Assembly: GCF_014925385.1 (NCBI RefSeq) | Contig: NZ_JACSDK010000001.1 | Location: 310,001 to 374,000, forward strand | Source: Pelagibius marinus | Lineage (GTDB): Bacteria; Pseudomonadota; Alphaproteobacteria; Kiloniellales; Kiloniellaceae | Reading direction: 5' to 3' | Length of the DNA stretch: 64,000 bases | In this document: piece after piece, positions 1 to 64,000 of the stretch | Layout of the letters: each line of letters opens with the position of its first letter | Position numbering within the stretch: the stretch's first letter is position 1 | Position numbers and translations under genes: made by a program | The notes under the pieces: model-generated | What the model saw: only the letters and a program-made list of their open reading frames with translations | Database searches by the model: none | Told to the model about the DNA's origin: nothing

Positions 1-382
1 CGATCCGCAGCCTCAGTTCGGGCGCCCGTTCGGTGAAGCGGCTGAGGCGCGGGACCAGCCACTTGGCGGCCAGGATCGGCGGCACCGAGACGGTCAGGGT
101 GTTGGCCGTTTCGTCGCGGCCGAGGGCCGCCGCCGCGGCCAGATGGCGAAAGCCCTCCTGCAGGTGCGCCAGCACCTGGCGGCCGAAGGCGGTCGGCTCT
201 AGGCCCTTGGGGCCGCGGACGAAGACGGCCTGGCCCAGCTGGGCCTCGGCCTTCAGCACCTGATGGCTGACCGCGCCCAGGGATACGCCCAGCTCCTCGG
301 CGGCCGCGGTCAGGCTGCCCAGGCGGCCGGCGGCCTCCACCGCCCGAAGCGCGTTGAGATACAGGCGCGACAGCTCACTCAT
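1..382 (-). CDS. LysR-family transcriptional regulator (C-terminus cut by window edge)
   Basis: The first 127 residues are visible and the rest lies beyond the left edge. An N-terminal winged helix-turn-helix of the LysR type is clear: LTAAAEELGVSLGAVSHQV, then LGQAVFVRGPKGLEPT, which resembles the GcvA subgroup. After about residue 90 the start of the effector-binding domain appears (LTVSVPPILAAKWLVPRL). The ATG at 382 sits inside an inverted repeat (TCATAT, 379-384, with ATATGA, 394-399), so autoregulation is plausible. LysR regulators often control a divergent neighbour; here that would be the short open frame at 454-651. The target is not known. Confidence 0.9.
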   Translation of the reverse strand, partial: MSELSRLYLNALRAVEAAGRLGSLTAAAEELGVSLGAVSHQVLKAEAQLGQAVFVRGPKGLEPTAFGRQVLAHLQEGFRHLAAAAALGRDETANTLTVSVPPILAAKWLVPRLSRFTERAPELRLRI

Positions 383-453
383 ATAGAAAATTTATATGAG
401 TTCAGGCAAAAACGGCAGTGAAATAGGTATGAGCCTATTTCAAAATTATAGGC
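379..453. promoter_or_regulatory. Cluster of operator-like inverted repeats upstream of the LysR gene
   Basis: Three AT-rich inverted repeats lie in 75 bases of otherwise GC-rich DNA: TCATAT/ATATGA (379-384 and 394-399), AAATAGG/CCTATTT (421-427 and 434-440) and GCCTAT/ATAGGC (433-438 and 448-453). The last two overlap and could be alternative half-sites. Their position between a LysR regulator and a divergent frame is typical of a LysR-controlled promoter. The symmetry is seen directly; the function is inferred. Confidence 0.5.
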
Positions 454-651
454 ATGGTTTGGAGCATTCAGATCCCCTGGCTGCCTTGGCCCGGCCTCCC
501 CCGGCGGCCGCGGCACGCCCGGCGGCCGGCCGGCGGGGCGGGGGGCGCCGCCCGGCGGGGGGGGCCGCTCTCGGCCCCCGGCCCCCCTGGGGGCGTGCCG
601 GGGGAGCTGGACGACCTGCCCATCGACCCCCGTGCGCTGGCCGACGAGTAG
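454..651 (+). CDS. Possible small protein divergent from the LysR regulator, unknown function
   Basis: A 65-residue frame opens with MVWSIQIPWLPWPG, passes through a Gly/Pro/Arg-rich low-complexity centre, and ends in an acidic tail (ELDDLPIDPRALADE). The aromatic, hydrophobic beginning and acidic end do not look like a random shadow. However, no good ribosome binding site is visible, and the G- and C-run centre could produce an open frame by chance. It is divergent from the LysR gene and its stop codon forms a short inverted repeat with the stop of the convergent aldehyde dehydrogenase. I do not recognise a family. It could be a remnant or noncoding. Confidence 0.3.
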   Translation: MVWSIQIPWLPWPGLPRRPRHARRPAGGAGGAARRGGPLSAPGPPGGVPGELDDLPIDPRALADE

Positions 652-666
652 GTATATTGTCTCTAC

Positions 667-2055
667 CTAGACGGTGTGGCGCAGGTGGAAGGACTTGGGC
701 CGGGTCAGCATCTCGTAGCCGACCTGCGACAGGGTGGCGCCGCGCCCGGTGTCCTTCACGCCGGTCCAGGCCAGCATGGGGTCCAGGTAGTCGGCGCGGT
801 TCATGAAGACGGTGCCGGTCTCGACCTCGCCGCCGATGGCCTCGGCCGCGGCCAGGTCCCGGGTCCAGATCGAGGCGGTGAGGCCATAGGCGGAGTCGTT
901 CATCAGGCGCACCGCCTCCTCGTCGCCCGAGACCTTCATGATGCCGACCACCGGGCCGAAGCTCTCCTCGGTCATGACCGACATGTCGTGGGTGACGCCG
1001 GTCAGCACCTGCGGGGCCAGGTAGGGCGTGTCCGGCTTGTCGGCGGGGAAGTCCTTGGGGTCCAGGTGGGCGGTGGCGCCGGCCTGCACGGCGGCGGCGA
1101 TCTGGCCGCGCACGAAGTCGGCGGCGGAGGTCTTCACCATCGGCCCCAGGGTGGTCTCCGGGTCCAGCGGGTCGCCCAGCACGTAGCCGCGGGTCAGCTC
1201 GACGAACTTCTCGACGAAGGGGTCGAAGAGGCTGTCGTGCACGTAGACGCGCTCGATGCCGCAGCAGGATTGGCCGGAATTGAAGAAGGCGCCGTCCATG
1301 ATGTTCTCGGCGGCGAAGTCGATGTCGGCGTCGGCGCGCACATAGGCCGGGTCCTTGCCGCCCAGCTCCAGCCCGACGCCGATGAACTGCCCGGCGGCGG
1401 CCTGCTCGATCACCTTGCCGGCCTCGACCGAGCCGGTGAAGTTCACCTGGTCGGCCAGCCGCGCGGCGATGATCTTGCCCACCTGGCCGTGGCTGAGGCA
1501 GAGGTTGGTGAAGAGGCCCTCGGGCAGGCCCGCCTTGTCGGCCGCCTGCTGGAAGCGCTCGCCCACCAGCAGGGTCTGGGCGGCGTGCTTCAGCACCACG
1601 GCGTTGCCGGCCATCAGCGCCGGGACGATGGAGTTCACCGCCGTCAGGTAGGGGAAGTTCCAGGGCGCGATGGTCAGCACCACGCCCAGGGGCTCGCGCT
1701 TGATGTAGCGCTTGAAGCCGTCCTTGGGGTCGGGGACCACCGGGGCGAGGGACTGCTCGGCGATGCCGATCATGCCGCGGGCGCGCTCCTCGAAGCCGCC
1801 CAGCTCGCCGGCGCCGAACTTCACCGGACGGCCCATCTGCCAGGCCAGCTCCGGGATGATGTCGTCCTTCAACGCCAGCATGGCGTCGGTCAGCGCGCTG
1901 CAGTAGCGCGCGCGCTCGGCGATGGGCAGGCGCGCCCAGTCGCGCTGGACCAGGCGGGCGCGCGCGAAGACCGCCTCCACCTGGTCGTCGCCGGCCACCG
2001 GGCGGCGGGCGTATTCGCTGTTGTCGACGGGGGAAATGCAGATGGTCTCGGTCAC
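667..2055 (-). CDS. Aldehyde dehydrogenase family protein
   Basis: This 462-residue NAD(P)-dependent aldehyde dehydrogenase would oxidise an aldehyde to an acid in the cytoplasm. The cofactor and catalytic motifs are all present: APWNFPYLT with Asn133, FTGSVEAGK (about 206-214), the general base Glu230 in LELGGK, and the nucleophile Cys264 in SGQSC. EESFGPVVGI is seen near the C-terminus. The start is a GTG with GGGAG about eight bases upstream. The gene is slightly shorter than typical 480-500-residue members. No pathway gene is adjacent, so the substrate cannot be assigned. The stop codon is paired in an inverted repeat (649-669) with the end of the facing small frame. Confidence 0.93.
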   Translation of the reverse strand: MTETICISPVDNSEYARRPVAGDDQVEAVFARARLVQRDWARLPIAERARYCSALTDAMLALKDDIIPELAWQMGRPVKFGAGELGGFEERARGMIGIAEQSLAPVVPDPKDGFKRYIKREPLGVVLTIAPWNFPYLTAVNSIVPALMAGNAVVLKHAAQTLLVGERFQQAADKAGLPEGLFTNLCLSHGQVGKIIAARLADQVNFTGSVEAGKVIEQAAAGQFIGVGLELGGKDPAYVRADADIDFAAENIMDGAFFNSGQSCCGIERVYVHDSLFDPFVEKFVELTRGYVLGDPLDPETTLGPMVKTSAADFVRGQIAAAVQAGATAHLDPKDFPADKPDTPYLAPQVLTGVTHDMSVMTEESFGPVVGIMKVSGDEEAVRLMNDSAYGLTASIWTRDLAAAEAIGGEVETGTVFMNRADYLDPMLAWTGVKDTGRGATLSQVGYEMLTRPKSFHLRHTV

Positions 2056-2209
2056 GGTGGAACTCCCAGAACAACCCCTGTTGGGAACTCGGCTGCCCGG
2101 AAACGTTCTCCGGGGCCGTCCCTCTCTTCATGATGCGGCGGTTCGATAGCACGACTTGACCCGCTTTTGCATCGCTCACGCGACGCAGGGCGGCTATGCG
2201 TTCAGCTAC

Positions 2210-3016
2210 TCAATCGAAACGGAAGGCCGAGAGCGCGACTTCCATGACCCGGTCGGTGAAGTCGCGCCGCCCGGGGCCGCCGGCGCCGGCCGCCACCATG
2301 AGGGGAAGCAGGTGCTCCTCCTGCCCGCGCGGGTGGGACTGCAGGCCGCCCGGCGCCTCGGCCCAGGCGTCCAGCGCTTGTGCGCGGGCCGCCGGATCGG
2401 CGGCGTTTGCCGTCAGCCAGGCGTCGAAGCTCTGCGAAGGCGCGGTAAAGCGCGGATCGCCGTAGCCGCGCATGTTGTGGAAGCTCATGCCGGAGCCGAG
2501 GATCAGCACGCCCGCCTCGCGCAGGGGGGCCAGGGCGCGCCCGGCGGCCAAGTGCGCGGCCGGGTCCAGGTCGGCGCGCAGCGACAGCGCCACCACCGGC
2601 ACATCGGCCTCGGGGAAGACCAGCTTCAGCGGAATGAAGACGCCGTGGTCGAAGCCGCGCCTGGCGTCTTCGGCGGCGGGCAGCCCCGCGTCCTGTAGCA
2701 GCGCGGCGACCCGCGCGGCCAGCGCCGGGTCGCCCGGGGCCGGATAGGTCAGCTGGTAGGTGTGCGGCGGAAAGCCGTAGTAGTCGAAGATCAGCTCCGG
2801 CGCGGCGGCGCTGGTGACGGTGAAGGTGGGCGCCAGCCAGTGGGCGGAAACCACCAGCACCGCCTTGGGGCGCGCCGGCAGTCCGGCGGCGAGGCCGCGC
2901 AGGTAGGCGGCCATGCGGTCCCAGGCGTCGGGCGGCGTCCAGTCCATGAAGAAGCAGGGGCCGGCGCCGTGCGGCAGGAAGAAGCTGGGCAGTGGTGGGG
3001 CGGTGTCTTGCGGCAT
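2210..3016 (-). CDS. Extradiol ring-cleavage dioxygenase, DODA/YgiD type
   Basis: The 268-residue protein matches the class III extradiol dioxygenase family that includes bacterial YgiD and plant DOPA 4,5-dioxygenase, which open catechol rings with a non-haem metal. Conserved signatures occur in order: FFLPHGAGP with metal-ligand His16, VVSAHW with His59, YYGFPPHTYQLTYPAPG, FDHGVFIPLKL, LGSGMSFHNMRGYG, and a C-terminal HPRGQEEHLLPLM. The length fits the family. ATG at 3016 is preceded by GAGG. The gene stands alone between convergent or divergent neighbours, so the natural substrate is not indicated; a general catechol or DOPA-like substrate is inferred from the family. Confidence 0.9.
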   Translation of the reverse strand: MPQDTAPPLPSFFLPHGAGPCFFMDWTPPDAWDRMAAYLRGLAAGLPARPKAVLVVSAHWLAPTFTVTSAAAPELIFDYYGFPPHTYQLTYPAPGDPALAARVAALLQDAGLPAAEDARRGFDHGVFIPLKLVFPEADVPVVALSLRADLDPAAHLAAGRALAPLREAGVLILGSGMSFHNMRGYGDPRFTAPSQSFDAWLTANAADPAARAQALDAWAEAPGGLQSHPRGQEEHLLPLMVAAGAGGPGRRDFTDRVMEVALSAFRFD

Positions 3017-3177
3017 GGGGCCTCGCGCGGCGGGAAGACTTCAAGATATAGGCGCGGGCGCGGCAATTGCCATGCCGGCCCCGTTCCACCTCTCAAGGTC
3101 GTTTGACACGCCCATTTGACAGGCGGGGGCAAAGCATCGGACAAAGAAGGACCCCTTTCCCGCCGAGAGGTCATGTC

Positions 3178-3375
3178 ATGTCCCAGTCACGCCTGCCGCT
3201 CTGGCAGCGTCTTCTCATCACGGTTCTGGTGATGCTGGCGGCGAGCTATATCGCCGGCCTGATCTGGAACGCCGTCTTCGGCTTCGCCCTGCCGCCCTAT
3301 GTCGCCGGGGTCATCGGCGGCTTGAGTGCGATCCCGGTTTGGGACCTGCTGCAGCGTATCCGCCCGAACGGCTGA
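3178..3375 (+). CDS. Small membrane protein, unknown function
   Basis: A 65-residue protein with a short polar N-terminus (MSQSRLPLWQR), a strong transmembrane helix (about residues 12-34, LLITVLVMLAASYIAGLIW) and a second hydrophobic stretch (about 35-55, ending GVIGGLSAIPVWDLLQRI). GAGAGG lies just upstream of the chosen ATG, which is why I start here and not further upstream. It is probably an inner-membrane protein with two helices. It is convergent with ohrR. No family is recognised. Confidence 0.7.
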   Translation: MSQSRLPLWQRLLITVLVMLAASYIAGLIWNAVFGFALPPYVAGVIGGLSAIPVWDLLQRIRPNG

Positions 3376-3386
3376 GCCTTAGGGAC

Positions 3387-3842
3387 CTAAGCCGCCTCGA
3401 CCGTCTCCAGGATGGCGTCGCGCACCGCTGTGACGCGCTCGCGCAGCTGGCCGAGCTCACGGGCGCTGCATTGCGTGGCGGCCAGGACCGACTTCGGCAC
3501 CTGCTTCGCCTTCTCGCGCAGCCGCCGTCCCTTCGGGGTCAGGCGGATGGTGACCTGCCGCTCGTCCTCGCGGCTGCGCTCGCGGCGCAGCAGTTCCGCG
3601 GTCTCCATGCGCTTGAGCAGCGGCGTCAGGGTGCTGGATTCCAGCATCAGCTGGGCGCCCAGGCTGCCGACGCTGCGGGCGTCCTCTTCCCACAAGGCCA
3701 GCAGGACCAGGTACTGCGGGTAGGTCACGCCCAGGCGGTCCAGCAGCGGCTTGTAGGCGCGGTTCAGCGCGTGCGCCGTCGAATAGACGGCGAAGCAGAA
3801 CTGCTCGTCCAGCCCCAGGGAGTCGGTCTTCTTCGCGGCCAT
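3387..3842 (-). CDS. ohrR: MarR-family organic peroxide sensor, OhrR type
   Basis: This 151-residue regulator has the OhrR hallmarks: the redox-active cysteine at residue 16 in EQFCFAVYSTAHAL, the GVTYPQYLVLLALWE helix, and a MarR wing (RMETAELLRRERSREDERQV). In the family, the reduced dimer represses ohr, and oxidation of the cysteine by organic hydroperoxides releases DNA. An upstream in-frame ATG at 3902 exists, but the family start pattern favours ATG at 3842. It is divergent from ohr, and the shared intergenic region holds three copies of a TAGATCGCGC-like sequence. Only one conserved cysteine is near the N-terminus, as expected. Confidence 0.93.
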   Translation of the reverse strand: MAAKKTDSLGLDEQFCFAVYSTAHALNRAYKPLLDRLGVTYPQYLVLLALWEEDARSVGSLGAQLMLESSTLTPLLKRMETAELLRRERSREDERQVTIRLTPKGRRLREKAKQVPKSVLAATQCSARELGQLRERVTAVRDAILETVEAA

Positions 3843-3888
3843 GAGTCGTCTCCGAGAATCCATTCTTCTCCTCAAATATATGCGCCAA

Positions 3889-3984
3889 TAGATCGCGCGC
3901 AAGCTAATCGCGCAGAAAATACATGTTGCTTATCAGGGTGTTGCGAAAAAGTTGGATTATGCCTATTGCACGATTAGATCGCGC
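3889..3984. promoter_or_regulatory. Putative OhrR operators between ohrR and ohr
   Basis: TAGATCGCGC occurs exactly at 3889-3898 and 3975-3984, and a variant CTAATCGCGC at 3904-3913. All lie between the divergent ohrR and ohr start codons. The spacing allows one pair close to ohrR and one site close to ohr, as expected of an autoregulated repressor that also controls its target. The repeats are seen directly; assigning them to OhrR is inferred from position. Confidence 0.6.
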
Positions 3985-4050
3985 ACGACATATATTCTGC
4001 ATCCCAAGGCGGAATGGCTCCGCCGGAAAGGCAGAACAGGAGTACGCGAG

Positions 4051-4473
4051 ATGAAGGTTCTCTACACGACCGAAGCCAGCGCCACCGGGGGCCGTACCGG
4101 CTCCGCCGCGACCAGCGACGGCGCTTTTTCCGTTGCCCTGACGACGCCGAAGGAGCTCGGCGGCCCGGGCGGCGAGGGCAACAATCCCGAGCAGCTCTTC
4201 GCCGCCGGCTACTCGGCCTGCTTCCTGGGCGCGGTGAAGTTCGTCGGCGCCCAGAAGAAGGTGAAGATCGCCGAGGACAGCAAGGTGACCGCCACGGTCG
4301 GCATCGGTCCGCGCGACGACGGCGAGGGCTTCGGCCTGGATGTCGCCCTCGCGGTCAGCCTGCCGGGCCTGGAGCGTGACGTCGCCCAGGCGGTGGTCGA
4401 CCAGGCGCATATCGTCTGCCCCTACTCCCACGCCACCCGCAACGGCCTGGATGTGCGCGTGACCCTGGTTTAA
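4051..4473 (+). CDS. ohr: Organic hydroperoxide resistance protein Ohr
   Basis: This 140-residue OsmC/Ohr-family thiol peroxidase reduces organic and lipid hydroperoxides in the cytoplasm, using dihydrolipoyl groups in characterised members. Both catalytic cysteines are visible: Cys57 in GYSACFLGAVK and Cys123 in HIVCPYSHATRNG. The activating Arg (residue 15, TGGRTGSA) and Glu47 (NNPEQLF) are also in place. The length is typical. The ATG at 4051 follows the GGCAGAACAGGAG leader. It is divergent from ohrR and a hairpin at 4509-4554 probably terminates it. Confidence 0.96.
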   Translation: MKVLYTTEASATGGRTGSAATSDGAFSVALTTPKELGGPGGEGNNPEQLFAAGYSACFLGAVKFVGAQKKVKIAEDSKVTATVGIGPRDDGEGFGLDVALAVSLPGLERDVAQAVVDQAHIVCPYSHATRNGLDVRVTLV

Positions 4474-4508
4474 GGCCGCAAGGCCCCCTAAGTAAGGAAT
4501 GACAGACA

Positions 4509-4554
4509 GACGCAAGGCCGGGGCGCGGCAGGAACCCGTTCCGGCTTTTGCGTC
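4509..4554 (+). terminator. Terminator-like hairpin after ohr
   Basis: GACGCAAGGCCGG (from 4509) pairs with CCGGCTTTTGCGTC (to 4554), giving a long stem with a small T-rich bulge on the 3' side. It lies 35 bases past the ohr stop and before the next gene. There is no long T-run directly after the stem. Confidence 0.45.
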
Positions 4555-4585
4555 ACTTGCCGTTACCTGAAGGGAGGACTGCGCG

Positions 4586-5269
4586 ATGGCCGAAACCGTT
4601 CTCATCGTCGGCGCCGGGGCGGGGCTCAGTGCCTCGGTGGCGCGGCGCTTCGCCAAGGATGGGGCGCAGATCGCCCTGGCGGCGCGCAATACCGACAAGC
4701 TGGCCGACCTGGCCGGGGAGCTGGGGGCCGGGGTCTATCCCTGCGACGTCACGGAGCGGGCGGCCGTTGATGCCATGGTGGGCGCGGTGACCCGGGACCT
4801 GGGCGTGCCGGACGTGGTGCTGTTCAACGCTTCGGGCCGCCAGCGCGGCCCCTTCACCGAGCTGGACCCCGAGGCGGTCAAGCAGGCCCTGCTGGTGTCC
4901 TGCTACGGCGGCTACCTGCTCTGCAATGCCGTGGTGCCGGCCATGCTGGAGCGCGGCAGCGGTACCATCCTGCTGACCGGCGCCTCGGCCAGCGTAAAGG
5001 GCTATCCGCGCTCGGCGCCCTTCGCCATGGGCAAGTTCGGCCTGCGCGGCCTGGCCCAGTCCCTGGCCCGCGAGCTGCAGCCCGAAGGGATTCACGTCGC
5101 CCACTTCGTCATCGACGGCGGTATCCGCTCGGCGGCGCGCCCCGACGACGGCCGCGACGCCCTGCTGGATCCCGACGCCATCGCCGAGACCTATTTCCAG
5201 GTCGCCCGCCAGCACCGCTCGGCCTGGACCTGGGAGGTGGAGCTGCGCCCCTGGGTCGAGAGCTTCTAG
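4586..5269 (+). CDS. Short-chain dehydrogenase/reductase-like protein lacking the catalytic tyrosine
   Basis: A 227-residue Rossmann-fold protein of the SDR superfamily. The cofactor loop is GAGAGLS (residues 9-15), the DVT acidic position is present, and the NAG motif is replaced by FNASG. In the active-site region the family YxxxK is FAMGK (SAPFAMGKFGLRG), so the usual tyrosine is phenylalanine while the lysine remains. A subgroup of bacterial SDRs with FxxxKF and GIHVAHFVIDGGI shares this pattern, so it is probably not a sequencing error. Enzyme activity by the classical mechanism is doubtful. It could be a cofactor-binding protein or use another acid. Confidence 0.85.
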   Translation: MAETVLIVGAGAGLSASVARRFAKDGAQIALAARNTDKLADLAGELGAGVYPCDVTERAAVDAMVGAVTRDLGVPDVVLFNASGRQRGPFTELDPEAVKQALLVSCYGGYLLCNAVVPAMLERGSGTILLTGASASVKGYPRSAPFAMGKFGLRGLAQSLARELQPEGIHVAHFVIDGGIRSAARPDDGRDALLDPDAIAETYFQVARQHRSAWTWEVELRPWVESF

Positions 5270-5292
5270 CCCCACCTCTCCATTCAGTCTTC

Positions 5293-5349
5293 AGGCGGTG
5301 AAGCCCCCGCCCCTAGGCGGTGAAGCCCCCGCCCCTAGGCGGTGAAGCC
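5293..5349. repeat. 22-bp tandem duplication over the 3' end of the VOC gene
   Basis: AGGCGGTGAAGCCCCCGCCCCT occurs twice exactly (5293-5314 and 5315-5336), followed by a partial third copy (AGGCGGTGAAGCC, 5337-5349). On the minus strand this duplicates the last codons and the TAG stop of the glyoxalase-like gene. It looks like a recent slippage duplication and does not alter the protein because the first stop is retained. Confidence 0.9.
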
Positions 5350-5724
5350 GTTGTGGATGGCTTCCAGCTTGTTGCCGAAGGGATCGCGCACGAAGGCGGC
5401 ATAGACGTCGGCCTTGGGATAGCCCGGGCGCGGGCCCGGCGCGCCCTCGTCGCTGCCGCCGTTGTCGAGCGCGGCCTTGGAGAAGGCGTCGACCGCCTCG
5501 CGGCTGGCGGCGGCAAAGCAGATGTGGGTGCCATTGCCGGCGCTGGCCGCCTGCTTGTCGAAAGGCAGGATGATGACGAACTGCGGCACGCTGGTGCCGT
5601 AGGCGGCAAGCCCGTCCAGGGCGGCCAGGCAGTCGCAGCCCAGCGCCTTCATCACCGGGTCGTAGAACTTGCGGGCGGTTGCGATGTCGGGCACGCCGAC
5701 GCTGGCATGATCGATCAGGGTCAT
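5335..5724 (-). CDS. Glyoxalase/VOC-fold protein
   Basis: The 129-residue protein belongs to the vicinal-oxygen-chelate superfamily. It opens with LIDHASVGVPDIATARKFYDPV, which includes a first metal-ligand-type His (residue 5), and has the second-half signature HICFAA (about 67-72) and YAAFVRDPFGNKLEAIHNG at the end with a Glu that often binds metal. Members include glyoxalase I, extradiol dioxygenases and fosfomycin/bleomycin resistance proteins; this one resembles the uncharacterised bacterial glyoxalase-like group. A specific substrate cannot be given. Its 3' end carries the 22-bp tandem duplication. Confidence 0.88.
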   Translation of the reverse strand: MTLIDHASVGVPDIATARKFYDPVMKALGCDCLAALDGLAAYGTSVPQFVIILPFDKQAASAGNGTHICFAAASREAVDAFSKAALDNGGSDEGAPGPRPGYPKADVYAAFVRDPFGNKLEAIHNGFTA

Positions 5725-5756
5725 GGTCGTTTTCCTATATTGAAAGGGAACAAGGG

Positions 5757-6110
5757 TCAGGGCGCGACGACGATCTCGCCGCGCATCATGGGGTGGAAGG
5801 CGCAGAGGTAGGCGAAGTTCCCGGCGGCGCCGAAGCTGGCGCGAAAGCTTGCCTGCCTGGCAAGCTCACCGCTGTCCCAGGCGCCGTCCACGTCGCTGGC
5901 GGTATGCGGGGCGAGATCCAGGTTCACCCACTCGACGCTGTCGCCGGGGCGCACCTCCAGGCGCTGCGGCCGGAAGGCGAAGTCCTCGATGATCACGCGG
6001 TGCAGCCTGGGCGCCCCGCCGCCGGCGGCGCCGGAAGAGCCCGGAAGCCCCCCCGACACCGGCCCGGCGACCAGCAGGGCCAGCAACGCCGTGACGGCGA
6101 TGCGCGCCAT
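5757..6110 (-). CDS. Exported cupredoxin (plastocyanin/amicyanin-like blue copper protein)
   Basis: A 117-residue protein with an N-terminal signal peptide (about 1-20, ALLALLVAGPVSG) and a single cupredoxin domain. The type 1 copper ligands are all visible: His69 (LAPHTA), Cys103, His106 and Met109 in YLCAFHPMM. The FAFRPQRLEVRPGDSVEWVN strand is typical of amicyanin-like proteins. It probably carries electrons or copper in the periplasm. It sits directly downstream (3-base gap) of the DUF4142 lipoprotein gene on the same strand, suggesting an operon. Confidence 0.92.
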   Translation of the reverse strand: MARIAVTALLALLVAGPVSGGLPGSSGAAGGGAPRLHRVIIEDFAFRPQRLEVRPGDSVEWVNLDLAPHTASDVDGAWDSGELARQASFRASFGAAGNFAYLCAFHPMMRGEIVVAP

Positions 6111-6113
6111 GGT

Positions 6114-6647
6114 TCAGCCGCAGTTCAGCGAGGCGACCATGCCCTCGGCATGGCCTTCGTGGACCTTGAAGGTCACCAGGGCGTCGGACAGCAGGTCCTT
6201 CAGCTCCGGCACCGTGGCCTGGGGAATGAAGCTGCCTTCAACGGTCTGGTTGACGACCTGGTGATAGCCCAGCTCGTTGGTCGCGTAGGCGCAGTCGAAG
6301 GCCTGCCCCTTGAGGGCGACCAGCTCGGCGCGCTTCTGCCCGGCGCCCTTGACCAGAGCGCGGCTCAGGTCGTTGTCCTGGGGCGTCACCTTCAGCTTGG
6401 TGATCAGCGCCACGGCCTCGTCGTTCACCGCGCTGTGGTCGCGGATCATGGTGGCGGCGAAGTCGCGCACCGTCTCGTTCTCCGACAGGGCCAGCGCCAG
6501 GTGCGCATAGCGGATATCCAGGTTGCCGGCGGTGTAGGCGCTGTGGGCAATCTCCAGGTCGTTCATGGCTTTTTCGTCGGCCGAGGCGCAGCCCGCGGCG
6601 GCGACGGAGAGCACAGCGACGGTGGTAAGAAGCAATCTGCGGGGCAT
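6114..6647 (-). CDS. DUF4142 (ferritin-like) exported protein
   Basis: The 177-residue protein has a signal sequence with a lipobox-like end (VAAAGCAS, Cys about residue 20) and a helical body of the DUF4142 type, which is a ferritin-like four-helix domain. Conserved stretches are AHSAYTAGNLDIRYAHLAL, FAATMIRDHSAVNDEA and LGYHQVVNQTVEGSFIP. DUF4142 proteins are outer-membrane or periplasmic and their biochemical role is not established. The cupredoxin gene follows with only three bases between them, so a periplasmic redox or metal role for the pair is a reasonable inference. Confidence 0.85.
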   Translation of the reverse strand: MPRRLLLTTVAVLSVAAAGCASADEKAMNDLEIAHSAYTAGNLDIRYAHLALALSENETVRDFAATMIRDHSAVNDEAVALITKLKVTPQDNDLSRALVKGAGQKRAELVALKGQAFDCAYATNELGYHQVVNQTVEGSFIPQATVPELKDLLSDALVTFKVHEGHAEGMVASLNCG

Positions 6648-6871
6648 CTGTCTTTCCTTTTCTTGGGATAAGGGGATGCCTTGCCCGCCGCGCGGTCGGC
6701 GGCGCGCGGGGCGGGCGGTCCCCCCCCCCTGTCTGTTGAGACTCGGAAGTCAATTCCTGCCGACAGGGCGAAGCTGGGCCCGGAGGGACGATCAATCAAT
6801 CTAGGCAGGAGAATGCGGGACTAGCGGCAGCTTGTTCGGGACGATCTGCAAAGAATCGCCGGTCTATGACC

Positions 6872-7801
6872 TCAGGCGCTGCGGCGCCGGTAGGCGGAGG
6901 GCGCGACCCCGAACTTGCCGGTGAAGGCCCGGCTGAAAGCCGCCGGCGACTTGTAGCCGGTCTGGCTGGCGACCTGCTGCACGCTGCTGGCGGGGCTGCG
7001 CTCCAGCAGCGCCAGGGCTTTCTGCAGACGCCAGTCGGCCAGGTAGGCCATGGGCCCCTGGCCGACCAGGGCGCTGAAGCGTTCGGCGAAACGGCTGCGC
7101 GACATGCCGACCTCGCCGGCCAGGCGGTCGACGGTCCAGGTCTCGCCCGGCTGCGCGTGGATCAGCTGCAGGGCGCGGCCGACCTGGCGGTCCCGGAAGG
7201 CCTCGACGAGGCGCTTCAGCTCCTCGCACTGCTCGACGCCGATCCGCAGCACCTCGATGAAGACGATCTCCGACAGGCGCGTGACCGCGGCGGTGCTGCC
7301 GATTTCCTCGGCGAACATGCGGCGCGCCACCAGGCGCAGCACCTCGTCCAGCCAGGGCTCGCGCGCCCGCATGGCCGCGGTGACCACCAGGGCCTCCGGC
7401 AGGGCGCGCAGCAGCGGGTGGTCGGCGGCGGCGCGGAAGGTGAAGTGGCCGCAGATCAGCTGGGTCGAGGCCTGCGGGTCGCCGTGCCCGACGACCAGCG
7501 CGCCCTCGCCGTCATAGCCGCTGTCCTTCAGGACGGTCTCCAGGTCGCTGGCATGGCGCCCGGCGCTGTCGGCCAGCACGTGGCTGCGCCCGCCCGGGAT
7601 CAGGATCAGGTCGCCGGGGTTGAGCTCCAGCGCGGCGCCGGAGGCGAGGCGGACGTGGCAGCTTCCCTGGACCACCAGGTGAAAGCGCGCGGCCTGCGCA
7701 TAGTCGGGCACGGCGATGGCCCAGGGGGCCGAGCAGTCGGTGCGGAAGTAGAGCGCGCCCTTCAGCTCCAGGGTGTCGAGGATATCGTTCAGAACGTCCA
7801 T
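6872..7801 (-). CDS. AraC-family transcriptional regulator with cupin sensor
   Basis: A 309-residue regulator. The N-terminal half is a cupin-type sensor of the AraC cupin_6 kind (FHLVVQGSCHVRL, LNPGDLILIPGGRSHVL). The C-terminal 100 residues hold two helix-turn-helix units: VDRLAGEVGMSRSRFAERF and VQQVASQTGYKSPAAFSRAFTGKFGVAPSAYRR. The start is uncertain: a TTG at 7822 adds seven residues, but ATG at 7801 gives MDVLNDILDTLELKG, the usual beginning for this subfamily. Relatives are often next to oxidoreductases they control; here the neighbours are another regulator and the DUF4142/cupredoxin pair. Confidence 0.92.
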   Translation of the reverse strand: MDVLNDILDTLELKGALYFRTDCSAPWAIAVPDYAQAARFHLVVQGSCHVRLASGAALELNPGDLILIPGGRSHVLADSAGRHASDLETVLKDSGYDGEGALVVGHGDPQASTQLICGHFTFRAAADHPLLRALPEALVVTAAMRAREPWLDEVLRLVARRMFAEEIGSTAAVTRLSEIVFIEVLRIGVEQCEELKRLVEAFRDRQVGRALQLIHAQPGETWTVDRLAGEVGMSRSRFAERFSALVGQGPMAYLADWRLQKALALLERSPASSVQQVASQTGYKSPAAFSRAFTGKFGVAPSAYRRRSA

Positions 7802-7901
7802 AGCGGCGGTGATCCCGGCCAATTCTTTGCGCCGCGTCCTGTCAGGAAGGACGCCAGCACATGAATTTAGGGCGTTCAGCGGGATTGGAAAGGGCGGGGT
7901 A

Positions 7902-8996
7902 TCAGCGGGCTTCCCTGACCCGGGTCGTGCGGGCGGCGGACTTCTTGGGCGCCGGCTGGCGCTCCGGGCGGGCGCCGGCGCGCGGCTGGGTGCTGGCGCG
8001 GGCGCAGAGATGGAAGCCCAGATCGACGACCTTCTCCTCCGGCGGCTCGCCGGCGATGGTCTGGGCGATCATGTCCATGGCGGTGACGCCCATTTCATAG
8101 CGCTCGGTCGCCATGCTGGTGATCGGCGGCTCCGCCGCCGCCGACATCTCGAAGTCGTTGAAGCCGGCGATGGCCAGGCGCTCCGGCACCGCGATGCCCA
8201 TGCGCTGGCATTCGAAGAGCGCGCCCAGGGCGACATCGTCGTTGTTGCAGAACACGGCGTCGATATCCGGGCGCTGCGCCACGATCTCGCGCAGCAGCTC
8301 GCAGCCGACGCGGACCGAGGAGGGCGCCTTGGTCTGGACGACGAGGCTGTCGTCGTCCAGGCCGTGCTCGGCCATGACGGCGCGGTAGCCGGCCATGCGG
8401 CGGTTGCTGCGCGGGTCCAGGCGGGCGGCCAGACAGGCGATGCGGCGGTAGCCCGCCTCCAGCAGGTGCTCGGTCATGGCCCGCCCGGCGGCGGGCTGGT
8501 CGAGGCCCACCATCATGTCGAAGGGATCGGGCCCCAGCTCCATGATCTGCACGATGGGCAGCTTCGCGGCGCGCAGCATCTCGGCCGCCGCCGCCGTCTG
8601 GTCAATGCCGGCCAGGATCAGGCCCGCCGGCGACTGACTGAGGAACAGGCGGATCAGGCGTTCCTCTTCCTGGGGCGAATAGCGGGTATTGGCGAACTGG
8701 ACCTGCAGGTCGGTCTTCTCGGCGCGGTCGTGGATGCCGCGCAGCACATCGGCGAAGACGGAGTTGGTCAGCGAAGGGATGATCACGCCGACCACGTTCG
8801 TGCGCGCCGAGGCCAGGGCCCGGGCATGCAGGTCGGGGACATAGTCGAGGGCCTGCACCGCCGCGGCGATGCGCTTGCGCAGCGGCTCGGAGACGCGGGC
8901 CGGCTCACGCAGGGCGCGCGAGACGGTGATCGGGCTGACCCCCGCTTCCGCGGCCACGTCGGCAATTGTCGTACGGCCCTTTTTGCGTCGTGTCAT
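7902..8996 (-). CDS. LacI-family transcriptional regulator (GntR/gluconate-like)
   Basis: The 364-residue repressor has the LacI DNA-binding head (TIADVAAEAGVSPITVSRALREP), the hinge helix (ARALASARTNVVGVIIPSL) and a periplasmic-binding-type sugar sensor (VFCNNDDVALGALFECQRMG, LAIAGFNDFEMSAAAEPPITS). It is most like the gluconate regulator subgroup. ATG at 8996 is chosen because AAGGGG lies at the right distance. A basic low-complexity tail of about 35 residues follows the sensor. A LacI-type palindrome at 9067-9080, 71 bases upstream, suggests autoregulation. No sugar operon is adjacent in this window. Confidence 0.93.
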   Translation of the reverse strand: MTRRKKGRTTIADVAAEAGVSPITVSRALREPARVSEPLRKRIAAAVQALDYVPDLHARALASARTNVVGVIIPSLTNSVFADVLRGIHDRAEKTDLQVQFANTRYSPQEEERLIRLFLSQSPAGLILAGIDQTAAAAEMLRAAKLPIVQIMELGPDPFDMMVGLDQPAAGRAMTEHLLEAGYRRIACLAARLDPRSNRRMAGYRAVMAEHGLDDDSLVVQTKAPSSVRVGCELLREIVAQRPDIDAVFCNNDDVALGALFECQRMGIAVPERLAIAGFNDFEMSAAAEPPITSMATERYEMGVTAMDMIAQTIAGEPPEEKVVDLGFHLCARASTQPRAGARPERQPAPKKSAARTTRVREAR

Positions 8997-9066
8997 GCGT
9001 ACCCCTTGGTCAATCCCCCTGGTCATGGCGCCGCATTCCACCACTTTCCGCCAGGAAAGGCCAAAT

Positions 9067-9080
9067 TGCTAGCGCTATCA
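9067..9080. promoter_or_regulatory. LacI-type operator upstream of the LacI-family gene
   Basis: TGCTAGCGCTATCA is a 14-base palindrome matching at 12 of 14 positions, with an exact TAGCGCTA core and a central CG, as expected of LacI-family operators. It lies in the 347-base divergent region (8997-9343) between this regulator and the glutamate dehydrogenase gene. I see no other strong signal in that region. Confidence 0.6.
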
Positions 9081-9343
9081 CGAATCTTCTTTCGGTTGGC
9101 TGTTCTGCGCGGCTGCTTCCGGCGGTCCCGGTGAGCGCTGCGGCGGGTGGCCACGGCGGGTTTTCCACCGGCCGTTCCGGCCGCCCCGCTTTCGGCCCTT
9201 AGATTTCGGTGCAGGAATGGTTTAGCGTGTGATTCAGGTGGTTTGCGTCGCCGCCGCGAGAGTCGGCGCCGCCGCCGCCCGGCAGAGTCACAGCATCACC
9301 GGCTAAGCAGACAGTCCATAAACTGCGGCAGGGGGAGAACGTC

Positions 9344-12300
9344 ATGGCAGGCAAGAGCGCGCAAGCGCGGTCCCGACTCATCAGCCAGGTCGCGCAGGCG
9401 GTGGGCAAGCGCCTCAGCGCGGCCAAGGCCAAGCGCGCGGAAGTCTTCGTGCGGCAGTTCTATGCGAACGTGCCGCCCAGCGACCTGCGCGGCGAGTCGG
9501 CCGAAAACCTCGCCGGCGGCGCGCTGGCACTGTGGGACAGCCTGCAGCAGCGCCCGCCCGGCAAGGCCAGCGTGCGCGCTTACAACCCCGATCCGGAAAC
9601 CGACGGCTGGGAGTCGTCGCACAGCATCATCGAGATCATCAACGACGATATGCCCTTTCTGGTCGACTCGGTGACGGCGGAGATCAACCGCAACGATGTC
9701 GAGGTTCGGCTGGTCATTCACCCCGTCGTCTCTCTGCGCCGCGACGCCAAGGGCAAGTTGCTGGAACTGATCGATCCCAAGTCCAAGGAGGCGGCGAAGC
9801 CCAAAGCCGGCGCCCCGGAGATGATCGGCGAATCGGCAATGCAGATCCAGATCACCGAGCAGCCGGACAAGCGCCTGAGTGAGATCGCCAAGCGCATCGA
9901 ATCGGTCCTGCGCGACGTGCGCGCCTCGGTCGAGGACTGGAAGACCATGCGCGAGCGCTGTCGCGAGGTGATCAAGGAACTGGAGACCAAGCCGCCGGTG
10001 CTGCCGGTCGCGGAGATCGCCGAGGGCCTGGAGTTCCTCAGATGGCTGGACGACGACCATTTCACCTACCTGGGCTATCGCGAGATCAGTTTCGAAGGCC
10101 GCGGCGGCAACGCGGTCACCAAGATCCACAAGGCGCGCGGCCTCGGCGTGCTGAGGGATTCTGAGGTGCGCGTCTTCGATGGCCTGCGCAATCTCGGCAA
10201 GCTGCCGCCGGATGTGCGCGACTTCGTACGCCAGCCCCAACTGCTGCGCATCACCAAGGGCAACCACCGCGCCACGGTGCACCGCTCCGTGCCTCTGGAC
10301 ACCATCGCGGTGAAGACCTTCGACGCCAAGGGCAGCGTCACGGGTGAGCGTCTCTTCGTCGGCCTCTTCACCTCCATGGCCTACTCGCGCTCGCCGAGCG
10401 ACATTCCAATGCTGCGCCAGAAGGTCGAAGCCGTCCTGCAGCTCTCCGGCTTCTCGCCGCGCAGCCATGACGGCAAGGCGCTGACGCACATCCTGGAGAA
10501 CTATCCGCGCGACGAGCTGTTCCAGATCTCCGTCGAGGAGCTGCACCAGATCTCCGTCGGGGTGCTGCACCTGCAGGAGCGTCAGCGCACGGCGCTCTTC
10601 GTGCGCCACGATCCTTTCGAGCGCTTCGTCTCCTGCATGGTCTACGTGCCGCGCGACCGTTACGACACCACCCTGCGGCGCAAGATCCAGATCCTCCTGG
10701 CCGAGGCCTACGACGGCACCTGCACCAACTTCTCCGCCCAGATGAGCGACGAGGCACTGGCCCGCCTGCACGTCACCATCAGAACAAATCCGGGGAAGAT
10801 TCCCGCGGTCAAGCTGCCGCAGCTCGAGGCCCGGCTGGAGGAAGCCTCGCGCTCCTGGTCCGACCTTCTGGAGGATGCCATGGTCGCGGCGCTCGGCGAG
10901 CAGCGCGGCATCCGGACCTGCAGACGCTTCGAGCGGGCCTTCCCGCCCAGCTATCAGCGCGACTTCGCCGCCGAGGTCGCGGTAGAGGACATCGGCCACA
11001 TCGAAAAGGCGATCGCCGAGAACGATCTCTCGATGTACCTCTACCGTCCCGCCGGCGCGCCCCCGCAGGTGCTGCACTTCAAGATCTACGTGCTCGACGA
11101 GCCGGTGCCGCTCTCCGACATCCTGCCGATGCTCGAGAACATGGGACTCAAGGTCATCGGCGAGGTGCCCTACGACATCGAGCTCGGCGACCGCAAGGGA
11201 CCCATCTGGATCCACGACTTCGACATGGTCAGCGATGGCGGGGTGTCCATCGACCTGGAGGCTGTGCGCGACGCTTTCCACGAAGCCTTCGCGCGCATCT
11301 GGCATGGCCACATGGAGAATGACGGCTTCAACAAGCTGGTGCTGCACGCCGGGCTGACGGCGCGCGAGGTCATCGTCCTGCGCGCCTACTGCAAGTACCT
11401 GCGCCAGGCGCGCATTCCCTTCAGCCAGGACTACATGGAGGCGACGCTGGCCGGCAATGCGAAGCTGGCGCGCAACCTGGTCGACCTCTTCCTGGCGCGC
11501 TTCGATCCGGCCAAGGCCAAGGACTCGGCCCGGCTCGGCAAGAAGCTGGTGGCCGAGATCAACGCGCAGCTCGACCAGGTCTCCAACCTGGACGAGGACC
11601 GCATCATCCGCCGCTACCTGAACCTCATACTCTCGACCCTGCGCACCAACTTCTTCCAGCCCGCCGAAGACGGCAGCGAGAAGACCTACTGCTCCTTCAA
11701 GTTCGACTCGCGAAACATCGAGGAACTGCCGCAGCCCCAGCCGCTGCGCGAGATCTTCGTCTACAGCCCGGCGGTGGAGGGCGTGCACCTGCGCTTCGGC
11801 ATGGTCGCGCGCGGCGGCCTGCGCTGGTCCGACCGACCGGAGGACTTCCGCACGGAAGTGCTGGGCCTGGTCAAGGCGCAGCAGGTTAAGAACACGGTCA
11901 TCGTGCCGGTGGGCTCCAAGGGCGGTTTCGTCATGAAGCAACCGCCGCCGGCGGAGGCCGGGCGCGATGCCTTTCTCGCCGCAGGCATCGAATGCTACAA
12001 GACCTTCATCCGCGGCCTGCTGGACATCACCGACAATCTGAAGCGTGGCCGCGTGGTGCCGCCGAAGAAGGTCACGCGCTACGACGGCGACGATCCTTAC
12101 CTGGTGGTCGCCGCCGACAAGGGAACGGCGACCTTTTCCGACATCGCCAACGGCGTTTCCGCGGATTACGGTTTCTGGCTGGACGACGCCTTCGCCTCCG
12201 GCGGCTCGGCCGGCTATGACCATAAGAAGATGGGCATCACCGCGCGCGGCGCCTGGGAATCGGTGAAGCGCCACTTCCGCGAACTGGGCAAGGACTGCCA

Positions 12301-14239
12301 GAAAGAAGACTTCACCTGTATCGGCTGCGGCGACATGTCGGGCGACGTCTTCGGCAACGGCATGCTGCTGTCCAAGCACATCCTGCTGATCGGCGCCTTC
12401 AACCACATGCACATCTTCGTTGACCCGACGCCTGATCCGGCGCGCAGCTGGCAGGAGCGTGACCGCCTCTTCAAGCTGCCGCGCTCGGCCTGGACCGACT
12501 ACAACCCGGAACTGATCTCCAATGGCGGCGGCATTTTCGAGCGCAGCGCCAAGTCCATCAAGGTTACGCCGGAGATGAAGAGCGTTTTCGGCATCACCAA
12601 GGACAGCGTCACTCCCAACGAGCTGATCCAGTCCATGCTGCTGTCGGAGGTCGAACTGCTTTGGTTCGGTGGCATCGGCACCTACATCAAGGCCGGCGAG
12701 GAGAGCAACCTCGACGTCGGCGACCGCGCCAACGACGCGCTGCGAGTCAACGGCAAGCAGGTGCGCGCCAAGGTGATCGGCGAGGGCGCCAACCTGGGCG
12801 TCACCCAGCTGGGCCGCATCGAGTACGGCGGCGCCGGCGGGCGCTGCAACACCGACTTCATCGACAACTCCGCCGGCGTCGACTGTTCCGACCACGAGGT
12901 CAACATCAAGATCCTGCTGGGCGACGTGGAGCAGGCGGGCGACATGACCCGCAAGCAGCGCGACAAGCTGCTGGAGAAGATGACCGACGAGGTCGGCGAG
13001 CAGTGCCTGCGCGACAACTACCTGCAGAGCCAGGCGATCACCGTCACCCATCAGCTCGGCGGGCACCTGCTGGACCGCTTCGCCCGCTTCATGCGGGCGC
13101 TGGAAAAGGACGGGCTGCTGAACCGCCGCATCGAGTACCTGCCCGACGACGAGGAGGTGCTGGAGCGCATGAAGCGCGGCGAGGGCCTGACCCGGGCGGA
13201 GGTCGCGGTGCTGCTGTCCTACTCCAAGCTGGTGCTCTACGACGACCTGCTGAGGTCCGATCTGCCGGACGACGTCTACTTCGCCGCCGACCTGGAAACC
13301 TATTTCCCCAAACCGCTGCGCGAGCCCTACGCCAAGCAGATCGAGCGCCATCGACTGAAGCGCGAGATCGTGGTGACGGTGGTCAGCAACGACGTGGTCA
13401 ACCGCGTCGGCATCAACTTCGTGCACGAGGTGCGCGAGAAGACCGGCATGCCGCCCGAAGAGGTGGTGAAGGCCTACATCATCGCCCGCGAGATCTTCGG
13501 CATGCGCGATATCTGGGCGCAGATCGAGGCGCTGGACAACAAGGCGCCGGCCCTGGTGCAGTCGCGCATGCTGGTTGAATGCGGCCGCCTGATCGAGCGC
13601 GAGACCGTGTGGTTCCTGCGCGAGATGGGAATGCCCCTCGACATCGCCGCGGAAGTCGACCGCTTTGGCGAAGGTATCGCCACCCTCGTCGGGCGTCTCG
13701 AATCCCTGCTCTCCAAGACGGACCTCGCGCTGCTCGACCAGCGCCAGAACCAGCTCGTCGAACAGGGGGCGCCGCAGGCCCTGGCGCGCCGTGTCGCCAG
13801 CCTGGCGATGCTGGCGCCGGTCTGCGACGTGGTGCGCATCGCCGCCACCCTGAAGCTGCCGGTGGAAAAGGTCGCAGAGGCCTACTTCACCATCGGCGAC
13901 CGCTTCGGCTTCGACTGGCTGCGCCGCTCGGCCGGGTCGCTGCCCACCGACACCGCCTGGGACAAGCTGGCGGTCTCGGCCATTATCGACGACTTCTACG
14001 GTCACCAGAGCGAGTTGACCACGCGGGTGCTGAACGGCAGCGGCGCCGGAAAAGGTGGCGCCAAGGGCAAGGCCAGGGCGGCGGCGACCGACAGGATCAT
14101 CGCCGCCTGGTCTGAAGGCCGCGCGCCGCTGGTGACGCGCACCGATCAGCTTCTGGAGGAGCTGAAGTCCTCCGGCACGCCGGACTTCGCGATGCTGGCG
14201 GTGGCCAACCGCCAGCTCAAGTCGATGGTGTCGGGCTAG
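9344..14239 (+). CDS. Large NAD-specific glutamate dehydrogenase
   Basis: The 1631-residue protein belongs to the 180-kDa (L_180) class of NAD-dependent glutamate dehydrogenases, which convert glutamate to 2-oxoglutarate and ammonium in the cytoplasm, mainly for catabolism. The catalytic core shows GLRWSDRPEDFRTEVLGLVKAQ, VPVGSKGGFV (near residue 856), CGDMSGDVFGNGML, VIGEGANLGVTQLGRIEY and NTDFIDNSAGVDCSDHEVNIKILL. The long N-terminal part (about 1-700) carries the ACT-like regulatory region typical of this class. Full length for the family. Very long antisense open frames cover it, a consequence of GC-rich codon use. Confidence 0.97.
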   Translation: MAGKSAQARSRLISQVAQAVGKRLSAAKAKRAEVFVRQFYANVPPSDLRGESAENLAGGALALWDSLQQRPPGKASVRAYNPDPETDGWESSHSIIEIINDDMPFLVDSVTAEINRNDVEVRLVIHPVVSLRRDAKGKLLELIDPKSKEAAKPKAGAPEMIGESAMQIQITEQPDKRLSEIAKRIESVLRDVRASVEDWKTMRERCREVIKELETKPPVLPVAEIAEGLEFLRWLDDDHFTYLGYREISFEGRGGNAVTKIHKARGLGVLRDSEVRVFDGLRNLGKLPPDVRDFVRQPQLLRITKGNHRATVHRSVPLDTIAVKTFDAKGSVTGERLFVGLFTSMAYSRSPSDIPMLRQKVEAVLQLSGFSPRSHDGKALTHILENYPRDELFQISVEELHQISVGVLHLQERQRTALFVRHDPFERFVSCMVYVPRDRYDTTLRRKIQILLAEAYDGTCTNFSAQMSDEALARLHVTIRTNPGKIPAVKLPQLEARLEEASRSWSDLLEDAMVAALGEQRGIRTCRRFERAFPPSYQRDFAAEVAVEDIGHIEKAIAENDLSMYLYRPAGAPPQVLHFKIYVLDEPVPLSDILPMLENMGLKVIGEVPYDIELGDRKGPIWIHDFDMVSDGGVSIDLEAVRDAFHEAFARIWHGHMENDGFNKLVLHAGLTAREVIVLRAYCKYLRQARIPFSQDYMEATLAGNAKLARNLVDLFLARFDPAKAKDSARLGKKLVAEINAQLDQVSNLDEDRIIRRYLNLILSTLRTNFFQPAEDGSEKTYCSFKFDSRNIEELPQPQPLREIFVYSPAVEGVHLRFGMVARGGLRWSDRPEDFRTEVLGLVKAQQVKNTVIVPVGSKGGFVMKQPPPAEAGRDAFLAAGIECYKTFIRGLLDITDNLKRGRVVPPKKVTRYDGDDPYLVVAADKGTATFSDIANGVSADYGFWLDDAFASGGSAGYDHKKMGITARGAWESVKRHFRELGKDCQKEDFTCIGCGDMSGDVFGNGMLLSKHILLIGAFNHMHIFVDPTPDPARSWQERDRLFKLPRSAWTDYNPELISNGGGIFERSAKSIKVTPEMKSVFGITKDSVTPNELIQSMLLSEVELLWFGGIGTYIKAGEESNLDVGDRANDALRVNGKQVRAKVIGEGANLGVTQLGRIEYGGAGGRCNTDFIDNSAGVDCSDHEVNIKILLGDVEQAGDMTRKQRDKLLEKMTDEVGEQCLRDNYLQSQAITVTHQLGGHLLDRFARFMRALEKDGLLNRRIEYLPDDEEVLERMKRGEGLTRAEVAVLLSYSKLVLYDDLLRSDLPDDVYFAADLETYFPKPLREPYAKQIERHRLKREIVVTVVSNDVVNRVGINFVHEVREKTGMPPEEVVKAYIIAREIFGMRDIWAQIEALDNKAPALVQSRMLVECGRLIERETVWFLREMGMPLDIAAEVDRFGEGIATLVGRLESLLSKTDLALLDQRQNQLVEQGAPQALARRVASLAMLAPVCDVVRIAATLKLPVEKVAEAYFTIGDRFGFDWLRRSAGSLPTDTAWDKLAVSAIIDDFYGHQSELTTRVLNGSGAGKGGAKGKARAAATDRIIAAWSEGRAPLVTRTDQLLEELKSSGTPDFAMLAVANRQLKSMVSG

Positions 14240-14293
14240 CGGCGCGGCGACTTGTTCGGTCGCGCTTTGTCGCGGCAGGCGGGGAGGTTTCAG

Positions 14294-15619
14294 ATGGTTT
14301 CCGCTGCGCCAGCCTCCTCGCTTCAGGAGCCCGGTCCGCCCGCCAGCCAAGGGGGCTGGCAGGGGCGCCGCGGCGCCGCCGTCGCCTGGTGCCTCTATGA
14401 CTGGGCCAATTCTTCCTACCCGACGGTGATCATCACCTTCGTCACCGCCGCCTACTTCACCCGCGCCGTCGCCGAAACGCCGGAGATCGGCACCGGGCAG
14501 TGGGGCCTCATGCTTTCGCTGTCGGGGATCGTGCTCGCGGTCATGGCGCCGATCTTCGGTGCCATCGCCGACCAGGGCGGCGGGCGCAAGCCCTGGATCG
14601 CCGTCTTCTCGCTGGTCGCCGTGGTCTGTGCGGCGGGGTTGTGGTGGATCGAGCCCGACCCGCGCTTCGTGCTGCCGGCTCTGCTGCTGGTCGCCGTCGG
14701 CAACACGGCCTTCGAGTTCGGCCATGTCTTCTACAATGCCATGCTGCCGGAGATCGCGCCGAAGAGTCACCTGGGGCGGCTGTCCGGCTGGGCCGGCGGG
14801 CTGGGCTATGTCGGCGGCATCGCCTGCCTGGCGGCCAGCCTCTTTCTTTTCGTGCTGCCGGAGGTGCCCATCTTCGGCCTCGACAAGACGCGGGCCGAGG
14901 AGGTGCGCATCACCGGCCCCTTCGTCGGCCTGTGGTTCGCCGTCTTCGCCCTGCCGCTCTTCGCCGTGGTGCGCGAGCGCGCGCGGCCCTTCAAGACGGG
15001 GCGCGCGGTGCGCGACGGCCTGGCCAGCCTGTGGCGCACCCTGAAGCTGCTGCCCGAGCAGCGCCAGACCGGGCGCTTCCTTCTGGCGCGCATGCTCTAC
15101 ACCGACGGGCTCAACACCCTCTTCGCCTTCGGCGGCATCTATGCCGCCGGCAGTTTCGGCATGAGCTTCGAGGATATCCTGATCTTCGGCATCCTGCTGA
15201 ACGTCACCGCCGGCCTCGGCGCCTTCGCCTTTGCCTGGATCGACGACCTGGTGGGCGCCAAGTTCACCATCCTCTTTTCGGTGGCGGCGCTGGTGCTGTT
15301 GGGCGGCGCCATCCTGCTGGTCGAAAGCCAGTTCTGGTTCTACGTCCTGGGCTGCGGCATCGGCGCCTTCATCGGCCCGGCGCAGACCGCCAGCCGTTCC
15401 TTCATGGCGCGCATCGCCCCGCCGCAGCTGCACGCCGAGTTCTTCGGGCTCTATGCGCTCTCCGGCAAGGTGACGGCCTTCCTCGGCCCGGCGCTGGTCG
15501 GCTGGGTCACGGTCTGGGCCGACAGCCAGCGCGTCGGCATGGCGATGATCCTGCTGTTCTTCCTGGCCGGGCTGGCGCTCATGTGGGGAATCCGCGATCC
15601 CCAGCGGCCGGCGTCCTAG
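14294..15619 (+). CDS. MFS transporter, UMF1/Atg22-like
   Basis: A 441-residue integral membrane protein with about twelve hydrophobic helices. The signature VAWCLYDWANSSYPTVIITFVTAAYF at the start of the first helix identifies the UMF1/Atg22-like branch of the major facilitator superfamily. Yeast Atg22 is an amino-acid effluxer of the vacuole; bacterial members are largely uncharacterised. GGGGAGG precedes ATG at 14294 at a good distance. Lying 54 bases downstream of glutamate dehydrogenase, it may be cotranscribed, which would fit an amino-acid transport role, but this is inference. Confidence 0.9.
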   Translation: MVSAAPASSLQEPGPPASQGGWQGRRGAAVAWCLYDWANSSYPTVIITFVTAAYFTRAVAETPEIGTGQWGLMLSLSGIVLAVMAPIFGAIADQGGGRKPWIAVFSLVAVVCAAGLWWIEPDPRFVLPALLLVAVGNTAFEFGHVFYNAMLPEIAPKSHLGRLSGWAGGLGYVGGIACLAASLFLFVLPEVPIFGLDKTRAEEVRITGPFVGLWFAVFALPLFAVVRERARPFKTGRAVRDGLASLWRTLKLLPEQRQTGRFLLARMLYTDGLNTLFAFGGIYAAGSFGMSFEDILIFGILLNVTAGLGAFAFAWIDDLVGAKFTILFSVAALVLLGGAILLVESQFWFYVLGCGIGAFIGPAQTASRSFMARIAPPQLHAEFFGLYALSGKVTAFLGPALVGWVTVWADSQRVGMAMILLFFLAGLALMWGIRDPQRPAS

Positions 15620-15628
15620 CTGCTTGTT

Positions 15629-15880
15629 TCAGCAGCAGGGCTGGCGCCTGCCGGAAAGGCGCAGGCCGCGCAGGCTGCAGCCGCCCACCAGGTGGCGGAA
15701 GACCCGGCGGAAGCCGTCGCGCAGGGCCTCGCCCTGCAGGCGGCGGCCACGGGCGACCAGGCGCTCGATGTCCCGGCGGGTGACCTCTGCGCGCGCGAGC
15801 GATGCGGCGCAACCGCGCGGCGGGAAGGCCAGGACGCGCGCCGGGCCGTCGGGAGTTTGTGTGTGGGGGCGGGGGATCAT
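15629..15880 (-). CDS. Small arginine-rich protein, unknown function
   Basis: An 83-residue basic protein starting MIPRPHTQTPDG. A perfect Shine-Dalgarno (AAGGAGGT) lies just upstream of ATG at 15880, which is strong evidence it is translated. The conserved-looking centre is VTRRDIERLVARGRRLQGEALRDGFRRVFRHL, an amphipathic helix of a kind I have seen in other short alphaproteobacterial proteins, but I cannot name a family. Two cysteines end the protein. It is divergent from the LysR gene at 16020, and an operator-like palindrome (15958-15972) lies between them, so the LysR protein may regulate it. Confidence 0.7.
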   Translation of the reverse strand: MIPRPHTQTPDGPARVLAFPPRGCAASLARAEVTRRDIERLVARGRRLQGEALRDGFRRVFRHLVGGCSLRGLRLSGRRQPCC

Positions 15881-15957
15881 GGCTCGGACCTCCTTGAAAG
15901 CCGCCGGCAAGGCCGCCGGCCGGCTGTGGACAGGTTCTGAAGGTAGGCCCATTCCTA

Positions 15958-15972
15958 TGAATTGATAATTCA
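15958..15972. promoter_or_regulatory. Palindrome in the divergent promoter region of the LysR gene
   Basis: TGAATT-GAT-AATTCA is a perfect six-base inverted repeat with a three-base centre, 48 bases upstream of the LysR start at 16020, in a short AT-rich stretch. Position and symmetry fit a LysR binding site serving both divergent genes. Confidence 0.5.
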
Positions 15973-16019
15973 GCCCACTAGAATATCATCTGTTCCAGAT
16001 TGGCATTAATGGGGCGACC

Positions 16020-16907
16020 ATGGACACCCTCGAAGGGCTGCCGGTTTTTGTGCGCGTGGTGCGGGAAGGCAGCTTCTCCGCGGCGGCGCGGGTGCTGGAG
16101 CAGACCCCCTCGGCGGTCAGCAAGCAGATCGGCCGCCTGGAGGACCGCCTGGCGGTGCGCCTCTTCAACCGCACCACCCGACGCCTCAGCCTGACCGAGG
16201 AAGGCGCCGCCTTCTATGAGCGCGCGAGCCGCATCCTCGCCGACCTGCAAGACGCCGCCGAGTGCGTCTCCAGCCTGAAGGCGGTGCCGCGCGGGCGGCT
16301 GCGGGTCACCCTGCCGACGGCCTACGGCATCCTGCACCTGCTGCCGGCCCTGCCCGACTACATGGCCCGCCACCCGGAAGTGACCCTGGAGATCGATCTC
16401 AACGACCGCTTCGTGAACATGATCGAGGAGGGCTTCGATCTCGCCCTGCGCGTCGGCGACCTGGAGGATTCGAGCCTCATCGGCCGCCGCCTGGCGGCCA
16501 ACCGGCGGGTGCTGGCCGCGGCGCCGGCCTACCTCGCCGGCCGCCCGGCGCCCGAGCGCCCGGAGGATCTCGCCAACCACGACTGCCTCGTCTACACCTA
16601 CCGCGCCCAGCGCCACGACTGGCACCTGGTCGACGAGGCGGGCAACGAAAGCCTCGTCTCCGTGGCCGGCAACCTGGAGACCAACAATCCGATGATGCTG
16701 CGCGAGGCGGCCCTCTCGGATCTGGGGGTGGTGCTGCTGCCGCTGTGGATCATCGGGCCGGACCTCAAGGCCGGACGCCTGGAGCGCATCCTGCCGACGC
16801 ACCACTGGCCCGACAGCGCCATCCATGCGGTCTACCCGCCGGGGCGGCACCTCTCCGCCAAGGTACGCAGCTTCGTCGATTTCCTGGTCGAGCGCTTCGC
16901 CGAGTAA
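16020..16907 (+). CDS. LysR-family transcriptional regulator
   Basis: The 295-residue protein begins with the LysR winged helix (LEGLPVFVRVVREGSFSAAARVLEQTPSAVSKQIGRLEDRL) and continues with a substrate-binding domain (GRLRVTLPTAYGILHLLPALP, FDLALRVGDLEDSSLIGRRLA). The pattern is that of the large subgroup related to DmlR/YafC-type regulators. It ends with a typical RSFVDFLVERFAE. It is divergent from the small Arg-rich gene and convergent with the response regulator gene 33 bases downstream. Effector and target are unknown. Confidence 0.94.
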   Translation: MDTLEGLPVFVRVVREGSFSAAARVLEQTPSAVSKQIGRLEDRLAVRLFNRTTRRLSLTEEGAAFYERASRILADLQDAAECVSSLKAVPRGRLRVTLPTAYGILHLLPALPDYMARHPEVTLEIDLNDRFVNMIEEGFDLALRVGDLEDSSLIGRRLAANRRVLAAAPAYLAGRPAPERPEDLANHDCLVYTYRAQRHDWHLVDEAGNESLVSVAGNLETNNPMMLREAALSDLGVVLLPLWIIGPDLKAGRLERILPTHHWPDSAIHAVYPPGRHLSAKVRSFVDFLVERFAE

Positions 16908-16940
16908 GCGGCGGCGCCGGGGGGCGCCGGGGCCGGGCGG

Positions 16941-18053
16941 TCAGATGGGGCCGGCGGAGGGCGCTTCGCTGTACTTCCTCACCGCGCGCTCGATGTCCTG
17001 CAGCAACTCGGCGCCGACCTTGCCGCCGTCGCCGCGCACCTGCTTGTTGAAGACCACGCGCAGGGCATCGATGTGCGCTTCGATCAGTTTCAGGCGGTTG
17101 TCGGTGACCTTGCCGCGGGTATCCAGCGTCGCGTCGTAGAGCGACTTGCCGAAGGAGGTGATGAGCGGATAGTCGAAGATGCCGCCTTGGCCGCGCAGCT
17201 CGTGGGCGATCTGGTTGATGTTGACGATGTGCTGCTTGGGCTCTTCCTCTTGCTTCACCAGCGCCTTGTAGGACCGCGCCATGGTGTCGAGGTAGTTCTT
17301 CACCCAGACGGCGTAGTCGCCGACCATCTCCTGGATGCGGTTCTCGGCCGCCTGGATGACCAGCGGGTCGAAGTCGATCTGCCCGCGCAGCGCGTTGGGA
17401 CCCAGCTTGTCGCGCAGGCGATTGGCCGGGCGGAAGTAGATGGCGCGCACGTCGTCGCGCAGGGTGCGGATGTTGGAGCGGGCGTGGACCACCTGGATCT
17501 GCGAGGCCTCGGTGACGCGGCGGTTCTTTTCCGGCTGGCTGTAGTCGTCGGCGTAGCTCCAGCTCGTCGGCCGGTCCTGCCGGCGGCGGTCGGGGCCGAA
17601 GTAGCCGGGGGCCAGCACGTACTGGCGCGGGTTCTTGATGACCTCGACGATGCGGTCGCCCAGGCTCTTGGCTGAGAAGGGCTTGGCCAGGAACTCCGAC
17701 ACGCCGGCGTCGCGCGCCGCTTCGACGATCTGCTGGTCGGCGGCGCCGGAGACCATGACGAAGGGCACGAAGCGGTCGGGCGCCTGCTTGCTGGTGCGGA
17801 TCCAGCGCAGGAAGAGAGCGCCGTCCACTTCCTCCATCACGAAGTCGGAGAGAATGATGTCGATGGTGGCGAAGCCGGCGCTGACGGGATTGCGGCGGCT
17901 CTCGCTCAGCGCCTCGATGGCGGCGGTGGCCGAAGACCGGGCGACGATGTTGCTGATGCCGAGCATGCGCAGGGTGGAGACGACGAGGTTGCGCATGAAG
18001 GTGTTGTCGTCCACCACCAGGATGGTGATGTTGTCCCAATTCAGCTTCAGCAT
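16941..18053 (-). CDS. Receiver-domain protein with Hpt-like C-terminus (paralogue A)
   Basis: A 370-residue regulator. Residues 8-130 form a response-regulator receiver: acidic pair Asp15/Asp16 (VVDDN), phosphoacceptor Asp70 (LSDFVM), VMVSG, and the conserved Lys in FLAKPF. There is no DNA-binding domain. A conserved middle segment (DDVRAIYFRPANRLRDKLG, DFDPLVIQAAENRIQEMV) leads to a helical end with IAHELRGQGGIFDYPLITSFG; His284 sits in an Hpt-like motif. This suggests phosphotransfer within or between proteins. It is a close paralogue of the next upstream gene on the same strand. The partner kinase is not in the window. Confidence 0.85.
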   Translation of the reverse strand: MLKLNWDNITILVVDDNTFMRNLVVSTLRMLGISNIVARSSATAAIEALSESRRNPVSAGFATIDIILSDFVMEEVDGALFLRWIRTSKQAPDRFVPFVMVSGAADQQIVEAARDAGVSEFLAKPFSAKSLGDRIVEVIKNPRQYVLAPGYFGPDRRRQDRPTSWSYADDYSQPEKNRRVTEASQIQVVHARSNIRTLRDDVRAIYFRPANRLRDKLGPNALRGQIDFDPLVIQAAENRIQEMVGDYAVWVKNYLDTMARSYKALVKQEEEPKQHIVNINQIAHELRGQGGIFDYPLITSFGKSLYDATLDTRGKVTDNRLKLIEAHIDALRVVFNKQVRGDGGKVGAELLQDIERAVRKYSEAPSAGPI

Positions 18054-18223
18054 GGTGATCCTGGGTCTTGCGGCATGGACTATTCAACAGGGAAGAAAAG
18101 CGGATCCCGGGCACTGGCACGCGCCGCATACCACATGGAATGATTTGGCGAAGCGGCGCAGCGCGTTGATTCGACGGCGCTATTCATCGCGCCGCGAACC
18201 TATGCCAAATATATGAAGATTTG

Positions 18224-18238
18224 CCTACAATTTGTAGG
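18224..18238. promoter_or_regulatory. Perfect palindrome upstream of paralogue A
   Basis: CCTACAA-T-TTGTAGG is a perfect seven-base inverted repeat with one central base, in the 261-base region between the two paralogous regulators. It is too short and lacks a T-run for a terminator, and looks like an operator. Which protein binds it is unknown. Confidence 0.45.
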
Positions 18239-18314
18239 TGCTTATGCGGCCGCTATTGCCGTAATTGGTGAGAAGACGCCGTACCGGACTTTGCGGCGCG
18301 GAGGGACCGCTTCG

Positions 18315-19433
18315 TCAGCCGTGCGCTTTGGGCTTGCGGGGTTCGCTGTATTTCTTCACCGCGGTCTCGATGTCCCTCAGCAGGGCCGCGCCGACCTCGC
18401 CGCCGCTGCCCCGGATCTGATTGGTGAAGACCAGCCGGATGGCGTCGATGTGCGCCTCCAGCAGCATCAGCCGGTTCTCGGTGATCGTGACGCTGCTGTC
18501 CGAGGTGGCCTCGTAAAGCGTCTTGCCGAAGGCGGTGATCAGCGGATAGTCGAAGATGCCGCCCTGGCCGCGCAGCTCGTGGGCCACGGTGTTGATGGTC
18601 ACCAGGTGCTTGTGGCTCGCACCTTCCTTCCTGGAGAGGGCGCGGTAGGCTTGCTGGATCTGGTCGACGTAGCGCTTCACCCAGAGCGAGTAGTCGCCGA
18701 CCAGTTCCTGGACCTTGGACTCGGCCGCCTGGACCACCAGGGGGTCGAAGTCGATCTGGCCGCGCAGCGCGTTGGGCCCCAGCTTGTCGCGCAGGCGGTT
18801 GGCCGGCCTGAAGTAGATGGCGCGCACGTCGTCACGCAGCGTGCGGACGTTGGAGAAGGCATGGACGACCTGGATTTCCGACGCCTTGGTCACACGTCGG
18901 TCCTTGCCGTCGTGGCCGGAGGCGCCAGCGCCGGCGCCCCACAGCGCCGGGCGGTCCTGGCGCCGCCGGTCCGGACCGAAGTAGCCCGGGGCCAGGACGA
19001 ACTGCCTGGGGTTCTTGATCACCTCCAGGACGCGGTCGCTCAGCGACTTGGCCGAGAAGGGCTTGGCCAGAAACTCCGTCAGGCCGGCGTCGCGAGCGGT
19101 CTCCACGGCCCCCTGGTCGGCCGCGCCGGACACCATCACGAAGGGCACGAAGCGGTCCGGCGCATCCTTGCTGGTGCGGATCCAGCGCAGGAACAGCAGT
19201 CCGTCCACCTGCGCCATGACGAAGTCGGAAAAAATGATGTCTATGCTGCCGATGCCCGCGCTGACCGGATCCTTGCGGCTGAGCTTCAGCCGGTCGATCG
19301 CGTCGCGGGCGTTGCCCATGTCGGTGACGTTGGTCAGGCCCAGGATGCGCAGGGTGGAGACGATGAGGTTGCGGATGAAGGCGTTGTCATCGACGACCAG
19401 GACGTTGATGTTGTCCCACTTCAATTTCGGCAT
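18315..19433 (-). CDS. Receiver-domain protein with Hpt-like C-terminus (paralogue B)
   Basis: A 372-residue paralogue of the downstream gene, colinear over its whole length. It keeps the receiver residues Asp15/Asp16, Asp70 (FSDFVM), VMVSG and FLAKPF, the linker YFGPDRRRQDRPA, the central block DDVRAIYFRPANRLRDKLG, and the C-terminal VAHELRGQGGIFDYPLITAFG with His285. The two differ most in the short linker at about 165-180 and at the extreme C-terminus. Tandem retention suggests divided roles, such as responding to different kinases. No HTH or enzymatic output domain is seen. Confidence 0.85.
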   Translation of the reverse strand: MPKLKWDNINVLVVDDNAFIRNLIVSTLRILGLTNVTDMGNARDAIDRLKLSRKDPVSAGIGSIDIIFSDFVMAQVDGLLFLRWIRTSKDAPDRFVPFVMVSGAADQGAVETARDAGLTEFLAKPFSAKSLSDRVLEVIKNPRQFVLAPGYFGPDRRRQDRPALWGAGAGASGHDGKDRRVTKASEIQVVHAFSNVRTLRDDVRAIYFRPANRLRDKLGPNALRGQIDFDPLVVQAAESKVQELVGDYSLWVKRYVDQIQQAYRALSRKEGASHKHLVTINTVAHELRGQGGIFDYPLITAFGKTLYEATSDSSVTITENRLMLLEAHIDAIRLVFTNQIRGSGGEVGAALLRDIETAVKKYSEPRKPKAHG

Positions 19434-19591
19434 GGCAGGTGCTGGCGACTCGAGGCTGGCTGAGACAGGCGGCGGGGGTGCCGAGGACTCAGTCTTTATT
19501 TGGGTTCGTTGGCGCGATGCTAGCGGCGAACCCTGAACATCAGCCTAAAGCCTGCCACAAAGCCGCAGGGATTGCTCTCGGGTATATCGAT

Positions 19592-21172
19592 CTAGTGGCG
19601 GAAGTGGCGCATGCCGGTGAAGACCATCGCCAGGCCGGCCTCGTCGGCGGCGGCGATAACTTCTTCGTCGCGCATGGAGCCCCCCGGTTGAATCACCGCC
19701 GTGGCGCCGGCTTCGACCGCGGCCAGCAGACCGTCGGCAAAGGGGAAGAAGGCGTCGGAAGCGACCACCGATCCCTCGGTTTTCGGTGTCTGGCCCTCGG
19801 GCGCGGCCTCGCGCGCCTTCCAGGCGGCGATGCGCGAGGAGTCGACGCGGCTCATCTGGCCCGCGCCGACGCCGACGGTGGCGCCGTCGCGCACATAGAC
19901 GATGGCGTTCGACTTCACGTGCTTGGCAACGCGGAAGGCGAAAATCATGTCGGTCAATTCGCGCTCGCTCGGCTGGCGCTTGGTGACGACCTTCAGCGCC
20001 GCCGGGTCGAGGCGCCCGTTGTCGCGGCTCTGGGCCAGGAAGCCGCCGGCCAGCGGCATGGTCACCATGCCCGGCTCGGAGGGATCGGGCAGGGCGCCGG
20101 TGACCAGCACGCGCAGGTTCTTCTTCGACGCCAGCACCGCCTTGGCGGCCTCGTCGACCTCCGGGGCGATGACCACCTCGGCGAAGAGCTTGGCGACCTC
20201 CTCGGCGGTGGCGGCGTCGAGGCTGCGGTTGACGGCGATGATGCCGCCGAAGGCGCTGACCGGATCGCAGGCCAGGGCCTCGGCATAGGCCGCGGACAGG
20301 CTGTCGCGGCTGGCCACGCCGCAGGGGTTGGCGTGCTTGATGATGGCCACGGTCGGCGCCTCGAACTCGGCGACCAGCTCGAAGGCGGCGTTGGTGTCGT
20401 TCAGGTTGTTGTAGCTCAGCTCCTTGCCCTGCAGCTGAGTGGCGCTGACCACGCCGGGGCGCGCCGGGCCGGCGGCGTAGGCGGCGGCCTGCTGGTGCGG
20501 ATTCTCGCCGTAGCGCAGCTCCTGCGTCTTGCGCCCGGCCAGGGTCAGGCGGTCGGGAAAGGTCTCGCCCTGCTCCTTCGCCAGCCAGCCGGCGATCATG
20601 GCGTCGTAGGCGGCGGTGTGGCTGAAGGCGGTCTTGGCCAGGCGGCGGCGCAGGGTCGCGCTCACCGCACCGCCGTTGGCGCTCATCTCCGCCTCGACCG
20701 CGCCGTAGTCGGCCGGGTCGGTGATGATGGTGACGAAGTCATGGTTCTTGGCCGAGGCACGCACCATGGCCGGACCGCCGATGTCGATGTTCTCGACGCA
20801 GGTGTCGTAGTCGGCGCCGGAGGCCAGCGTCGCCTCGAAGGGGTAGAGGTTGGAGACCACCATGTCGATGCCGGCGATGGCGTGCTCCTGCATGGCGGCG
20901 AGGTGGCCCTCGTCGTCGCGGCGCGCCAGGATGCCGCCGTGGATCTTGGGGTGCAGGGTCTTCACCCGCCCGCCCATGATTTCCGGGAAGCCGGTATGGG
21001 CCGCCACTTCCACCACCGCCACGCCGGCTTCCGCCAGCGCCTTGGCGGAACCGCCGGTCGACAGGATCTCGACCCCCTGGCCGGCCAGGAAGCGGCCGAA
21101 ATCGGCCAGGCCCGTCTTGTCGGAGACCGAAATGAGCGCGCGCTTGATCGGCGTGGGCGTGTCGACAGGCAT
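19592..21172 (-). CDS. purH: Bifunctional AICAR formyltransferase / IMP cyclohydrolase
   Basis: This 526-residue protein catalyses the last two steps of de novo IMP synthesis. The N-terminal MGS-like cyclohydrolase domain shows [50 protein letters not shown] and NLYPFEATL. The C-terminal transformylase domain shows [12 protein letters not shown], the catalytic [24 protein letters not shown] and [10 protein letters not shown]. Length is standard. It is the last gene of the minus-strand run that begins at rpe; a short hairpin (CCGAAC/GTTCGG, 21215-21230) lies upstream of its start. Confidence 0.97.
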
Positions 21173-21292
21173 AGGTAGGCAGCTCCCCTGCAGGCGGTTG
21201 TCCTAGACGGTGGACCGAACGTCGGTTCGGAGTGGTATGGAACGAATGCCGCGGTTAGTAAGTGGCGCGGCCGGAATGGTCAAGTGCGGGGG

Positions 21293-23251
21293 TCAGGCGC
21301 CGGCGGCGGCGCTGCGCCGATCGGCCGCGCGATCGCCGCGAAACTCCGGCACCAGGCGCTGCAGCAGGCGCAGCGCCTCTTCGCGTTCGCCCTGTTCGAC
21401 CAGGCCGCCAAGCTCGTCCAGGTTGCGGCTCAACACCTCGATGTCGGCGGTGCGCGGGGCGGCCAGGTGCAGGCCGGGATGGCTGGTCGGCATCAGCGCC
21501 TCGCCGCCGTGGAACAGTTCCTCGTGCAGCTTCTCGCCGGGGCGCAGGCCGGTGAAGCGGATCTCCACGTCCTTGTCGGGCTTCAGGCCCGCCAGGCGGA
21601 TCATCTGGCGTGCCAGGTCGACGATCTTCACCGGGTCGCCCATGTCCAGCACGTAGATGCGCCCGGCCTCCTGCGGCGGCGTCTCGGTCCCCAGCGCCGA
21701 GGCCTGCAGCACCAGCTCCACCGCCTCGCGGATGGTCATGAAGTAGCGCGTCATCTCCGGATGGGTGACGGTCAGTGGCCCGCCGCCGGCGAGCTGGCGC
21801 TGGAACAGCGGCACCACGGAGCCGGTGGAGCCCAGCACGTTGCCGAAGCGCACGGTGACGAAGCGGCAGCCGCCATTCGACGGATCAGCGCCCGACGCGC
21901 CGCCGCCGGTCTGGCGCAGCAGGTCGAGGGCCTGGCAATAGCTCTCGGCCAGGCGCTTGCTGGCCCCCATGACGTTGGGCGGGTTGACCGCCTTGTCGGT
22001 GGAGATCAGTACCATGGCGGCGACGCCGCCGCGCCGGCAGGCGTCGGCCACGTTGCGGGTGCCCAGCACGTTGGTGTGCAGGCCCTCCAGGGGGTTGAAC
22101 TCCACCATGGGCACGTGCTTCAGGGCCGCGGCGTGGAACACCAGATCCGGCTTGGCCTCGGCGAAGAGGCGCGCGACGCGCCCGCGGTCGCGCACGTCGC
22201 CGATCAGCGCCAGGCGCGGCACTTCGGCGAAGCGCTCGCTCAGCTCCATGTCGATAGAATAGAGGTTGAACTCGGAGGCGTCGAAGAGGGTGAGCTGCGC
22301 CGGCGCGAAGGCGGCGATCTGGCGCGCGAGTTCGGCGCCGATGGAGCCGCCGGCGCCGGTCACCAGCACCCGGCGCCCCTCGACCAGCCGCTGCATGGCC
22401 GGGCGGTCCAGCTTGGTCTGGGTGCGGCCCAGCAGGTCCTCGATGGCGATGGGGCGGATCTGCAGGCGCTCTTCCACGCCGCCGCTGAAGTCGGTCAGGC
22501 GCGGCAGGCGGGCGACGGTGGCCCCCTGGCTGTCGGCCAGCTCCAGCAGGTAGTCGACCTCGTCGCGCTCCAGCGGCTTGGTGAGGATCAGGCGCTGCGG
22601 CTTGCGCTCGCGCCCGGCCAGGCGCTGGAAGACCTCCGGCAGGTCGCTCAGTTGGCCCAGCACCGGCACGCCGTGGATCTTGCGGCCGATGCGCGTGCTC
22701 TTCTCGTCGATGGCGCCCAGCACCTCGAAGGCGCCGTCGCGGTCGCGCGCCATTTCGCGGATGAAGGTCTCTGCGGGGTCGCCGGCGCCGATCAGCAGCA
22801 CCGGTACGCGGCGGTGGCGGTCGCGCTCCAGCAGGTGGCGGAAGCCCTGGTCCTTGAATACCCGGTACAGCATGCGCGGCGCACCAAGCAGGAAGATCAG
22901 CACGAACCAGCTGATCACCAGCCAGGAGCGCGGCAGGCTGTCCAGGCGGGTGACCAGGAAGGTCACCGGCAGGAAGACCGCCAGCGACAGGCTGACCGCC
23001 TTGATGATCGCCACCAGGTCGTTCATCGAGGCGTAGCGCCAGACGCCGCGGTACAGCCCCGTGGTCAGGAAGACCAGGCCGCAGACGGCCGTGAACAGCA
23101 GCATCGACGGCCACAGGGTGGTCATCAGCGAGGTCCAGGCTTCATTCCCCAGGCGCAGCAGAAGCGCGATCATGAAGGCCGCCGCCGCCATCGCCAGGTC
23201 GTGCAGGAAGGCGACGAGCTGGCGCGAGAATTTGGAGGAGCCCAACTTCAT
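21293..23251 (-). CDS. Membrane-bound nucleotide-sugar dehydratase, CapD/WbpM type
   Basis: A 652-residue polysaccharide-biosynthesis protein. Four transmembrane helices occupy about residues 10-130, followed by a CoA-binding-like Rossmann domain (VPVLLIGAGDPAETFIREM) and a C-terminal extended SDR domain with VLVTGAGGSIGAEL, HAAALKHVPMVEFNPLEG, STDKAVNPPNVMGASKRLAE and RFGNVLGSTGSVVPLF. The classical Tyr of YxxxK is Met (MGASK), as in WbpM/CapD UDP-GlcNAc 4,6-dehydratases. It probably makes a keto-deoxy sugar nucleotide for surface polysaccharide. It lies downstream of the WecA-like transferase on the same strand, which supports a joint role. Confidence 0.93.
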   Translation of the reverse strand: MKLGSSKFSRQLVAFLHDLAMAAAAFMIALLLRLGNEAWTSLMTTLWPSMLLFTAVCGLVFLTTGLYRGVWRYASMNDLVAIIKAVSLSLAVFLPVTFLVTRLDSLPRSWLVISWFVLIFLLGAPRMLYRVFKDQGFRHLLERDRHRRVPVLLIGAGDPAETFIREMARDRDGAFEVLGAIDEKSTRIGRKIHGVPVLGQLSDLPEVFQRLAGRERKPQRLILTKPLERDEVDYLLELADSQGATVARLPRLTDFSGGVEERLQIRPIAIEDLLGRTQTKLDRPAMQRLVEGRRVLVTGAGGSIGAELARQIAAFAPAQLTLFDASEFNLYSIDMELSERFAEVPRLALIGDVRDRGRVARLFAEAKPDLVFHAAALKHVPMVEFNPLEGLHTNVLGTRNVADACRRGGVAAMVLISTDKAVNPPNVMGASKRLAESYCQALDLLRQTGGGASGADPSNGGCRFVTVRFGNVLGSTGSVVPLFQRQLAGGGPLTVTHPEMTRYFMTIREAVELVLQASALGTETPPQEAGRIYVLDMGDPVKIVDLARQMIRLAGLKPDKDVEIRFTGLRPGEKLHEELFHGGEALMPTSHPGLHLAAPRTADIEVLSRNLDELGGLVEQGEREEALRLLQRLVPEFRGDRAADRRSAAAGA

Positions 23252-23327
23252 GCTTTCAGGTCCAGAACCTCATGTTTTCCGGCTGATATGGCGGGACCGG
23301 CCCGACCGAATTTCACGTCCTCGAAAC

Positions 23328-24380
23328 TTACGCCCGCGGCGCCGGGGGCCTCTGCCGGGCCAGCATAAACAGAAGGAAAATAACCGCAAGCAAGGCAAGT
23401 CCCAGGGCGATCCAGGGCGCGGCGGGGTTCGTGCTGCCCGCGGCGTAGAGCGCCAGGACGACCAGCAGCGCGTTGCACAGCAGGATGCGCGCGGCCACCG
23501 CGGCGTGGCTGAAGCCGCGCTGCACCGCGCGCTGGTAGAAATGCTCGCGGTGCGCCCTCCAGATCTTTTCTCGCCGCAGCGCCCGCCTGCCCAGGGTCCA
23601 GGTCGCGTCGGCCAGGTAGTAGAGCGGCAGGATCAGGGCCACGGACCACTGCCCGGCCGCGGCGGCGAGGATCAGCAGCCAGCCGAGCAGGTAGCCCAAC
23701 GGCACCGAGCCGACGTCGCCCAGGAAGATGCGCGAGGGTGCCCAGTTCCAGTAGAGGAACCCCAGGGCCGCGGCGGCCAGCGCCGCACCCAGGAAGGCCT
23801 CGGGGGCCGGCAGCATCAGCAGCAGGGCGACCGCGGCCAGGCCGCCGCCGATGCTGGCGGTCTCCACCGCGGCGATGCCGTCGATGCCGTCCATGAAGTT
23901 GAAGAGGTTGACGAACCACAGCCAGGCCAGGGCGGTCAGTAGGCGGTCGGCGGGCAGCGGCAGCAGCCCCTGAAACACGAGCTGGTCGGGTGCGAGGGCC
24001 CAGAGGCCGAAGACCACGGCGGCGACCTGGATGCCGAAGCGCAGGCTGGCAGGCTGTGACTTCAGATCGTCCGCCCAGGAGACGGCGGCCAGCACCACCG
24101 CCCCGGCGACCGCGTGCCAGAAGGCGACCCCGGCCGTCTCCGTGGCCAGGCCGGCGACGATCCAGGCCGCGAGGGCGACGGGGACCACCGCCAGCCCGCC
24201 GCCGCGCGGCTTCGGGCGGTCATGGCTGCTGCGGTGATTGGGTTCGTCGAAGATCCGCCATCGTAAGAGGAGACGCAGTACCGCGCCGCTGGCCGCCCAA
24301 CTTGCCAGCGCCGTCAGCAAAGTCGCCAGGATCAGCCATTGAAGGCCGGCGGCGAAGTGCGACGTTTGCTCGGTGAACAT
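23328..24380 (-). CDS. Undecaprenyl-phosphate sugar-1-phosphate transferase, WecA/MraY family
   Basis: The 350-residue membrane enzyme of the polyprenyl-phosphate N-acetylhexosamine-1-phosphate transferase superfamily would load the first sugar phosphate onto undecaprenyl phosphate. Family signatures are present: DEPNHRSSHDRPKPRGGG in the first cytoplasmic loop, SWADDLKS, NLFNFMDGIDGIAA, FLGDVGSVPLGY, and the loop HREHFYQRAVQRG. About ten transmembrane helices are visible. It starts one base after the heparinase stop, so the genes are probably cotranscribed. With the CapD-like gene it forms a small polysaccharide initiation module. Confidence 0.93.
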   Translation of the reverse strand: MFTEQTSHFAAGLQWLILATLLTALASWAASGAVLRLLLRWRIFDEPNHRSSHDRPKPRGGGLAVVPVALAAWIVAGLATETAGVAFWHAVAGAVVLAAVSWADDLKSQPASLRFGIQVAAVVFGLWALAPDQLVFQGLLPLPADRLLTALAWLWFVNLFNFMDGIDGIAAVETASIGGGLAAVALLLMLPAPEAFLGAALAAAALGFLYWNWAPSRIFLGDVGSVPLGYLLGWLLILAAAAGQWSVALILPLYYLADATWTLGRRALRREKIWRAHREHFYQRAVQRGFSHAAVAARILLCNALLVVLALYAAGSTNPAAPWIALGLALLAVIFLLFMLARQRPPAPRA

Positions 24381-24381
24381 C

Positions 24382-26196
24382 TCAGCGGGCGCTTTCCAGG
24401 CGCTGCAGGGCCCACTTCACCGTGGTCTCGCCGTCGCTGAGGCTGCCGCTGAGGACGATCTGCTGGCTGCGCCGCACCTGGCCCGGCTGGCCCAGATAGA
24501 CGCTGGGCTCCAGGCTGAGCGCGGCGCCGGCGCTGCGCAGGCGCCAGCCGCCGCCCTTGGGCAGGCGCAGGACCACAGAACGGCCGTCCTGGGCCGCCAT
24601 GGCCTGGACTTCCGGGTGCAGGTGGAAACGGACAGCGAAGTCGCGCGGCGCGCTGCGCTTTTGTGCGTCGTCGCCTTCGCGGCTCAGGCGGTCCTCGCCG
24701 CGCAGGTCGTCGCCGTTGGCCGAGAGATAGAGCCGGCGGTGGTGGGTCAGGCCGAACAGTGGCTGGTAGCCGTCGTGGCTGGCCTCCAGCCAGATGCTGC
24801 CCTGGTCCTCGTCGCGCCGGCAGGTGACGTTGGCGCGGCGCGCGCCGAAGCCGCCGCCGGCGAAGACCTCGGAGGAGTTGGTATCCTCGACGGTGACGGT
24901 GGAATGGGCGGCGGTGCTGCGCTGGGCCGCGCCCCAGTCTCCGGCGCCGCCCGCCCCGAAGCTTCCCGCCTGGGCGCCGCAGTTGACGATCAGGCGCTCG
25001 CGCCCGACCGACATCTCCAGGCTCAGGGTGCCGGCATGGGCCTGGGCGTCGTAGCCCGGCGGCGGCGGGCGGCCGCTGTCCAGCAGCACCAGGCTGCGCC
25101 CGGCCTGCAGGCGCTGGAAGCCGCTGGCCGGGGCGCTCTGCAGCGGTCCCTTGCCGCTGGCCGCGCGCTGCAGCACCAGGCCGATCTGCAGGTCCTCGCC
25201 CTCGTTGGCGCCGTTGAAGAGGGCCAGGCCGCCGTCGCCGTGCTGCAGCAGGCGCAGCATGGCGGCCATCCCCTCGATGCGCAGGCCGAGATCGCTGGGC
25301 ACTTCGCGGCCGGCGGCCAGCAGGGCGGCGCGCAGGTCGATGCAGTCGCGCAGGACCGACAGCAGCAGCGCTGGGTTGCGCTCGCGCTGGCCGCCGTCGT
25401 TCAGGATCTGCGCTTCCAGCGCCTCGGTCAGCAGCGCCAGGCCGCGGCTCAGCCAGGGCCCGCCCTCGGGCAGGCAGAGCCCGGCCATGCAGAGGCCCTT
25501 GGCGGCGGTCACCAGGCCGGCGCCGCTGAGGCCCGCCGGCAGAACGGCGGCCAGGTGGCGGGCCTGCCGCGCGGCGGCGGTCAGAAGGCGCTGGCGGAAC
25601 TCCACGTCGGCGCTGGCGGCGAAGAACTCGTATTGGCCGAGCCAGTGGGCCAGGCGGCTGCCGGTCACCACCGGGTGCCAGGCGACCGGCGCCCAGGCGC
25701 GGTTGGCTTCGATCCAGTCGGCCACCAGGGTACGGGCCTTGCGCCGGGCGTTGTCGCCGCCGGCGGCGCGCAGGTCGCGCAGCCAGGAAAAGCCGTGCAG
25801 CACCTCCAGCCAAGCGCGCTCCACCCCCACCGGATTCCACAGCGGCGCGGGTTTGGTCAGGCTGCGGCCCAGGAAGTGGAAGCTGTCGTCCAGGATGGCG
25901 CCGCCGCGCTGGGCGTTGCCGGGCCAGGGGTCCGGCGGCACCAGGGCCGCCGTGGCCGGCGGGTTGCCGCGCCAGTGCCAGGGCATCTGCGGCAGGGCGA
26001 AGAGCGGGCGTTTCAGCTGGTAGGAGAGGCGCCCCAGCGCCAGGTCGCGGGGCAGGGCGCTCCAGGCTTTGAGGCGTTCCAGGCTGCCGCCCGGCCCGCC
26101 ACTGCGCCGCCCGCTGCGGCGCTTTCCCGCCTTGCGTTCGGGAGTCTTGCGGTCAGGGGCCTTACGGCTCGCCATGAGGCTTTCGCCCGGACTCAC
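24382..26196 (-). CDS. Heparinase II/III family protein
   Basis: A 604-residue protein with the heparinase II/III architecture: an alpha/alpha-toroid N-terminal part (WHWRGNPP, LWNPVGVERAWLEVLHGFSWLRDL, AWHPVVTGSRLAHWL) and a beta-sandwich C-terminal part (LIVNCGAQAG, RSTAAHSTVTVEDTNSSEVF). The HSTV motif with the upstream Asn/Cys is typical of the alphaproteobacterial group often found next to purH. Whether these are true polysaccharide lyases is unproven. The GTG at 26196 has AGAGGA upstream; an ATG at 26175 is the alternative. A basic low-complexity stretch fills residues 9-36. Confidence 0.88.
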   Translation of the reverse strand: MSPGESLMASRKAPDRKTPERKAGKRRSGRRSGGPGGSLERLKAWSALPRDLALGRLSYQLKRPLFALPQMPWHWRGNPPATAALVPPDPWPGNAQRGGAILDDSFHFLGRSLTKPAPLWNPVGVERAWLEVLHGFSWLRDLRAAGGDNARRKARTLVADWIEANRAWAPVAWHPVVTGSRLAHWLGQYEFFAASADVEFRQRLLTAAARQARHLAAVLPAGLSGAGLVTAAKGLCMAGLCLPEGGPWLSRGLALLTEALEAQILNDGGQRERNPALLLSVLRDCIDLRAALLAAGREVPSDLGLRIEGMAAMLRLLQHGDGGLALFNGANEGEDLQIGLVLQRAASGKGPLQSAPASGFQRLQAGRSLVLLDSGRPPPPGYDAQAHAGTLSLEMSVGRERLIVNCGAQAGSFGAGGAGDWGAAQRSTAAHSTVTVEDTNSSEVFAGGGFGARRANVTCRRDEDQGSIWLEASHDGYQPLFGLTHHRRLYLSANGDDLRGEDRLSREGDDAQKRSAPRDFAVRFHLHPEVQAMAAQDGRSVVLRLPKGGGWRLRSAGAALSLEPSVYLGQPGQVRRSQQIVLSGSLSDGETTVKWALQRLESAR

Positions 26197-26197
26197 C

Positions 26198-26225
26198 CCA
26201 GTCCTCTCATGCCAGTCCTCTCATG
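26198..26225. repeat. 14-bp tandem duplication covering the heparinase Shine-Dalgarno
   Basis: CCAGTCCTCTCATG occurs twice in tandem (26198-26211, 26212-26225) followed by CCAGG. On the minus strand it duplicates the AGAGGA ribosome binding site immediately upstream of the heparinase start, so there are two candidate sites 14 bases apart. Confidence 0.85.
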
Positions 26226-26265
26226 CCAGGCTTCGCGTGGTTTTCCGCGGCACCGCCGCCCGCCT

Positions 26266-26931
26266 TCAGCCTTCGCCGCGCAGCCGCCGGATGTTGCCGG
26301 CATAGGCCTGGGGCCCGCCCTTGAAGGTGGCGCTGCCGGCCACCAGAACGTCCGCGCCCGCGGAGATGGCCTGGGGCGCGGTCTCGGCGTTGATGCCGCC
26401 GTCGACCTCCAGGTCGATGTCGCGGCCGCTGTCGTCGATCTTGCGGCGCAGGGCCTCGATCTTCGCCAGGCTGCTCGGGATGAAGCTCTGGCCGCCGAAG
26501 CCGGGATTGACGCTCATGCAGAGGATCAGGTCGACGTCGCCGATGATGGGGTCGACCACCTCGGCCGGCGTGCCGGGATTGAGGGAAACACCCGCCTTCT
26601 TGCCCAGGCTCTTGATGAACTGCAGGGTGCGGTGCACGTGGGGGCCGGCCTCCGGGTGCACGGTGATGATATCGGCGCCGGCCTTGGCGAAGGCCTCGAT
26701 GTAGGGATCGATGGGCGAGATCATCAGGTGCACGTCGAAGGTCTTGTCGGTGTAGGGCCGCAGCGCCGCGACCATGTCGGGACCCAGCGTGATGTTCGGC
26801 ACGAAATGCCCGTCCATGACGTCGACGTGGATGTAGTCGGCGCCGGCCTCGGCGACGGCGCTGACTTCCTCGCCCATGCGGGCGAAGTCGGCGGCCAGGA
26901 TGGAAGGCGCGATCCGGACGGCTTGCTGCAT
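26266..26931 (-). CDS. rpe: Ribulose-phosphate 3-epimerase
   Basis: This 221-residue TIM-barrel enzyme interconverts ribulose 5-phosphate and xylulose 5-phosphate in the pentose phosphate pathway. Motifs are complete: [35 protein letters not shown] (metal-ligand His and catalytic Asp), [37 protein letters not shown] and [12 protein letters not shown] at 26931 is the family start. An in-frame extension further upstream is not coding. It is the first gene of the minus-strand run and is divergent from the secretin-like gene at 27178. Confidence 0.97.
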
Positions 26932-27177
26932 GGGGCGCGGTTTCCGCTTCGTTTCGAATTGATGCCGGTTACCGCCTCTAGGTATCAGCAAGAATCGGCC
27001 CCCGCAAGCTGAAGGCCCCGCCGTCCCCCTTTCGACACCGCACCAAGCCAGGGGAACGCTCCGGCCGGCAATCCGGCACAAAAGGGGTAACTGACGAGGC
27101 GCCGGACCTTCCGAGCCCCTTTCACGAAGAAATTTGCTACCCTGGCGTTCTGGCACCCTTGGGGGAGGGTAGAGACC

Positions 27178-27951
27178 ATGATCGAATCCAGGTACAGGGA
27201 CGGCTCGGATCGCGGGCGCCCACAGCGTCTCCTTGCCACTGTGTTGGCCGGACTTTTCCTGGCTTTGGCGCCGCTCGGCGCGCTTGCCAACCAGGAAAAG
27301 GAAAACAAGGACAAGGACACCCAGTCGCGTCACGAACTGCAGGATCTGGCGCACATCCCGCTGACCCTCAGCGGTGGCATCCGGGAAGATATCCATAACG
27401 TCATCGTCATCCAGACCCGCTTCATCACCGTCAAGCAGACCCGCTTCGGCATCGACAGCGATAACCTGGACCGGGCCAACGTCAGCGAGGTGCCGCTGCT
27501 GGGCAGCCTCTTCGAGAAGCCGCTGCGGGGCGCGGACCTGACCGACGCCAACCGCGTCGGCGCCGTTTACAGCACCGGCAACGGCGGCCTCGTGGCCTTT
27601 GTCGACGACGGCGTCGCTGTCGATGAAAGTGGCATCAGCGTCGTCAACGCGAAATTCCGCTACACCCTCACCGGCCCCGCGCAGGCGGCCCAGGCGGGGC
27701 AGCTCGACCTCGGGGAGCTCGGCAAGCTGACCTCGGTGGGGCAGGCCGTCACCGGCCAGGCACCGGAGGGAACGACGATCGTGCTGCGGGGCCTCACGAC
27801 CACCTCGGTGCCGCCGGTGGAGGACAAGGTTCCGGTGCTGGGCGATGTGCCGGTGCTGCGGCAGTTCTTTCGTGGCAGCGTCCACAGCTTCAAAGACGAT
27901 CTGATTTTCTTCGTCCGTCCTTCGATCATCGCCGGCGACGGGGCGGATTGA
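27178..27951 (+). CDS. Small exported secretin-domain protein (paralogue 1)
   Basis: A 257-residue protein with a signal peptide (about 17-38, cleavage after LGALA) and a Lys/Glu-rich linker. The rest resembles the C-terminal secretin domain of GspD/Pil[20 protein letters not shown] (76-92) matches the domain entry, EVPLLGSLF lies at 104-112, GTTIVLRGL at 198-206, [15 protein letters not shown] at 217-231 and [10 protein letters not shown] at 242-251. It lacks the N0-N3 ring domains and is too short for a complete secretin. The strong GGGGGAGGG ribosome site fits ATG at 27178. It is followed after 47 bases by a paralogue. Its function is unknown. Confidence 0.8.
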
Positions 27952-27998
27952 CGGGCGGCCTGTCGTTTCAGGTTTTTTTGGGAGAGAGACCTCAAACC

Positions 27999-28742
27999 AT
28001 GATCAAGCGAAATCTTCTGGTGGCTCTCCTGGCGGCCACCCTCGTGCTGCAGGGCGCCGCCGGCGCCTGGGCGACCAATAAGGACAAAGACCGCGAAGAG
28101 GACCGCGACGGCCAATCGCGCTATGAGCTGGCGCCCCTGGCCTACCTGCCGCTGGTCTTCGCCGGCGCCGCGCAGGAGCGCATCGCCAAGATGTACTTCC
28201 TGATGCAGACCGCGAGCTACCTGGTCGAAATGACGACGGGGGTGAAGGCCACCAGCCAGAACCGCGTCAGCCTCGGCGGGCTGTTCGGCGGTGTCTTTGC
28301 CAAGACCTATTCGGCGGAGGACTTCATCGAGTCGCTGGAAGTCGGTACCGTCTACCGCGCCGGTGACGGGCTGCTCGCGGTGGCGATGGAAGGCGACGAG
28401 GTGCTGTCGGACCACAAGGTCATCGTGTTCAACGGCGACTACCAGTACGACCCGAAGGCCCTGCCGTCGCTGCAGCAGGTCGAACCCGCACAGCTGCAGA
28501 AACTGCAGGCCTATTCGCTGATGGTGGAACTGGCCCATCACACTTTGACGACGCCGTTGGTGAACGTGATAGCCAGGCTGAACCACGTGAGTGCCGACCA
28601 GCTGACAGGCACCCCGGACCTGACCCCGGCGCATGAGACGGAGATCCCCGTCCTGCGTAAACTGATTGTCGGCAAGGTCTATCGCGGTCCCGACAACACC
28701 CTGCTGGTGGTCATCCCGCCGGCCATTGTGCAGGACCGCTAG
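27999..28742 (+). CDS. Small exported secretin-like protein (paralogue 2)
   Basis: The 247-residue protein has a signal peptide (about 1-26, LQGAAGAWA), the same charged linker followed by [14 protein letters not shown] (compare [14 protein letters not shown] in paralogue 1), a [11 protein letters not shown] segment at the position of [12 protein letters not shown], and a secretin-like end [30 protein letters not shown] (about 215-244). It is more divergent than paralogue 1. GGGAGAGAG precedes ATG at 27999. No other secretion-system gene (ATPase, pseudopilin, pilotin) is nearby. The two genes are almost certainly one operon. Confidence 0.75.
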
Positions 28743-28744
28743 GC

Positions 28745-30076
28745 TCAAACGCGGCGCAGGCGGCAGGCGTAGAAACCGTCGAGGCCGCCCTTATCCGCCC
28801 AGTGGCAGGGCAGGGTCCGCAGGTCGCCCTCCGGCGTGATCGCGGCTTCCAATCCCGGCAGCTCGGCGGGCGTGACCGCGACGCGCTCGACCGGCGCCGC
28901 TGACGCCAGCAGGGCGGCGATGCGCTCCGGCCCTTCCTCGGGCTGCAGGGAGCAGACGGCATAGACCAGCAGGCCGCCGGGCTTCACCATCTTCACCGCC
29001 TGGGCCAGCAGCTTGTCCTGGGCCTTGGTCAGCCCGGTGACGTCCCGGCCGCCCTTCAGCCAGGCGATGTCCGGGTGGCGGCGCAGGGTGCCGGTGGCCG
29101 AGCAGGGCGCATCCAGCAGCACCGCGTCGGCCGCTTCAGGCGGCTGCCAGGTCGCGGCGTCGGCGCTCACCGTGGCGGCGCCCAGCTTCAGGCGCTGTAG
29201 ATTCTCCTGCAGGCGCTTCAGTCGGCCCTCGGCGCGCTCCACCGCGATGACCTCGGCACCGGATGCCGCGAGCTGCGCGGTCTTGCCGCCCGGCGCAGCG
29301 CAGAGGTCGATGACCGACTTGCCGGCAATGTCGCCCAGCAGGTGCGCGGGCAGGGCGGCGGCGGCGTCCTGCACCCACCAGACGCCCTCGGCGTAGCCGG
29401 GCAGGCGGGCCACGTCGCCCTGGCCGGCGGTGAGACGCAGGCTGCCCGTCGGCAGGACCGTCGCCTCCAGCTTTTCCGCCCAGGCTTCCGGGTTTTCCTT
29501 GCAGGTCAGGTCCAGCGGCGGCTCGCCCAGGTGCGCTTCGGCGATGGCCCGCGCCGCGGTCTCGCCGTAGGCGGCGGACCAGGGCTCCCACAGCCAGTCG
29601 GGGGTGTTGAGCCTCGCGGCGTCCTGCGCGGCGACGATCTCCCTGCCCTCGCGCGACAGGCGGCGCAACACCGCGTTCAAGAGGCCGCGCTGCCCGGCCA
29701 GGCGCGGGCCCTTGGCCAGGTCCAGGGTGGTGCTGACCGCCGCGTGGGGCGGCGTCTCCAGGAACAGCAGCTGCGTCGCGCCCAGGCGCAGCAGGTGCTG
29801 CAGCATCACGTCCTTGGCCTTGATCGGCCGGTCGAGGCAGTGGGCCAGAGCGGCGTCGATCTGGCCCAAACGGCGCAGTGTCGTCGCCAGCAGCAGCCGG
29901 GCGAAGGCGCGGTCGCGCGCCTCCAGCTTGGCGATATAGGGGTTGGCGGCCAGGGCCTCGTCCAGCGGGCGGCCCTGGTCCAGCACCTCGCGCAGCAGGG
30001 CCAGCGCGGTCTTGCGGGCGTTCAGCCCCCGGACGTCGAGGTTCCCGGTGGCGGGACGCTTGGGGTTTTCGGTCAT
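28745..30076 (-). CDS. rsmB: 16S rRNA cytosine-C5 methyltransferase, RsmB family
   Basis: A 443-residue RNA methyltransferase. An N-terminal NusB-like RNA-binding domain (ARKTALALLREVLDQG, RAFARLLLATTLRRLGQID) is followed by the SAM-dependent domain with DLCAAPGGKTAQLAA, LLDAPCSATGTLRRHPD (first catalytic Cys) and YAVCSLQPEEG (TCS-type second Cys). It modifies C967-type cytosine in 16S rRNA in characterised members. The gene ends two bases from the convergent secretin-like gene stop. It is downstream of htpX on the same strand, a common alphaproteobacterial arrangement. Confidence 0.94.
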   Translation of the reverse strand: MTENPKRPATGNLDVRGLNARKTALALLREVLDQGRPLDEALAANPYIAKLEARDRAFARLLLATTLRRLGQIDAALAHCLDRPIKAKDVMLQHLLRLGATQLLFLETPPHAAVSTTLDLAKGPRLAGQRGLLNAVLRRLSREGREIVAAQDAARLNTPDWLWEPWSAAYGETAARAIAEAHLGEPPLDLTCKENPEAWAEKLEATVLPTGSLRLTAGQGDVARLPGYAEGVWWVQDAAAALPAHLLGDIAGKSVIDLCAAPGGKTAQLAASGAEVIAVERAEGRLKRLQENLQRLKLGAATVSADAATWQPPEAADAVLLDAPCSATGTLRRHPDIAWLKGGRDVTGLTKAQDKLLAQAVKMVKPGGLLVYAVCSLQPEEGPERIAALLASAAPVERVAVTPAELPGLEAAITPEGDLRTLPCHWADKGGLDGFYACRLRRV

Positions 30077-30160
30077 GGCGCTAGGCTGTAAGGCCTCGCT
30101 CCCGTAACTGCAAGCTTCTGCGGGCGATCAGCTCCCCCTCTTCACCCCCAGGGGCGCGGA

Positions 30161-31030
30161 TCAACCCCAGGGCCGGGGCCGGGCGGCCTGGCCCATCTCG
30201 GCGGCCAGCGCGCGCAGGCGGGCGATGCGGTTCTCGGTGCGCGGGTGGGTGGTGAAGAGGCCGTCCACGTTGTGGGCGTGCAGCGGGTTGATGATGAACA
30301 TATGCGCCGTCGCCGGATTGCCCTCGGCGGTGCGGTTGTCGATGCCGCGCGCGGCGCGGTCGATCTTGTCCAGGGCCGAGGCCAGCCACAGCGGTTGGCC
30401 GCAGATCTCGGCGCCGGCGCGGTCGGCGGCGTACTCGCGGGTGCGCGAGATCGCCATCTGCACCAGGGCGGCGGCCAGCGGCGCCAGGATCATGATCAGG
30501 ATGGCGCCGAAGATGCCCAGCGGGTTGTTGCGGTTGCCGCCGAAGAAGAGGCCGAAGTTGGCCAGCATGGAGATCGCGCCGGCGATGGTCGCGGTGATGG
30601 TCATGGTCAGGGTATCGCGGTTCTTCACGTGCGCCAGCTCGTGCGCCATGACGCCGGCCAGCTCCTCGGCGCTCAGCCGCTTCAGCAGGCCGCTGGTGGC
30701 GGCGACGGCCGCGTTCTCCGGATTGCGCCCGGTGGCGAAGGCGTTGGGCTGCGGGTCGTCGATGATGTAGACCCGCGGCATGGGCAGGCCGGCGTTGTCG
30801 GCCAGCTGCTCGACGATGCCGTAGTAGCTGGGGGCGCTCGCCCGGTCGACCTGGCGCGCGCGGTACATGCGCAGCACCATCTTGTCGGCGTTCCAGTAGG
30901 CGAAGGCGTTCATGGCGACGGCGACCAGCAGGGCGATCACCATGCCGCCGGTGCCGCCCAAGAGGAAGCCGACGGCCAGGAACAGGCCGGTCATGGCCGC
31001 CATCAGAAGTCCGGTGCGCAAGCTGTTCAT
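30161..31030 (-). CDS. htpX: Membrane zinc metalloprotease HtpX
   Basis: This 289-residue M48-family protease degrades damaged membrane proteins. Two N-terminal transmembrane helices (about 5-40), the zinc site [12 protein letters not shown] with catalytic Glu, two further hydrophobic segments ([39 protein letters not shown]) and the third zinc ligand region [11 protein letters not shown] are visible. [14 protein letters not shown] and [14 protein letters not shown] are also typical. Length agrees with the family. Confidence 0.95.
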
Positions 31031-31148
31031 AGTCGTGAAATCCGGGGATTCCCAGGGGGTTGACGTTGTTTTGCGTCCTTCAGGTAGGCGGTGGCGGGGG
31101 GTGCTTCAAGACTTGGCGGCGGGCGCCGGGAGTGCCATATAAGGGCCC

Positions 31149-31370
31149 ATGAGCCAAAGCCCGAGCCAGAAGTTCACCGCCCGCCAGCCCAAGCCGCGCC
31201 AGGCGCCCGTGGAACCCCTGCAGGAAGCGCAGAAGGACGCGGGCAAGGACGCGGCGAAAGCCGACAGCAAGAAGCCGGCCGACAAGCCCAAGGAGCTGGG
31301 CGGCCCCAGCGGGCCGGAGCCGACGCGCTACGGCGACTGGGAGCGCAAGGGCATCTGCGTCGACTTCTAG
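31149..31370 (+). CDS. Succinate dehydrogenase assembly factor 4-like protein (DUF1674)
   Basis: A 73-residue protein with a disordered Lys-rich N-terminal half and the invariant DUF1674/SDHAF4 end ELGGPSGPEPTRYGDWERKGICVDF. In eukaryotes SDHAF4 helps load FAD onto the SDH flavoprotein; the bacterial role is inferred by homology. ATG at 31149 follows GGGCCC without a strong Shine-Dalgarno. It is divergent from htpX and convergent with the EamA transporter. It is short but unmistakable because of its end. Confidence 0.9.
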   Translation: MSQSPSQKFTARQPKPRQAPVEPLQEAQKDAGKDAAKADSKKPADKPKELGGPSGPEPTRYGDWERKGICVDF

Positions 31371-31396
31371 GTCCCCTAGGGCCTCGGCGTCCCTCC

Positions 31397-32335
31397 TCAG
31401 CTTTTCTTTTCAAGATTGACCAGCGCCACGCCGCCGGCCGTTACCACCATGCCGGTCAGCGCCAGCGGGCCGAAGGTCTCCCCGAAGACCTGCCAGGCGA
31501 CGAGTGCGGTCACCGGCGGCACCAGGAAGAACAGGCTGGAGACGCGGGCCGCCTCGCCGCGCTTGATCAGCCAGTACAGCAGCATCACCGCGCCCAGCGA
31601 CAGCACCAGGGTCAGCCACCCCAGGGCGAAGACGAACTCGCCGCTCCAGGTTATTTGCCCTTCTTCGAAGATCAGCACGCCGAGGCCGCAGGCCAGGCCC
31701 GCGGCGGCGTACTGGATGACCGAGCCGCTGCGCAGCGGCACCGTGCCGCAGAAGCGCTTCTGGTAGATGGTCGCCGCGGTGATGCCGCAGAGCGCCAGCA
31801 GGCAGAGCGCCACGCCGCCCAGGGTGCCGTAGCCGGCGTCCAGCTTGCGCCAGACCACCAGGGTGACGCCGACGATAGCGAGCAGCAGGCCCAGCCACTG
31901 CCGCCGCGTGACCTTTTCGCCCAGCAACGGGCCGACCAGGGCGGCGACCAGCACCGGCTGGGTGCCGACGATGAGCGCCGAGACCCCGGCCTCCACGCCC
32001 AGGGAGATGGCGGTGAAGACGCCGCCCAAGTAGACCGCGTGCAGCAGCACCCCGGCGACGCAGAGGTGCAGGGTCTGCGCGAGGCTGCGCGGCCAGGGCG
32101 CGCGGGTTGCCAGCGCCAGGCAGAGCAGCAGCAGGGTCGCCAGCGCAAAGCGCAGGGCCAGGAAGGTCAGCGGTTCGGCGTCGGGCAGGCCGAGCTTCGC
32201 GCCGACGAAGCCGGTGCTCCACAGCACGACGAAGAGCCCGGAAGCGCCGAGGCCGCGCAGTTCGCCACGCGATCCGCCCGGCCCGGGGCGCTTGCCCGCC
32301 GTGGTCAGGGGATCTGTCTGGGCTTCCTCGGTCAT
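31397..32335 (-). CDS. EamA/DMT-family transporter
   Basis: A 312-residue inner-membrane protein with ten hydrophobic helices in two EamA repeats. Markers are FVVLWSTGFVGAKLGLP, LTFLALRFALATLLLLCLAL, ALIVGTQPVLVAALVGPLLGEKVTRRQWLGLLLAIVGV in the first half and SSLFFLVPPVTALVAWQVFGE in the second. Members export amino acids or metabolites; the substrate cannot be read here. The repeat element at 32416-32596 lies upstream of its start. Confidence 0.92.
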   Translation of the reverse strand: MTEEAQTDPLTTAGKRPGPGGSRGELRGLGASGLFVVLWSTGFVGAKLGLPDAEPLTFLALRFALATLLLLCLALATRAPWPRSLAQTLHLCVAGVLLHAVYLGGVFTAISLGVEAGVSALIVGTQPVLVAALVGPLLGEKVTRRQWLGLLLAIVGVTLVVWRKLDAGYGTLGGVALCLLALCGITAATIYQKRFCGTVPLRSGSVIQYAAAGLACGLGVLIFEEGQITWSGEFVFALGWLTLVLSLGAVMLLYWLIKRGEAARVSSLFFLVPPVTALVAWQVFGETFGPLALTGMVVTAGGVALVNLEKKS

Positions 32336-32415
32336 ACCCGCTGATAGTCGCTTGGCTCCACAGCGGCAAACGCGCTTCCCGCATGGGAGGGTCCCGCTCC
32401 CGCAAGCGGTGGGGT

Positions 32416-32596
32416 CCCCCTCACCCAGCTGCGGCTAGGTTCGCTTGCGCTCACCAAGCCTTCGCACCCCTCTCCCACCAGGGGAGAGGGAATCAACTCA
32501 GCGGGTCCGCTATCGTACCCTCTCCCCTCCGTGGGAGAGGGTTGTGCAGCCTTAGCGAGATCGAAGATCGAGTTTAGGCGAAGCTGGGTGAGGGGG
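32416..32596. repeat. 181-bp palindromic intergenic repeat element
   Basis: The ends are exact 15-base inverted repeats (CCCCCTCACCCAGCT, 32416-32430; AGCTGGGTGAGGGGG, 32582-32596). Two inner hairpins are present: CCCTCTCC/GGAGAGGG around 32468-32490 and ACCCTCTCCC/GGGAGAGGGT at 32517-32542. The region between the EamA and PNPOx-like starts has no gene. The layout resembles the dispersed CCCTCACCC/GGGAGAGGG palindromic repeats common in alphaproteobacteria. There is no coding capacity, so any mobility would need a transposase supplied elsewhere. Confidence 0.8.
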
Positions 32597-32617
32597 ATTT
32601 TGGTTTCCCGACGTCGC

Positions 32618-33283
32618 TTACCCGATGCGGATCAGTCCCAGGTTCTCCGGCTGGGCGATCCCGGCCTTGAGGTCCGGGTTGTCGAGCGGCGCACCGATGA
32701 CCGTAGCGGTCGGCACCACGCCGGCCCAGACGTCGAGTCCCAGGTCCTCCGGGGCGTCGTTGGCGCCGCCGTCGCGCAGCTTGGCGGCGACTTCCTCCAG
32801 CTTCAGGGAGACCACGGTGGTGGCCTTCAGCTCCTGCGCCGTGGGCGGCTTCAGCTCGGGCCAGCGGCCGGGCACGATGCGCTCCATCATGTCCTCCAGG
32901 GCCGCCAGCTTCTCCCGCGGGTCCTCGACCAGCTCGGCGGGTCCGAAGGCCATGACCGAGCGGTAGTTCACCGAGGTGTGGAAGCCGGAGCGCGCCAGCA
33001 CCAGGCCATCCATCAGCGCCACCGTGAAGCAGACCCGCGGGCGGGTCTTCAGGTGACGCAGCATTTTGCTGGCCGAGGAGCCGTGCCAGTAGACGCGGTC
33101 ATCCTTGCGCCAATAGGCGGTCGGCGTCACGTAGGGCTGGCCGTCGATGACGTAGCCGACGTGGCACAGCAGGCCGGCGTCGAGGATGGCGTGGACCGTC
33201 TCGCGGTCGTAGCGGGCGCGCTCCTGGGCCCGCTTGATGCGGCTGTGGTCAGTCGGCGGGAAGTCGAGGCCGGGCGTCGTCAT
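32618..33283 (-). CDS. Pyridoxamine 5'-phosphate oxidase-like FMN-binding protein
   Basis: The 221-residue protein has a split-barrel flavin-binding fold of the Pyridox_ox_2 (NimA-related) type. Characteristic stretches are IKRAQERARYDRETVHAILDAGLLCHVGYV, PYVTPTAYWRKDDRVYWHGSSASKMLRHL, VCFTVALMDGLVLARSGFHTSVNYRSVMAFG and DVWAGVVP. Members bind FMN or haem and some act as oxidases; the exact reaction is not known. It is divergent from a MocR/PdxR-type regulator, a frequent pairing that suggests control by vitamin B6. Confidence 0.9.
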   Translation of the reverse strand: MTTPGLDFPPTDHSRIKRAQERARYDRETVHAILDAGLLCHVGYVIDGQPYVTPTAYWRKDDRVYWHGSSASKMLRHLKTRPRVCFTVALMDGLVLARSGFHTSVNYRSVMAFGPAELVEDPREKLAALEDMMERIVPGRWPELKPPTAQELKATTVVSLKLEEVAAKLRDGGANDAPEDLGLDVWAGVVPTATVIGAPLDNPDLKAGIAQPENLGLIRIG

Positions 33284-33336
33284 GATCTGGTCCGGGGCCG
33301 TTTTTTCGGTGGCACGGCGGGCAAGCTAGGACCATA

Positions 33337-33358
33337 GTGGTTCGATAGAAAGAACCGC
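33337..33358. promoter_or_regulatory. Inverted repeat in the MocR / PNPOx divergent promoter
   Basis: GTGGTTC (33337-33343) and GAACCGC (33352-33358) form an imperfect inverted repeat (6 of 7) in the 112-base region between the divergent genes. A further ACCACTT is found near 33377. MocR regulators usually bind repeated half-sites here, so this is a plausible operator. Confidence 0.45.
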
Positions 33359-33395
33359 TTCTTAGTTTTTCTAGGTACCACTTCAGGACCCTGCC

Positions 33396-34961
33396 ATGAC
33401 TGCCCGTCCGGCCTCCGCTCTCGGGGCGGGGCCGCCCCTCCCCGGCCGCCGCCGCACGCCGCTGCTGTCCCTGGCGCTGGACCGGGGTTCGGCCACCGCC
33501 CTGCAGCAGCAGCTCTACGACCAGCTGCGCGAGGTGATCCTCGCCGGCGGCCTGGCGCCGGGCAGCCGCCTGCCGTCCAGCCGCGCCCTGGCGGCGGAGC
33601 TCGGTTGTTCGCGCAACACCGTGGTCACCGCCTTCGACCAGCTCTTGAGCGAGGGCTACCTGGAAGGCCAGGCGGGCTCCGGCACCTTCGTCAGCCGGGT
33701 GCTGCCGGAGGATCTGCTGGGCCTGGCCCCGGCGCGCCCAGGGCAGAAAGAGGGCAAGGCCGCGCGGGAGACGACCGATCCCAAAACCCTGCTCTCGGCG
33801 CGCGGGCAGGCCCTCACCGCCCTGCGCCGCCGCCGCCACGGGCCGGAGCGCGCCTTCCTGCCGGGCATTCCGGAGACGATGGAGTTCCCCTTCGACATCT
33901 GGACGCGGCTGCACAGCCGCCTCTGGCGCCATCCCTCGGCCAGCCTGCTGCGCCTCGGCACGCCGGCCGGCCTGCAGACCCTGCGCGAGGCCATCGCCCG
34001 TTACCTGGCCACCTTCCGCGGCATGACCTGCGACTGGCGCCAGGTGATCGTCACCACGGGCGCGCAGCAGGCGCTCGACATGATGATCCAGCTGCTGCTG
34101 GAGCCGGGCGACAGGGTGTGGATCGAGGAGCCCGGCTATCCCGGCATCCGCGGCCCGCTGATCGCCGCCGCCGCTGATCCGGTGCCGCTGCCCCTGGACG
34201 GCGAAGGCCTGATGGTTTCGCAAGGGCGCCGCCGCGCGCCGTCGGCCCGCGCGGCCATCGTCACCCCGACCCACCACTATCCCCTGGGCACCACCATGTC
34301 GCTGGCCCGCCGGCTGGAGCTGCTGGAGTGGGCGCGCGAGGCCGGGGCCTGGATCCTGGAGGACGACTACGACAGCGAGTACCGCTACGCCGGGCGGCCC
34401 CTGGCCTCTCTCTGGAGTCTCGCGGCGGGGCGTGAAGAGGCGGCGCGGGTGATCTATGTCGGCTCCTTTTCCAAGGTGCTCTTTCCCTCAATCCGCATCG
34501 GCTACCTCGTGGTGCCGGAGAGTCTCATCGACGCGGCCAGCGCCGCGCAGAGCGCGCTGGGCACCCAGCCGACGGCGGTGCTGCAGCCGGTGCTGGCCGC
34601 CTTCATCGAAGAAGGGCACTTCGCCACCCACGTGCGACGCATGCGCCGCCTCTATGCCGCGCGCCAGGCGGCGCTGGTGGCGGCGGCGGAACGCCACCTC
34701 GCCGGACTGCTGGAAGTGCCTGCCGACGACGCGGGCCTGCACCTCATGGCCTGGCTCGCACCGGAACTGGCCGCGCGGCTCGACGATCGGGCCGTGACCG
34801 AGACGGCGGCCGAAGCGGGTGTCGCGATATCGCCGCTCAGCGACTACTTCATGGGGAAACCGGATAGGCAGGGCCTGCTGCTCGGCTACGCCGCGGTGCC
34901 GGAAGACGAGATTGAAATCGGCGCAAGGCGGCTGGGCGAAGCGCTGCGGGCTTCGCGCTAG
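33396..34961 (+). CDS. MocR/PdxR-type regulator: GntR HTH fused to aminotransferase fold
   Basis: A 521-residue fusion. The N-terminal GntR winged helix (ALQQQLYDQLREVILAGGLAPGSRLPSSRALAAELGCSRNTV, about 37-80) is joined by a variable linker to a fold-type I aminotransferase domain (from about 140) with VIVTTGAQQALDMMIQLL, WIEEPGYPGIR, ILEDDYDSEYRY and GSFSKVLFPSIRIGYLV, whose Lys binds PLP. Family members such as PdxR sense PLP and control vitamin B6 genes. The divergent PNPOx-like neighbour is the obvious candidate target. Confidence 0.95.
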   Translation: MTARPASALGAGPPLPGRRRTPLLSLALDRGSATALQQQLYDQLREVILAGGLAPGSRLPSSRALAAELGCSRNTVVTAFDQLLSEGYLEGQAGSGTFVSRVLPEDLLGLAPARPGQKEGKAARETTDPKTLLSARGQALTALRRRRHGPERAFLPGIPETMEFPFDIWTRLHSRLWRHPSASLLRLGTPAGLQTLREAIARYLATFRGMTCDWRQVIVTTGAQQALDMMIQLLLEPGDRVWIEEPGYPGIRGPLIAAAADPVPLPLDGEGLMVSQGRRRAPSARAAIVTPTHHYPLGTTMSLARRLELLEWAREAGAWILEDDYDSEYRYAGRPLASLWSLAAGREEAARVIYVGSFSKVLFPSIRIGYLVVPESLIDAASAAQSALGTQPTAVLQPVLAAFIEEGHFATHVRRMRRLYAARQAALVAAAERHLAGLLEVPADDAGLHLMAWLAPELAARLDDRAVTETAAEAGVAISPLSDYFMGKPDRQGLLLGYAAVPEDEIEIGARRLGEALRASR

Positions 34962-34962
34962 C

Positions 34963-35661
34963 TCAGATCGTGCCGATCGCGCGCTTGGAGAGTTCGTGGC
35001 GGTAGGCGTCGCGGTCGTCGACGGTCTTCAGCTGGGCGAGGAAAGCCAGCAGCACTTCCTCCGGCGGCAGTTCACCGCAGAGAAAGACCTCGACGATGGT
35101 GTCCACCGAGTCATCGGCCGCGGGGACGCTGGCGTAGTCGACCAGCAGGTAGCCGATGCGCGCGACGAAGCAGCGGTCGAAGTAGGGGTCCTCTCCGATG
35201 AAGGCGTAGAAGCCTTGCGTGTGCCGGTCGCCGTTCTGGAAGCGGTAGGCGGGGCCGAGGTCCAGCGCGGCGCTGCGCGGCGCCGAGAGGTCGTCGGCAA
35301 AGGCCTCGAAGAAGCCCTGGTGGCGCAGGCTGCGCGAGGTGTTGGCGCTGAAGTGGCCGAAAATGACGCGCGAGGTACGGATGAAGCCCTTCACGTCGTG
35401 GAACGCGTAGATGTTCTCGAAAACCTGGCCCTCGCTGACGCGCTCGCGCACGGCGCTGATCTCCAGCGGGCTGTCCAGCGGCAGGGTCAGGTCGGTCTCC
35501 GCCAGGTCGATGGCCTCGGATTCCTGCGGGAAGTTGATCGGCCGGCCGCTGCCGTCGTCCTCGGGCTCTGTGGCGCAGGCGGCCAGGACCAGAAGCGCGG
35601 CCAGCGCCACCGCCCCGCCGGTCCTCTGAATTGTGATCCCTGCGCCACGCCGTTGCGCCAT
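34963..35661 (-). CDS. Predicted lipoprotein of unknown function
   Basis: A 232-residue protein with a lipoprotein signal peptide (hydrophobic about 14-27, LVLAACATEP, Cys about 29). The mature part has no motif I can assign; it contains RVIFGHFSANTSRSLRHQGFF and FYAFIGEDPYFDRCFVARIGYLLVDY and a helical end (LPPEEVLLAFLAQLKTV). It is probably tethered in the outer membrane. Its stop is one base from the stop of the convergent MocR gene. Confidence 0.75.
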   Translation of the reverse strand: MAQRRGAGITIQRTGGAVALAALLVLAACATEPEDDGSGRPINFPQESEAIDLAETDLTLPLDSPLEISAVRERVSEGQVFENIYAFHDVKGFIRTSRVIFGHFSANTSRSLRHQGFFEAFADDLSAPRSAALDLGPAYRFQNGDRHTQGFYAFIGEDPYFDRCFVARIGYLLVDYASVPAADDSVDTIVEVFLCGELPPEEVLLAFLAQLKTVDDRDAYRHELSKRAIGTI

Positions 35662-35746
35662 GACTTTGTGCTCTCTCCCTGAAGACGGACCGTGAGGTTA
35701 GCAAAGCCGCGGCCGGCTGAGAACGGCCTGGGAGGTCAACAAAGCA

Positions 35747-35777
35747 AAAGCCGGCCCCCGCGTGAGGGGCCGGCTTT
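35747..35777 (-). terminator. Rho-independent terminator after acs
   Basis: AAAGCCGGCCCC (35747-35758) pairs perfectly with GGGGCCGGCTTT (35766-35777) across a seven-base loop. On the minus strand the stem is followed by TTTTGCTTTG, just past the acs stop at 35804. It could also act on the other strand. Confidence 0.8.
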
Positions 35778-35803
35778 CCTTCGTGCCGCCATGGCGGAGG
35801 CGG

Positions 35804-37747
<1,944 letters not shown>

Positions 37748-37903
37748 GGAACGACCGGCCTCCCTGCTAGGTTCATAAGACTGGACGGCCTGCTGCCCTT
37801 CTGCCGTCTTCTTGGACTTGTCGCGATTATTTCCGCAACGGCCCCTGAAAACAAGGCTTTGCAAGTTCCGGCCTAGGTTCGACTTTGGTAGCGTTCGCGC
37901 CGG

Positions 37904-38293
37904 TTATGGGGCTTTAGGCAGTGGTTTCAGGCCCTGGAAGCACAGCAGCCCGTCGGCCTCGCGGCTGATCTCGGCCGGCTGCAGCCCGGCGCCCAGGCAG
38001 GGGCCCATCAGGCAATGGCCGTCCTCCAGCCGGAATTCCGCGCCGTGGGTGGCGCAGAGGATGTTGCCGCTGGCCTCGCTGACGAAACGGCCGCCGGAGC
38101 CGTCGAAGCCGCCCCAATCCAGCGGCGTGCCCTGGTGCGGGCAGGCGTTCACGTAGGCGTAGGCGGCCTCGCCCTCGCGCACCACAAAGAGGGACAGGGC
38201 CTCTGACCCTTCGCCAATCTCGAAGCCGCGGCCCTCGCCGTCCTCGATCTCGTCGAGGCGGCAGAGCGCGGTGCCGGCGAGGGGGTGGGTCAT
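37904..38293 (-). CDS. Rieske [2Fe-2S] domain protein
   Basis: A 129-residue soluble Rieske protein. The cluster ligands are in ACPHQGTPLDW (Cys-x-His) and LCATHGAEFRLEDGHCLMGPC (Cys-x2-His), as in ferredoxin components of ring-hydroxylating oxygenases and in NirD-like proteins. No partner oxygenase is nearby. No signal peptide or membrane anchor is visible, so it is cytoplasmic. Role not assigned. Confidence 0.92.
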   Translation of the reverse strand: MTHPLAGTALCRLDEIEDGEGRGFEIGEGSEALSLFVVREGEAAYAYVNACPHQGTPLDWGGFDGSGGRFVSEASGNILCATHGAEFRLEDGHCLMGPCLGAGLQPAEISREADGLLCFQGLKPLPKAP

Positions 38294-38339
38294 TGGGGCG
38301 GGTGGGTCATCGGGGAGGGTGGGTCACGGGAAGGGCGGC

Positions 38340-38756
38340 CTACTTCTGGGGGGTCTTGCCCATCTTGCAGATCAGCGCCCACTCCGCCTTGCCGACCGGC
38401 AGCACGGAAAGGCGCGACTGGCGCACCAGGGCCAGGTCCTGCAGGCGCGGCTCGGCCTTGATCTGCGCCAGGGTCACCGGCTCGACGAAGGGGCGCACCG
38501 CCTTCACGTCGACCATGCCGAAGCGCCCGCTCTCGTCGGTCGGGTCGGGATGGTAAAGCTTCACCACCTCGACGATGCCGACGATCTGCTTCTCGTTCAC
38601 CGAGTGATAGAAGAAGGCGAGGTCGCCCAGCTCCATGGCCTTCATGTTGTTCGAGGCCTGGTAGTTGCGCACCCCGTCCCAGCCGGTGGTCTTGGCCTTC
38701 ACCTGGTCGTCCCAGGACCAGGTGCCCGGCTCCGACTTCACAAGCCAGTAGGCCAT
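38340..38756 (-). CDS. EVE-domain (PUA-like) protein
   Basis: The 138-residue protein has the EVE fold signature MAYWLVKSEPGTWSWDDQ, WDGVRNYQASNNMKAMELGDLAFFYHSVNEKQIVGIVEV and RFGMVDVKAV. EVE domains bind modified bases in nucleic acids; this housekeeping single-domain version is common in alphaproteobacteria and related to the eukaryotic thymocyte protein THYN1. ATG at 38756 overlaps the TGA of the upstream YciI-like gene by one base, suggesting translational coupling. Confidence 0.93.
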   Translation of the reverse strand: MAYWLVKSEPGTWSWDDQVKAKTTGWDGVRNYQASNNMKAMELGDLAFFYHSVNEKQIVGIVEVVKLYHPDPTDESGRFGMVDVKAVRPFVEPVTLAQIKAEPRLQDLALVRQSRLSVLPVGKAEWALICKMGKTPQK

Positions 38757-39034
38757 CAGGGCAGCACCTTCTTGTAGGCCTTGATCTCGACCTTGTCGAA
38801 GAGGCCGGCCTTGGCGTAAGGGTCGCCGGCGGCGAAGGCCTCGGCCTCGGCGCGGTCGGCGGCCTCGATCACCAGCAGGCTGCCCAGCACCGCGTCGCCG
38901 GCGTCGCTGGTCATGGGCCCGGCGATGACGATCTGCTCCAGCTTGCTGTTCAGGTATTCGAGGTGGGCTGGGCGGTTGTCGGCCCGGACCTGGCCGTGCC
39001 CGGCTTTGTCGACGCAATAAAGAACGAAATTCAT
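38756..39034 (-). CDS. YciI-like protein
   Basis: A 92-residue dimeric alpha/beta protein of the YciI family (ferredoxin-like fold). Features are FVLYCVDKAGHGQVRADNRPAHLEYL with the family His/Arg-Asp region, VIAGPMTSDAGDAVLGSLLVIEA, and DPYAKAGLFDKVEIKAYKKV. Biochemical function of the family is mostly unknown. It is co-directional with EVE and probably cotranscribed, which is a known pairing in alphaproteobacteria. Confidence 0.92.
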   Translation of the reverse strand: MNFVLYCVDKAGHGQVRADNRPAHLEYLNSKLEQIVIAGPMTSDAGDAVLGSLLVIEAADRAEAEAFAAGDPYAKAGLFDKVEIKAYKKVLP

Positions 39035-39101
39035 GGCAGGCTCTCCCCGGATCGCCGGAAGGTGTGATGTTGAACCGCGGGGCTCGCGGCGGCGCGCGAC
39101 A

Positions 39102-40118
39102 CTATGCCGAAAAGCCCTCGGCCTTGAAAGGGCGGGCCAGCAGGGCGGCGATGGTCTCGTCCAGCGCGGCGCCGTGGTTGACCACCGCGTCGACCGCCGC
39201 GCAGATCGGCATCTCGACATTGAAGGTCCGGGCCATGGCCAGGGTCGCGGCGGCGGTGAAACGGCCTTCGACCACGCCGCGGCTGGCCGCCGTCGCGCTC
39301 GCCACGTCGGCGCCCTGGCCCAAGGCGACGCCGAAGCTGTAGTTGCGCGACTGCGTCGCCGTGCAGGTCAGCGTCAGGTCGCCCAGGCCGGCCAGGCCCA
39401 TCAGGGTTTCCGGCTTGCCGCCGCGCGCCAGCACCAGGCGTGACATCTCGGCCAGGCCACGGGTGATGAGCGCGGCGCGCGCGTTGTCGCCCAGCTGCCG
39501 CCCGGCGACGATGCCGCAGGCGATGGCCAGCACGTTCTTCACCGCGCCGGCGATCTCGGCGCCCAGCGGATCGTCGGAAAGGTAGGGCCGGAAGCTGCGG
39601 CTGCCCAGCGTCACCACCAGGCGCGCGGCGAGGTCCCGGTCCTCGCTGGCCAGGGTGACGGCAGTGGGCAGGCCGCGCGCCACCTCGGCGGCGAAGGTCG
39701 GGCCGGAGAGCACCGCCAGCGGCCGGCCGGGCAGCGCCTCGGCGGCGACTTCGGTCATCAGCAGGTTGGTCTCCGCCTCGATGCCCTTGGCGCAGAGCAC
39801 CAGCGGCACGTCGGCGTCCAGCACGCCGGCCAGATCCCCGGCCACCTTGCGCAGTGCCTGGGCCGGCACCACCAGCAGGCAAAGCCGGGCCGTCGCCAGG
39901 TCGGCCAGATCGCCGGTCGCCTCGATGTCCTCGGAGAGGGCGATGCCCGGCAGGTAGCTGGGATTCTCGTGGCGCGCGTTGATACCGGCGACCAGGTCCT
40001 TGTCGCGCCCCCACAGCAGCACCTTGTGATTCGCGCGGCAGCAGACGTGGGCGAGGCCGCTGCCCCAGGCGCCGGCGCCCACGACGGCGATGGTCAGCGC
40101 TGCGTCAGCCCCACCCAT
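39102..40118 (-). CDS. gpsA: Glycerol-3-phosphate dehydrogenase [NAD(P)+]
   Basis: This 338-residue enzyme reduces dihydroxyacetone phosphate to sn-glycerol 3-phosphate for phospholipid synthesis. Motifs are IAVVGAGAWGSGLAHVC, VPAQALR, LVLCAKGIE, VLSGPTFAAEVARGLPTAV, catalytic Lys in GAVKNVLAIACGI and MGLAGLGDLTLTCT. I choose ATG at 40118 because AGGTGG lies upstream at the right spacing; a GTG at 40127 would add three residues. The start follows the tsaD TGA after one base, so the two genes are coupled. Confidence 0.95.
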   Translation of the reverse strand: MGGADAALTIAVVGAGAWGSGLAHVCCRANHKVLLWGRDKDLVAGINARHENPSYLPGIALSEDIEATGDLADLATARLCLLVVPAQALRKVAGDLAGVLDADVPLVLCAKGIEAETNLLMTEVAAEALPGRPLAVLSGPTFAAEVARGLPTAVTLASEDRDLAARLVVTLGSRSFRPYLSDDPLGAEIAGAVKNVLAIACGIVAGRQLGDNARAALITRGLAEMSRLVLARGGKPETLMGLAGLGDLTLTCTATQSRNYSFGVALGQGADVASATAASRGVVEGRFTAAATLAMARTFNVEMPICAAVDAVVNHGAALDETIAALLARPFKAEGFSA

Positions 40119-40119
40119 C

Positions 40120-41226
40120 TCAACCACCTGCGCTCAGGCTTTCCAGCGGCCAGCGCGGGCGCGCCGCGAAGTCGAGGGGGTCGACAAGGCCAAGACCGAG
40201 GCGTTCGACCCCGGCCCAGGCGATCATCGCCGCGTTGTCGGTGCAGAGCTTCGGCGGCGGCGCCACCAGGCGGCTGCCGGCCGTGGCGGCGACGCTCTCC
40301 AGGCGCGCGCGCAGGCTGCGGTTGGCGGCGACGCCGCCGGCCACCACCAGCGGCCCCGGGGTGCCGTAGTCCTTTTCGAAGAGCGCCAGCGCCTTGGCGC
40401 AGCGCTCGGCCAGGATGTCGCCGGCCGCGGCCTGGAAGGAGGCGGCGAGATCGGCGCGCGTCTGATCGTGCCCGCCGTCGTCCCCGGCCCCGGCCAGCAC
40501 CCCGGCCCCGGCAAGTACCCCGGCCTTGTCGGCGGCGTGGCGCACGGCGGTCTTCAGGCCGGAAAAGGAGAAGTCGAGCCCGGGCCGGCCCAGCATGGGG
40601 CGCGGCAGGTCGAAGGCCGCGGGGTCGCCCTTGGACGCTGCCTGCTCCACCGCCGGGCCGCCGGGGTAGCCGAGGCCCAGCAGCTTCGCGGTCTTGTCGA
40701 AGGCCTCGCCCAGGGCGTCGTCGATGGTGCCGCCCAGTCGGCGGTAGCGTCCGACGCCCTCCACCGCCAGCAGCTGGCAATGGCCGCCGGAGACCAGCAG
40801 CAGCAGGTAGGGGAAGTCGATCGCGTCGCTGAGGCGCACGCTCAGTGCATGGCCCTCCAGGTGGTTCACCGCCAGGAAGGGCTTCTCCCAGGCCAGCGCG
40901 ATGGCCTTGGCGGTCATGACCCCGACGAAGACGCCGCCGATGAGGCCCGGTCCCGCCGTGGCGGCGATGCCGTCCAGTTCGGCATAGGTCAGGCCGGCCC
41001 CGGCCATGGCCTCCCCGACCAGGCGGTCGATGTGGTCCATGTGGCTGCGCGCGGCGATCTCCGGCACCACGCCGCCGTAGGGGCGGTGCTCGTCCAGCTG
41101 CGAGAGCACCAGGTCGGAGCAGATCTTCCCGGCGCCGCTCACCACCGCCGCGGCGGTCTCGTCGCAGGAGGTCTCGATGCCCAGGACAACCAGTTCTTCG
41201 GACGGCTTCGTCATGGCGCCGGACAT
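40120..41226 (-). CDS. tsaD: tRNA N6-adenosine threonylcarbamoyltransferase
   Basis: A 368-residue Kae1/TsaD ATPase that transfers threonylcarbamoyl to A37 of ANN-decoding tRNAs, together with TsaB/E/C. Motifs are [16 protein letters not shown], the metal site [48 protein letters not shown] and [15 protein letters not shown] near-duplicated 18-base unit (40483-40518) adds GVLAGA twice in a variable loop after [15 protein letters not shown]. It is divergent from hemC, a conserved arrangement in alphaproteobacteria. A tRNA-Thr gene lies 5 kb away. Confidence 0.96.
40483..40518. repeat. 18-bp tandem repeat inside tsaD
   Basis: CCCGGCCCCGGCCAGCAC (40483-40500) is followed by CCCGGCCCCGGCAAGTAC (40501-40518), identical at 16 of 18 positions. 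In the protein it gives GVLAGA twice in an otherwise variable loop, in frame. Confidence 0.8.
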
Positions 41227-41306
41227 TACTGCCTCGGCGACCGATTGGCTATCTTCGCAAGCGCGGCGGTTTTCTTCGCCGCGCGCTTGCTCTAAAGCTA
41301 CGGGCT

Positions 41307-42257
41307 ATGACTGATACACCGCTTTTGCGCCTCGGCACCCGGGGCTCGCCGCTGGCCCTGGCCCAGGCCCACGAGGTGCGCCGACGCCTGGGCGAAGCGC
41401 AGCCCGAGCTGGCCGGCGAGGACGCCGTCGCCATCGTCGTCATCAAGACCACCGGCGACAAGATCCAGGACCGCGCCCTCTCGGAGATCGGCGGCAAGGG
41501 CCTCTTCACCAAGGAGATCGAGGAAGCCCTGCTGGCGCAGGAGATCGACGCGGCGGTGCACTCCATGAAGGACGTGCCGACCTGGCTGCCCGAGGGGCTG
41601 GTGGTCGAGCACCTGCTGCCGCGCGAGGACGTGCGCGATGCCTTCTTCTCGCCGCACGGCCCGCGGCTTTCCGACCTGCCCCAGGGCGCGGTGGTGGGCA
41701 GCGCCTCGCTGCGCCGCCAGGCGCAGATCCTCGCCGCGCGTCCCGACCTGAAGGTGGTGAACTTCCGCGGCAACGTGGCGACGCGCCTGCGCAAGCTGGC
41801 CGCGGGCGAGGTCGACGCGACGCTGCTCGCCGTGGCGGGGCTGAAACGCCTGGGCGAGGGCGACAAGATCACCGGCGCGCTGGAGCCGGAAGAAATGCTG
41901 CCGGCGGTGGGCCAGGGCGCCATCGGCCTGGAGATCCGCGCCGATGATGCGCGCACGCGGGCCTGGCTCGATGCCATCTCCTGCGCCGAGACCGTGGCGC
42001 GGGTGACGGCGGAGCGCGCGCTGCTGGCGGAGCTGGACGGCTCCTGCAAGACGCCCATCGCCGGCCTGGCGGAGTTGACCGAAGGCGGCAGGACCCTGCG
42101 CCTGCGCGGCCTCGTCGCCCTGCCCGACGGCACCAAGGTGCACGCCGCGGAGATCAGCGGCCCCGTGGAAACGGCCGCCGCCCTCGGCAGGGAGCTGGGC
42201 GCGCAGTTGAAGGCCGCCGGGGGACCTGAGTTCTTCGCCGCCATCACCGGACACTGA
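41307..42257 (+). CDS. hemC: Porphobilinogen deaminase (hydroxymethylbilane synthase)
   Basis: The 316-residue enzyme polymerises four porphobilinogens to hydroxymethylbilane in haem synthesis. Motifs are LRLGTRGSPLALAQA, TTGDKIQDRALSEIGGKGLFTKEIE, AVHSMKDVP, GSASLRRQAQ, NFRGNVATRLRKL and the dipyrromethane-binding Cys in DGSCKTPIAG. Eight bases separate it from hemD, so they form an operon. It is divergent from tsaD with an 80-base promoter region. Confidence 0.97.
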   Translation: MTDTPLLRLGTRGSPLALAQAHEVRRRLGEAQPELAGEDAVAIVVIKTTGDKIQDRALSEIGGKGLFTKEIEEALLAQEIDAAVHSMKDVPTWLPEGLVVEHLLPREDVRDAFFSPHGPRLSDLPQGAVVGSASLRRQAQILAARPDLKVVNFRGNVATRLRKLAAGEVDATLLAVAGLKRLGEGDKITGALEPEEMLPAVGQGAIGLEIRADDARTRAWLDAISCAETVARVTAERALLAELDGSCKTPIAGLAELTEGGRTLRLRGLVALPDGTKVHAAEISGPVETAAALGRELGAQLKAAGGPEFFAAITGH

Positions 42258-42265
42258 GGGAGCCC

Positions 42266-43003
42266 ATGCGCGTGCTCGTCACCCGGCCGCGCGAGGATGC
42301 CGCTTCCCTGGCGGCGGCGCTGGAAGCGCGCGGCCACGAAGCGCTGCTGGAGCCGCTGCTCACCATCACCCCGCGCGACACCGTCGACTGGCCGCAGTGC
42401 CACGCCGCCGCGCAGGCGCTGCTTGTCACCAGCGCCAACGGCGCGCGCGCCTTCGCGCGGCTCGACGCGCGCCGCGACATTCCGGTCTTCGCCGTGGGCG
42501 ACGCCAGCGCCACGGCCTGCCGCGAGCTGGGCTTCGGGCGGGTCACCTCGGCGGCGGGCGACGTCGGGGATCTGGCGGCCCTGGTGGCGGAAAAGCTCGA
42601 TCCGGCGGCGGGGCCACTGCTGCATCCCGCCGCCGGCAAGCCGGCCGGCGATCTGCAGGGGGCGCTGGCGGCGGCGGGTTTCACGGTGCTGCGCGCGGTG
42701 CTCTACGACGCCCGGCCGGCGGCGGCCCTCAGCGCGGCCTGTACCTCTTCTCTCAACGACGGGTTGATCGATGTCGTTACATTTTTCTCGCCACGCACGG
42801 CGGCCGCCTTTGTTAGCTTGGTTGAGGCGGCGGATTTGTCGCACACCTGCCGCGCGGTGACGGCACTCTGCCTCAGCGAGGCCGTGGCGGCGCGGATTTC
42901 GGGGCTTTCCTGGAGCCGCACCGTGGTTGCGGAACGGCCTGAACAGGACGCTTTGCTGGCGGCCCTCGATACCCTGGCGGGCGACAGGGCGTCGCAGGTA
43001 TAA
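42266..43003 (+). CDS. hemD: Uroporphyrinogen-III synthase
   Basis: A 245-residue HemD-fold enzyme that cyclises hydroxymethylbilane. Weakly conserved as usual, it opens with MRVLVTRPREDAASLAAALEARGHEALLEPLLTI and has LLVTSANGARAF, FAVGDASATACRELGF, LLHPAAGKPAGDLQGAL, VLYDARPA, TFFSPRTAAAFVSL and LCLSEAVAARI. Position directly after hemC confirms the call. The mitofilin gene follows after 109 bases. Confidence 0.93.
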   Translation: MRVLVTRPREDAASLAAALEARGHEALLEPLLTITPRDTVDWPQCHAAAQALLVTSANGARAFARLDARRDIPVFAVGDASATACRELGFGRVTSAAGDVGDLAALVAEKLDPAAGPLLHPAAGKPAGDLQGALAAAGFTVLRAVLYDARPAAALSAACTSSLNDGLIDVVTFFSPRTAAAFVSLVEAADLSHTCRAVTALCLSEAVAARISGLSWSRTVVAERPEQDALLAALDTLAGDRASQV

Positions 43004-43112
43004 TTTTGCGCTGCAACGTACGCGCCGGAAGCGTACAAAGGGGCGTACGACCCCGCGTTTCGGAAGCAGGCGGCGGGGCGCCATCAAAGGGAAGGTACAA
43101 CGCGCGGGAACC

Positions 43113-44714
43113 ATGACGGCATCCGACGGCAAGGACACGGACAAGAACACCACGGAACAGCAGCCCGAAGCGGCGGAAGCGCCGGCGCTGGTCATTATCG
43201 AGGCCTTCGGCGGCATCCGCCCCATGGCCAAGCACTTGGGTCTGGCGGTCTCGACCGTACAGGGTTGGAAGGAGCGCAGCGCCATCCCCGCCAACCGGCA
43301 CGACCAGATCCGCGCCGCCGCGCAGAAGAACTCCATCAACATCGATCCCGCGGTGTTGCGGGCCTCGGCGCCCAGCGACGGCGCCCCCGCGCAGCCGCAG
43401 GTGATCGAAGGAAAGGCAACCTCAGTGGCCGATAAAGATTCCGCTGACAAGAAGACCGGCGACAAGAAGTCCGAGAAAGCGCCCGACAAGGCCGCCGATA
43501 AGGCCGCCGATAAGGCCCCTGATAAAGCCGGCGACAAGCCGGGCGGCAAGCCGGAGGCCAAGACGGGCGGCATGTCCGCGGCCTCGGCGGCCTCGAAGTC
43601 CGAGGCCCGCAAGGCCGACGCGGCGGCCAAGGCCCCGGCGGCGCAGCGCCGCAGCGGTTTCCTGCCGGGCCTCGTCCTGGGCGTGGTGCTCGCCGCCGGC
43701 GTGGCCGCGGCGACGGTCTACACCCGGCCCTACTGGATCGGCTTCATCGACGGCGCGGACGGCGCTCAGGCCGAGGCGACAACGGCGGCCCTGGCCGGGG
43801 TGGAAACCCGCCTGGACGAATTGCAGGCGGCCATGCCGGCGGACAATTCGGCCGCGCTCTCCGGGCTCAGCGAACGCCTGGCCACGCTGGAAGCCGCGGT
43901 TTCCCAGGGCGGCGGCCAGGACCCCGACACCCGCGCGGCGCTGGAATCCCTCAACGCCCAGATGGCGCGCCTGAGCGACCGGCTGGAGGCTTTGGAGCAG
44001 GAGCTCTCGGCCCTGCGCAGCCTGGCCGGCACGCCCTCGCCCGAACTGTCGAGCCGGCTCACCAGCGAGGCCCAGCGCCTCGACGAGCTGCTGAGCGCGC
44101 AGTCCGAGCTGGCCAAGCGCTTGACCGAGACCGAGGACGCGCTCACCGCGGCGGAGGCGGCGCGCGAAGGGGCGCCCGGCAGCCGCGAGACCTTGATGCT
44201 GCTGGCCATGCTGCAGCTGCGCGACGCGCTGCGCGGCTCCGGCCCCTACGACCAGCCGCTTGCCATGCTGCAGAACCTGGCCGGCGAGGACCCGGCCCTG
44301 ATCCCGGTCATCGAGCCCCTGGAACGCCGTGCTTCGGCGGGCCTGCCCAGCCTTCTGGACCTGCAGGCCAGCTTCCCCGATGTGGCCCGCCGCATCGCCG
44401 CCATCGAGGTGGGCAAAGAGGGCGAAGGCTGGTCGGCGGGCGTGCTGCGCCGCATGGCCGAGGCGGTGAACCTCAGGCCCGTGGGGCTGGTCGAAGGCGC
44501 CGCGCCGACGGCGGTGGCCGCGCGCGCCGAGGTGAAGCTGAACGACGGCGATCTGGCCGGCGCCCTGGCCGAACTGGACGGGCTGGACGGCGCGGCGGCG
44601 GAAGCGGCGGCCAACTGGCGCGCCGAGGCCGAGGCGCGCCTGGCGGCGGACCGTGCGGTCAGTACGCTGGGCGCCCTGGTGTCCGAGCGCTTCTCCACCC
44701 TGGCGGGCGGCTGA
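43113..44714 (+). CDS. Mitofilin/Mic60-like membrane protein with N-terminal HTH domain
   Basis: A 533-residue protein of the COG4223/mitofilin family, bacterial relative of the mitochondrial crista-organising protein Mic60. A transmembrane helix lies at about 182-203, preceded by a Lys/Asp/Ala-rich linker (repeats of DKAADKA) and followed by coiled coil (about 220-390) and the mitofilin signature region (LPSLLDLQASFPDVARRIAAIE). Unusually, residues 27-75 look like a Cro-type helix-turn-helix (FGGIRPMAKHLGLAVSTVQGWKERSAIPANRHDQIRAA). Position between hemD and the HemY-like gene is typical. It is probably in the inner membrane with the HTH facing the cytoplasm. Confidence 0.85.
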   Translation: MTASDGKDTDKNTTEQQPEAAEAPALVIIEAFGGIRPMAKHLGLAVSTVQGWKERSAIPANRHDQIRAAAQKNSINIDPAVLRASAPSDGAPAQPQVIEGKATSVADKDSADKKTGDKKSEKAPDKAADKAADKAPDKAGDKPGGKPEAKTGGMSAASAASKSEARKADAAAKAPAAQRRSGFLPGLVLGVVLAAGVAAATVYTRPYWIGFIDGADGAQAEATTAALAGVETRLDELQAAMPADNSAALSGLSERLATLEAAVSQGGGQDPDTRAALESLNAQMARLSDRLEALEQELSALRSLAGTPSPELSSRLTSEAQRLDELLSAQSELAKRLTETEDALTAAEAAREGAPGSRETLMLLAMLQLRDALRGSGPYDQPLAMLQNLAGEDPALIPVIEPLERRASAGLPSLLDLQASFPDVARRIAAIEVGKEGEGWSAGVLRRMAEAVNLRPVGLVEGAAPTAVAARAEVKLNDGDLAGALAELDGLDGAAAEAAANWRAEAEARLAADRAVSTLGALVSERFSTLAGG

Positions 44715-44717
44715 GCC

Positions 44718-46301
44718 ATGCGCCGCGCCCTTGTCTTCGCGGTCCTCGCCGCCGCCGCCATCTTCGCCGCCTACTGGCTGGCGCAGAACCCCGGGCACGT
44801 GACCATCGAGTGGCTTGGCTACCGCCTGGAGCCGCCGATCACCTTTCTGGTCATCGTCGCCATCGTCTTTTCCGCCGCCGTCATCCTGCTCTACCGGATC
44901 ATCCGCGGCATTCTCGGCACCCCCGGGCGCATCGGCCAGGCGCTGTCCGCGGGCCGGCGCAAGCGCGGCTACAAGGCGCTGAGCCAGGGCATGGTCGCGG
45001 TGGCCGCCGGCGACGCAAGCGAGGCCGCGCGCTGGTCGCGCAAGGCCGACGAGCTGCTGGAGGACCCGCCCATCACCCTGCTGCTCTCCGCCCAGGCGGC
45101 GCAGCTGGGCGGCGACGAGAAGGCGGCCGAGAAGTATTTCAACGCCATGCTGGAAAAGCCGGAGACGCGCTTCCTCGGCCTGCGCGGCCTGCTCATGCAG
45201 GCGCTGCGCGAGGGCGACAACGAGCGCGCCCTCGGCTACGTGCGCCAGGCTCACGCCCTGCGGCCCAAGACGCCCTGGGTGGTGACCAACCTCTTCGAGC
45301 TGAGCGAGCGCACCGGCGACCTGGACGGCGCCGCCCGGGCGCTGAAGCAGGCGGTGAAGATCAAGGTCATGGACAAGGCCGAGGCCGCGCACAAGGAGGC
45401 GGTCATCACCCTGGCCAAGGCCCATCGCCTGCTGGCCGAGGGCCAGAAGGAAGAGGCTTTCACCCAGTCACGCCACGCCGACAAGGCCGATCCGGACCTG
45501 CTGGCCGCGGCGCTGCTGCACGCGCGCCTGGCCGTGGAGCGCAAGGCCTGGCGCGAGGCGGGCAAGGTGGTCGAGCGTTCCTGGCCGCGCACGCCCAGCG
45601 CCGAACTGGCCGCGATCTACCGCGACGCCGCGCCCGAGGCCAAGCCCCTGGAGCAGGTGAAGCGCTTCACCAAGCTGGCCGCCCTGAACCCCAAGCACCG
45701 CGAAAGCCACCTGGCGCTGGCCGAGGCCAACCTGGAGGCCGAGCTGTGGGGCGAGGCGCGGCGCCATCTCGGCGAGCTGGTGAAGCTGGCGGGCGAGGAC
45801 CCGCCGCGCGCCCAGGTCTGCCGCCTCATGGCGCGCCTGGAGGAGGCCGAACACAAGGACACCGCCACCGCGCGGCGCTGGCTGGAGCGCGCCGCCGCGG
45901 CGCCGCCCGACCCGGCCTGGGTCTGTGGCTCCTGCGGCGCCGTGGCCACGGACTGGAGCGCCGACTGCGGGGCCTGCGGCAGCTTCGACAGCCTCAGCTG
46001 GCGGGTGCCGCGCCATGTCGGGCCGGTCAGCCTGGGCGGGGGCGAGATGCTGCAGATCGCCGCCAAGGCGGAACCGAAGGGCGCTGCTGCCCGGCCGGCA
46101 ACCCCGGCGGCCGCTACGCCGGCGGCGGGTTTGCCGGCAGTGACGCCGCTGCCGGGCCCGCCGGACCGGGTGAAGCCCGCCGAGCCCAAGTCGGGCGGCG
46201 ACGGTTCCGCCCCGGCGGCGCCGAAGCCGGCGCCCGAGGAGGAGGACGACGACGATTCCGAGGCGGCGGCGGTGGAGAGTTACCTGCCGCCCCGCCGCTA
46301 A
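44718..46301 (+). CDS. HemY N-terminal domain TPR protein with zinc ribbon
   Basis: A 527-residue protein: two transmembrane helices (about 5-22 and 40-60) with the HemY_N pattern NPGHVTIEWLGYRLEPP, then tetratricopeptide-like helices (about 85-395), then a four-cysteine ribbon (Cys403, 406, 417, 420 in WVCGSCGAV and DCGACGSFDSLSW), then a disordered Pro/Ala tail ending in acidic residues. The ribbon resembles the rubredoxin-like end of LapB. HemY is a membrane TPR protein next to haem genes whose exact role is not settled. It starts three bases after the mitofilin stop and is surely cotranscribed. Confidence 0.9.
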   Translation: MRRALVFAVLAAAAIFAAYWLAQNPGHVTIEWLGYRLEPPITFLVIVAIVFSAAVILLYRIIRGILGTPGRIGQALSAGRRKRGYKALSQGMVAVAAGDASEAARWSRKADELLEDPPITLLLSAQAAQLGGDEKAAEKYFNAMLEKPETRFLGLRGLLMQALREGDNERALGYVRQAHALRPKTPWVVTNLFELSERTGDLDGAARALKQAVKIKVMDKAEAAHKEAVITLAKAHRLLAEGQKEEAFTQSRHADKADPDLLAAALLHARLAVERKAWREAGKVVERSWPRTPSAELAAIYRDAAPEAKPLEQVKRFTKLAALNPKHRESHLALAEANLEAELWGEARRHLGELVKLAGEDPPRAQVCRLMARLEEAEHKDTATARRWLERAAAAPPDPAWVCGSCGAVATDWSADCGACGSFDSLSWRVPRHVGPVSLGGGEMLQIAAKAEPKGAAARPATPAAATPAAGLPAVTPLPGPPDRVKPAEPKSGGDGSAPAAPKPAPEEEDDDDSEAAAVESYLPPRR

Positions 46302-46330
46302 TGGTGTGAATCCGATCTATCTCAAAGGAA

Positions 46331-46394
46331 TAGAGCAGATTCTCAGGGCCGGTGGAGCGCCTTCGGCGATTCCAGCCGACCCTGATCTGCTCTA
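46331..46394. repeat. Long inverted repeat after the HemY-like gene
   Basis: TAGAGCAGAT (46331-46340) pairs exactly with ATCTGCTCTA (46385-46394). The stem continues with TCAGGGCCGG/CCGACCCTGA with one mismatch. It could form a large cruciform or RNA hairpin downstream of the hem operon. The absence of a T-run argues against a simple terminator; it may be a copy of a dispersed palindromic repeat. Further on (46395-46592) I see only a direct repeat CATATTGAC near 46435-46455 and no gene. Confidence 0.7.
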
Positions 46395-46592
46395 GACAGG
46401 CAGTCGGCCGCTTGTCCGGCGCTTTGCGGCCCCCATATTGACCGCATATTGACTGGGGCCGTTAACCCTGGCTTAAGGCGGAAGCCTTAGCTAAAGAGGG
46501 GTTCCGGCAAGAGTTGTCGGGACTTGCGTGACAAGCGGCTTCGCCGTAATGTCCGCGCCCAGGAACCGCCGGGTTTTCAACCTGGCCGCAGT

Positions 46593-46668
46593 GCCGCCTT
46601 AGCTCAGCTGGTAGAGCATCGCATTCGTAATGCGAGGGTCGGGTGTTCAAGTCACCCAGGCGGCACCA
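46593..46668 (+). tRNA. tRNA-Thr (anticodon CGT)
   Basis: The 76 bases fold as a cloverleaf: acceptor GCCGCCT with AGGCGGC, D arm GCTCAGCTGGTAGAGC, anticodon stem TCGCA/TGCGA with the seven-base loop TTCGTAA (anticodon CGT, reading ACG), T arm with GTGTTCAAGTCAC, discriminator A and encoded CCA. TsaD-dependent t6A37 would apply to this ANN-decoding tRNA; A37 is present in the loop. Confidence 0.96.
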
Positions 46669-46826
46669 TTCCTCCTCTCCCCTTCCCGATTCCTTCACCA
46701 GGCTCACGAAACGCTTTTGTCGCAACCGCGGCGAAGCTTGTTCGCGCTTTCGGTGATCCGCAGGGGTGCGCCGGCCCGCTGCCTGTCACAGGCTGGGGCA
46801 ATGCTGGGCGAATGCTACCGCAGTTT

Positions 46827-46841
46827 ACCACTTGTAGTGGT
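46827..46841. promoter_or_regulatory. Palindrome upstream of the GH16/RTX gene
   Basis: ACCACT-TGT-AGTGGT is a perfect six-base inverted repeat about 93 bases upstream of the start at 46934. A second, longer imperfect dyad spans about 46871-46903 (TGTTTGTGC to CCCGAACA). These are plausible operator sites for the glucanase gene; the binding proteins are unknown. The 46669-46933 region holds no other gene. Confidence 0.4.
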
Positions 46842-46933
46842 TCTCCGTGTTAACCGGTCGTGAGTCGGGTGTTTGTGCGGTGCAGCGCAGCACCCGAACA
46901 CCATGACGCCACGCAGGAAGCGGGAGCCACTCC

Positions 46934-49027
46934 ATGTCCATCGTCATCAACGCCCGGGGCGTGCCGCTGAGCCATAGCGCCGCCTCGCTCTACCACTTCT
47001 CCGCCACCGATGCCGGCCCGCTGCTGGAAGGCACGGGCAGCCACGACTCCTTCTGGGGCGACAGCCGCGTCACCGTGACCCTGCTCGGCGGTGCGGGCGA
47101 CGACATCTATCACCTCTACAGCACCGGCAACCGCGCCCGGGAGGAACCCGGCGAGGGCATCGACACGGTGGTGACCTGGATGGACTACCGCCTGCCGGCG
47201 AACATCGAGAACCTGACGGTGACCGGCAGCTACCGTCACGCCTTCGGCAACGCGCTCGACAACATCATCACCGGCGGCGACGGACGCCAGACCCTGGACG
47301 GGCGCGGCGGCGACGACGTGCTGATCGGCGGCGCGGGCAGCGACGTCTTCTCGGTGACCGCGGGCAACGGCAGCGATCTCATCGTCGATTTCTCGGGCGA
47401 GGACGTGCTGCGTCTCTTCGGCACGGGCTTCACCGCCTTCGACGAGGTCGCGGCGCGCTTTACCCAGCAAGGCGACGACGCGGTGCTCGACCTGGGCGGC
47501 GGCGAGATCCTGGTGCTGGCCGACACAGCGGTGGCGGACATCGCGGCGGATCAGGTGGCGCTGGAGATCGACCTCTCCGGCCTCACCGAAACTTTCAGCG
47601 AGGACTTCGACAGCCTCTCCCTGTGGGACGGCCAGGACGGCATCTGGGAGTCCAACTTCTGGTGGGGCGCGGAGAACGGCTCGGCCCTGGACAGCCAGCT
47701 CAACTGGTACATCGACACGGACTACGCCGCGACCCGGGCGGCCGACCCCTTCTCCATCGATGCCGGCGTGCTGACCATCACCGCAGCCGAGACGCCGGAA
47801 GAGTTGAAGGCTGAGGTCGAGGGTCATGCCTATACCTCCGGCCTGCTCACCACCTACAACAGCTTCGCCCAGACTTACGGCTACTTCGAGATCCGCGCCG
47901 ACATGCCCGAAGGCAAGGGCCTCTGGCCGGCCTTCTGGCTGCTGCCCGCGGACGGCAACTGGCCGCCCGAACTGGACGTGATCGAGACCATTGGCCAGGA
48001 CCCGGAGCGCCTGATCCTCACCGCCCACTCCCAGGCCGACGGCACGCACGACATCGAGACCCACTACGCCGAGGTCGCCGATACCGAGGGCTTCCACCGC
48101 TACGGCCTGCTGTGGACCGAAGAGGAGCTGGTCTGGACCTATGACGGCGTCGAGGTGGCGCGCGGCGAGACGCCGGCCGACCTGCACGCGCCCATGTACC
48201 TGCTGGTGAACCTGGGCGTCGGCGGCATCGCCGGGGCGCCGGGCGCGGCCCTGGAGGAGGGCGCCGAGATGAAGGTCGACTACATCCGCGCCTACGCCCT
48301 GGATGGGCCGGCCAACCCCGGTGACGACACCCTGACCGGCAGCAGCGGCGCCGACACCCTGCGGGGCGGGGCCGGGGACGACGACCTGCGCGCCCTGGCC
48401 GGCGACGACCTGCTGTTCGGCGGCAGCGGTGACGACAGCCTCAACGGCGGCGCCGGCTTCGACAGCCTGGACGGCGGCAGCGGCAGCGACACGGTGGACT
48501 ACGCCGCGGCGCGCCTCGCCCTCAGCGTCGACCTGCTGCAGGAAACCGCGGTCTTCGGCGGCGGCCTGGAGGTGCTGGTCTCGATCGAGAACGTGCGGGG
48601 CGGCAGCGGCGCCGACACCCTGAGCGGCGGCAACGGTGCCAACGCACTCTACGGCGGGGCGGGCGGCGACAACCTGAACGGTCGCGGCGGCGACGACCTG
48701 CTGGACGGCGGCTGGGGCGCGGACTTTTTCTTTTTCAGCGGGCTGGACCTGCCCGGCGGCGACGGCCAAGACACCATCGCCGGTTTCGAATCGGGGCAAG
48801 ACCGCCTGGGCTTCGCGGACGTCACCGATGCCGACGGCGATGGCGACCGGGACCTCGACGACCTGCTGGCCGCGGTCTCCGAAGTCACCGACGGCGGCGC
48901 GGGCGGCGACGTGGTGGTGAGCTTCGGCAACGGCGCCTCGATCACCTTCGCCGGTCTCGGCAGCGGCGCCGTCGAGACGCTCACCGACCTGGTGGACGAT
49001 CCCGCCGGCCAGCTCCGCGTCTGCTAG
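46934..49027 (+). CDS. Secreted GH16 glucanase with RTX calcium-binding repeats
   Basis: A 697-residue extracellular enzyme. Residues 45-160 have RTX-like repeats (GGAGDD, GGDG, GRGGDDVLIGGAGSD). A GH16 jelly-roll (about 220-455) carries the catalytic motif ELDVIE with nucleophile Glu346 and acid/base Glu351 (ExDxxE type) in WPPELDVIETIG. Residues 465-625 hold further GGxGxD nonapeptide repeats, and the C-terminus resembles a type I secretion signal region. There is no N-terminal signal peptide. The layout resembles rhizobial ExsH-type glycanases. No T1SS genes are adjacent. It abuts the convergent gene end to end at 49027/49028. Confidence 0.92.
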   Translation: MSIVINARGVPLSHSAASLYHFSATDAGPLLEGTGSHDSFWGDSRVTVTLLGGAGDDIYHLYSTGNRAREEPGEGIDTVVTWMDYRLPANIENLTVTGSYRHAFGNALDNIITGGDGRQTLDGRGGDDVLIGGAGSDVFSVTAGNGSDLIVDFSGEDVLRLFGTGFTAFDEVAARFTQQGDDAVLDLGGGEILVLADTAVADIAADQVALEIDLSGLTETFSEDFDSLSLWDGQDGIWESNFWWGAENGSALDSQLNWYIDTDYAATRAADPFSIDAGVLTITAAETPEELKAEVEGHAYTSGLLTTYNSFAQTYGYFEIRADMPEGKGLWPAFWLLPADGNWPPELDVIETIGQDPERLILTAHSQADGTHDIETHYAEVADTEGFHRYGLLWTEEELVWTYDGVEVARGETPADLHAPMYLLVNLGVGGIAGAPGAALEEGAEMKVDYIRAYALDGPANPGDDTLTGSSGADTLRGGAGDDDLRALAGDDLLFGGSGDDSLNGGAGFDSLDGGSGSDTVDYAAARLALSVDLLQETAVFGGGLEVLVSIENVRGGSGADTLSGGNGANALYGGAGGDNLNGRGGDDLLDGGWGADFFFFSGLDLPGGDGQDTIAGFESGQDRLGFADVTDADGDGDRDLDDLLAAVSEVTDGGAGGDVVVSFGNGASITFAGLGSGAVETLTDLVDDPAGQLRVC

Positions 49028-49885
49028 CTAGAGCCAGTCCTCCATCCGCGCCTTGTAGTCCGCGTCGCGGGTCAGGCGTCTCATCAGCTCCGGCGCGGCG
49101 ACGCCCTGCAGGTCCTTGGGCGCGGTGCCCTCGCGCAGCGCCTTCAGGGTGTCGTAGACCGCCTGCACCGCGGCCATGAAGGGCGCGTGGCTCTGCAGGC
49201 AGATCCTGACGCCCATGGAGGAGAGGTAGTCGAGGTCCATGATCTCCGGCCCGGCGCCGCCCAGCATCAGCGGCAGCTTCACCGCATTGCGCAAGGTCTC
49301 CAGCTGGGCCTTGGTCTTCACGCCGACCAGGAAGATGGCGTCGACCCCCGCGGCCTCGTAGGCGGCGATGCGCCTTGCGGCGTCCTCGGTGTCGGTGACC
49401 GAGGCCGCCGAGGTGCGCCCGAAGATCATCAGCTCGGGGTCGCGCCGTCCGGCCAGCGCCGCGCGCATCTTGCCGGCGCCTTCCTCGATGGAGATGAGCT
49501 GCGTCTTGCCCAGCGTGCCGAAAGGCTGCGGCAGCGCCGTGTCTTCGATCGACAGCCCGGCGACGCCGGCGGCCTCCAGCTCCTCCACCGTGCGGGTGAC
49601 GTTCAGGGCGTTGCCGTAGCCGTGGTCGGCGTCGACCATCAGCGGCAGCTCGGCCGCCCGGTTGATGCGGTAGGCCTGCCCGGCGAACTCGCTGAGCGTG
49701 AGGACGATGAGGTCGGGCGCGCCCAGAACCGTCAGCGAGGCGACGGAGCCGGCGAACATGCCGGCCTCGAAGCCCAGTTCCTCGGCGATGCGCGCCGAGA
49801 GCGGGTCGAAGACGGAGCCGGGGTGGATGCAGCGGTCTCCGGCAAAAAGGGCGCGAAAGGCCTCGCGGCGCTTGCTCCAGCGCAT
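49028..49885 (-). CDS. Isocitrate lyase/PEP mutase superfamily, oxaloacetate decarboxylase-like
   Basis: The 285-residue TIM-barrel enzyme has PGSVFDPLSARIAEELGFEAGMFAGSVASL, MVDADHGYGNALNVTRTVEELEAAGVAGLSIEDTALPQPFG, and RTSAASVTDTEDAARRIAAYEAAGVDAIFLVGVKT. This matches the oxaloacetate decarboxylase (PA4872-like) branch, which lacks the catalytic Cys of isocitrate lyase in the usual KKCGH motif. Activity on oxaloacetate is inferred from that branch; a related carboxyphosphonoenolpyruvate-mutase-like role is less likely. No neighbour links it to a pathway. Confidence 0.9.
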   Translation of the reverse strand: MRWSKRREAFRALFAGDRCIHPGSVFDPLSARIAEELGFEAGMFAGSVASLTVLGAPDLIVLTLSEFAGQAYRINRAAELPLMVDADHGYGNALNVTRTVEELEAAGVAGLSIEDTALPQPFGTLGKTQLISIEEGAGKMRAALAGRRDPELMIFGRTSAASVTDTEDAARRIAAYEAAGVDAIFLVGVKTKAQLETLRNAVKLPLMLGGAGPEIMDLDYLSSMGVRICLQSHAPFMAAVQAVYDTLKALREGTAPKDLQGVAAPELMRRLTRDADYKARMEDWL

Positions 49886-49973
49886 GGGCGGTCTCCCTGT
49901 TTGTGGCGTGCCAGCGGTCTTTGGCTGCTTGGGCCGGGATTAAAGCATGAAGCGGCGGCCTTGCGGCACCCCC

Positions 49974-49997
49974 GTAACACCTCTGTTATTTTGCGCC
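49974..49997 (+). promoter_or_regulatory. Conserved 24-bp element upstream of lipoprotein paralogue 1
   Basis: GTAACACCTCTGTTATTTTG followed by CGCC is repeated exactly at 50852-50875, upstream of the second paralogue. It contains the dyad TAACA-CCTC-TGTTA. In both cases TGCTTAAATG follows about 16 bases later and the start codon lies 62-74 bases beyond. This is a shared promoter or operator. Confidence 0.65.
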
Positions 49998-50070
49998 GGG
50001 GCGCGGCGGGTGCTTAAATGCGCTGCGCAGTTTCGCGCCGCGCTTCTTTTGGGGGGATCGAAGAGGAACC

Positions 50071-50730
50071 ATGGCTTTCAGACCCACGAAAGCATCGCTC
50101 TCGCTGGCCGGCCTGCTGGCCGTGGCTTTGCTTGGCGGTCTGGGCGCCTGCACGGCGCCCGGCGGCCAGTACGACAAGATGATGGCCGAGCGCGAGGTCG
50201 TCGGGGCCACGCGCGATTCCTTCACCATCTGCCACGGCCACGCGTGCCGCCTGCGCTCGCGCCTCGGCCTTACCGAGCTGGAGTGGGATCCGGTGGCGGA
50301 TCTCTTCGCGGAGCCGGCGGCCAGCGCCGCCATTGAGCGTGGCCGCATCGCCACGGCCATCGGCATCATCGAGGCGGCGGTGGGTCCCAAGGCCGGTACG
50401 TCCAATGACCGCGGCGGCACGTTCAACGCCTTGAGCGGCAATGACCAGTTCGACTGTGTCGACGAGACCACCAACACCTCGGTCTACCTGACGCTGTTGG
50501 CCAAGGCCGGCTATCTGAAGTGGCACAAGCTCGAGGGCTGGGCCGGGCGCGGCGTCCTGTTCGACGGGGCCTGGCCGCACCAGTCCGCTGTCATCGTGGA
50601 ACTGAAAAGCGACGAACCCTATGCCGTCGACAGCTGGTTCGAGGACAACGGCCGCGCCGCCCATGTGGTGCCGCTGGCGGACTGGCGCGCCGGCTGGAGT
50701 CCGCCGGGCTTCAGCGACAATCTGCTGTGA
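50071..50730 (+). CDS. Lipoprotein with cysteine-peptidase-like Cys/His/Asp pattern (paralogue 1)
   Basis: A 219-residue lipoprotein (signal 1-26, Cys27 in GLGAC). After a CHGHAC motif (54-59) and a helical segment comes FDCVDETTNTSVYLTLLAKAGYLKWH with Cys129, WPHQSAVIVE with His170 and AVDSWFEDNG with Asp187. The order Cys, His, Asp resembles transglutaminase-like peptidases (BTLCP type), but I do not recognise the family as characterised. AGAGGAA precedes the ATG at 50071. A paralogue follows downstream with a matching upstream element. Confidence 0.78.
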   Translation: MAFRPTKASLSLAGLLAVALLGGLGACTAPGGQYDKMMAEREVVGATRDSFTICHGHACRLRSRLGLTELEWDPVADLFAEPAASAAIERGRIATAIGIIEAAVGPKAGTSNDRGGTFNALSGNDQFDCVDETTNTSVYLTLLAKAGYLKWHKLEGWAGRGVLFDGAWPHQSAVIVELKSDEPYAVDSWFEDNGRAAHVVPLADWRAGWSPPGFSDNLL

Positions 50731-50851
50731 AGCGGTGGGTTTTCGGCGCCGACCCCTGTGAAGGCGATTGAGAGAGTCCGGCCCCGTGACGCTCGCGTCG
50801 GCGCAGCGGCGGGCTCCCCGGGGTTCCGGGCTGGTTCAAGGCAGAGGACCG

Positions 50852-50875
50852 GGTAACACCTCTGTTATTTTGCGC
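50852..50875 (+). promoter_or_regulatory. Conserved 24-bp element upstream of lipoprotein paralogue 2
   Basis: An exact copy of the sequence at 49974-49997, again followed by TGCTTAAATG. With the dyad TAACA/TGTTA it is probably the binding site of a common regulator, or a conserved promoter. The duplication of gene plus promoter points to a tandem duplication. Confidence 0.65.
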
Positions 50876-50936
50876 CCTCTTCCGGGTGATGCTTAAATGT
50901 GCCGCGATGTCCGGGTTTTTGGGGGGGAGTCCAGCT

Positions 50937-51602
50937 TTGGGGATCCGACAAGTTTTGCTGCCGGCCGGCTTGGCGCTGCTGCTTGGCGCCTGCACGTCCA
51001 CCGGAGGGGGCAAGTACGATGAGATGATGGCAGAGCGCGGCGTGGCCGGGGCCAGCCGCGATGCCTTCATCGTCTGCCACGGCCACGGCTGCCGCCTGCG
51101 CGCCCAGCTCGACTTCTCCGAGCAGGAGTGGGCCCCGGTGGCGGACCTCTTCGCCGAGCCGGCGGAGAGCGCCGCCGTTGAGCGCGAGCGGATCGGCGCG
51201 GCCATCGGCCTGATCGAAGCCGCGGCGGGCCGCCGGGCCGGCACCTCCAGAGATGTCGGCGGCACGCTGAACGCCTTCGGGGTTGCAGGGGGCGGCAAGA
51301 CGGGCTTCGACGGCCAGTTCGACTGCTACGACGAGACCACCAATACCTCAACCTACCTGACGCTGCTGGCGGAAGCCGGCTATCTGAAATGGCACAGGAT
51401 CGACGGCTGGGCCAAGCGTGGCTCGCTGATCGGCAGCGACGGCTGGCCGCACCAGACCGCCGTCATCGTCGAGCTGCAGAGCCAACGGGCCTATGCGGTG
51501 GACAGCTGGTTCGAGGACAACGGCCACGCCGCCTACATGGTGCCGCTGGAGGAGTGGTACGCGGGCTGGGTCCCGCCCGGCTTTACCGACAGCCCGTTCT
51601 AG
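50937..51602 (+). CDS. Lipoprotein with cysteine-peptidase-like Cys/His/Asp pattern (paralogue 2)
   Basis: A 221-residue paralogue. I start at the TTG (50937) because it gives a clean lipoprotein signal (MGIRQVLLPAGLALLLGAC, with TTG read as Met) and has GGGGGGGAG at the right distance, matching the leader of paralogue 1; ATGs at 50889 and 50907 are in frame but would give poor signals. Preserved motifs are CHGHGC, FDCYDETTNTSTYLTLLAEAGYLKWH, WPHQTAVIVELQSQ and AVDSWFEDNG. The two proteins are strongly similar from the CHGH motif on. Function is unknown. Confidence 0.75.
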   Translation: MGIRQVLLPAGLALLLGACTSTGGGKYDEMMAERGVAGASRDAFIVCHGHGCRLRAQLDFSEQEWAPVADLFAEPAESAAVERERIGAAIGLIEAAAGRRAGTSRDVGGTLNAFGVAGGGKTGFDGQFDCYDETTNTSTYLTLLAEAGYLKWHRIDGWAKRGSLIGSDGWPHQTAVIVELQSQRAYAVDSWFEDNGHAAYMVPLEEWYAGWVPPGFTDSPF

Positions 51603-51650
51603 AGTCCTGGGTCACCGGCCCCGGCCCCTGGGCGACGCGAACGATCGGAT

Positions 51651-51941
51651 CTACAGCCCGCTTTCGACGATGCTGACGGTGCCGACGCTGTTGTCGCGGC
51701 GCAGCGGCATGATCTCCTGATACTCCGGAGAATTGTAGAAGCGCTCGGCGGCGGCCTTGTCCGGGAACTCCAGCACGATCATGCGCGGCCGGTCGGTTTC
51801 GCCCTCGACGCTGGTGATGGTGTCGCCGCGCACCAGCATGCGGCCGCCGTAGGCCTCGATGACGGAGGGCGCGGCTCGGCGATAGGCCTCGAAGCCCTCG
51901 CAGTCCGTCACGTTGAATTGCGCGATCACGTAGGCCGTCAT
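51651..51941 (-). CDS. DUF1330 family protein
   Basis: A 96-residue ferredoxin-like-fold protein of the DUF1330 family: AYVIAQFNVTDCEGFEAYRRAAPSVIEAYGGRMLVRG, RMIVLEFPDKAAAERFYNSPEYQEIMPLR. These small cytoplasmic dimers have no assigned reaction. It is convergent with the lipoprotein genes and divergent from the SDR. The 253-base region 51942-52194 upstream contains nothing recognisable. Confidence 0.93.
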   Translation of the reverse strand: MTAYVIAQFNVTDCEGFEAYRRAAPSVIEAYGGRMLVRGDTITSVEGETDRPRMIVLEFPDKAAAERFYNSPEYQEIMPLRRDNSVGTVSIVESGL

Positions 51942-52194
51942 GCGCCGGCTGCTCCGCTGTATAAATGGTCAGGTCCTGAAATCCACCTCCAGTATCCTTG
52001 CTTGGCGGCGCAAGGTCCATCACCGAAAGGTGCAAGAAGCCGCACCACCCCAGCCCAAGGGTTGTGCGCACGCCGCTGCGGCATCCTGGCGGCGGGCAGC
52101 GATAGCGGCGCCGTCTCGATCGTGGTTCAATGCGCCCAACAGCGCGGACACCGATCCGCGGCGGTAGAAACAGTGTTATCGGGAGGGAGCGACT

Positions 52195-52953
52195 ATGCGG
52201 CTTCAGGGAAAGGTGGCCGTGGTCACCGGTGCCGGTTCGGGCTTCGGCGCGGGCATCGCGCGGTTCTTCGCGGCCGAGGGCGGGCGCGTGGTGCTGGCCG
52301 ACATCGACGGCGCAGCGGCGGAGGCGGTGGCGGCGGAGATCGACCGGGCCGGCGGCGCGGCCATCGGCCTCAAGGCGGACGTGACCGACAAGGCCGACGT
52401 GGCGACCATGATGCGCGCCGCGCTGGATACCTACGGGCGCCTCGACGTGCTGGTGAACAACGCCGGCATCTCCCACAAGAACAAGCCGATGACCGAGGTG
52501 AGCGAAGAGGAGTTCGACCACATCTACGCGGTCAACGTGAAGGCCATCTACCTGGCGGCGCTGGAGGCCATTCCCCTGCTGCGCGCCCAGGGCGGCGGCT
52601 GCATCATCAACACCAGCTCGACGGCGGCGATCCGCCCGCGCCCGGGCCTCACGGTCTACAACTCCTCCAAGGGGGCGGTGAACGTGCTCACCAAGTCCAT
52701 GGCGGTGGAGCTGGCGCCCGACCGGATCCGCGTCAACGCCATTTGCCCGGTGATCGGAGAGACGGCGCTGATGGAAACCTTCATGGGCGTGCCCGACTCG
52801 CCGGAGAACCGCAAGAAGTTCGAGGCCACGATCCCGCTGGGGCGCTTCTCCACACCCAAGGACATCGCCCACGCCGCCGCCTTCCTGGCTTCCGACGAAG
52901 CGGCGTTCCTCACCGGCGTCTGCCTGGAGGTCGACGGCGGGCGCTGCATCTGA
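52195..52953 (+). CDS. Short-chain dehydrogenase/reductase
   Basis: A 252-residue classical SDR with a complete active site: TGAGSGFGAGIA cofactor loop, ADVTDKADV, NNAGIS, Ser in INTSSTAAIRPRPG, and YNSSK (Tyr and Lys of YxxxK), then ICPVIGETALMETFMG. It uses NAD(P)H for a carbonyl/alcohol reaction; the substrate is unknown. The ATG follows GGGAGGGAG. It is followed by a terminator hairpin shared with the BI-1 gene. Confidence 0.94.
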   Translation: MRLQGKVAVVTGAGSGFGAGIARFFAAEGGRVVLADIDGAAAEAVAAEIDRAGGAAIGLKADVTDKADVATMMRAALDTYGRLDVLVNNAGISHKNKPMTEVSEEEFDHIYAVNVKAIYLAALEAIPLLRAQGGGCIINTSSTAAIRPRPGLTVYNSSKGAVNVLTKSMAVELAPDRIRVNAICPVIGETALMETFMGVPDSPENRKKFEATIPLGRFSTPKDIAHAAAFLASDEAAFLTGVCLEVDGGRCI

Positions 52954-52977
52954 GCCCTTCGCGCAAGCAGGCATAGC

Positions 52978-53008
52978 AAAAGGCCCGGAACTTTCGTTCC
53001 GGGCCTTT
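52978..53008. terminator. Bidirectional terminator between the SDR and BI-1 genes
   Basis: AAAGGCCCGGAA pairs perfectly with TTCCGGGCCTTT around a six-base loop (CTTTCG). It is located 25 bases after the SDR stop and 31 bases before the convergent BI-1 gene end, and has A/T tracts on both sides, so it can serve both strands. Confidence 0.85.
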
Positions 53009-53038
53009 CGTGTTTCGCCTGTGCGCTTTCGGCGGCGC

Positions 53039-53758
53039 TTAGTTGCGGTTGCCGAAGAGCTGCAGCAGGAAGAGGAACAGGTTGAGGAAGTCGAGGTAGA
53101 GGCGCAGGGCGCCCATGATCGACTTCTTGGTCGCGACCTCGCCGCTGTCGGCGGCGTAGTACATGTTCTTGATCTGCTGCGTGTCGTAGGCCGTCAGGCC
53201 GGCGAAGATCAGCACGCCGACGACGGAGATCACCCACTGCATCGCCGGCGACTGCAGGAAGAAGTTCACCACCATGGCGATGATGATGCCGATCAGGCCC
53301 ATCATCAGGAAGCTGCCCATGCCGGACAGATCTTTCTTCGTGGTGTAACCCACCAGGCTGAGGCCGGCGAAAGCACCCGCGGTGATGAAGAAGATCTTGG
53401 TGATCGAGGGAAGGCTGTAGGACAGGAAGATCGACGACAGGGACAGACCCATCGCCGCGGCGAACAGCCAGAAGGTGATCTGTGCCGCCGAGGCCGACAT
53501 CTTGTGGACGCGCGCCGAGAGGAAGAACACGAAGCCAAGCGGGGCCAGCATCACGACCCACGCCAGCGGTGTGCCGAAAATCATCTGCTGAAGCGCGGCG
53601 CTGGTCGAGGTCAGATAGGCCAATACGCCGGTGATGACCATGGCCACGGTCATGTAGTTGTACACGCCCAGCATGTACTTGCGCAGGCCCTCATCGTATT
53701 CGCCGGCGCGCGCCTGCGTCTGAGACTGCGACATGTATCTGCGGTCACCGAGTGCCAT
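53039..53758 (-). CDS. Bax inhibitor-1/YccA family membrane protein
   Basis: A 239-residue inner-membrane protein with seven hydrophobic helices. The BI-1 pattern is clear: YDEGLRKYMLGVYNYMTVAMVITGVLAYL, AAQITFWLFAAAMGLSLSSIF, FAGLSLVGYTTKKDLSGMGSFL and FAGLTAYDTQQIKNMYY with the conserved Asp of the pH-sensing calcium-leak site. The cytoplasmic end is LYLDFLNLFLFLLQLFGNRN. Bacterial members modulate FtsH proteolysis or ion leak in studied cases. Confidence 0.94.
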   Translation of the reverse strand: MALGDRRYMSQSQTQARAGEYDEGLRKYMLGVYNYMTVAMVITGVLAYLTSTSAALQQMIFGTPLAWVVMLAPLGFVFFLSARVHKMSASAAQITFWLFAAAMGLSLSSIFLSYSLPSITKIFFITAGAFAGLSLVGYTTKKDLSGMGSFLMMGLIGIIIAMVVNFFLQSPAMQWVISVVGVLIFAGLTAYDTQQIKNMYYAADSGEVATKKSIMGALRLYLDFLNLFLFLLQLFGNRN

Positions 53759-53901
53759 CAGAAAACCCTTTCATTCGTAGGCGCGGTCATCGGGCCGCGC
53801 CAACCCAGAGAACTCGTCACTAATATTGGCAGGCGGGGAGGCCGAATCAACCCTATTTTCGCATGGCTTCTGCGTAAATTTTGCTGCGAATTCAAGCCGC
53901 T

Positions 53902-53926
53902 AAACCACAGCCTTCGCTTGTGGTTT
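53902..53926 (-). terminator. Weak terminator-like hairpin after the ABC permease gene
   Basis: AAACCACA and TGTGGTTT pair around a nine-base loop five bases past the permease stop. The stem is eight pairs, AT-rich, and there is no clear T-run on the minus strand, so termination is uncertain. Confidence 0.4.
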
Positions 53927-53931
53927 GGGGC

Positions 53932-56520
53932 CTATTCGTTGCGTAGCAGGGGCGCGGCCTTCTGGCCCAGGGCGCGCCAGGTGCCGGCGAAGCCGAAGCC
54001 CACGGTGATGGCGGTGGCCAGCAGGGCGGTGGTGATCACCGCGCCGGGCAGGAAGACGAAGTCGGCGCGCATCACCTCGGTCAGCACCAGGAAGGCCGCC
54101 AGGGTGCCGACGGCCGCGGCGATGGCGGCGGTGACCAGGCCCAGCAGGCCGTATTCCAGCAGGAAGGTCTGGGCGACGCTGCGCCGCGTCGCGCCCAGCA
54201 CCTTCAGCACCACGGCGTCGTAGACCCGCCGGTGGTGCCCGGCGGCGACGGCCCCGGCCAGCACCAGCACACCGGCCACCAGGGCCACGGCGGCGATGGC
54301 GCGCACGGCGATGGCGATCTGGCCGATCAACTCGCCGACCTGCTCCAGGGCCTCCTTCACGCGGATCGAGGAGACGTTGATGAAGCGGTCGGTGACGGCG
54401 ATCTCCAGCGCGTCCTCGGCCTCGGCGTCGGCCTTCACCGTGGCGATGTGGCTCTGCGGCGCCTGCTCCAGCAGGCCGGGCGAGAAGATCATCACGAAGT
54501 TCATGGAAAGGCTCGCCCAGTCGACCTCGCGCAGGTTGGCGATGGTGACCTCCACGTCGCGGCCCAGGATGTTGATGGTCAGGGTGTCGCCGGGGCCGAT
54601 GCCCAGCGCCCGGCCGACCTCGTCGTGCAGGGAGACCAGCGGCTTGCCGTCGTAGTCGGACGGCCACCAGTCGCCGGCGGTGATCCGGTCGATCTCGCGC
54701 GGTTCGCGCATCCAGGTCAGGCCGCGGTCGCCGCGGAACACCCACTTCACGTCGCCGGGAATTTCCAGCTCGGACGGCGGCACGCCGTTCACCGCGGCGA
54801 TGCGCCCGCGCAGCATCGGCATCTGCTGCAGCTCGTGGACGCCGGGAAAGCCGGCGACCAGGGCGTTGAAGTCGCTGACCTGGTCGGGCTGGATGTCGAT
54901 GAAGTAGAAGCCGGGCGCCTCCTCCGGCAGGCTCTGGCGCACCTGGCGCGAGAGATTGCCTTCGATCAGCGCGATGGCGACCAGCACGGTGAGGCCGAGG
55001 CCGAGCGACATGACCACCGAGCCGGTGGGTGCGCCGGGGCGGTGCAGGTTGGCGAGCGCCAGGCGCAGGCCGGGCCGGCGCGGGCGCGGCAGGCGGCGGG
55101 CCAGGGTCATGATGCCCAGCGCCGCCAGGCGGAACAGCAGCAAAGCGGCGACGGCGCCGATGACGAAGTAGACCGCCAGGCGCTGGTCGGCGGCGGTGAG
55201 GATGGCCAGGCCCGCCAAGAGGCCGCCGAAGATGGCCAGCGCCGCCAGCGTGCCGGCGGTGACGCGGGCGGAGGCCGGGCTCACCTCGTCGCGGAACAGG
55301 CTGGCGGCGGCGACGCTCTGCGCCCGCGCCAGCGGCCACAGCGAAAAGGTCACGGCGGTCAGCAGGCCGAAGGCGGCGGCGGTGACCAGCGGCAGCGGGT
55401 AGAGGCCGAGCTCGGCCTCCCAGCCCAGGGTGTCGCCGATCACGCCGGCGGCGATGTAGGTGGAGGCCGCGCCCAGGGCCAGGCCGATCACGGTGCCGAC
55501 CAGGGCGAGGGCCAGGATCTGTGCCATGTAGACCTGGAAGATCAGGCGGCCGGGGGCGCCCAGGCACTTCAGCGTGGCGATGGTCGCGGTCTTGCCGTCC
55601 AGGTAGCTGCGCACCGCGTTGCCGACGCCGACGCCGCCGACCAGCAGCGCGGTGAGCCCGACCAGCGTCAGGAAGAGGGTCAGGCGGTTGATGAAGCGGC
55701 CGATGCCGGGGGCCGCCTCGGTGGTGTCGCGGATGCGCCAGCCGGCCTCCGGGAAGGTTTCGCCCAGGGCGGCGCGCATGGCCGTGGCGCTCACCCCTTG
55801 ATCGAGGCGCAGGCGGTAGTGGTGCTGGATCAGGCTGCCCGGCTGCACCAGCCCGGTGTCGGCCAGGCTGTCATGGGCCACCATGAAGGTGGGCCCCAAG
55901 GTGAAGGCGCGCGAGGTGCGGTCGGGCTCGCGCTCCAGCACGCCGGCGACGCGGTAGTCGATGTCGCCGACCCGCACCAGGGCGCCGGGCGCGACCTCCA
56001 GGCGGCGCAGCAGGCTGCGGTCGATCACCGCGCCCCAATGACCGTCTTCTTGTTTGGCCAGGGCCGCGTCGAGGTCGTCGGGCAGGCCCGGCGTCGGAGA
56101 CATCTCGACGGCGCCGAACAGCGGATAGAGGTTGTCGACGGCGCGCAGCTCGACCAGCACCCGGCGTGAGTCTTCCGACTGGCCGCGGGCCATGGCGCGC
56201 ATCTCGGCGACGCGCGAGACGTCGGCGCGGCCCTCCATGAAGGCCTGCTGCTCGGGGCTGGCCGCCACGTGGGTGAGGCGCAGATCCATGTCGCCGCCCA
56301 GCAGGATGCGCCCGTCGCGCTTCAGGCCCGCCAGCATGGACTCGGAGACGGAGCCGACGCCGGCGATGGCGGTGACGCCAAGGGTGAGGCAGGCAAGGAA
56401 GATGCGGAAGCCCTTGAGGCCGCCGCGCAGCTCGCGCCGCGCCAGGCGCAGGGCCAAGGGCCAAGGACTCTGCCGGGGCACGGCCGCGCCGGCGGCGCCG
56501 CTTTCGGCCGCGGTGGTCAC
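53932..56520 (-). CDS. ABC transporter permease, FtsX/YbbP type
   Basis: An 862-residue protein with one N-terminal transmembrane helix (about 40-60), a large periplasmic domain (to about 265), and FtsX-type helix groups at about 270-430 and 750-860, with extra helices in the middle. Characteristic text includes RRELRGGLKGFRIFLACLTLGVTAIAGVGSV and LTALLVGGVGVGNAVRSYLDGKTATIATLKCLGAPGRLIFQVYM. The GTG start overlaps the TGA of the upstream ATPase gene by four bases. YbbA/YbbP-type pairs are linked to lipid or lysophospholipid handling and often sit beside tesA, as here. Confidence 0.93.
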   Translation of the reverse strand: MTTAAESGAAGAAVPRQSPWPLALRLARRELRGGLKGFRIFLACLTLGVTAIAGVGSVSESMLAGLKRDGRILLGGDMDLRLTHVAASPEQQAFMEGRADVSRVAEMRAMARGQSEDSRRVLVELRAVDNLYPLFGAVEMSPTPGLPDDLDAALAKQEDGHWGAVIDRSLLRRLEVAPGALVRVGDIDYRVAGVLEREPDRTSRAFTLGPTFMVAHDSLADTGLVQPGSLIQHHYRLRLDQGVSATAMRAALGETFPEAGWRIRDTTEAAPGIGRFINRLTLFLTLVGLTALLVGGVGVGNAVRSYLDGKTATIATLKCLGAPGRLIFQVYMAQILALALVGTVIGLALGAASTYIAAGVIGDTLGWEAELGLYPLPLVTAAAFGLLTAVTFSLWPLARAQSVAAASLFRDEVSPASARVTAGTLAALAIFGGLLAGLAILTAADQRLAVYFVIGAVAALLLFRLAALGIMTLARRLPRPRRPGLRLALANLHRPGAPTGSVVMSLGLGLTVLVAIALIEGNLSRQVRQSLPEEAPGFYFIDIQPDQVSDFNALVAGFPGVHELQQMPMLRGRIAAVNGVPPSELEIPGDVKWVFRGDRGLTWMREPREIDRITAGDWWPSDYDGKPLVSLHDEVGRALGIGPGDTLTINILGRDVEVTIANLREVDWASLSMNFVMIFSPGLLEQAPQSHIATVKADAEAEDALEIAVTDRFINVSSIRVKEALEQVGELIGQIAIAVRAIAAVALVAGVLVLAGAVAAGHHRRVYDAVVLKVLGATRRSVAQTFLLEYGLLGLVTAAIAAAVGTLAAFLVLTEVMRADFVFLPGAVITTALLATAITVGFGFAGTWRALGQKAAPLLRNE

Positions 56521-57287
56521 AGCGAGGCGCCGCCGTTGCTCTCGTCGCCGACGATGAGGCCGTCGAGCAGCTTCACCGAGCGGGCGCAGCGCCCGGCCAG
56601 TTGCGGATCATGGGTGATCAGCACCAGGGTGGTGCCGTGCTCGGCCTGCAGGCGGAACAGCAGCTCGATGATCTGCTGGCCGGTCTCGCCGTCCAGGTTG
56701 CCGGTCGGCTCGTCGGCCAGCAGCAGGTCGGGGCCGGCTGCGAAGGCGCGGGCCAGCGCGGTGCGCTGCTGCTCGCCGCCGGAGAGCTGGCCCGGGTAGT
56801 GGGTCAGGCGGTGGCCCAGGCCGACCGCCTCCAGGCACTCGGCGGCGCGCTCGAAGGCATCGGCGCGGCCGGCGAACTCCAGGGGAATGGCGACGTTCTC
56901 CAGCGCCGTCATGGTCGGCACCAGGTGGAAGTCCTGGAACACGATGCCCACGGAGTCGCGGCGGAAGCGGGCCAGCGAATCCTCGTCCAGGCCGTTGAAG
57001 CGGGTGCCGCCGACCGTGACCGCGCCTTTGCTGGCGCGCTCCAGACCGGCGATGATCATCATCATGGAGGACTTGCCGGAGCCCGAGGGCCCGACCACGC
57101 TCACCGTCTCGCCGCGCCCGACGCTGAGGTCCAGGCCGCGCAGGATGTGCACCGGCCCGGCGGCCGAGGGCAGGGTGAGTTCCACTCCTTCCAGGGCAAT
57201 CATGGCGTTTTCAGGGTCGGGCTGCGGGGCCGCCGTGGCATCTGGGGGGACTGCTGGGGAGGCGGGAGAGGAATCGCTCAGGCTCAT
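56517..57287 (-). CDS. ABC transporter ATP-binding protein, YbbA/LolD type
   Basis: A 256-residue ATPase with Walker A GPSGSGKSS, Q-loop IVFQDFHLVPTMTALENVAIP, signature LSGGEQQR, Walker B LLLADEPTGNLDGETG and the H-loop ITHDP. A 28-residue Pro/Ala-rich N-terminal extension precedes the domain. ATG at 57287 is preceded by GGAAGTGACC. It is in an operon with the permease and divergent from the esterase gene, matching the ybbA-ybbP/tesA arrangement. The 241-base divergent region 57288-57528 has no other recognisable feature. Confidence 0.95.
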   Translation of the reverse strand: MSLSDSSPASPAVPPDATAAPQPDPENAMIALEGVELTLPSAAGPVHILRGLDLSVGRGETVSVVGPSGSGKSSMMMIIAGLERASKGAVTVGGTRFNGLDEDSLARFRRDSVGIVFQDFHLVPTMTALENVAIPLEFAGRADAFERAAECLEAVGLGHRLTHYPGQLSGGEQQRTALARAFAAGPDLLLADEPTGNLDGETGQQIIELLFRLQAEHGTTLVLITHDPQLAGRCARSVKLLDGLIVGDESNGGASL

Positions 57288-57528
57288 GGTCACTTCCAAA
57301 AGACGGCCTTGATGCCATATGGCCCGATTGCCGGGAATTTCAACGCGTTGCGGCCCCTTTGCCCGGCCTTCGCGGCCGGCGCCGCCGTCGGCGCGGAAGG
57401 GGGCGGCGGCGGCGGGCGGCTTGATCCGCAGGCGCTGAGGCCTTACCTCTTGAAAAGACAGGATTCCTCCAGCAAGTCCCCGCGAACCCCCGGGACTGGA
57501 GGCGGTGATCTCCGTGACAGGGAGCAGA

Positions 57529-58209
57529 ATGCGTTTTCCCCGACAGACCGCTTGCTTTCGAACGATCGGCCGGGTGCTCGCCGTGCTGGCCGTGCTGGTT
57601 ACCGGCGGCGCGGCCGCGGCGGAGGAGCCGCTGCGCCTCATGGCCTACGGTGACAGCCTGACCCACGGCTACGGCCTGGCGGCGGGCGAGACCTTTCCGG
57701 AGCAGCTGGAGGCCGCGCTCAAGGCCGAGGGCCTGGACGTGGAGGTGATGAACGCCGGCAACTCCGGCGACACCACCGCCGGCGGCCTTGCCCGGCTCGA
57801 CTGGGCGCTGGCCGACGACCCCGACGCGGTGATCCTGGAACTGGGCGCCAACGACGGCCTGCGCGGCCTCGACCCGCAGGCGACCTTCGACAACCTGGAC
57901 GCCATCATGGCCCGTTTCACCGAGGAGGGACTGCCGGTGCTCATCGCCGGGATGCTGGCGCCGCCCAACCTGGGCCGCGAATACGGCGAGGCCTTCAATG
58001 CGGTCTATCCGCGCCTGGCCAAGAAATACGACGCGCCCTTCTACCCCTTCTTCCTGGACGGCGTGGCGATGGAACCGTCCTTGAACCAATCCGACGGCAT
58101 CCACCCCAACGCCGAGGGCGTGGCGGAGATCGTCGCACGCATCAAGCCGCACGTGGTGCGGCTGCTCGAAGCCCGCGATCTGGCCGAACGGCCGGACGCC
58201 GGCAACTGA
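57529..58209 (+). CDS. Periplasmic arylesterase / lysophospholipase, TesA-like (SGNH hydrolase)
   Basis: A 226-residue GDSL hydrolase with a signal peptide (about 12-33, VLAVLAVLVTGGAAAA). Blocks are LMAYGDSLTHGYGL (nucleophile Ser), NAGNSGDTTAGGLARLDW (Gly and neighbours), LELGANDGLRG (Asn) and DGIHPNAEGVAEIV (Asp and His). AGGGAG lies upstream of ATG at 57529. It is likely to cleave thioesters or lysophospholipids in the periplasm. The divergent ABC exporter suggests a shared lipid-related role, which is a known association. Confidence 0.93.
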   Translation: MRFPRQTACFRTIGRVLAVLAVLVTGGAAAAEEPLRLMAYGDSLTHGYGLAAGETFPEQLEAALKAEGLDVEVMNAGNSGDTTAGGLARLDWALADDPDAVILELGANDGLRGLDPQATFDNLDAIMARFTEEGLPVLIAGMLAPPNLGREYGEAFNAVYPRLAKKYDAPFYPFFLDGVAMEPSLNQSDGIHPNAEGVAEIVARIKPHVVRLLEARDLAERPDAGN

Positions 58210-58219
58210 GGCGCCGCGC

Positions 58220-59416
58220 ATGGTCACGACCTCTCCCCTGGAAAGCGGCGCCCAGCGCGCGGGACGCTACAAGGCGGCCCACGCGGCACTGGAGGAGTCC
58301 GAGGAAGCCTCGCCGGGCGCCTGGGGCTCCCTGGTGAAGGGGTGTCTGGAGGCCCTGGGCGAGCTGCCGGAGGGCGCCAACCTGGGTTTCGTCTACGCCA
58401 CCGACTCGCTGTCGGAGAGCCTGGGCAGCATCGTCACCTTCCTGCGTGAGCGCAGCGGCATCCAGCACTGGATCGGCACCGTCGGCGAGGGGGTGGTGGC
58501 CAACGGCGTGGAGTTCTACGACCGCCCGGCCCTTTCCCTGCTGGTGGCGGCGCTGCCTGAGGAAGGCTTCCGCACCTTCGCGCCGGTCACCGCCGCCGCG
58601 CAGAGCGGCGGCCTGGAAGGCTTCTCGCGCGTCCACGGCACCTGGATCACGCAGCACCGGCCGATGCTGGGCGTGGTGCACGGCGACCCGCGCAACCCCG
58701 CGGTCTCCGAGATCGTCGAGGGCCTGGCCGAGACGACCTCGTCCTTCCTGGTCGGCGGCCTCACCGCCTCGACCGACGGCTTCCCGCAGGTCGCCGGCGA
58801 CCTGGGCGAGGGCGGTGTTTCCGGCGTGCTCTTCAGTTCCGAGCAGATGGTCGTCACCGGTCTTTCCCAGGGCTGCACGCCGATCGGCGGCGAGCACGAG
58901 GTGACGTCGGTGAAAGGTCCCGGCGTCGTCAGCGCCCTCGACGGCCGGCCGGCGCTCGACGTGCTGCGCGAGGACATCGGCGAGCTGCTGGCCCGCGACC
59001 TGCGCCGCATCGGCGGCTACATCTTCGCCGCCCTGCCGATCGCCGGCAGCGACACCGGCGACTACCTGGTGCGCAACCTCATCGGCCTCGACCTCGACCG
59101 CGGCTTGCTGCAGGTCGGCGCGGAACTGCAGCCGGGCGATCGCCTGGGCTTCTGCCGGCGCGACCACCAGACCGCGCGCGCCGACCTGAAACGCATGCTG
59201 GAGGATCTGCGCGAACGCGCCGGCGGCGCGCCGCGCGGGGCGCTCTATTTCTCCTGCGTGGCGCGCGGGCGGCATCTTTTCGGTCTGCATTCCGAGGAGC
59301 TGAGGTTGATCCGCGATACGTTCGGGGATATGCCGCTCACCGGCTTTTTCGCCAACGGCGAGATCAGCAACAACCGGCTCTACGGCTACACCGGCGTGCT
59401 CACGCTGCTGCTTTAG
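58220..59416 (+). CDS. FIST-domain sensory protein
   Basis: A 398-residue protein with FIST_N (about 45-210; NLGFVYATDSLSESLGSIVTFLRE, IGTVGEGVVANGVEF) and FIST_C (about 220-390; LSQGCTPIGGEHEVT, GALYFSCVARGRHLFG, PLTGFFANGEISNNRLYGYTGVLTLLL). FIST is a presumed ligand-binding domain, proposed for amino acids. Here it stands alone with no kinase or cyclase output domain, so it would act as a sensor for a partner protein. It follows the esterase gene after ten bases and may be cotranscribed with it. Confidence 0.9.
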   Translation: MVTTSPLESGAQRAGRYKAAHAALEESEEASPGAWGSLVKGCLEALGELPEGANLGFVYATDSLSESLGSIVTFLRERSGIQHWIGTVGEGVVANGVEFYDRPALSLLVAALPEEGFRTFAPVTAAAQSGGLEGFSRVHGTWITQHRPMLGVVHGDPRNPAVSEIVEGLAETTSSFLVGGLTASTDGFPQVAGDLGEGGVSGVLFSSEQMVVTGLSQGCTPIGGEHEVTSVKGPGVVSALDGRPALDVLREDIGELLARDLRRIGGYIFAALPIAGSDTGDYLVRNLIGLDLDRGLLQVGAELQPGDRLGFCRRDHQTARADLKRMLEDLRERAGGAPRGALYFSCVARGRHLFGLHSEELRLIRDTFGDMPLTGFFANGEISNNRLYGYTGVLTLLL

Positions 59417-59489
59417 CGAAGTCTCTTTTTCGGCGCCGCCCTCGCGACGAGGTTTCGCGGCGCCGCCTTTTTGCCTGAAGGGGAATACC

Positions 59490-60533
59490 ATGGAATACCG
59501 TCCGCTCGGCCACACCGGCATCAAGGTCAGCGCCATCTGCCTGGGCAGCATGACCTGGGGCGAGCAGAACAGCGAGGAAGAAGGCTTCGCGCAGATGGAT
59601 TACGCCCTCGACCAGGGGGTGAACTTCATCGACGCCGCGGAGATGTATCCCATTGCCACGCGGGCGGAGACCTACGGCCGCACCGAGGAGATCATCGGCA
59701 ACTGGATGGCCGCACGCGGCACCCGCGACAAGGTGATCGTCGCCACCAAGATCGTCGGCCCCAACCCCAAGCGCTTCCACTACATCCGCGGCGGCGAGAC
59801 CCGCTTCAACAGGAAGCACATCACCGCCGCGGTGGAGACCAGCCTGAAGCGGCTGAAGACCGACTACATCGACCTCTACCAGCTGCACTGGCCCGACCGC
59901 GCCACCAACGACTTCGGCAGCCTGGCCTACACACATGAAGAAGGCGCCGAGGAGACGCCGGTGGAGGAAACCCTGGCGGCCCTGGACGAGGTGGTGAAGG
60001 CCGGCAAGGTGCGCCAGGTCGGCCTGTCCAACGAGAACCCCTGGGGCGCCATGCGCTTCCTCACCGGGGCGGAGCAGGGCAAGGGCCCGCGCATGGTCTC
60101 GGTGCAGAACCCCTACAGCCTGCTCAACCGCAGCTTCGAGACCCGCATGGCCGAGATCGCGATGCGCGAGAGCCTCGGCCTGCTGGCCTACGCCCCGCTG
60201 GCCGCCGGCACGCTGACCGGCAAGTACCTGGACGGCCAGTGGCCGAAAGGCGCACGCCGCACGCTCTGGCCGGACAACACCCGCTACCAGGGCCCGCAGG
60301 CCGACGCCGCCACGGCGGCCTATGTGAAGCTGGCCAGGGAGCGGGGGCTCGACCCGGCGGAGCTGGCGCTGGCCTTCGTGCTGTCGCAGCCCTTCCTCAC
60401 CTCGGCCATCATCGGCGCCACGCAGATGGTGCAGTTGAAGACCAACATCGGGGCTGCCAAAGTGACCCTGGACGAGGAAACGCTGAAGGCCGTGGAGGCG
60501 ATCCACAAGGTCTACACCTACCCCTGCCCCTGA
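59490..60533 (+). CDS. Aldo/keto reductase, Tas-like
   Basis: A 347-residue (beta/alpha)8 oxidoreductase using NADPH. The tetrad residues are visible: Asp and Tyr in NFIDAAEMYP, Lys in IVATKIVG, and His in DLYQLHWPD. The family opening MEYRPLGHTGIKVSAICLGSMTWGEQNSEEEG and the Tas-like insertion (VGPNPKRFHYIRGGETRFNRKHI) support the Tas subgroup. The start ATG has GAAGGGGAA upstream. Substrate is not known. Confidence 0.94.
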   Translation: MEYRPLGHTGIKVSAICLGSMTWGEQNSEEEGFAQMDYALDQGVNFIDAAEMYPIATRAETYGRTEEIIGNWMAARGTRDKVIVATKIVGPNPKRFHYIRGGETRFNRKHITAAVETSLKRLKTDYIDLYQLHWPDRATNDFGSLAYTHEEGAEETPVEETLAALDEVVKAGKVRQVGLSNENPWGAMRFLTGAEQGKGPRMVSVQNPYSLLNRSFETRMAEIAMRESLGLLAYAPLAAGTLTGKYLDGQWPKGARRTLWPDNTRYQGPQADAATAAYVKLARERGLDPAELALAFVLSQPFLTSAIIGATQMVQLKTNIGAAKVTLDEETLKAVEAIHKVYTYPCP

Positions 60534-60608
60534 TCCCCGGCTTCACCAGCCTTTGCGTATGATTTCAGGGCCTTCGCGGCCCCTCCGATGACAGGTTCCT
60601 GCCCAGCC

Positions 60609-61142
60609 ATGCGACTCTTCGTAGCCCTCTCCCTGCCCGATGATCTGCGCGACAGCCTCTCCGGCCTCGCCTGCGGCCTGCCGGGCGCGCGCTGGGTGGC
60701 GCCGGAGAACCTGCACCTCACCCTGCGCTTCATCGGCGAAGTGGACGGCGACGAGGCCGAGGACATCGACGCCGCGCTCTCCGGCATCCGCTGCCAGCGA
60801 TTCCCGCTGACCCTGGCGGGGGTGGGGGACTTCGGCGGCGACCGCCGCCTGCGCTCGGTCTGGGTCGGGGTCGAGCCCAACGAGGTCCTGGAGCGCCTGC
60901 AGTCCAAGGTCGAGCAGGCGGTGCGCCGCGCCGGCCAGCCGCCGGAAAAACGCAAGTTCAAGCCGCACGTCACCCTGGCGCGCTTCAAGTCGCATCCCGG
61001 CGGGCGGCTGGAGGACTATTTCACCCAGCGCTCCCTGTTCCGCGCAGCCCCCTTCGAGGTGGCGGCCTTCACGCTCTATTCCAGCTACCTCTCCCACGAA
61101 GGGGCGATCTATTCGCCCGAAGCGGTCTATTCCTTGGAGTAG
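60609..61142 (+). CDS. thpR: RNA 2',3'-cyclic phosphodiesterase
   Basis: The 177-residue 2H phosphoesterase has both catalytic motifs HLTLRF (near residue 37) and HVTLARF (near 121), with the beginning MRLFVALSLPDDLRDSL and the ending SSYLSHEGAIYSPEAVY. It hydrolyses 2',3'-cyclic phosphates on RNA ends; its cellular role is unclear. ATG at 60609 is the family start, with no strong Shine-Dalgarno. Confidence 0.93.
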   Translation: MRLFVALSLPDDLRDSLSGLACGLPGARWVAPENLHLTLRFIGEVDGDEAEDIDAALSGIRCQRFPLTLAGVGDFGGDRRLRSVWVGVEPNEVLERLQSKVEQAVRRAGQPPEKRKFKPHVTLARFKSHPGGRLEDYFTQRSLFRAAPFEVAAFTLYSSYLSHEGAIYSPEAVYSLE

Positions 61143-61145
61143 ATC

Positions 61146-62075
61146 TTACGCGGTCGGGCCCAGAGGACCGGCGGGGGGCTGCACGGGCTTCGGCTTGCGG
61201 GTCTCGCGGTGCAGGATATAGAGGCCGCTGGCGACCAGGATGGCGGCGCCGGCCCAGACGTTCGGCGCCGGGATGTCGCGCCAGATGACCCAGCCGAAGA
61301 TGACGCCCCAGACCAGCACCGTGTAGTCGAAAGGCGCGATGACCGCCGCCGGGGCATGGCGGTAGCCCTGGGTGATGAGCGACATGCCGGCGGTGCCGAT
61401 GATCCCCATCAACATGAAGACGCCGAAGTCCGGCAGTCCCGGGGTCTGCCACTGGGCGGGCATCATCACCGCGGTGACCAGCACGGCCCCGACGCTGGGC
61501 CAGAACATGATGGCCGCGGTGGAGAGGTCGCGGGTCAGCCTGCGCCCCAGCAGCATGGAGACGGCATAGGCCAAGGCCGCGCCCAGGGGTAGCAGAGCCT
61601 CGATGCGGAAGCTGGAGGTGCCGGGCTGCACCACCACCACCACGCCCAGGAAGCCGACGATGACCGCGGCCCAGCGCCGCACGCCCACGTGCTCGCCCAG
61701 CACCGGCACCGACAACGAGGTGATGAACAGCGGCGCGGCGAAGGCGATGGCGAAAGCGTCAGCCAGGGGCATGTAGCGCAGGCCGGTGAAGAACAGGAAG
61801 GCGGCGGCGATGTTCAGCAGGCTGCGCAGGGTCAAGAGGACGGGCCGACGGGGCCTGAGGCTGGCCAGGCCGGCGCCGCTGAGGACCACGTAGGCGAAAA
61901 CCGCCACCGCGCCGATGCCGTTGCGCACCAGCACCACCTGGCTGACGGCATAGCCCTCGCCCAGCAACTTGGCGCAGGTGTCCATGATCGACATGCCGAG
62001 CATGCCGACCACGGCGCAGCCGATGCCGAAGCCGATCCGCTCCTCGGCGGCGGCGCTGCTGGAAACGTTCGTCAT
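61146..62075 (-). CDS. EamA/DMT-family transporter
   Basis: A 309-residue protein with ten predicted helices in two EamA halves (GCAVVGMLGMSIMDTCAKLLGEGYAVSQVVLVRN, LNIAAAFLFFTGLRYMPLADAFAIAFAAPLFITSLSVPVLGEHVG, APFDYTVLVWGVIFGWVIWRDIP). It belongs to the group with RhaT/RarD-like drug/metabolite exporters. GGAGG lies directly against the ATG. It begins eight bases after the fructosamine kinase stop, so it is probably in one operon with it and the phosphatase. Substrate unknown. Confidence 0.92.
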   Translation of the reverse strand: MTNVSSSAAAEERIGFGIGCAVVGMLGMSIMDTCAKLLGEGYAVSQVVLVRNGIGAVAVFAYVVLSGAGLASLRPRRPVLLTLRSLLNIAAAFLFFTGLRYMPLADAFAIAFAAPLFITSLSVPVLGEHVGVRRWAAVIVGFLGVVVVVQPGTSSFRIEALLPLGAALAYAVSMLLGRRLTRDLSTAAIMFWPSVGAVLVTAVMMPAQWQTPGLPDFGVFMLMGIIGTAGMSLITQGYRHAPAAVIAPFDYTVLVWGVIFGWVIWRDIPAPNVWAGAAILVASGLYILHRETRKPKPVQPPAGPLGPTA

Positions 62076-62083
62076 CCTCCTAC

Positions 62084-62941
62084 CTACCCGTAGCGGGTCA
62101 GGATGTCCTGCACCATTTGTGCATAGGGGGGTCCACAGATCTCTGTGTGCACCAGCAGCGGGAAGAGGTTGTAGACGTCGCGCCGGCCTTCGGCGTAGCC
62201 GGGCCGCAAGGGGCGCAGCTCGCGATAGCGGCGGTGAAAGGCGGCGCCGAAGGTCGACAGCAGCTCGATGTAGGCGATCTCCACCTCCGGGTCGGCGTAG
62301 TAGATTGCCGGGTCGATGAAGGCGGCGACGCGGCTTTCCCCATCTTTTCCTGGGCCGAACAGCACGTTGCCGCTCCACACGTCGCCGTGGACCAGGCCGG
62401 GGGCCGGCGGCTGGTCGATGAAGTTCTCGAGCTGCAGGCAGAAGCGCTCCAGCCGGCGGTGGGTTTCCGCCGGCAGGCGCCCGGATTCCCGCGCGATGAG
62501 GCCCATCACCAGCAGGCGCTGCTCGCGGTAGAAATCACACCAGTTCTCGGTCCAGGGATTGGGCTGCGGCAGGGCGCCGATCACCGTATCGCGCCCGAAG
62601 CCGAATTCCCGCGCGGTGATGCCGTGCAGCGCGGCGAGGCGCTCGGCGGCGTCGACCTCGGCGGCGGTGCCGCGCCCGGGCCCGTGCTCGACGTAGTCCA
62701 TCAGCAGCAGCTCTTCGCTGACATGGCGTGTCGCGGGCACCGGCAGGGTGGTCTTCTCCGCCAGGTAGTCGAGCATGAAGCCTTCGATGGCCAGGCCGCC
62801 ACTTGCCGCGACCTTGGCGACCAGCGGCGGGCGGTCCGCGAAGTCCAGGCGGTAGACCTCGGCGATGCAGCCGCCGATCAGCGGGGTGGCGTGCGTCGGC
62901 TCTGCGCCGCAGACCGCCGCCACCGCCGCGCCCAGGCTCAT
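62084..62941 (-). CDS. Fructosamine/ketosamine-3-kinase family protein
   Basis: A 285-residue kinase-like protein. It shows GGCIAEVYRLDF, LVAKVA (Lys), LLMDYVEHG (hinge), the catalytic loop GLVHGDVWSGNVLFG (Asp and Asn), and AAFIDPAIYYADPEVEIAYIEL (metal-ligand Asp). Family members phosphorylate ribulosamines, erythrulosamines or fructosamines on proteins, making the adduct unstable and repairing glycation. It is overlapped four bases by the phosphatase gene upstream, which supports a joint deglycation function. Confidence 0.93.
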   Translation of the reverse strand: MSLGAAVAAVCGAEPTHATPLIGGCIAEVYRLDFADRPPLVAKVAASGGLAIEGFMLDYLAEKTTLPVPATRHVSEELLLMDYVEHGPGRGTAAEVDAAERLAALHGITAREFGFGRDTVIGALPQPNPWTENWCDFYREQRLLVMGLIARESGRLPAETHRRLERFCLQLENFIDQPPAPGLVHGDVWSGNVLFGPGKDGESRVAAFIDPAIYYADPEVEIAYIELLSTFGAAFHRRYRELRPLRPGYAEGRRDVYNLFPLLVHTEICGPPYAQMVQDILTRYG

Positions 62942-63420
62942 GACTTTTCCGACAGCTCTTTGCGCAGCCGGGCAACCCAGGCGGGCACCGCCGCCTCGAT
63001 GACGTCGAGCATGGCCAGGTAGTCGGCATCGCCGCCGTAGTAGGGGTCGGCCACGTCGATGCCGGCTTCCGGCAGCACCTCCAGGAAGAGGCTCAGGCGG
63101 CTGATCGAGTCCGGCGGCTGCAGGGCGGTGAGGCTGCGCAGGTGGCCGCGGTCCATGGCCAAAATCAGGTCGAAGGTGGCGAAATCCTGTGTCGACAGCT
63201 CGCGCGCGCGCAAGGGCGACAGGTCATAGCCCCGCTTGGCGGCCAGGCGGACGGCCGGCTCGGAGGGCGGGTCGCCGACGTGGTAGTCGAAGGTGCCGGC
63301 GGAATCGACCGCTACCGCCTCGCCCAGCCCGGCGGCGGCCAGATGGTCGCGCAGGATGACCTCGGCCGAGGGCGAGCGGCAAATGTTGCCGGTGCAGACG
63401 GTGAGAATCTTGTAGGTCAC
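62938..63420 (-). CDS. Low-molecular-weight protein-tyrosine phosphatase family
   Basis: A 160-residue phosphatase with the P-loop VCTGNICRSPSAE (nucleophile Cys9, Arg15) and the acid DPYYGG. Its stop overlaps the next gene by four bases, so the two are translated together. In bacteria and plants LMW-PTPs of this kind are linked to ketosamine-3-kinases and dephosphorylate free ribulosamine 5-phosphates in studied cases. That role is more likely here than signalling, but a protein-tyrosine role is possible. Confidence 0.94.
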   Translation of the reverse strand: MTYKILTVCTGNICRSPSAEVILRDHLAAAGLGEAVAVDSAGTFDYHVGDPPSEPAVRLAAKRGYDLSPLRARELSTQDFATFDLILAMDRGHLRSLTALQPPDSISRLSLFLEVLPEAGIDVADPYYGGDADYLAMLDVIEAAVPAWVARLRKELSEKS

Positions 63421-63573
63421 GCGTCCTCCAACGCTGCTGGGCCGATGGCGCGCTCGGCGGTCACGACGATGTGGGTGTTTCCTGGGCCAGGGTTTCGTCT
63501 ATCATCGCCCCTCACGTCACGCAACCGCGTGCCGCCACGCAATTCACCAAGAGGCCAGTGCCGTCGGACAGGT

Positions 63574-64000
63574 ATGGAAAGCCGGCGTATCGTTATCCTG
63601 ACAGGAGCGGGGATCTCCAAGGAATCCGGGCTCGACACTTTCCGCGACCCGGACGGGCTGTGGGCGCGCGTGCGCATCGAGGACGTGGCGACGCCGGAGG
63701 CCTTCGCCCGCGACCCCGACCGGGTTCACGCCTTCTACAACCACCGCCGCGCCGGCCTGCTGTCGGAGGACGTGCAGCCCAACGCGGCCCACGCCGCCCT
63801 GGCCCGCCTGGAGGCCGAATGGCCGGGCGAGGTGCTGCTGGTCACCCAGAACATCGACGACCTGCACGAGCGCGCCGGATCGAAGAACCTCATCCACATG
63901 CACGGCGAGCTCTTGAAGGCGCGCTGCCTGGTCTGCGGCGCGGCCAGCCCCTGGCGTGAGGACATGACCGGCGACAGCCTCTGCCCGGCCTGCGGGGTCG
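63574..64000 (+). CDS. NAD-dependent protein deacylase (sirtuin), truncated at window end
   Basis: The first 142 residues of a sirtuin are seen and the gene continues beyond the right edge. VILTGAGISKESGLDTFRDPDGLWA carries the NAD-binding Gly-rich loop, LLVTQNIDDLHERAG contains the TQNID motif, HMHGELLKARCLVCG has the catalytic His, and the zinc knuckle begins (CLVCG, CPACG). ATG at 63574 is preceded only by a weak site, GGACAGG. It would deacylate lysines; the acs lysine motif in this window is a classic type of target. Confidence 0.93.
   Translation, partial: MESRRIVILTGAGISKESGLDTFRDPDGLWARVRIEDVATPEAFARDPDRVHAFYNHRRAGLLSEDVQPNAAHAALARLEAEWPGEVLLVTQNIDDLHERAGSKNLIHMHGELLKARCLVCGAASPWREDMTGDSLCPACGV

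Follow-up and report, generated by a model that had tools for sequence, protein, structure and literature searches.

Secretins are ring-shaped channels of the outer membrane and the gated parts of large machines. In the secretin domain, a segment of the form SPxxLxLNxxxAxxxVG leads into Gate 1. The secretin of rhizobial type III secretion systems is reportedly split, with the secretin domain and the N-domains on separate polypeptides (RhcC1 and RhcC2), whose genes sit in the T3SS cluster. The phage protein pIV is a short secretin and was used here as the structural reference for gate mapping. In pIV, G267 and G297 serve as the hinges of Gate 1 and D321 and N335 as the points around which Gate 2 turns, and E185–R337 links the inner and outer barrels (PMC8563730). 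In jakobids, heteroloboseans and malawimonads, mitochondrial GspD and its paralogue GspDL were described (PMC8134430). This GspD has lost N0–N3 and still oligomerises and makes pores; by modelling it has kept the C-domain fold, and it co-occurs with GspE, F and G (PMC8134430). The amphipathic helical loop (AHL), which separates two transmembrane strands, was described as essential for the membrane insertion of secretins (PMC8134430).

In the window, i.e. the whole stretch of 64,000 nucleotides of Pelagibius marinus DNA that was analysed, two neighbouring open reading frames were found on the same strand at 27178–27951 (gene A) and 27999–28742 (gene B), in agreement with the tandem pair reported in the first-pass annotation. 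The following features were assigned.

27134..27145, (+): –10-like element TTTGCTACCCTG, conserved ahead of the gene (alignment of the regions upstream of the Pelagibius copies)
27178..27951, (+): gene A, secretin-derived, predicted exported protein of 257 aa (ORF and PF00263, E 2.3e-10)
27178..27288, (+): gene A, signal-peptide-like N-terminus, aa 1–37 (sequence inspection)
27289..27345, (+): gene A, charged linker and QSRHE motif, aa 38–56
27400..27456, (+): gene A, aa 75–93, counterpart of the first strand of the secretin domain
27490..27513, (+): gene A, first AHL-like motif VPLLGSLF, family-specific, aa 105–112, at the secretin beta-lip position (motif scan)
27553..27603, (+): gene A, first hairpin, about aa 126–142 (model strands 126–132 and 137–142, and repeat comparison)
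27631..27669, (+): gene A, about aa 152–164, counterpart of the secretin SPxxLxLNxxxAxxxVG segment (alignments)
27670..27774, (+): gene A, shorter segment replacing the distal Gate 1 and inner-barrel strands
27775..27798, (+): gene A, penultimate outer-barrel strand TIVLRGL, about aa 200–206
27829..27870, (+): gene A, AHL, aa 218–231 (motif scan)
27871..27930, (+): gene A, last secretin hairpin (Pfam match and model)
27957..27974, (+): terminator-like stem-loop and T run between A and B (consensus scan only)
27999..28742, (+): gene B, paralogue of A with no recognisable secretin score, 247 aa (start ATG 27999)
28338..28388, (+): gene B, first hairpin, aa 114–130 (model)
28641..28664, (+): gene B, AHL remnant EIPVLRKL, aa 215–222 (fails the AHL pattern)
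28665..28715, (+): gene B, last hairpin, aa 223–239 (model)

As had been noticed before, both proteins start with a signal-peptide-like N-terminus, followed by a K/D/E-rich linker and a QSR(H/Y)EL motif. In A, cleavage of the AxA type would putatively occur after GALA, and A35 and A37 were invariant in the Pelagibius alignment. The upstream element of the Pelagibius relatives reads TCTGCTAT(C/G)ATC, i.e. it is (T)CTGCTAT(C/G)ATC-like, and lies about 35–45 bases 5' of the start codon, which suggests a possible –10 of an own promoter; a sigma-70 promoter scan upstream of A found no site. The stem-loop at 27957–27974 might attenuate B relative to A. The consensus scan that recognised it returned 5 sites where 1.7 were expected.

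Gene A matched the Secretin family PF00263 with 40.8 bits (cut-off 27.5), and the match was limited to the last ∼57 residues (aa 195–251, profile positions 111–168 of 169). Against canonical secretins, A was significant only over its C-terminal part (aligned columns 155–255); its N-terminal half was too diverged for a direct match. Gene B had no secretin match in Pfam, NCBIfam or PHROGs. Its homology to A (28% identity, E 2.6e-16) is the reason why B was counted as secretin-related by descent rather than by its own score. The secretin resemblance proposed for both C-termini in the first-pass annotation was thus confirmed by profile comparison for A, while for B it holds only through A.

The relatives of A were more informative. 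PF00263 scores above the cut-off were also obtained for several of them, with the highest (72.8 bits, E 3.3e-20, two stretches) for the protein of genome G145. The proteins of genus g17 (253–259 aa) aligned with canonical secretins, solved ones included, in two co-linear stretches, aa 48–172 and aa 194–257, skipping secretin model positions 132–195. The best-preserved members align with the first strand, the SPxxLxLN segment, the penultimate strand, the AHL and the last strand of secretins. It was through the G145 and g17 relatives, alignable there to canonical secretins, that aa 75–93 of A were assigned to the first strand. No family of N-domains was matched in any member scanned, and there is no space for such domains ahead of the first strand, in line with the absence of N0–N3 pointed out earlier. 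It could be argued that secretin kinship is lacking altogether and that the AHL-like C-terminus is convergent, since neither predicted model has a fold match and B has no secretin score. Nevertheless, the E value of the G145 protein and the two co-linear stretches in g17 bring this explanation close to refutation. The family very probably descends from the secretin C-domain, as judged from these alignments.

Apart from one clean deletion, the best-preserved relatives can be aligned over the whole length of secretin domains. In the alignment, the G145 and g17 members had no counterpart of residues 278–318 of phage f1 pIV. On the published pIV structure, this gap indicates that the distal half of Gate 1, the hinge G297 and the following inner-barrel strands are gone. 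The sites of E185 and R337 were occupied by V/T and A in the same relatives, so that both partners of the salt bridge were lost, whereas both residues were kept in all six canonical secretins from related genomes. In A, a T stands where secretins have the conserved E (pIV E185), and the segment at 27670..27774 is equally short; both were read by alignment with the G145 and g17 members, the gap having been mapped on these relatives and not on A directly. A double-walled barrel with an inner barrel and Gates 1 and 2 would thus probably not be formed. The description as a 'stand-alone secretin domain' was apt with respect to secretin ancestry and to the lack of a partner machine, but the domain is incomplete, given the losses of gate, inner barrel and salt bridge in the best-preserved relatives.

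The AHL, on the other hand, was kept and apparently doubled. The AHL signature of A is L-x11-VPxLGDxPxLxxxF, and the pattern with exactly 11 residues from the preceding strand, the same as in canonical secretins, was found in A and in the members from G145, G050, G003 and G002; B and the short members fail it. In addition, a P-x-x-(G/S/R)-type motif was observed at the lip position in 14 of 16 family members, most clearly as VPLLGSLF, whereas no second AHL-like copy was seen there in 13 canonical secretins. When the N-terminal motif and hairpin were compared profile to profile with the C-terminal ones, the score was 32.8, and the maximum of 100 column shuffles was 13.9. The unit of AHL plus hairpin therefore looks duplicated, although it was this targeted comparison that found the repeat, self-comparison of the full family profile having found none. 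The first hairpin of B resembles its own C-terminal hairpin in register. The shortest members are reduced to the lip motif, the LNxxxA segment and the two hairpins, and yet such members show conservation.

Because A keeps the AHL, the element for membrane insertion in secretins, a pore has to be considered: a ring of A, with or without B, could insert through the AHLs and form a small, ungated outer-membrane pore for uptake or release. The signal peptides, the exact spacing of the AHL and its flanking strands, the rapid evolution of the protein beside well-conserved flanking genes, and the pores made by mitochondrial GspD without N0–N3 (PMC8134430) are all compatible with such a ring. But strands of the inner barrel have been lost together with the salt bridge between the barrels, the AHL is absent from B and the short members, and the predicted strands are only about 5–9 residues long. 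Moreover, mitochondrial GspD kept the C-domain fold in modelling, which the family here did not match. We regard the pore as possible but unlikely.

The AlphaFold models of A (pLDDT 66, pTM 0.65) and B (pLDDT 71, pTM 0.69) were each built from an alignment of 7 rows. Their elements follow a common order of N-terminal hairpins, a hairpin at aa 126–142 (A) or 114–130 (B), two short strands, helices and a final hairpin. A fold search with the monomer models against solved structures (PDB), i.e. the structural comparison suggested by the first-pass annotation, gave no match; with only 7 alignment rows, this outcome counts but weakly against the fold of a secretin protomer. As the models are compact, the short members consist of only two hairpins with no AHL, and the protein of G009 starts with the twin-arginine-type signal MTFSRRKFI, unusual for an outer-membrane barrel, A and B might be soluble periplasmic beta-proteins made from a secretin fragment, with no membrane or oligomeric role. 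However, A-type members conserve the AHL and its strands, and the twin-arginine signal was called by pattern matching and in very few members, which makes a purely soluble protein quite improbable.

The gene pair is preceded by rpe and followed by rsmB, an M48 peptidase gene (HtpX-type) and an EamA transporter gene, with no secretion gene among these neighbours. The earlier observation that no ATPase, pseudopilin or platform gene is nearby was upheld: the only two T2SSE ATPases of the genome adjoin the CpaC-type secretin genes of two Tad-type loci on other contigs (C16 and C17). Nor was any of the members examined found in a T2SS or T4P locus, or linked to Tad in any genome examined, so that the complete locus which would have spoken against an orphan family did not turn up. 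In all eight Pelagibius genomes the gene lies between rpe and rsmB, and no flanking gene was in common between genera. From this fixed place and the lack of shared neighbours, it appears that the function does not depend on a machine encoded alongside. Assigning a function by neighbours was rejected on the same lack of a neighbour common across genera, and since TRAP-type transporter genes accompany the gene in only part of the Pelagibius genomes. Such transporter genes were recognised by eye in L078, L079 and L094, where they separate the family gene from rsmB; G000, G002, G004 and G005 have none there. Elsewhere in the window, at 16941–18053 and 18315–19433 (–), two tandem paralogues of ∼370 aa are encoded; each has a response-regulator receiver domain at its N-terminus, and no output domain was recognised in either.

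At least one canonical secretin is present in every one of the 15 carrier genomes checked, and dependence on such a secretin may therefore exist. A and B could be accessory or cap subunits, most likely of Tad CpaC, which would co-assemble through common strands and the AHL; the genome of the window has two Tad-type loci. But there is no linkage to Tad, and most genomes of the same order that are devoid of the family have a canonical secretin too, so the co-occurrence carries little weight and an accessory role is considered improbable.

The family consists of stand-alone proteins of about 185–275 aa, which were present in all eight Pelagibius genomes searched, in genera g17, g3, g28, g5 and g16, and in another four families of Alphaproteobacteria. 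In an even sample of Alphaproteobacteria, 8 of 385 genomes were carriers. A phylum sample of 398 genomes yielded no stand-alone member beyond this class; what the search returned there were full-length secretins only, each encoded by an ORF of 464 codons or more. An origin from plasmids was rejected, as the plasmid search gave nothing but E. coli GspD genes, and of these only the C-terminal piece, and so was a phage origin, viral contigs having given one 57-residue match and the phage search only pIV-type secretins. Twin-arginine-like signals (MTFSRRKFITGL and similar) were noted in the distant members L020/L088 (G009), L089 (G020) and L093 (G034), and are unexpected for descendants of an outer-membrane channel. 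A 185-aa relative at L092:4555–5112 (G011) has a clear secretin C-terminus and no obvious signal peptide, and is possibly a truncated or mis-started copy.

Pairing of the orthologues, which was to be checked, turned out not to be general: two copies were found only in G000 and G004, and the other six of the eight Pelagibius genomes have a single gene. In the tree, the A copies of G000 and G004 group together, and the B copies of these two genomes group with the single gene of G005, with G002 further out. This grouping points to A and B as old paralogues, one copy of which was probably lost in most lineages.

Within Pelagibius, protein identity to the copies in the window was 31–67% where that of rpe was 79–95%, indicating that the family proteins evolve fast. 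The dN/dS values were below 1, with 0.24 in two close pairs and 0.58–0.76 in the A and B lineages. The fast divergence, the latter values and the stepwise loss of secretin features would fit a decaying fragment with no function. Against this, the ORF is intact at one place in 8/8 Pelagibius genomes, its motifs are conserved, the genes have been retained across several orders, and the dN/dS of 0.24 in the close pairs is low; decay is hence very unlikely. As the same kind of protein recurs at the same place and dN/dS is below 1, the gene pair is not a matter of chance, and on the value of the two close pairs the family is judged to be under purifying selection.

Taken together, we favour, with a probability of roughly 50%, that A and B are exported, autonomous envelope proteins derived from a secretin, which belong to an undescribed family and are not a secretion conduit. 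After export, predicted from the N-termini, the protein would fold into a compact set of beta-hairpins and might self-associate by way of the edge strands inherited from the secretin; it would be located on the periplasmic side of the outer membrane or partly inside it. B has presumably drifted further from the secretin template and is probably expressed together with A, as a partner or as a variant subunit. That parts of the gate, strands of the inner barrel, the N-rings and the linkage have been lost speaks against a continued role as conduit in secretion or pilus machines, whereas the kept and duplicated AHL speaks for self-association or for contact of some kind with the outer membrane. 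A more far-reaching proposal, that this gateless, N-domain-free derivative with two AHLs per subunit self-assembles in the alphaproteobacterial outer membrane as an autonomous ring or pore independent of any secretion or pilus machine, is put forward only tentatively and seems rather doubtful.

Compared with the canonical secretins (Tad RcpA/CpaC, GspD, PilQ, MshL and pIV; PF00263), with which it has the signal peptide in common, the family lacks N0–N3, the distal Gate 1, the hinge G297, the inner-barrel strands and E185–R337; its Gate 2 is shortened, its lip carries an extra AHL-like copy, and no machine is linked to it. Even pIV retains N0, N3, the inner barrel and both gates. Unlike in the RhcC1/RhcC2 arrangement, the gene adjacent to A encodes a paralogue and not an N-domain protein. 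The nearest precedent is mitochondrial GspD, which likewise comprises the C-domain part of a secretin, devoid of N0–N3 and the S-domain, has kept the AHL (as in A) and exists as a paralogous pair (GspD/GspDL). The family here differs by the internal gate deletion, the duplicated AHL and the lack of partner genes; the T2SSE ATPases that might have stood for a GspE/F/G set belong to the two unlinked Tad-type loci. The first-pass annotation, which knew of no described system with this architecture, therefore overlooked a precedent for the loss of N-domains (PMC8134430), but was otherwise right for the literature searched: for stand-alone, orphan, truncated or gateless secretins no such bacterial family was found, subscription papers lying outside the coverage. 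On this literature, the gateless orphan family derived from secretins is undescribed.

If true, a natural family that keeps and has duplicated the AHL, but has dispensed with parts of the gate, the inner wall and the N-rings, would show which parts of a secretin can stand alone. Its members would be small test proteins for secretin insertion in the absence of the usual barrel-assembly machinery, and the family would explain secretin-domain annotations on orphan genes.
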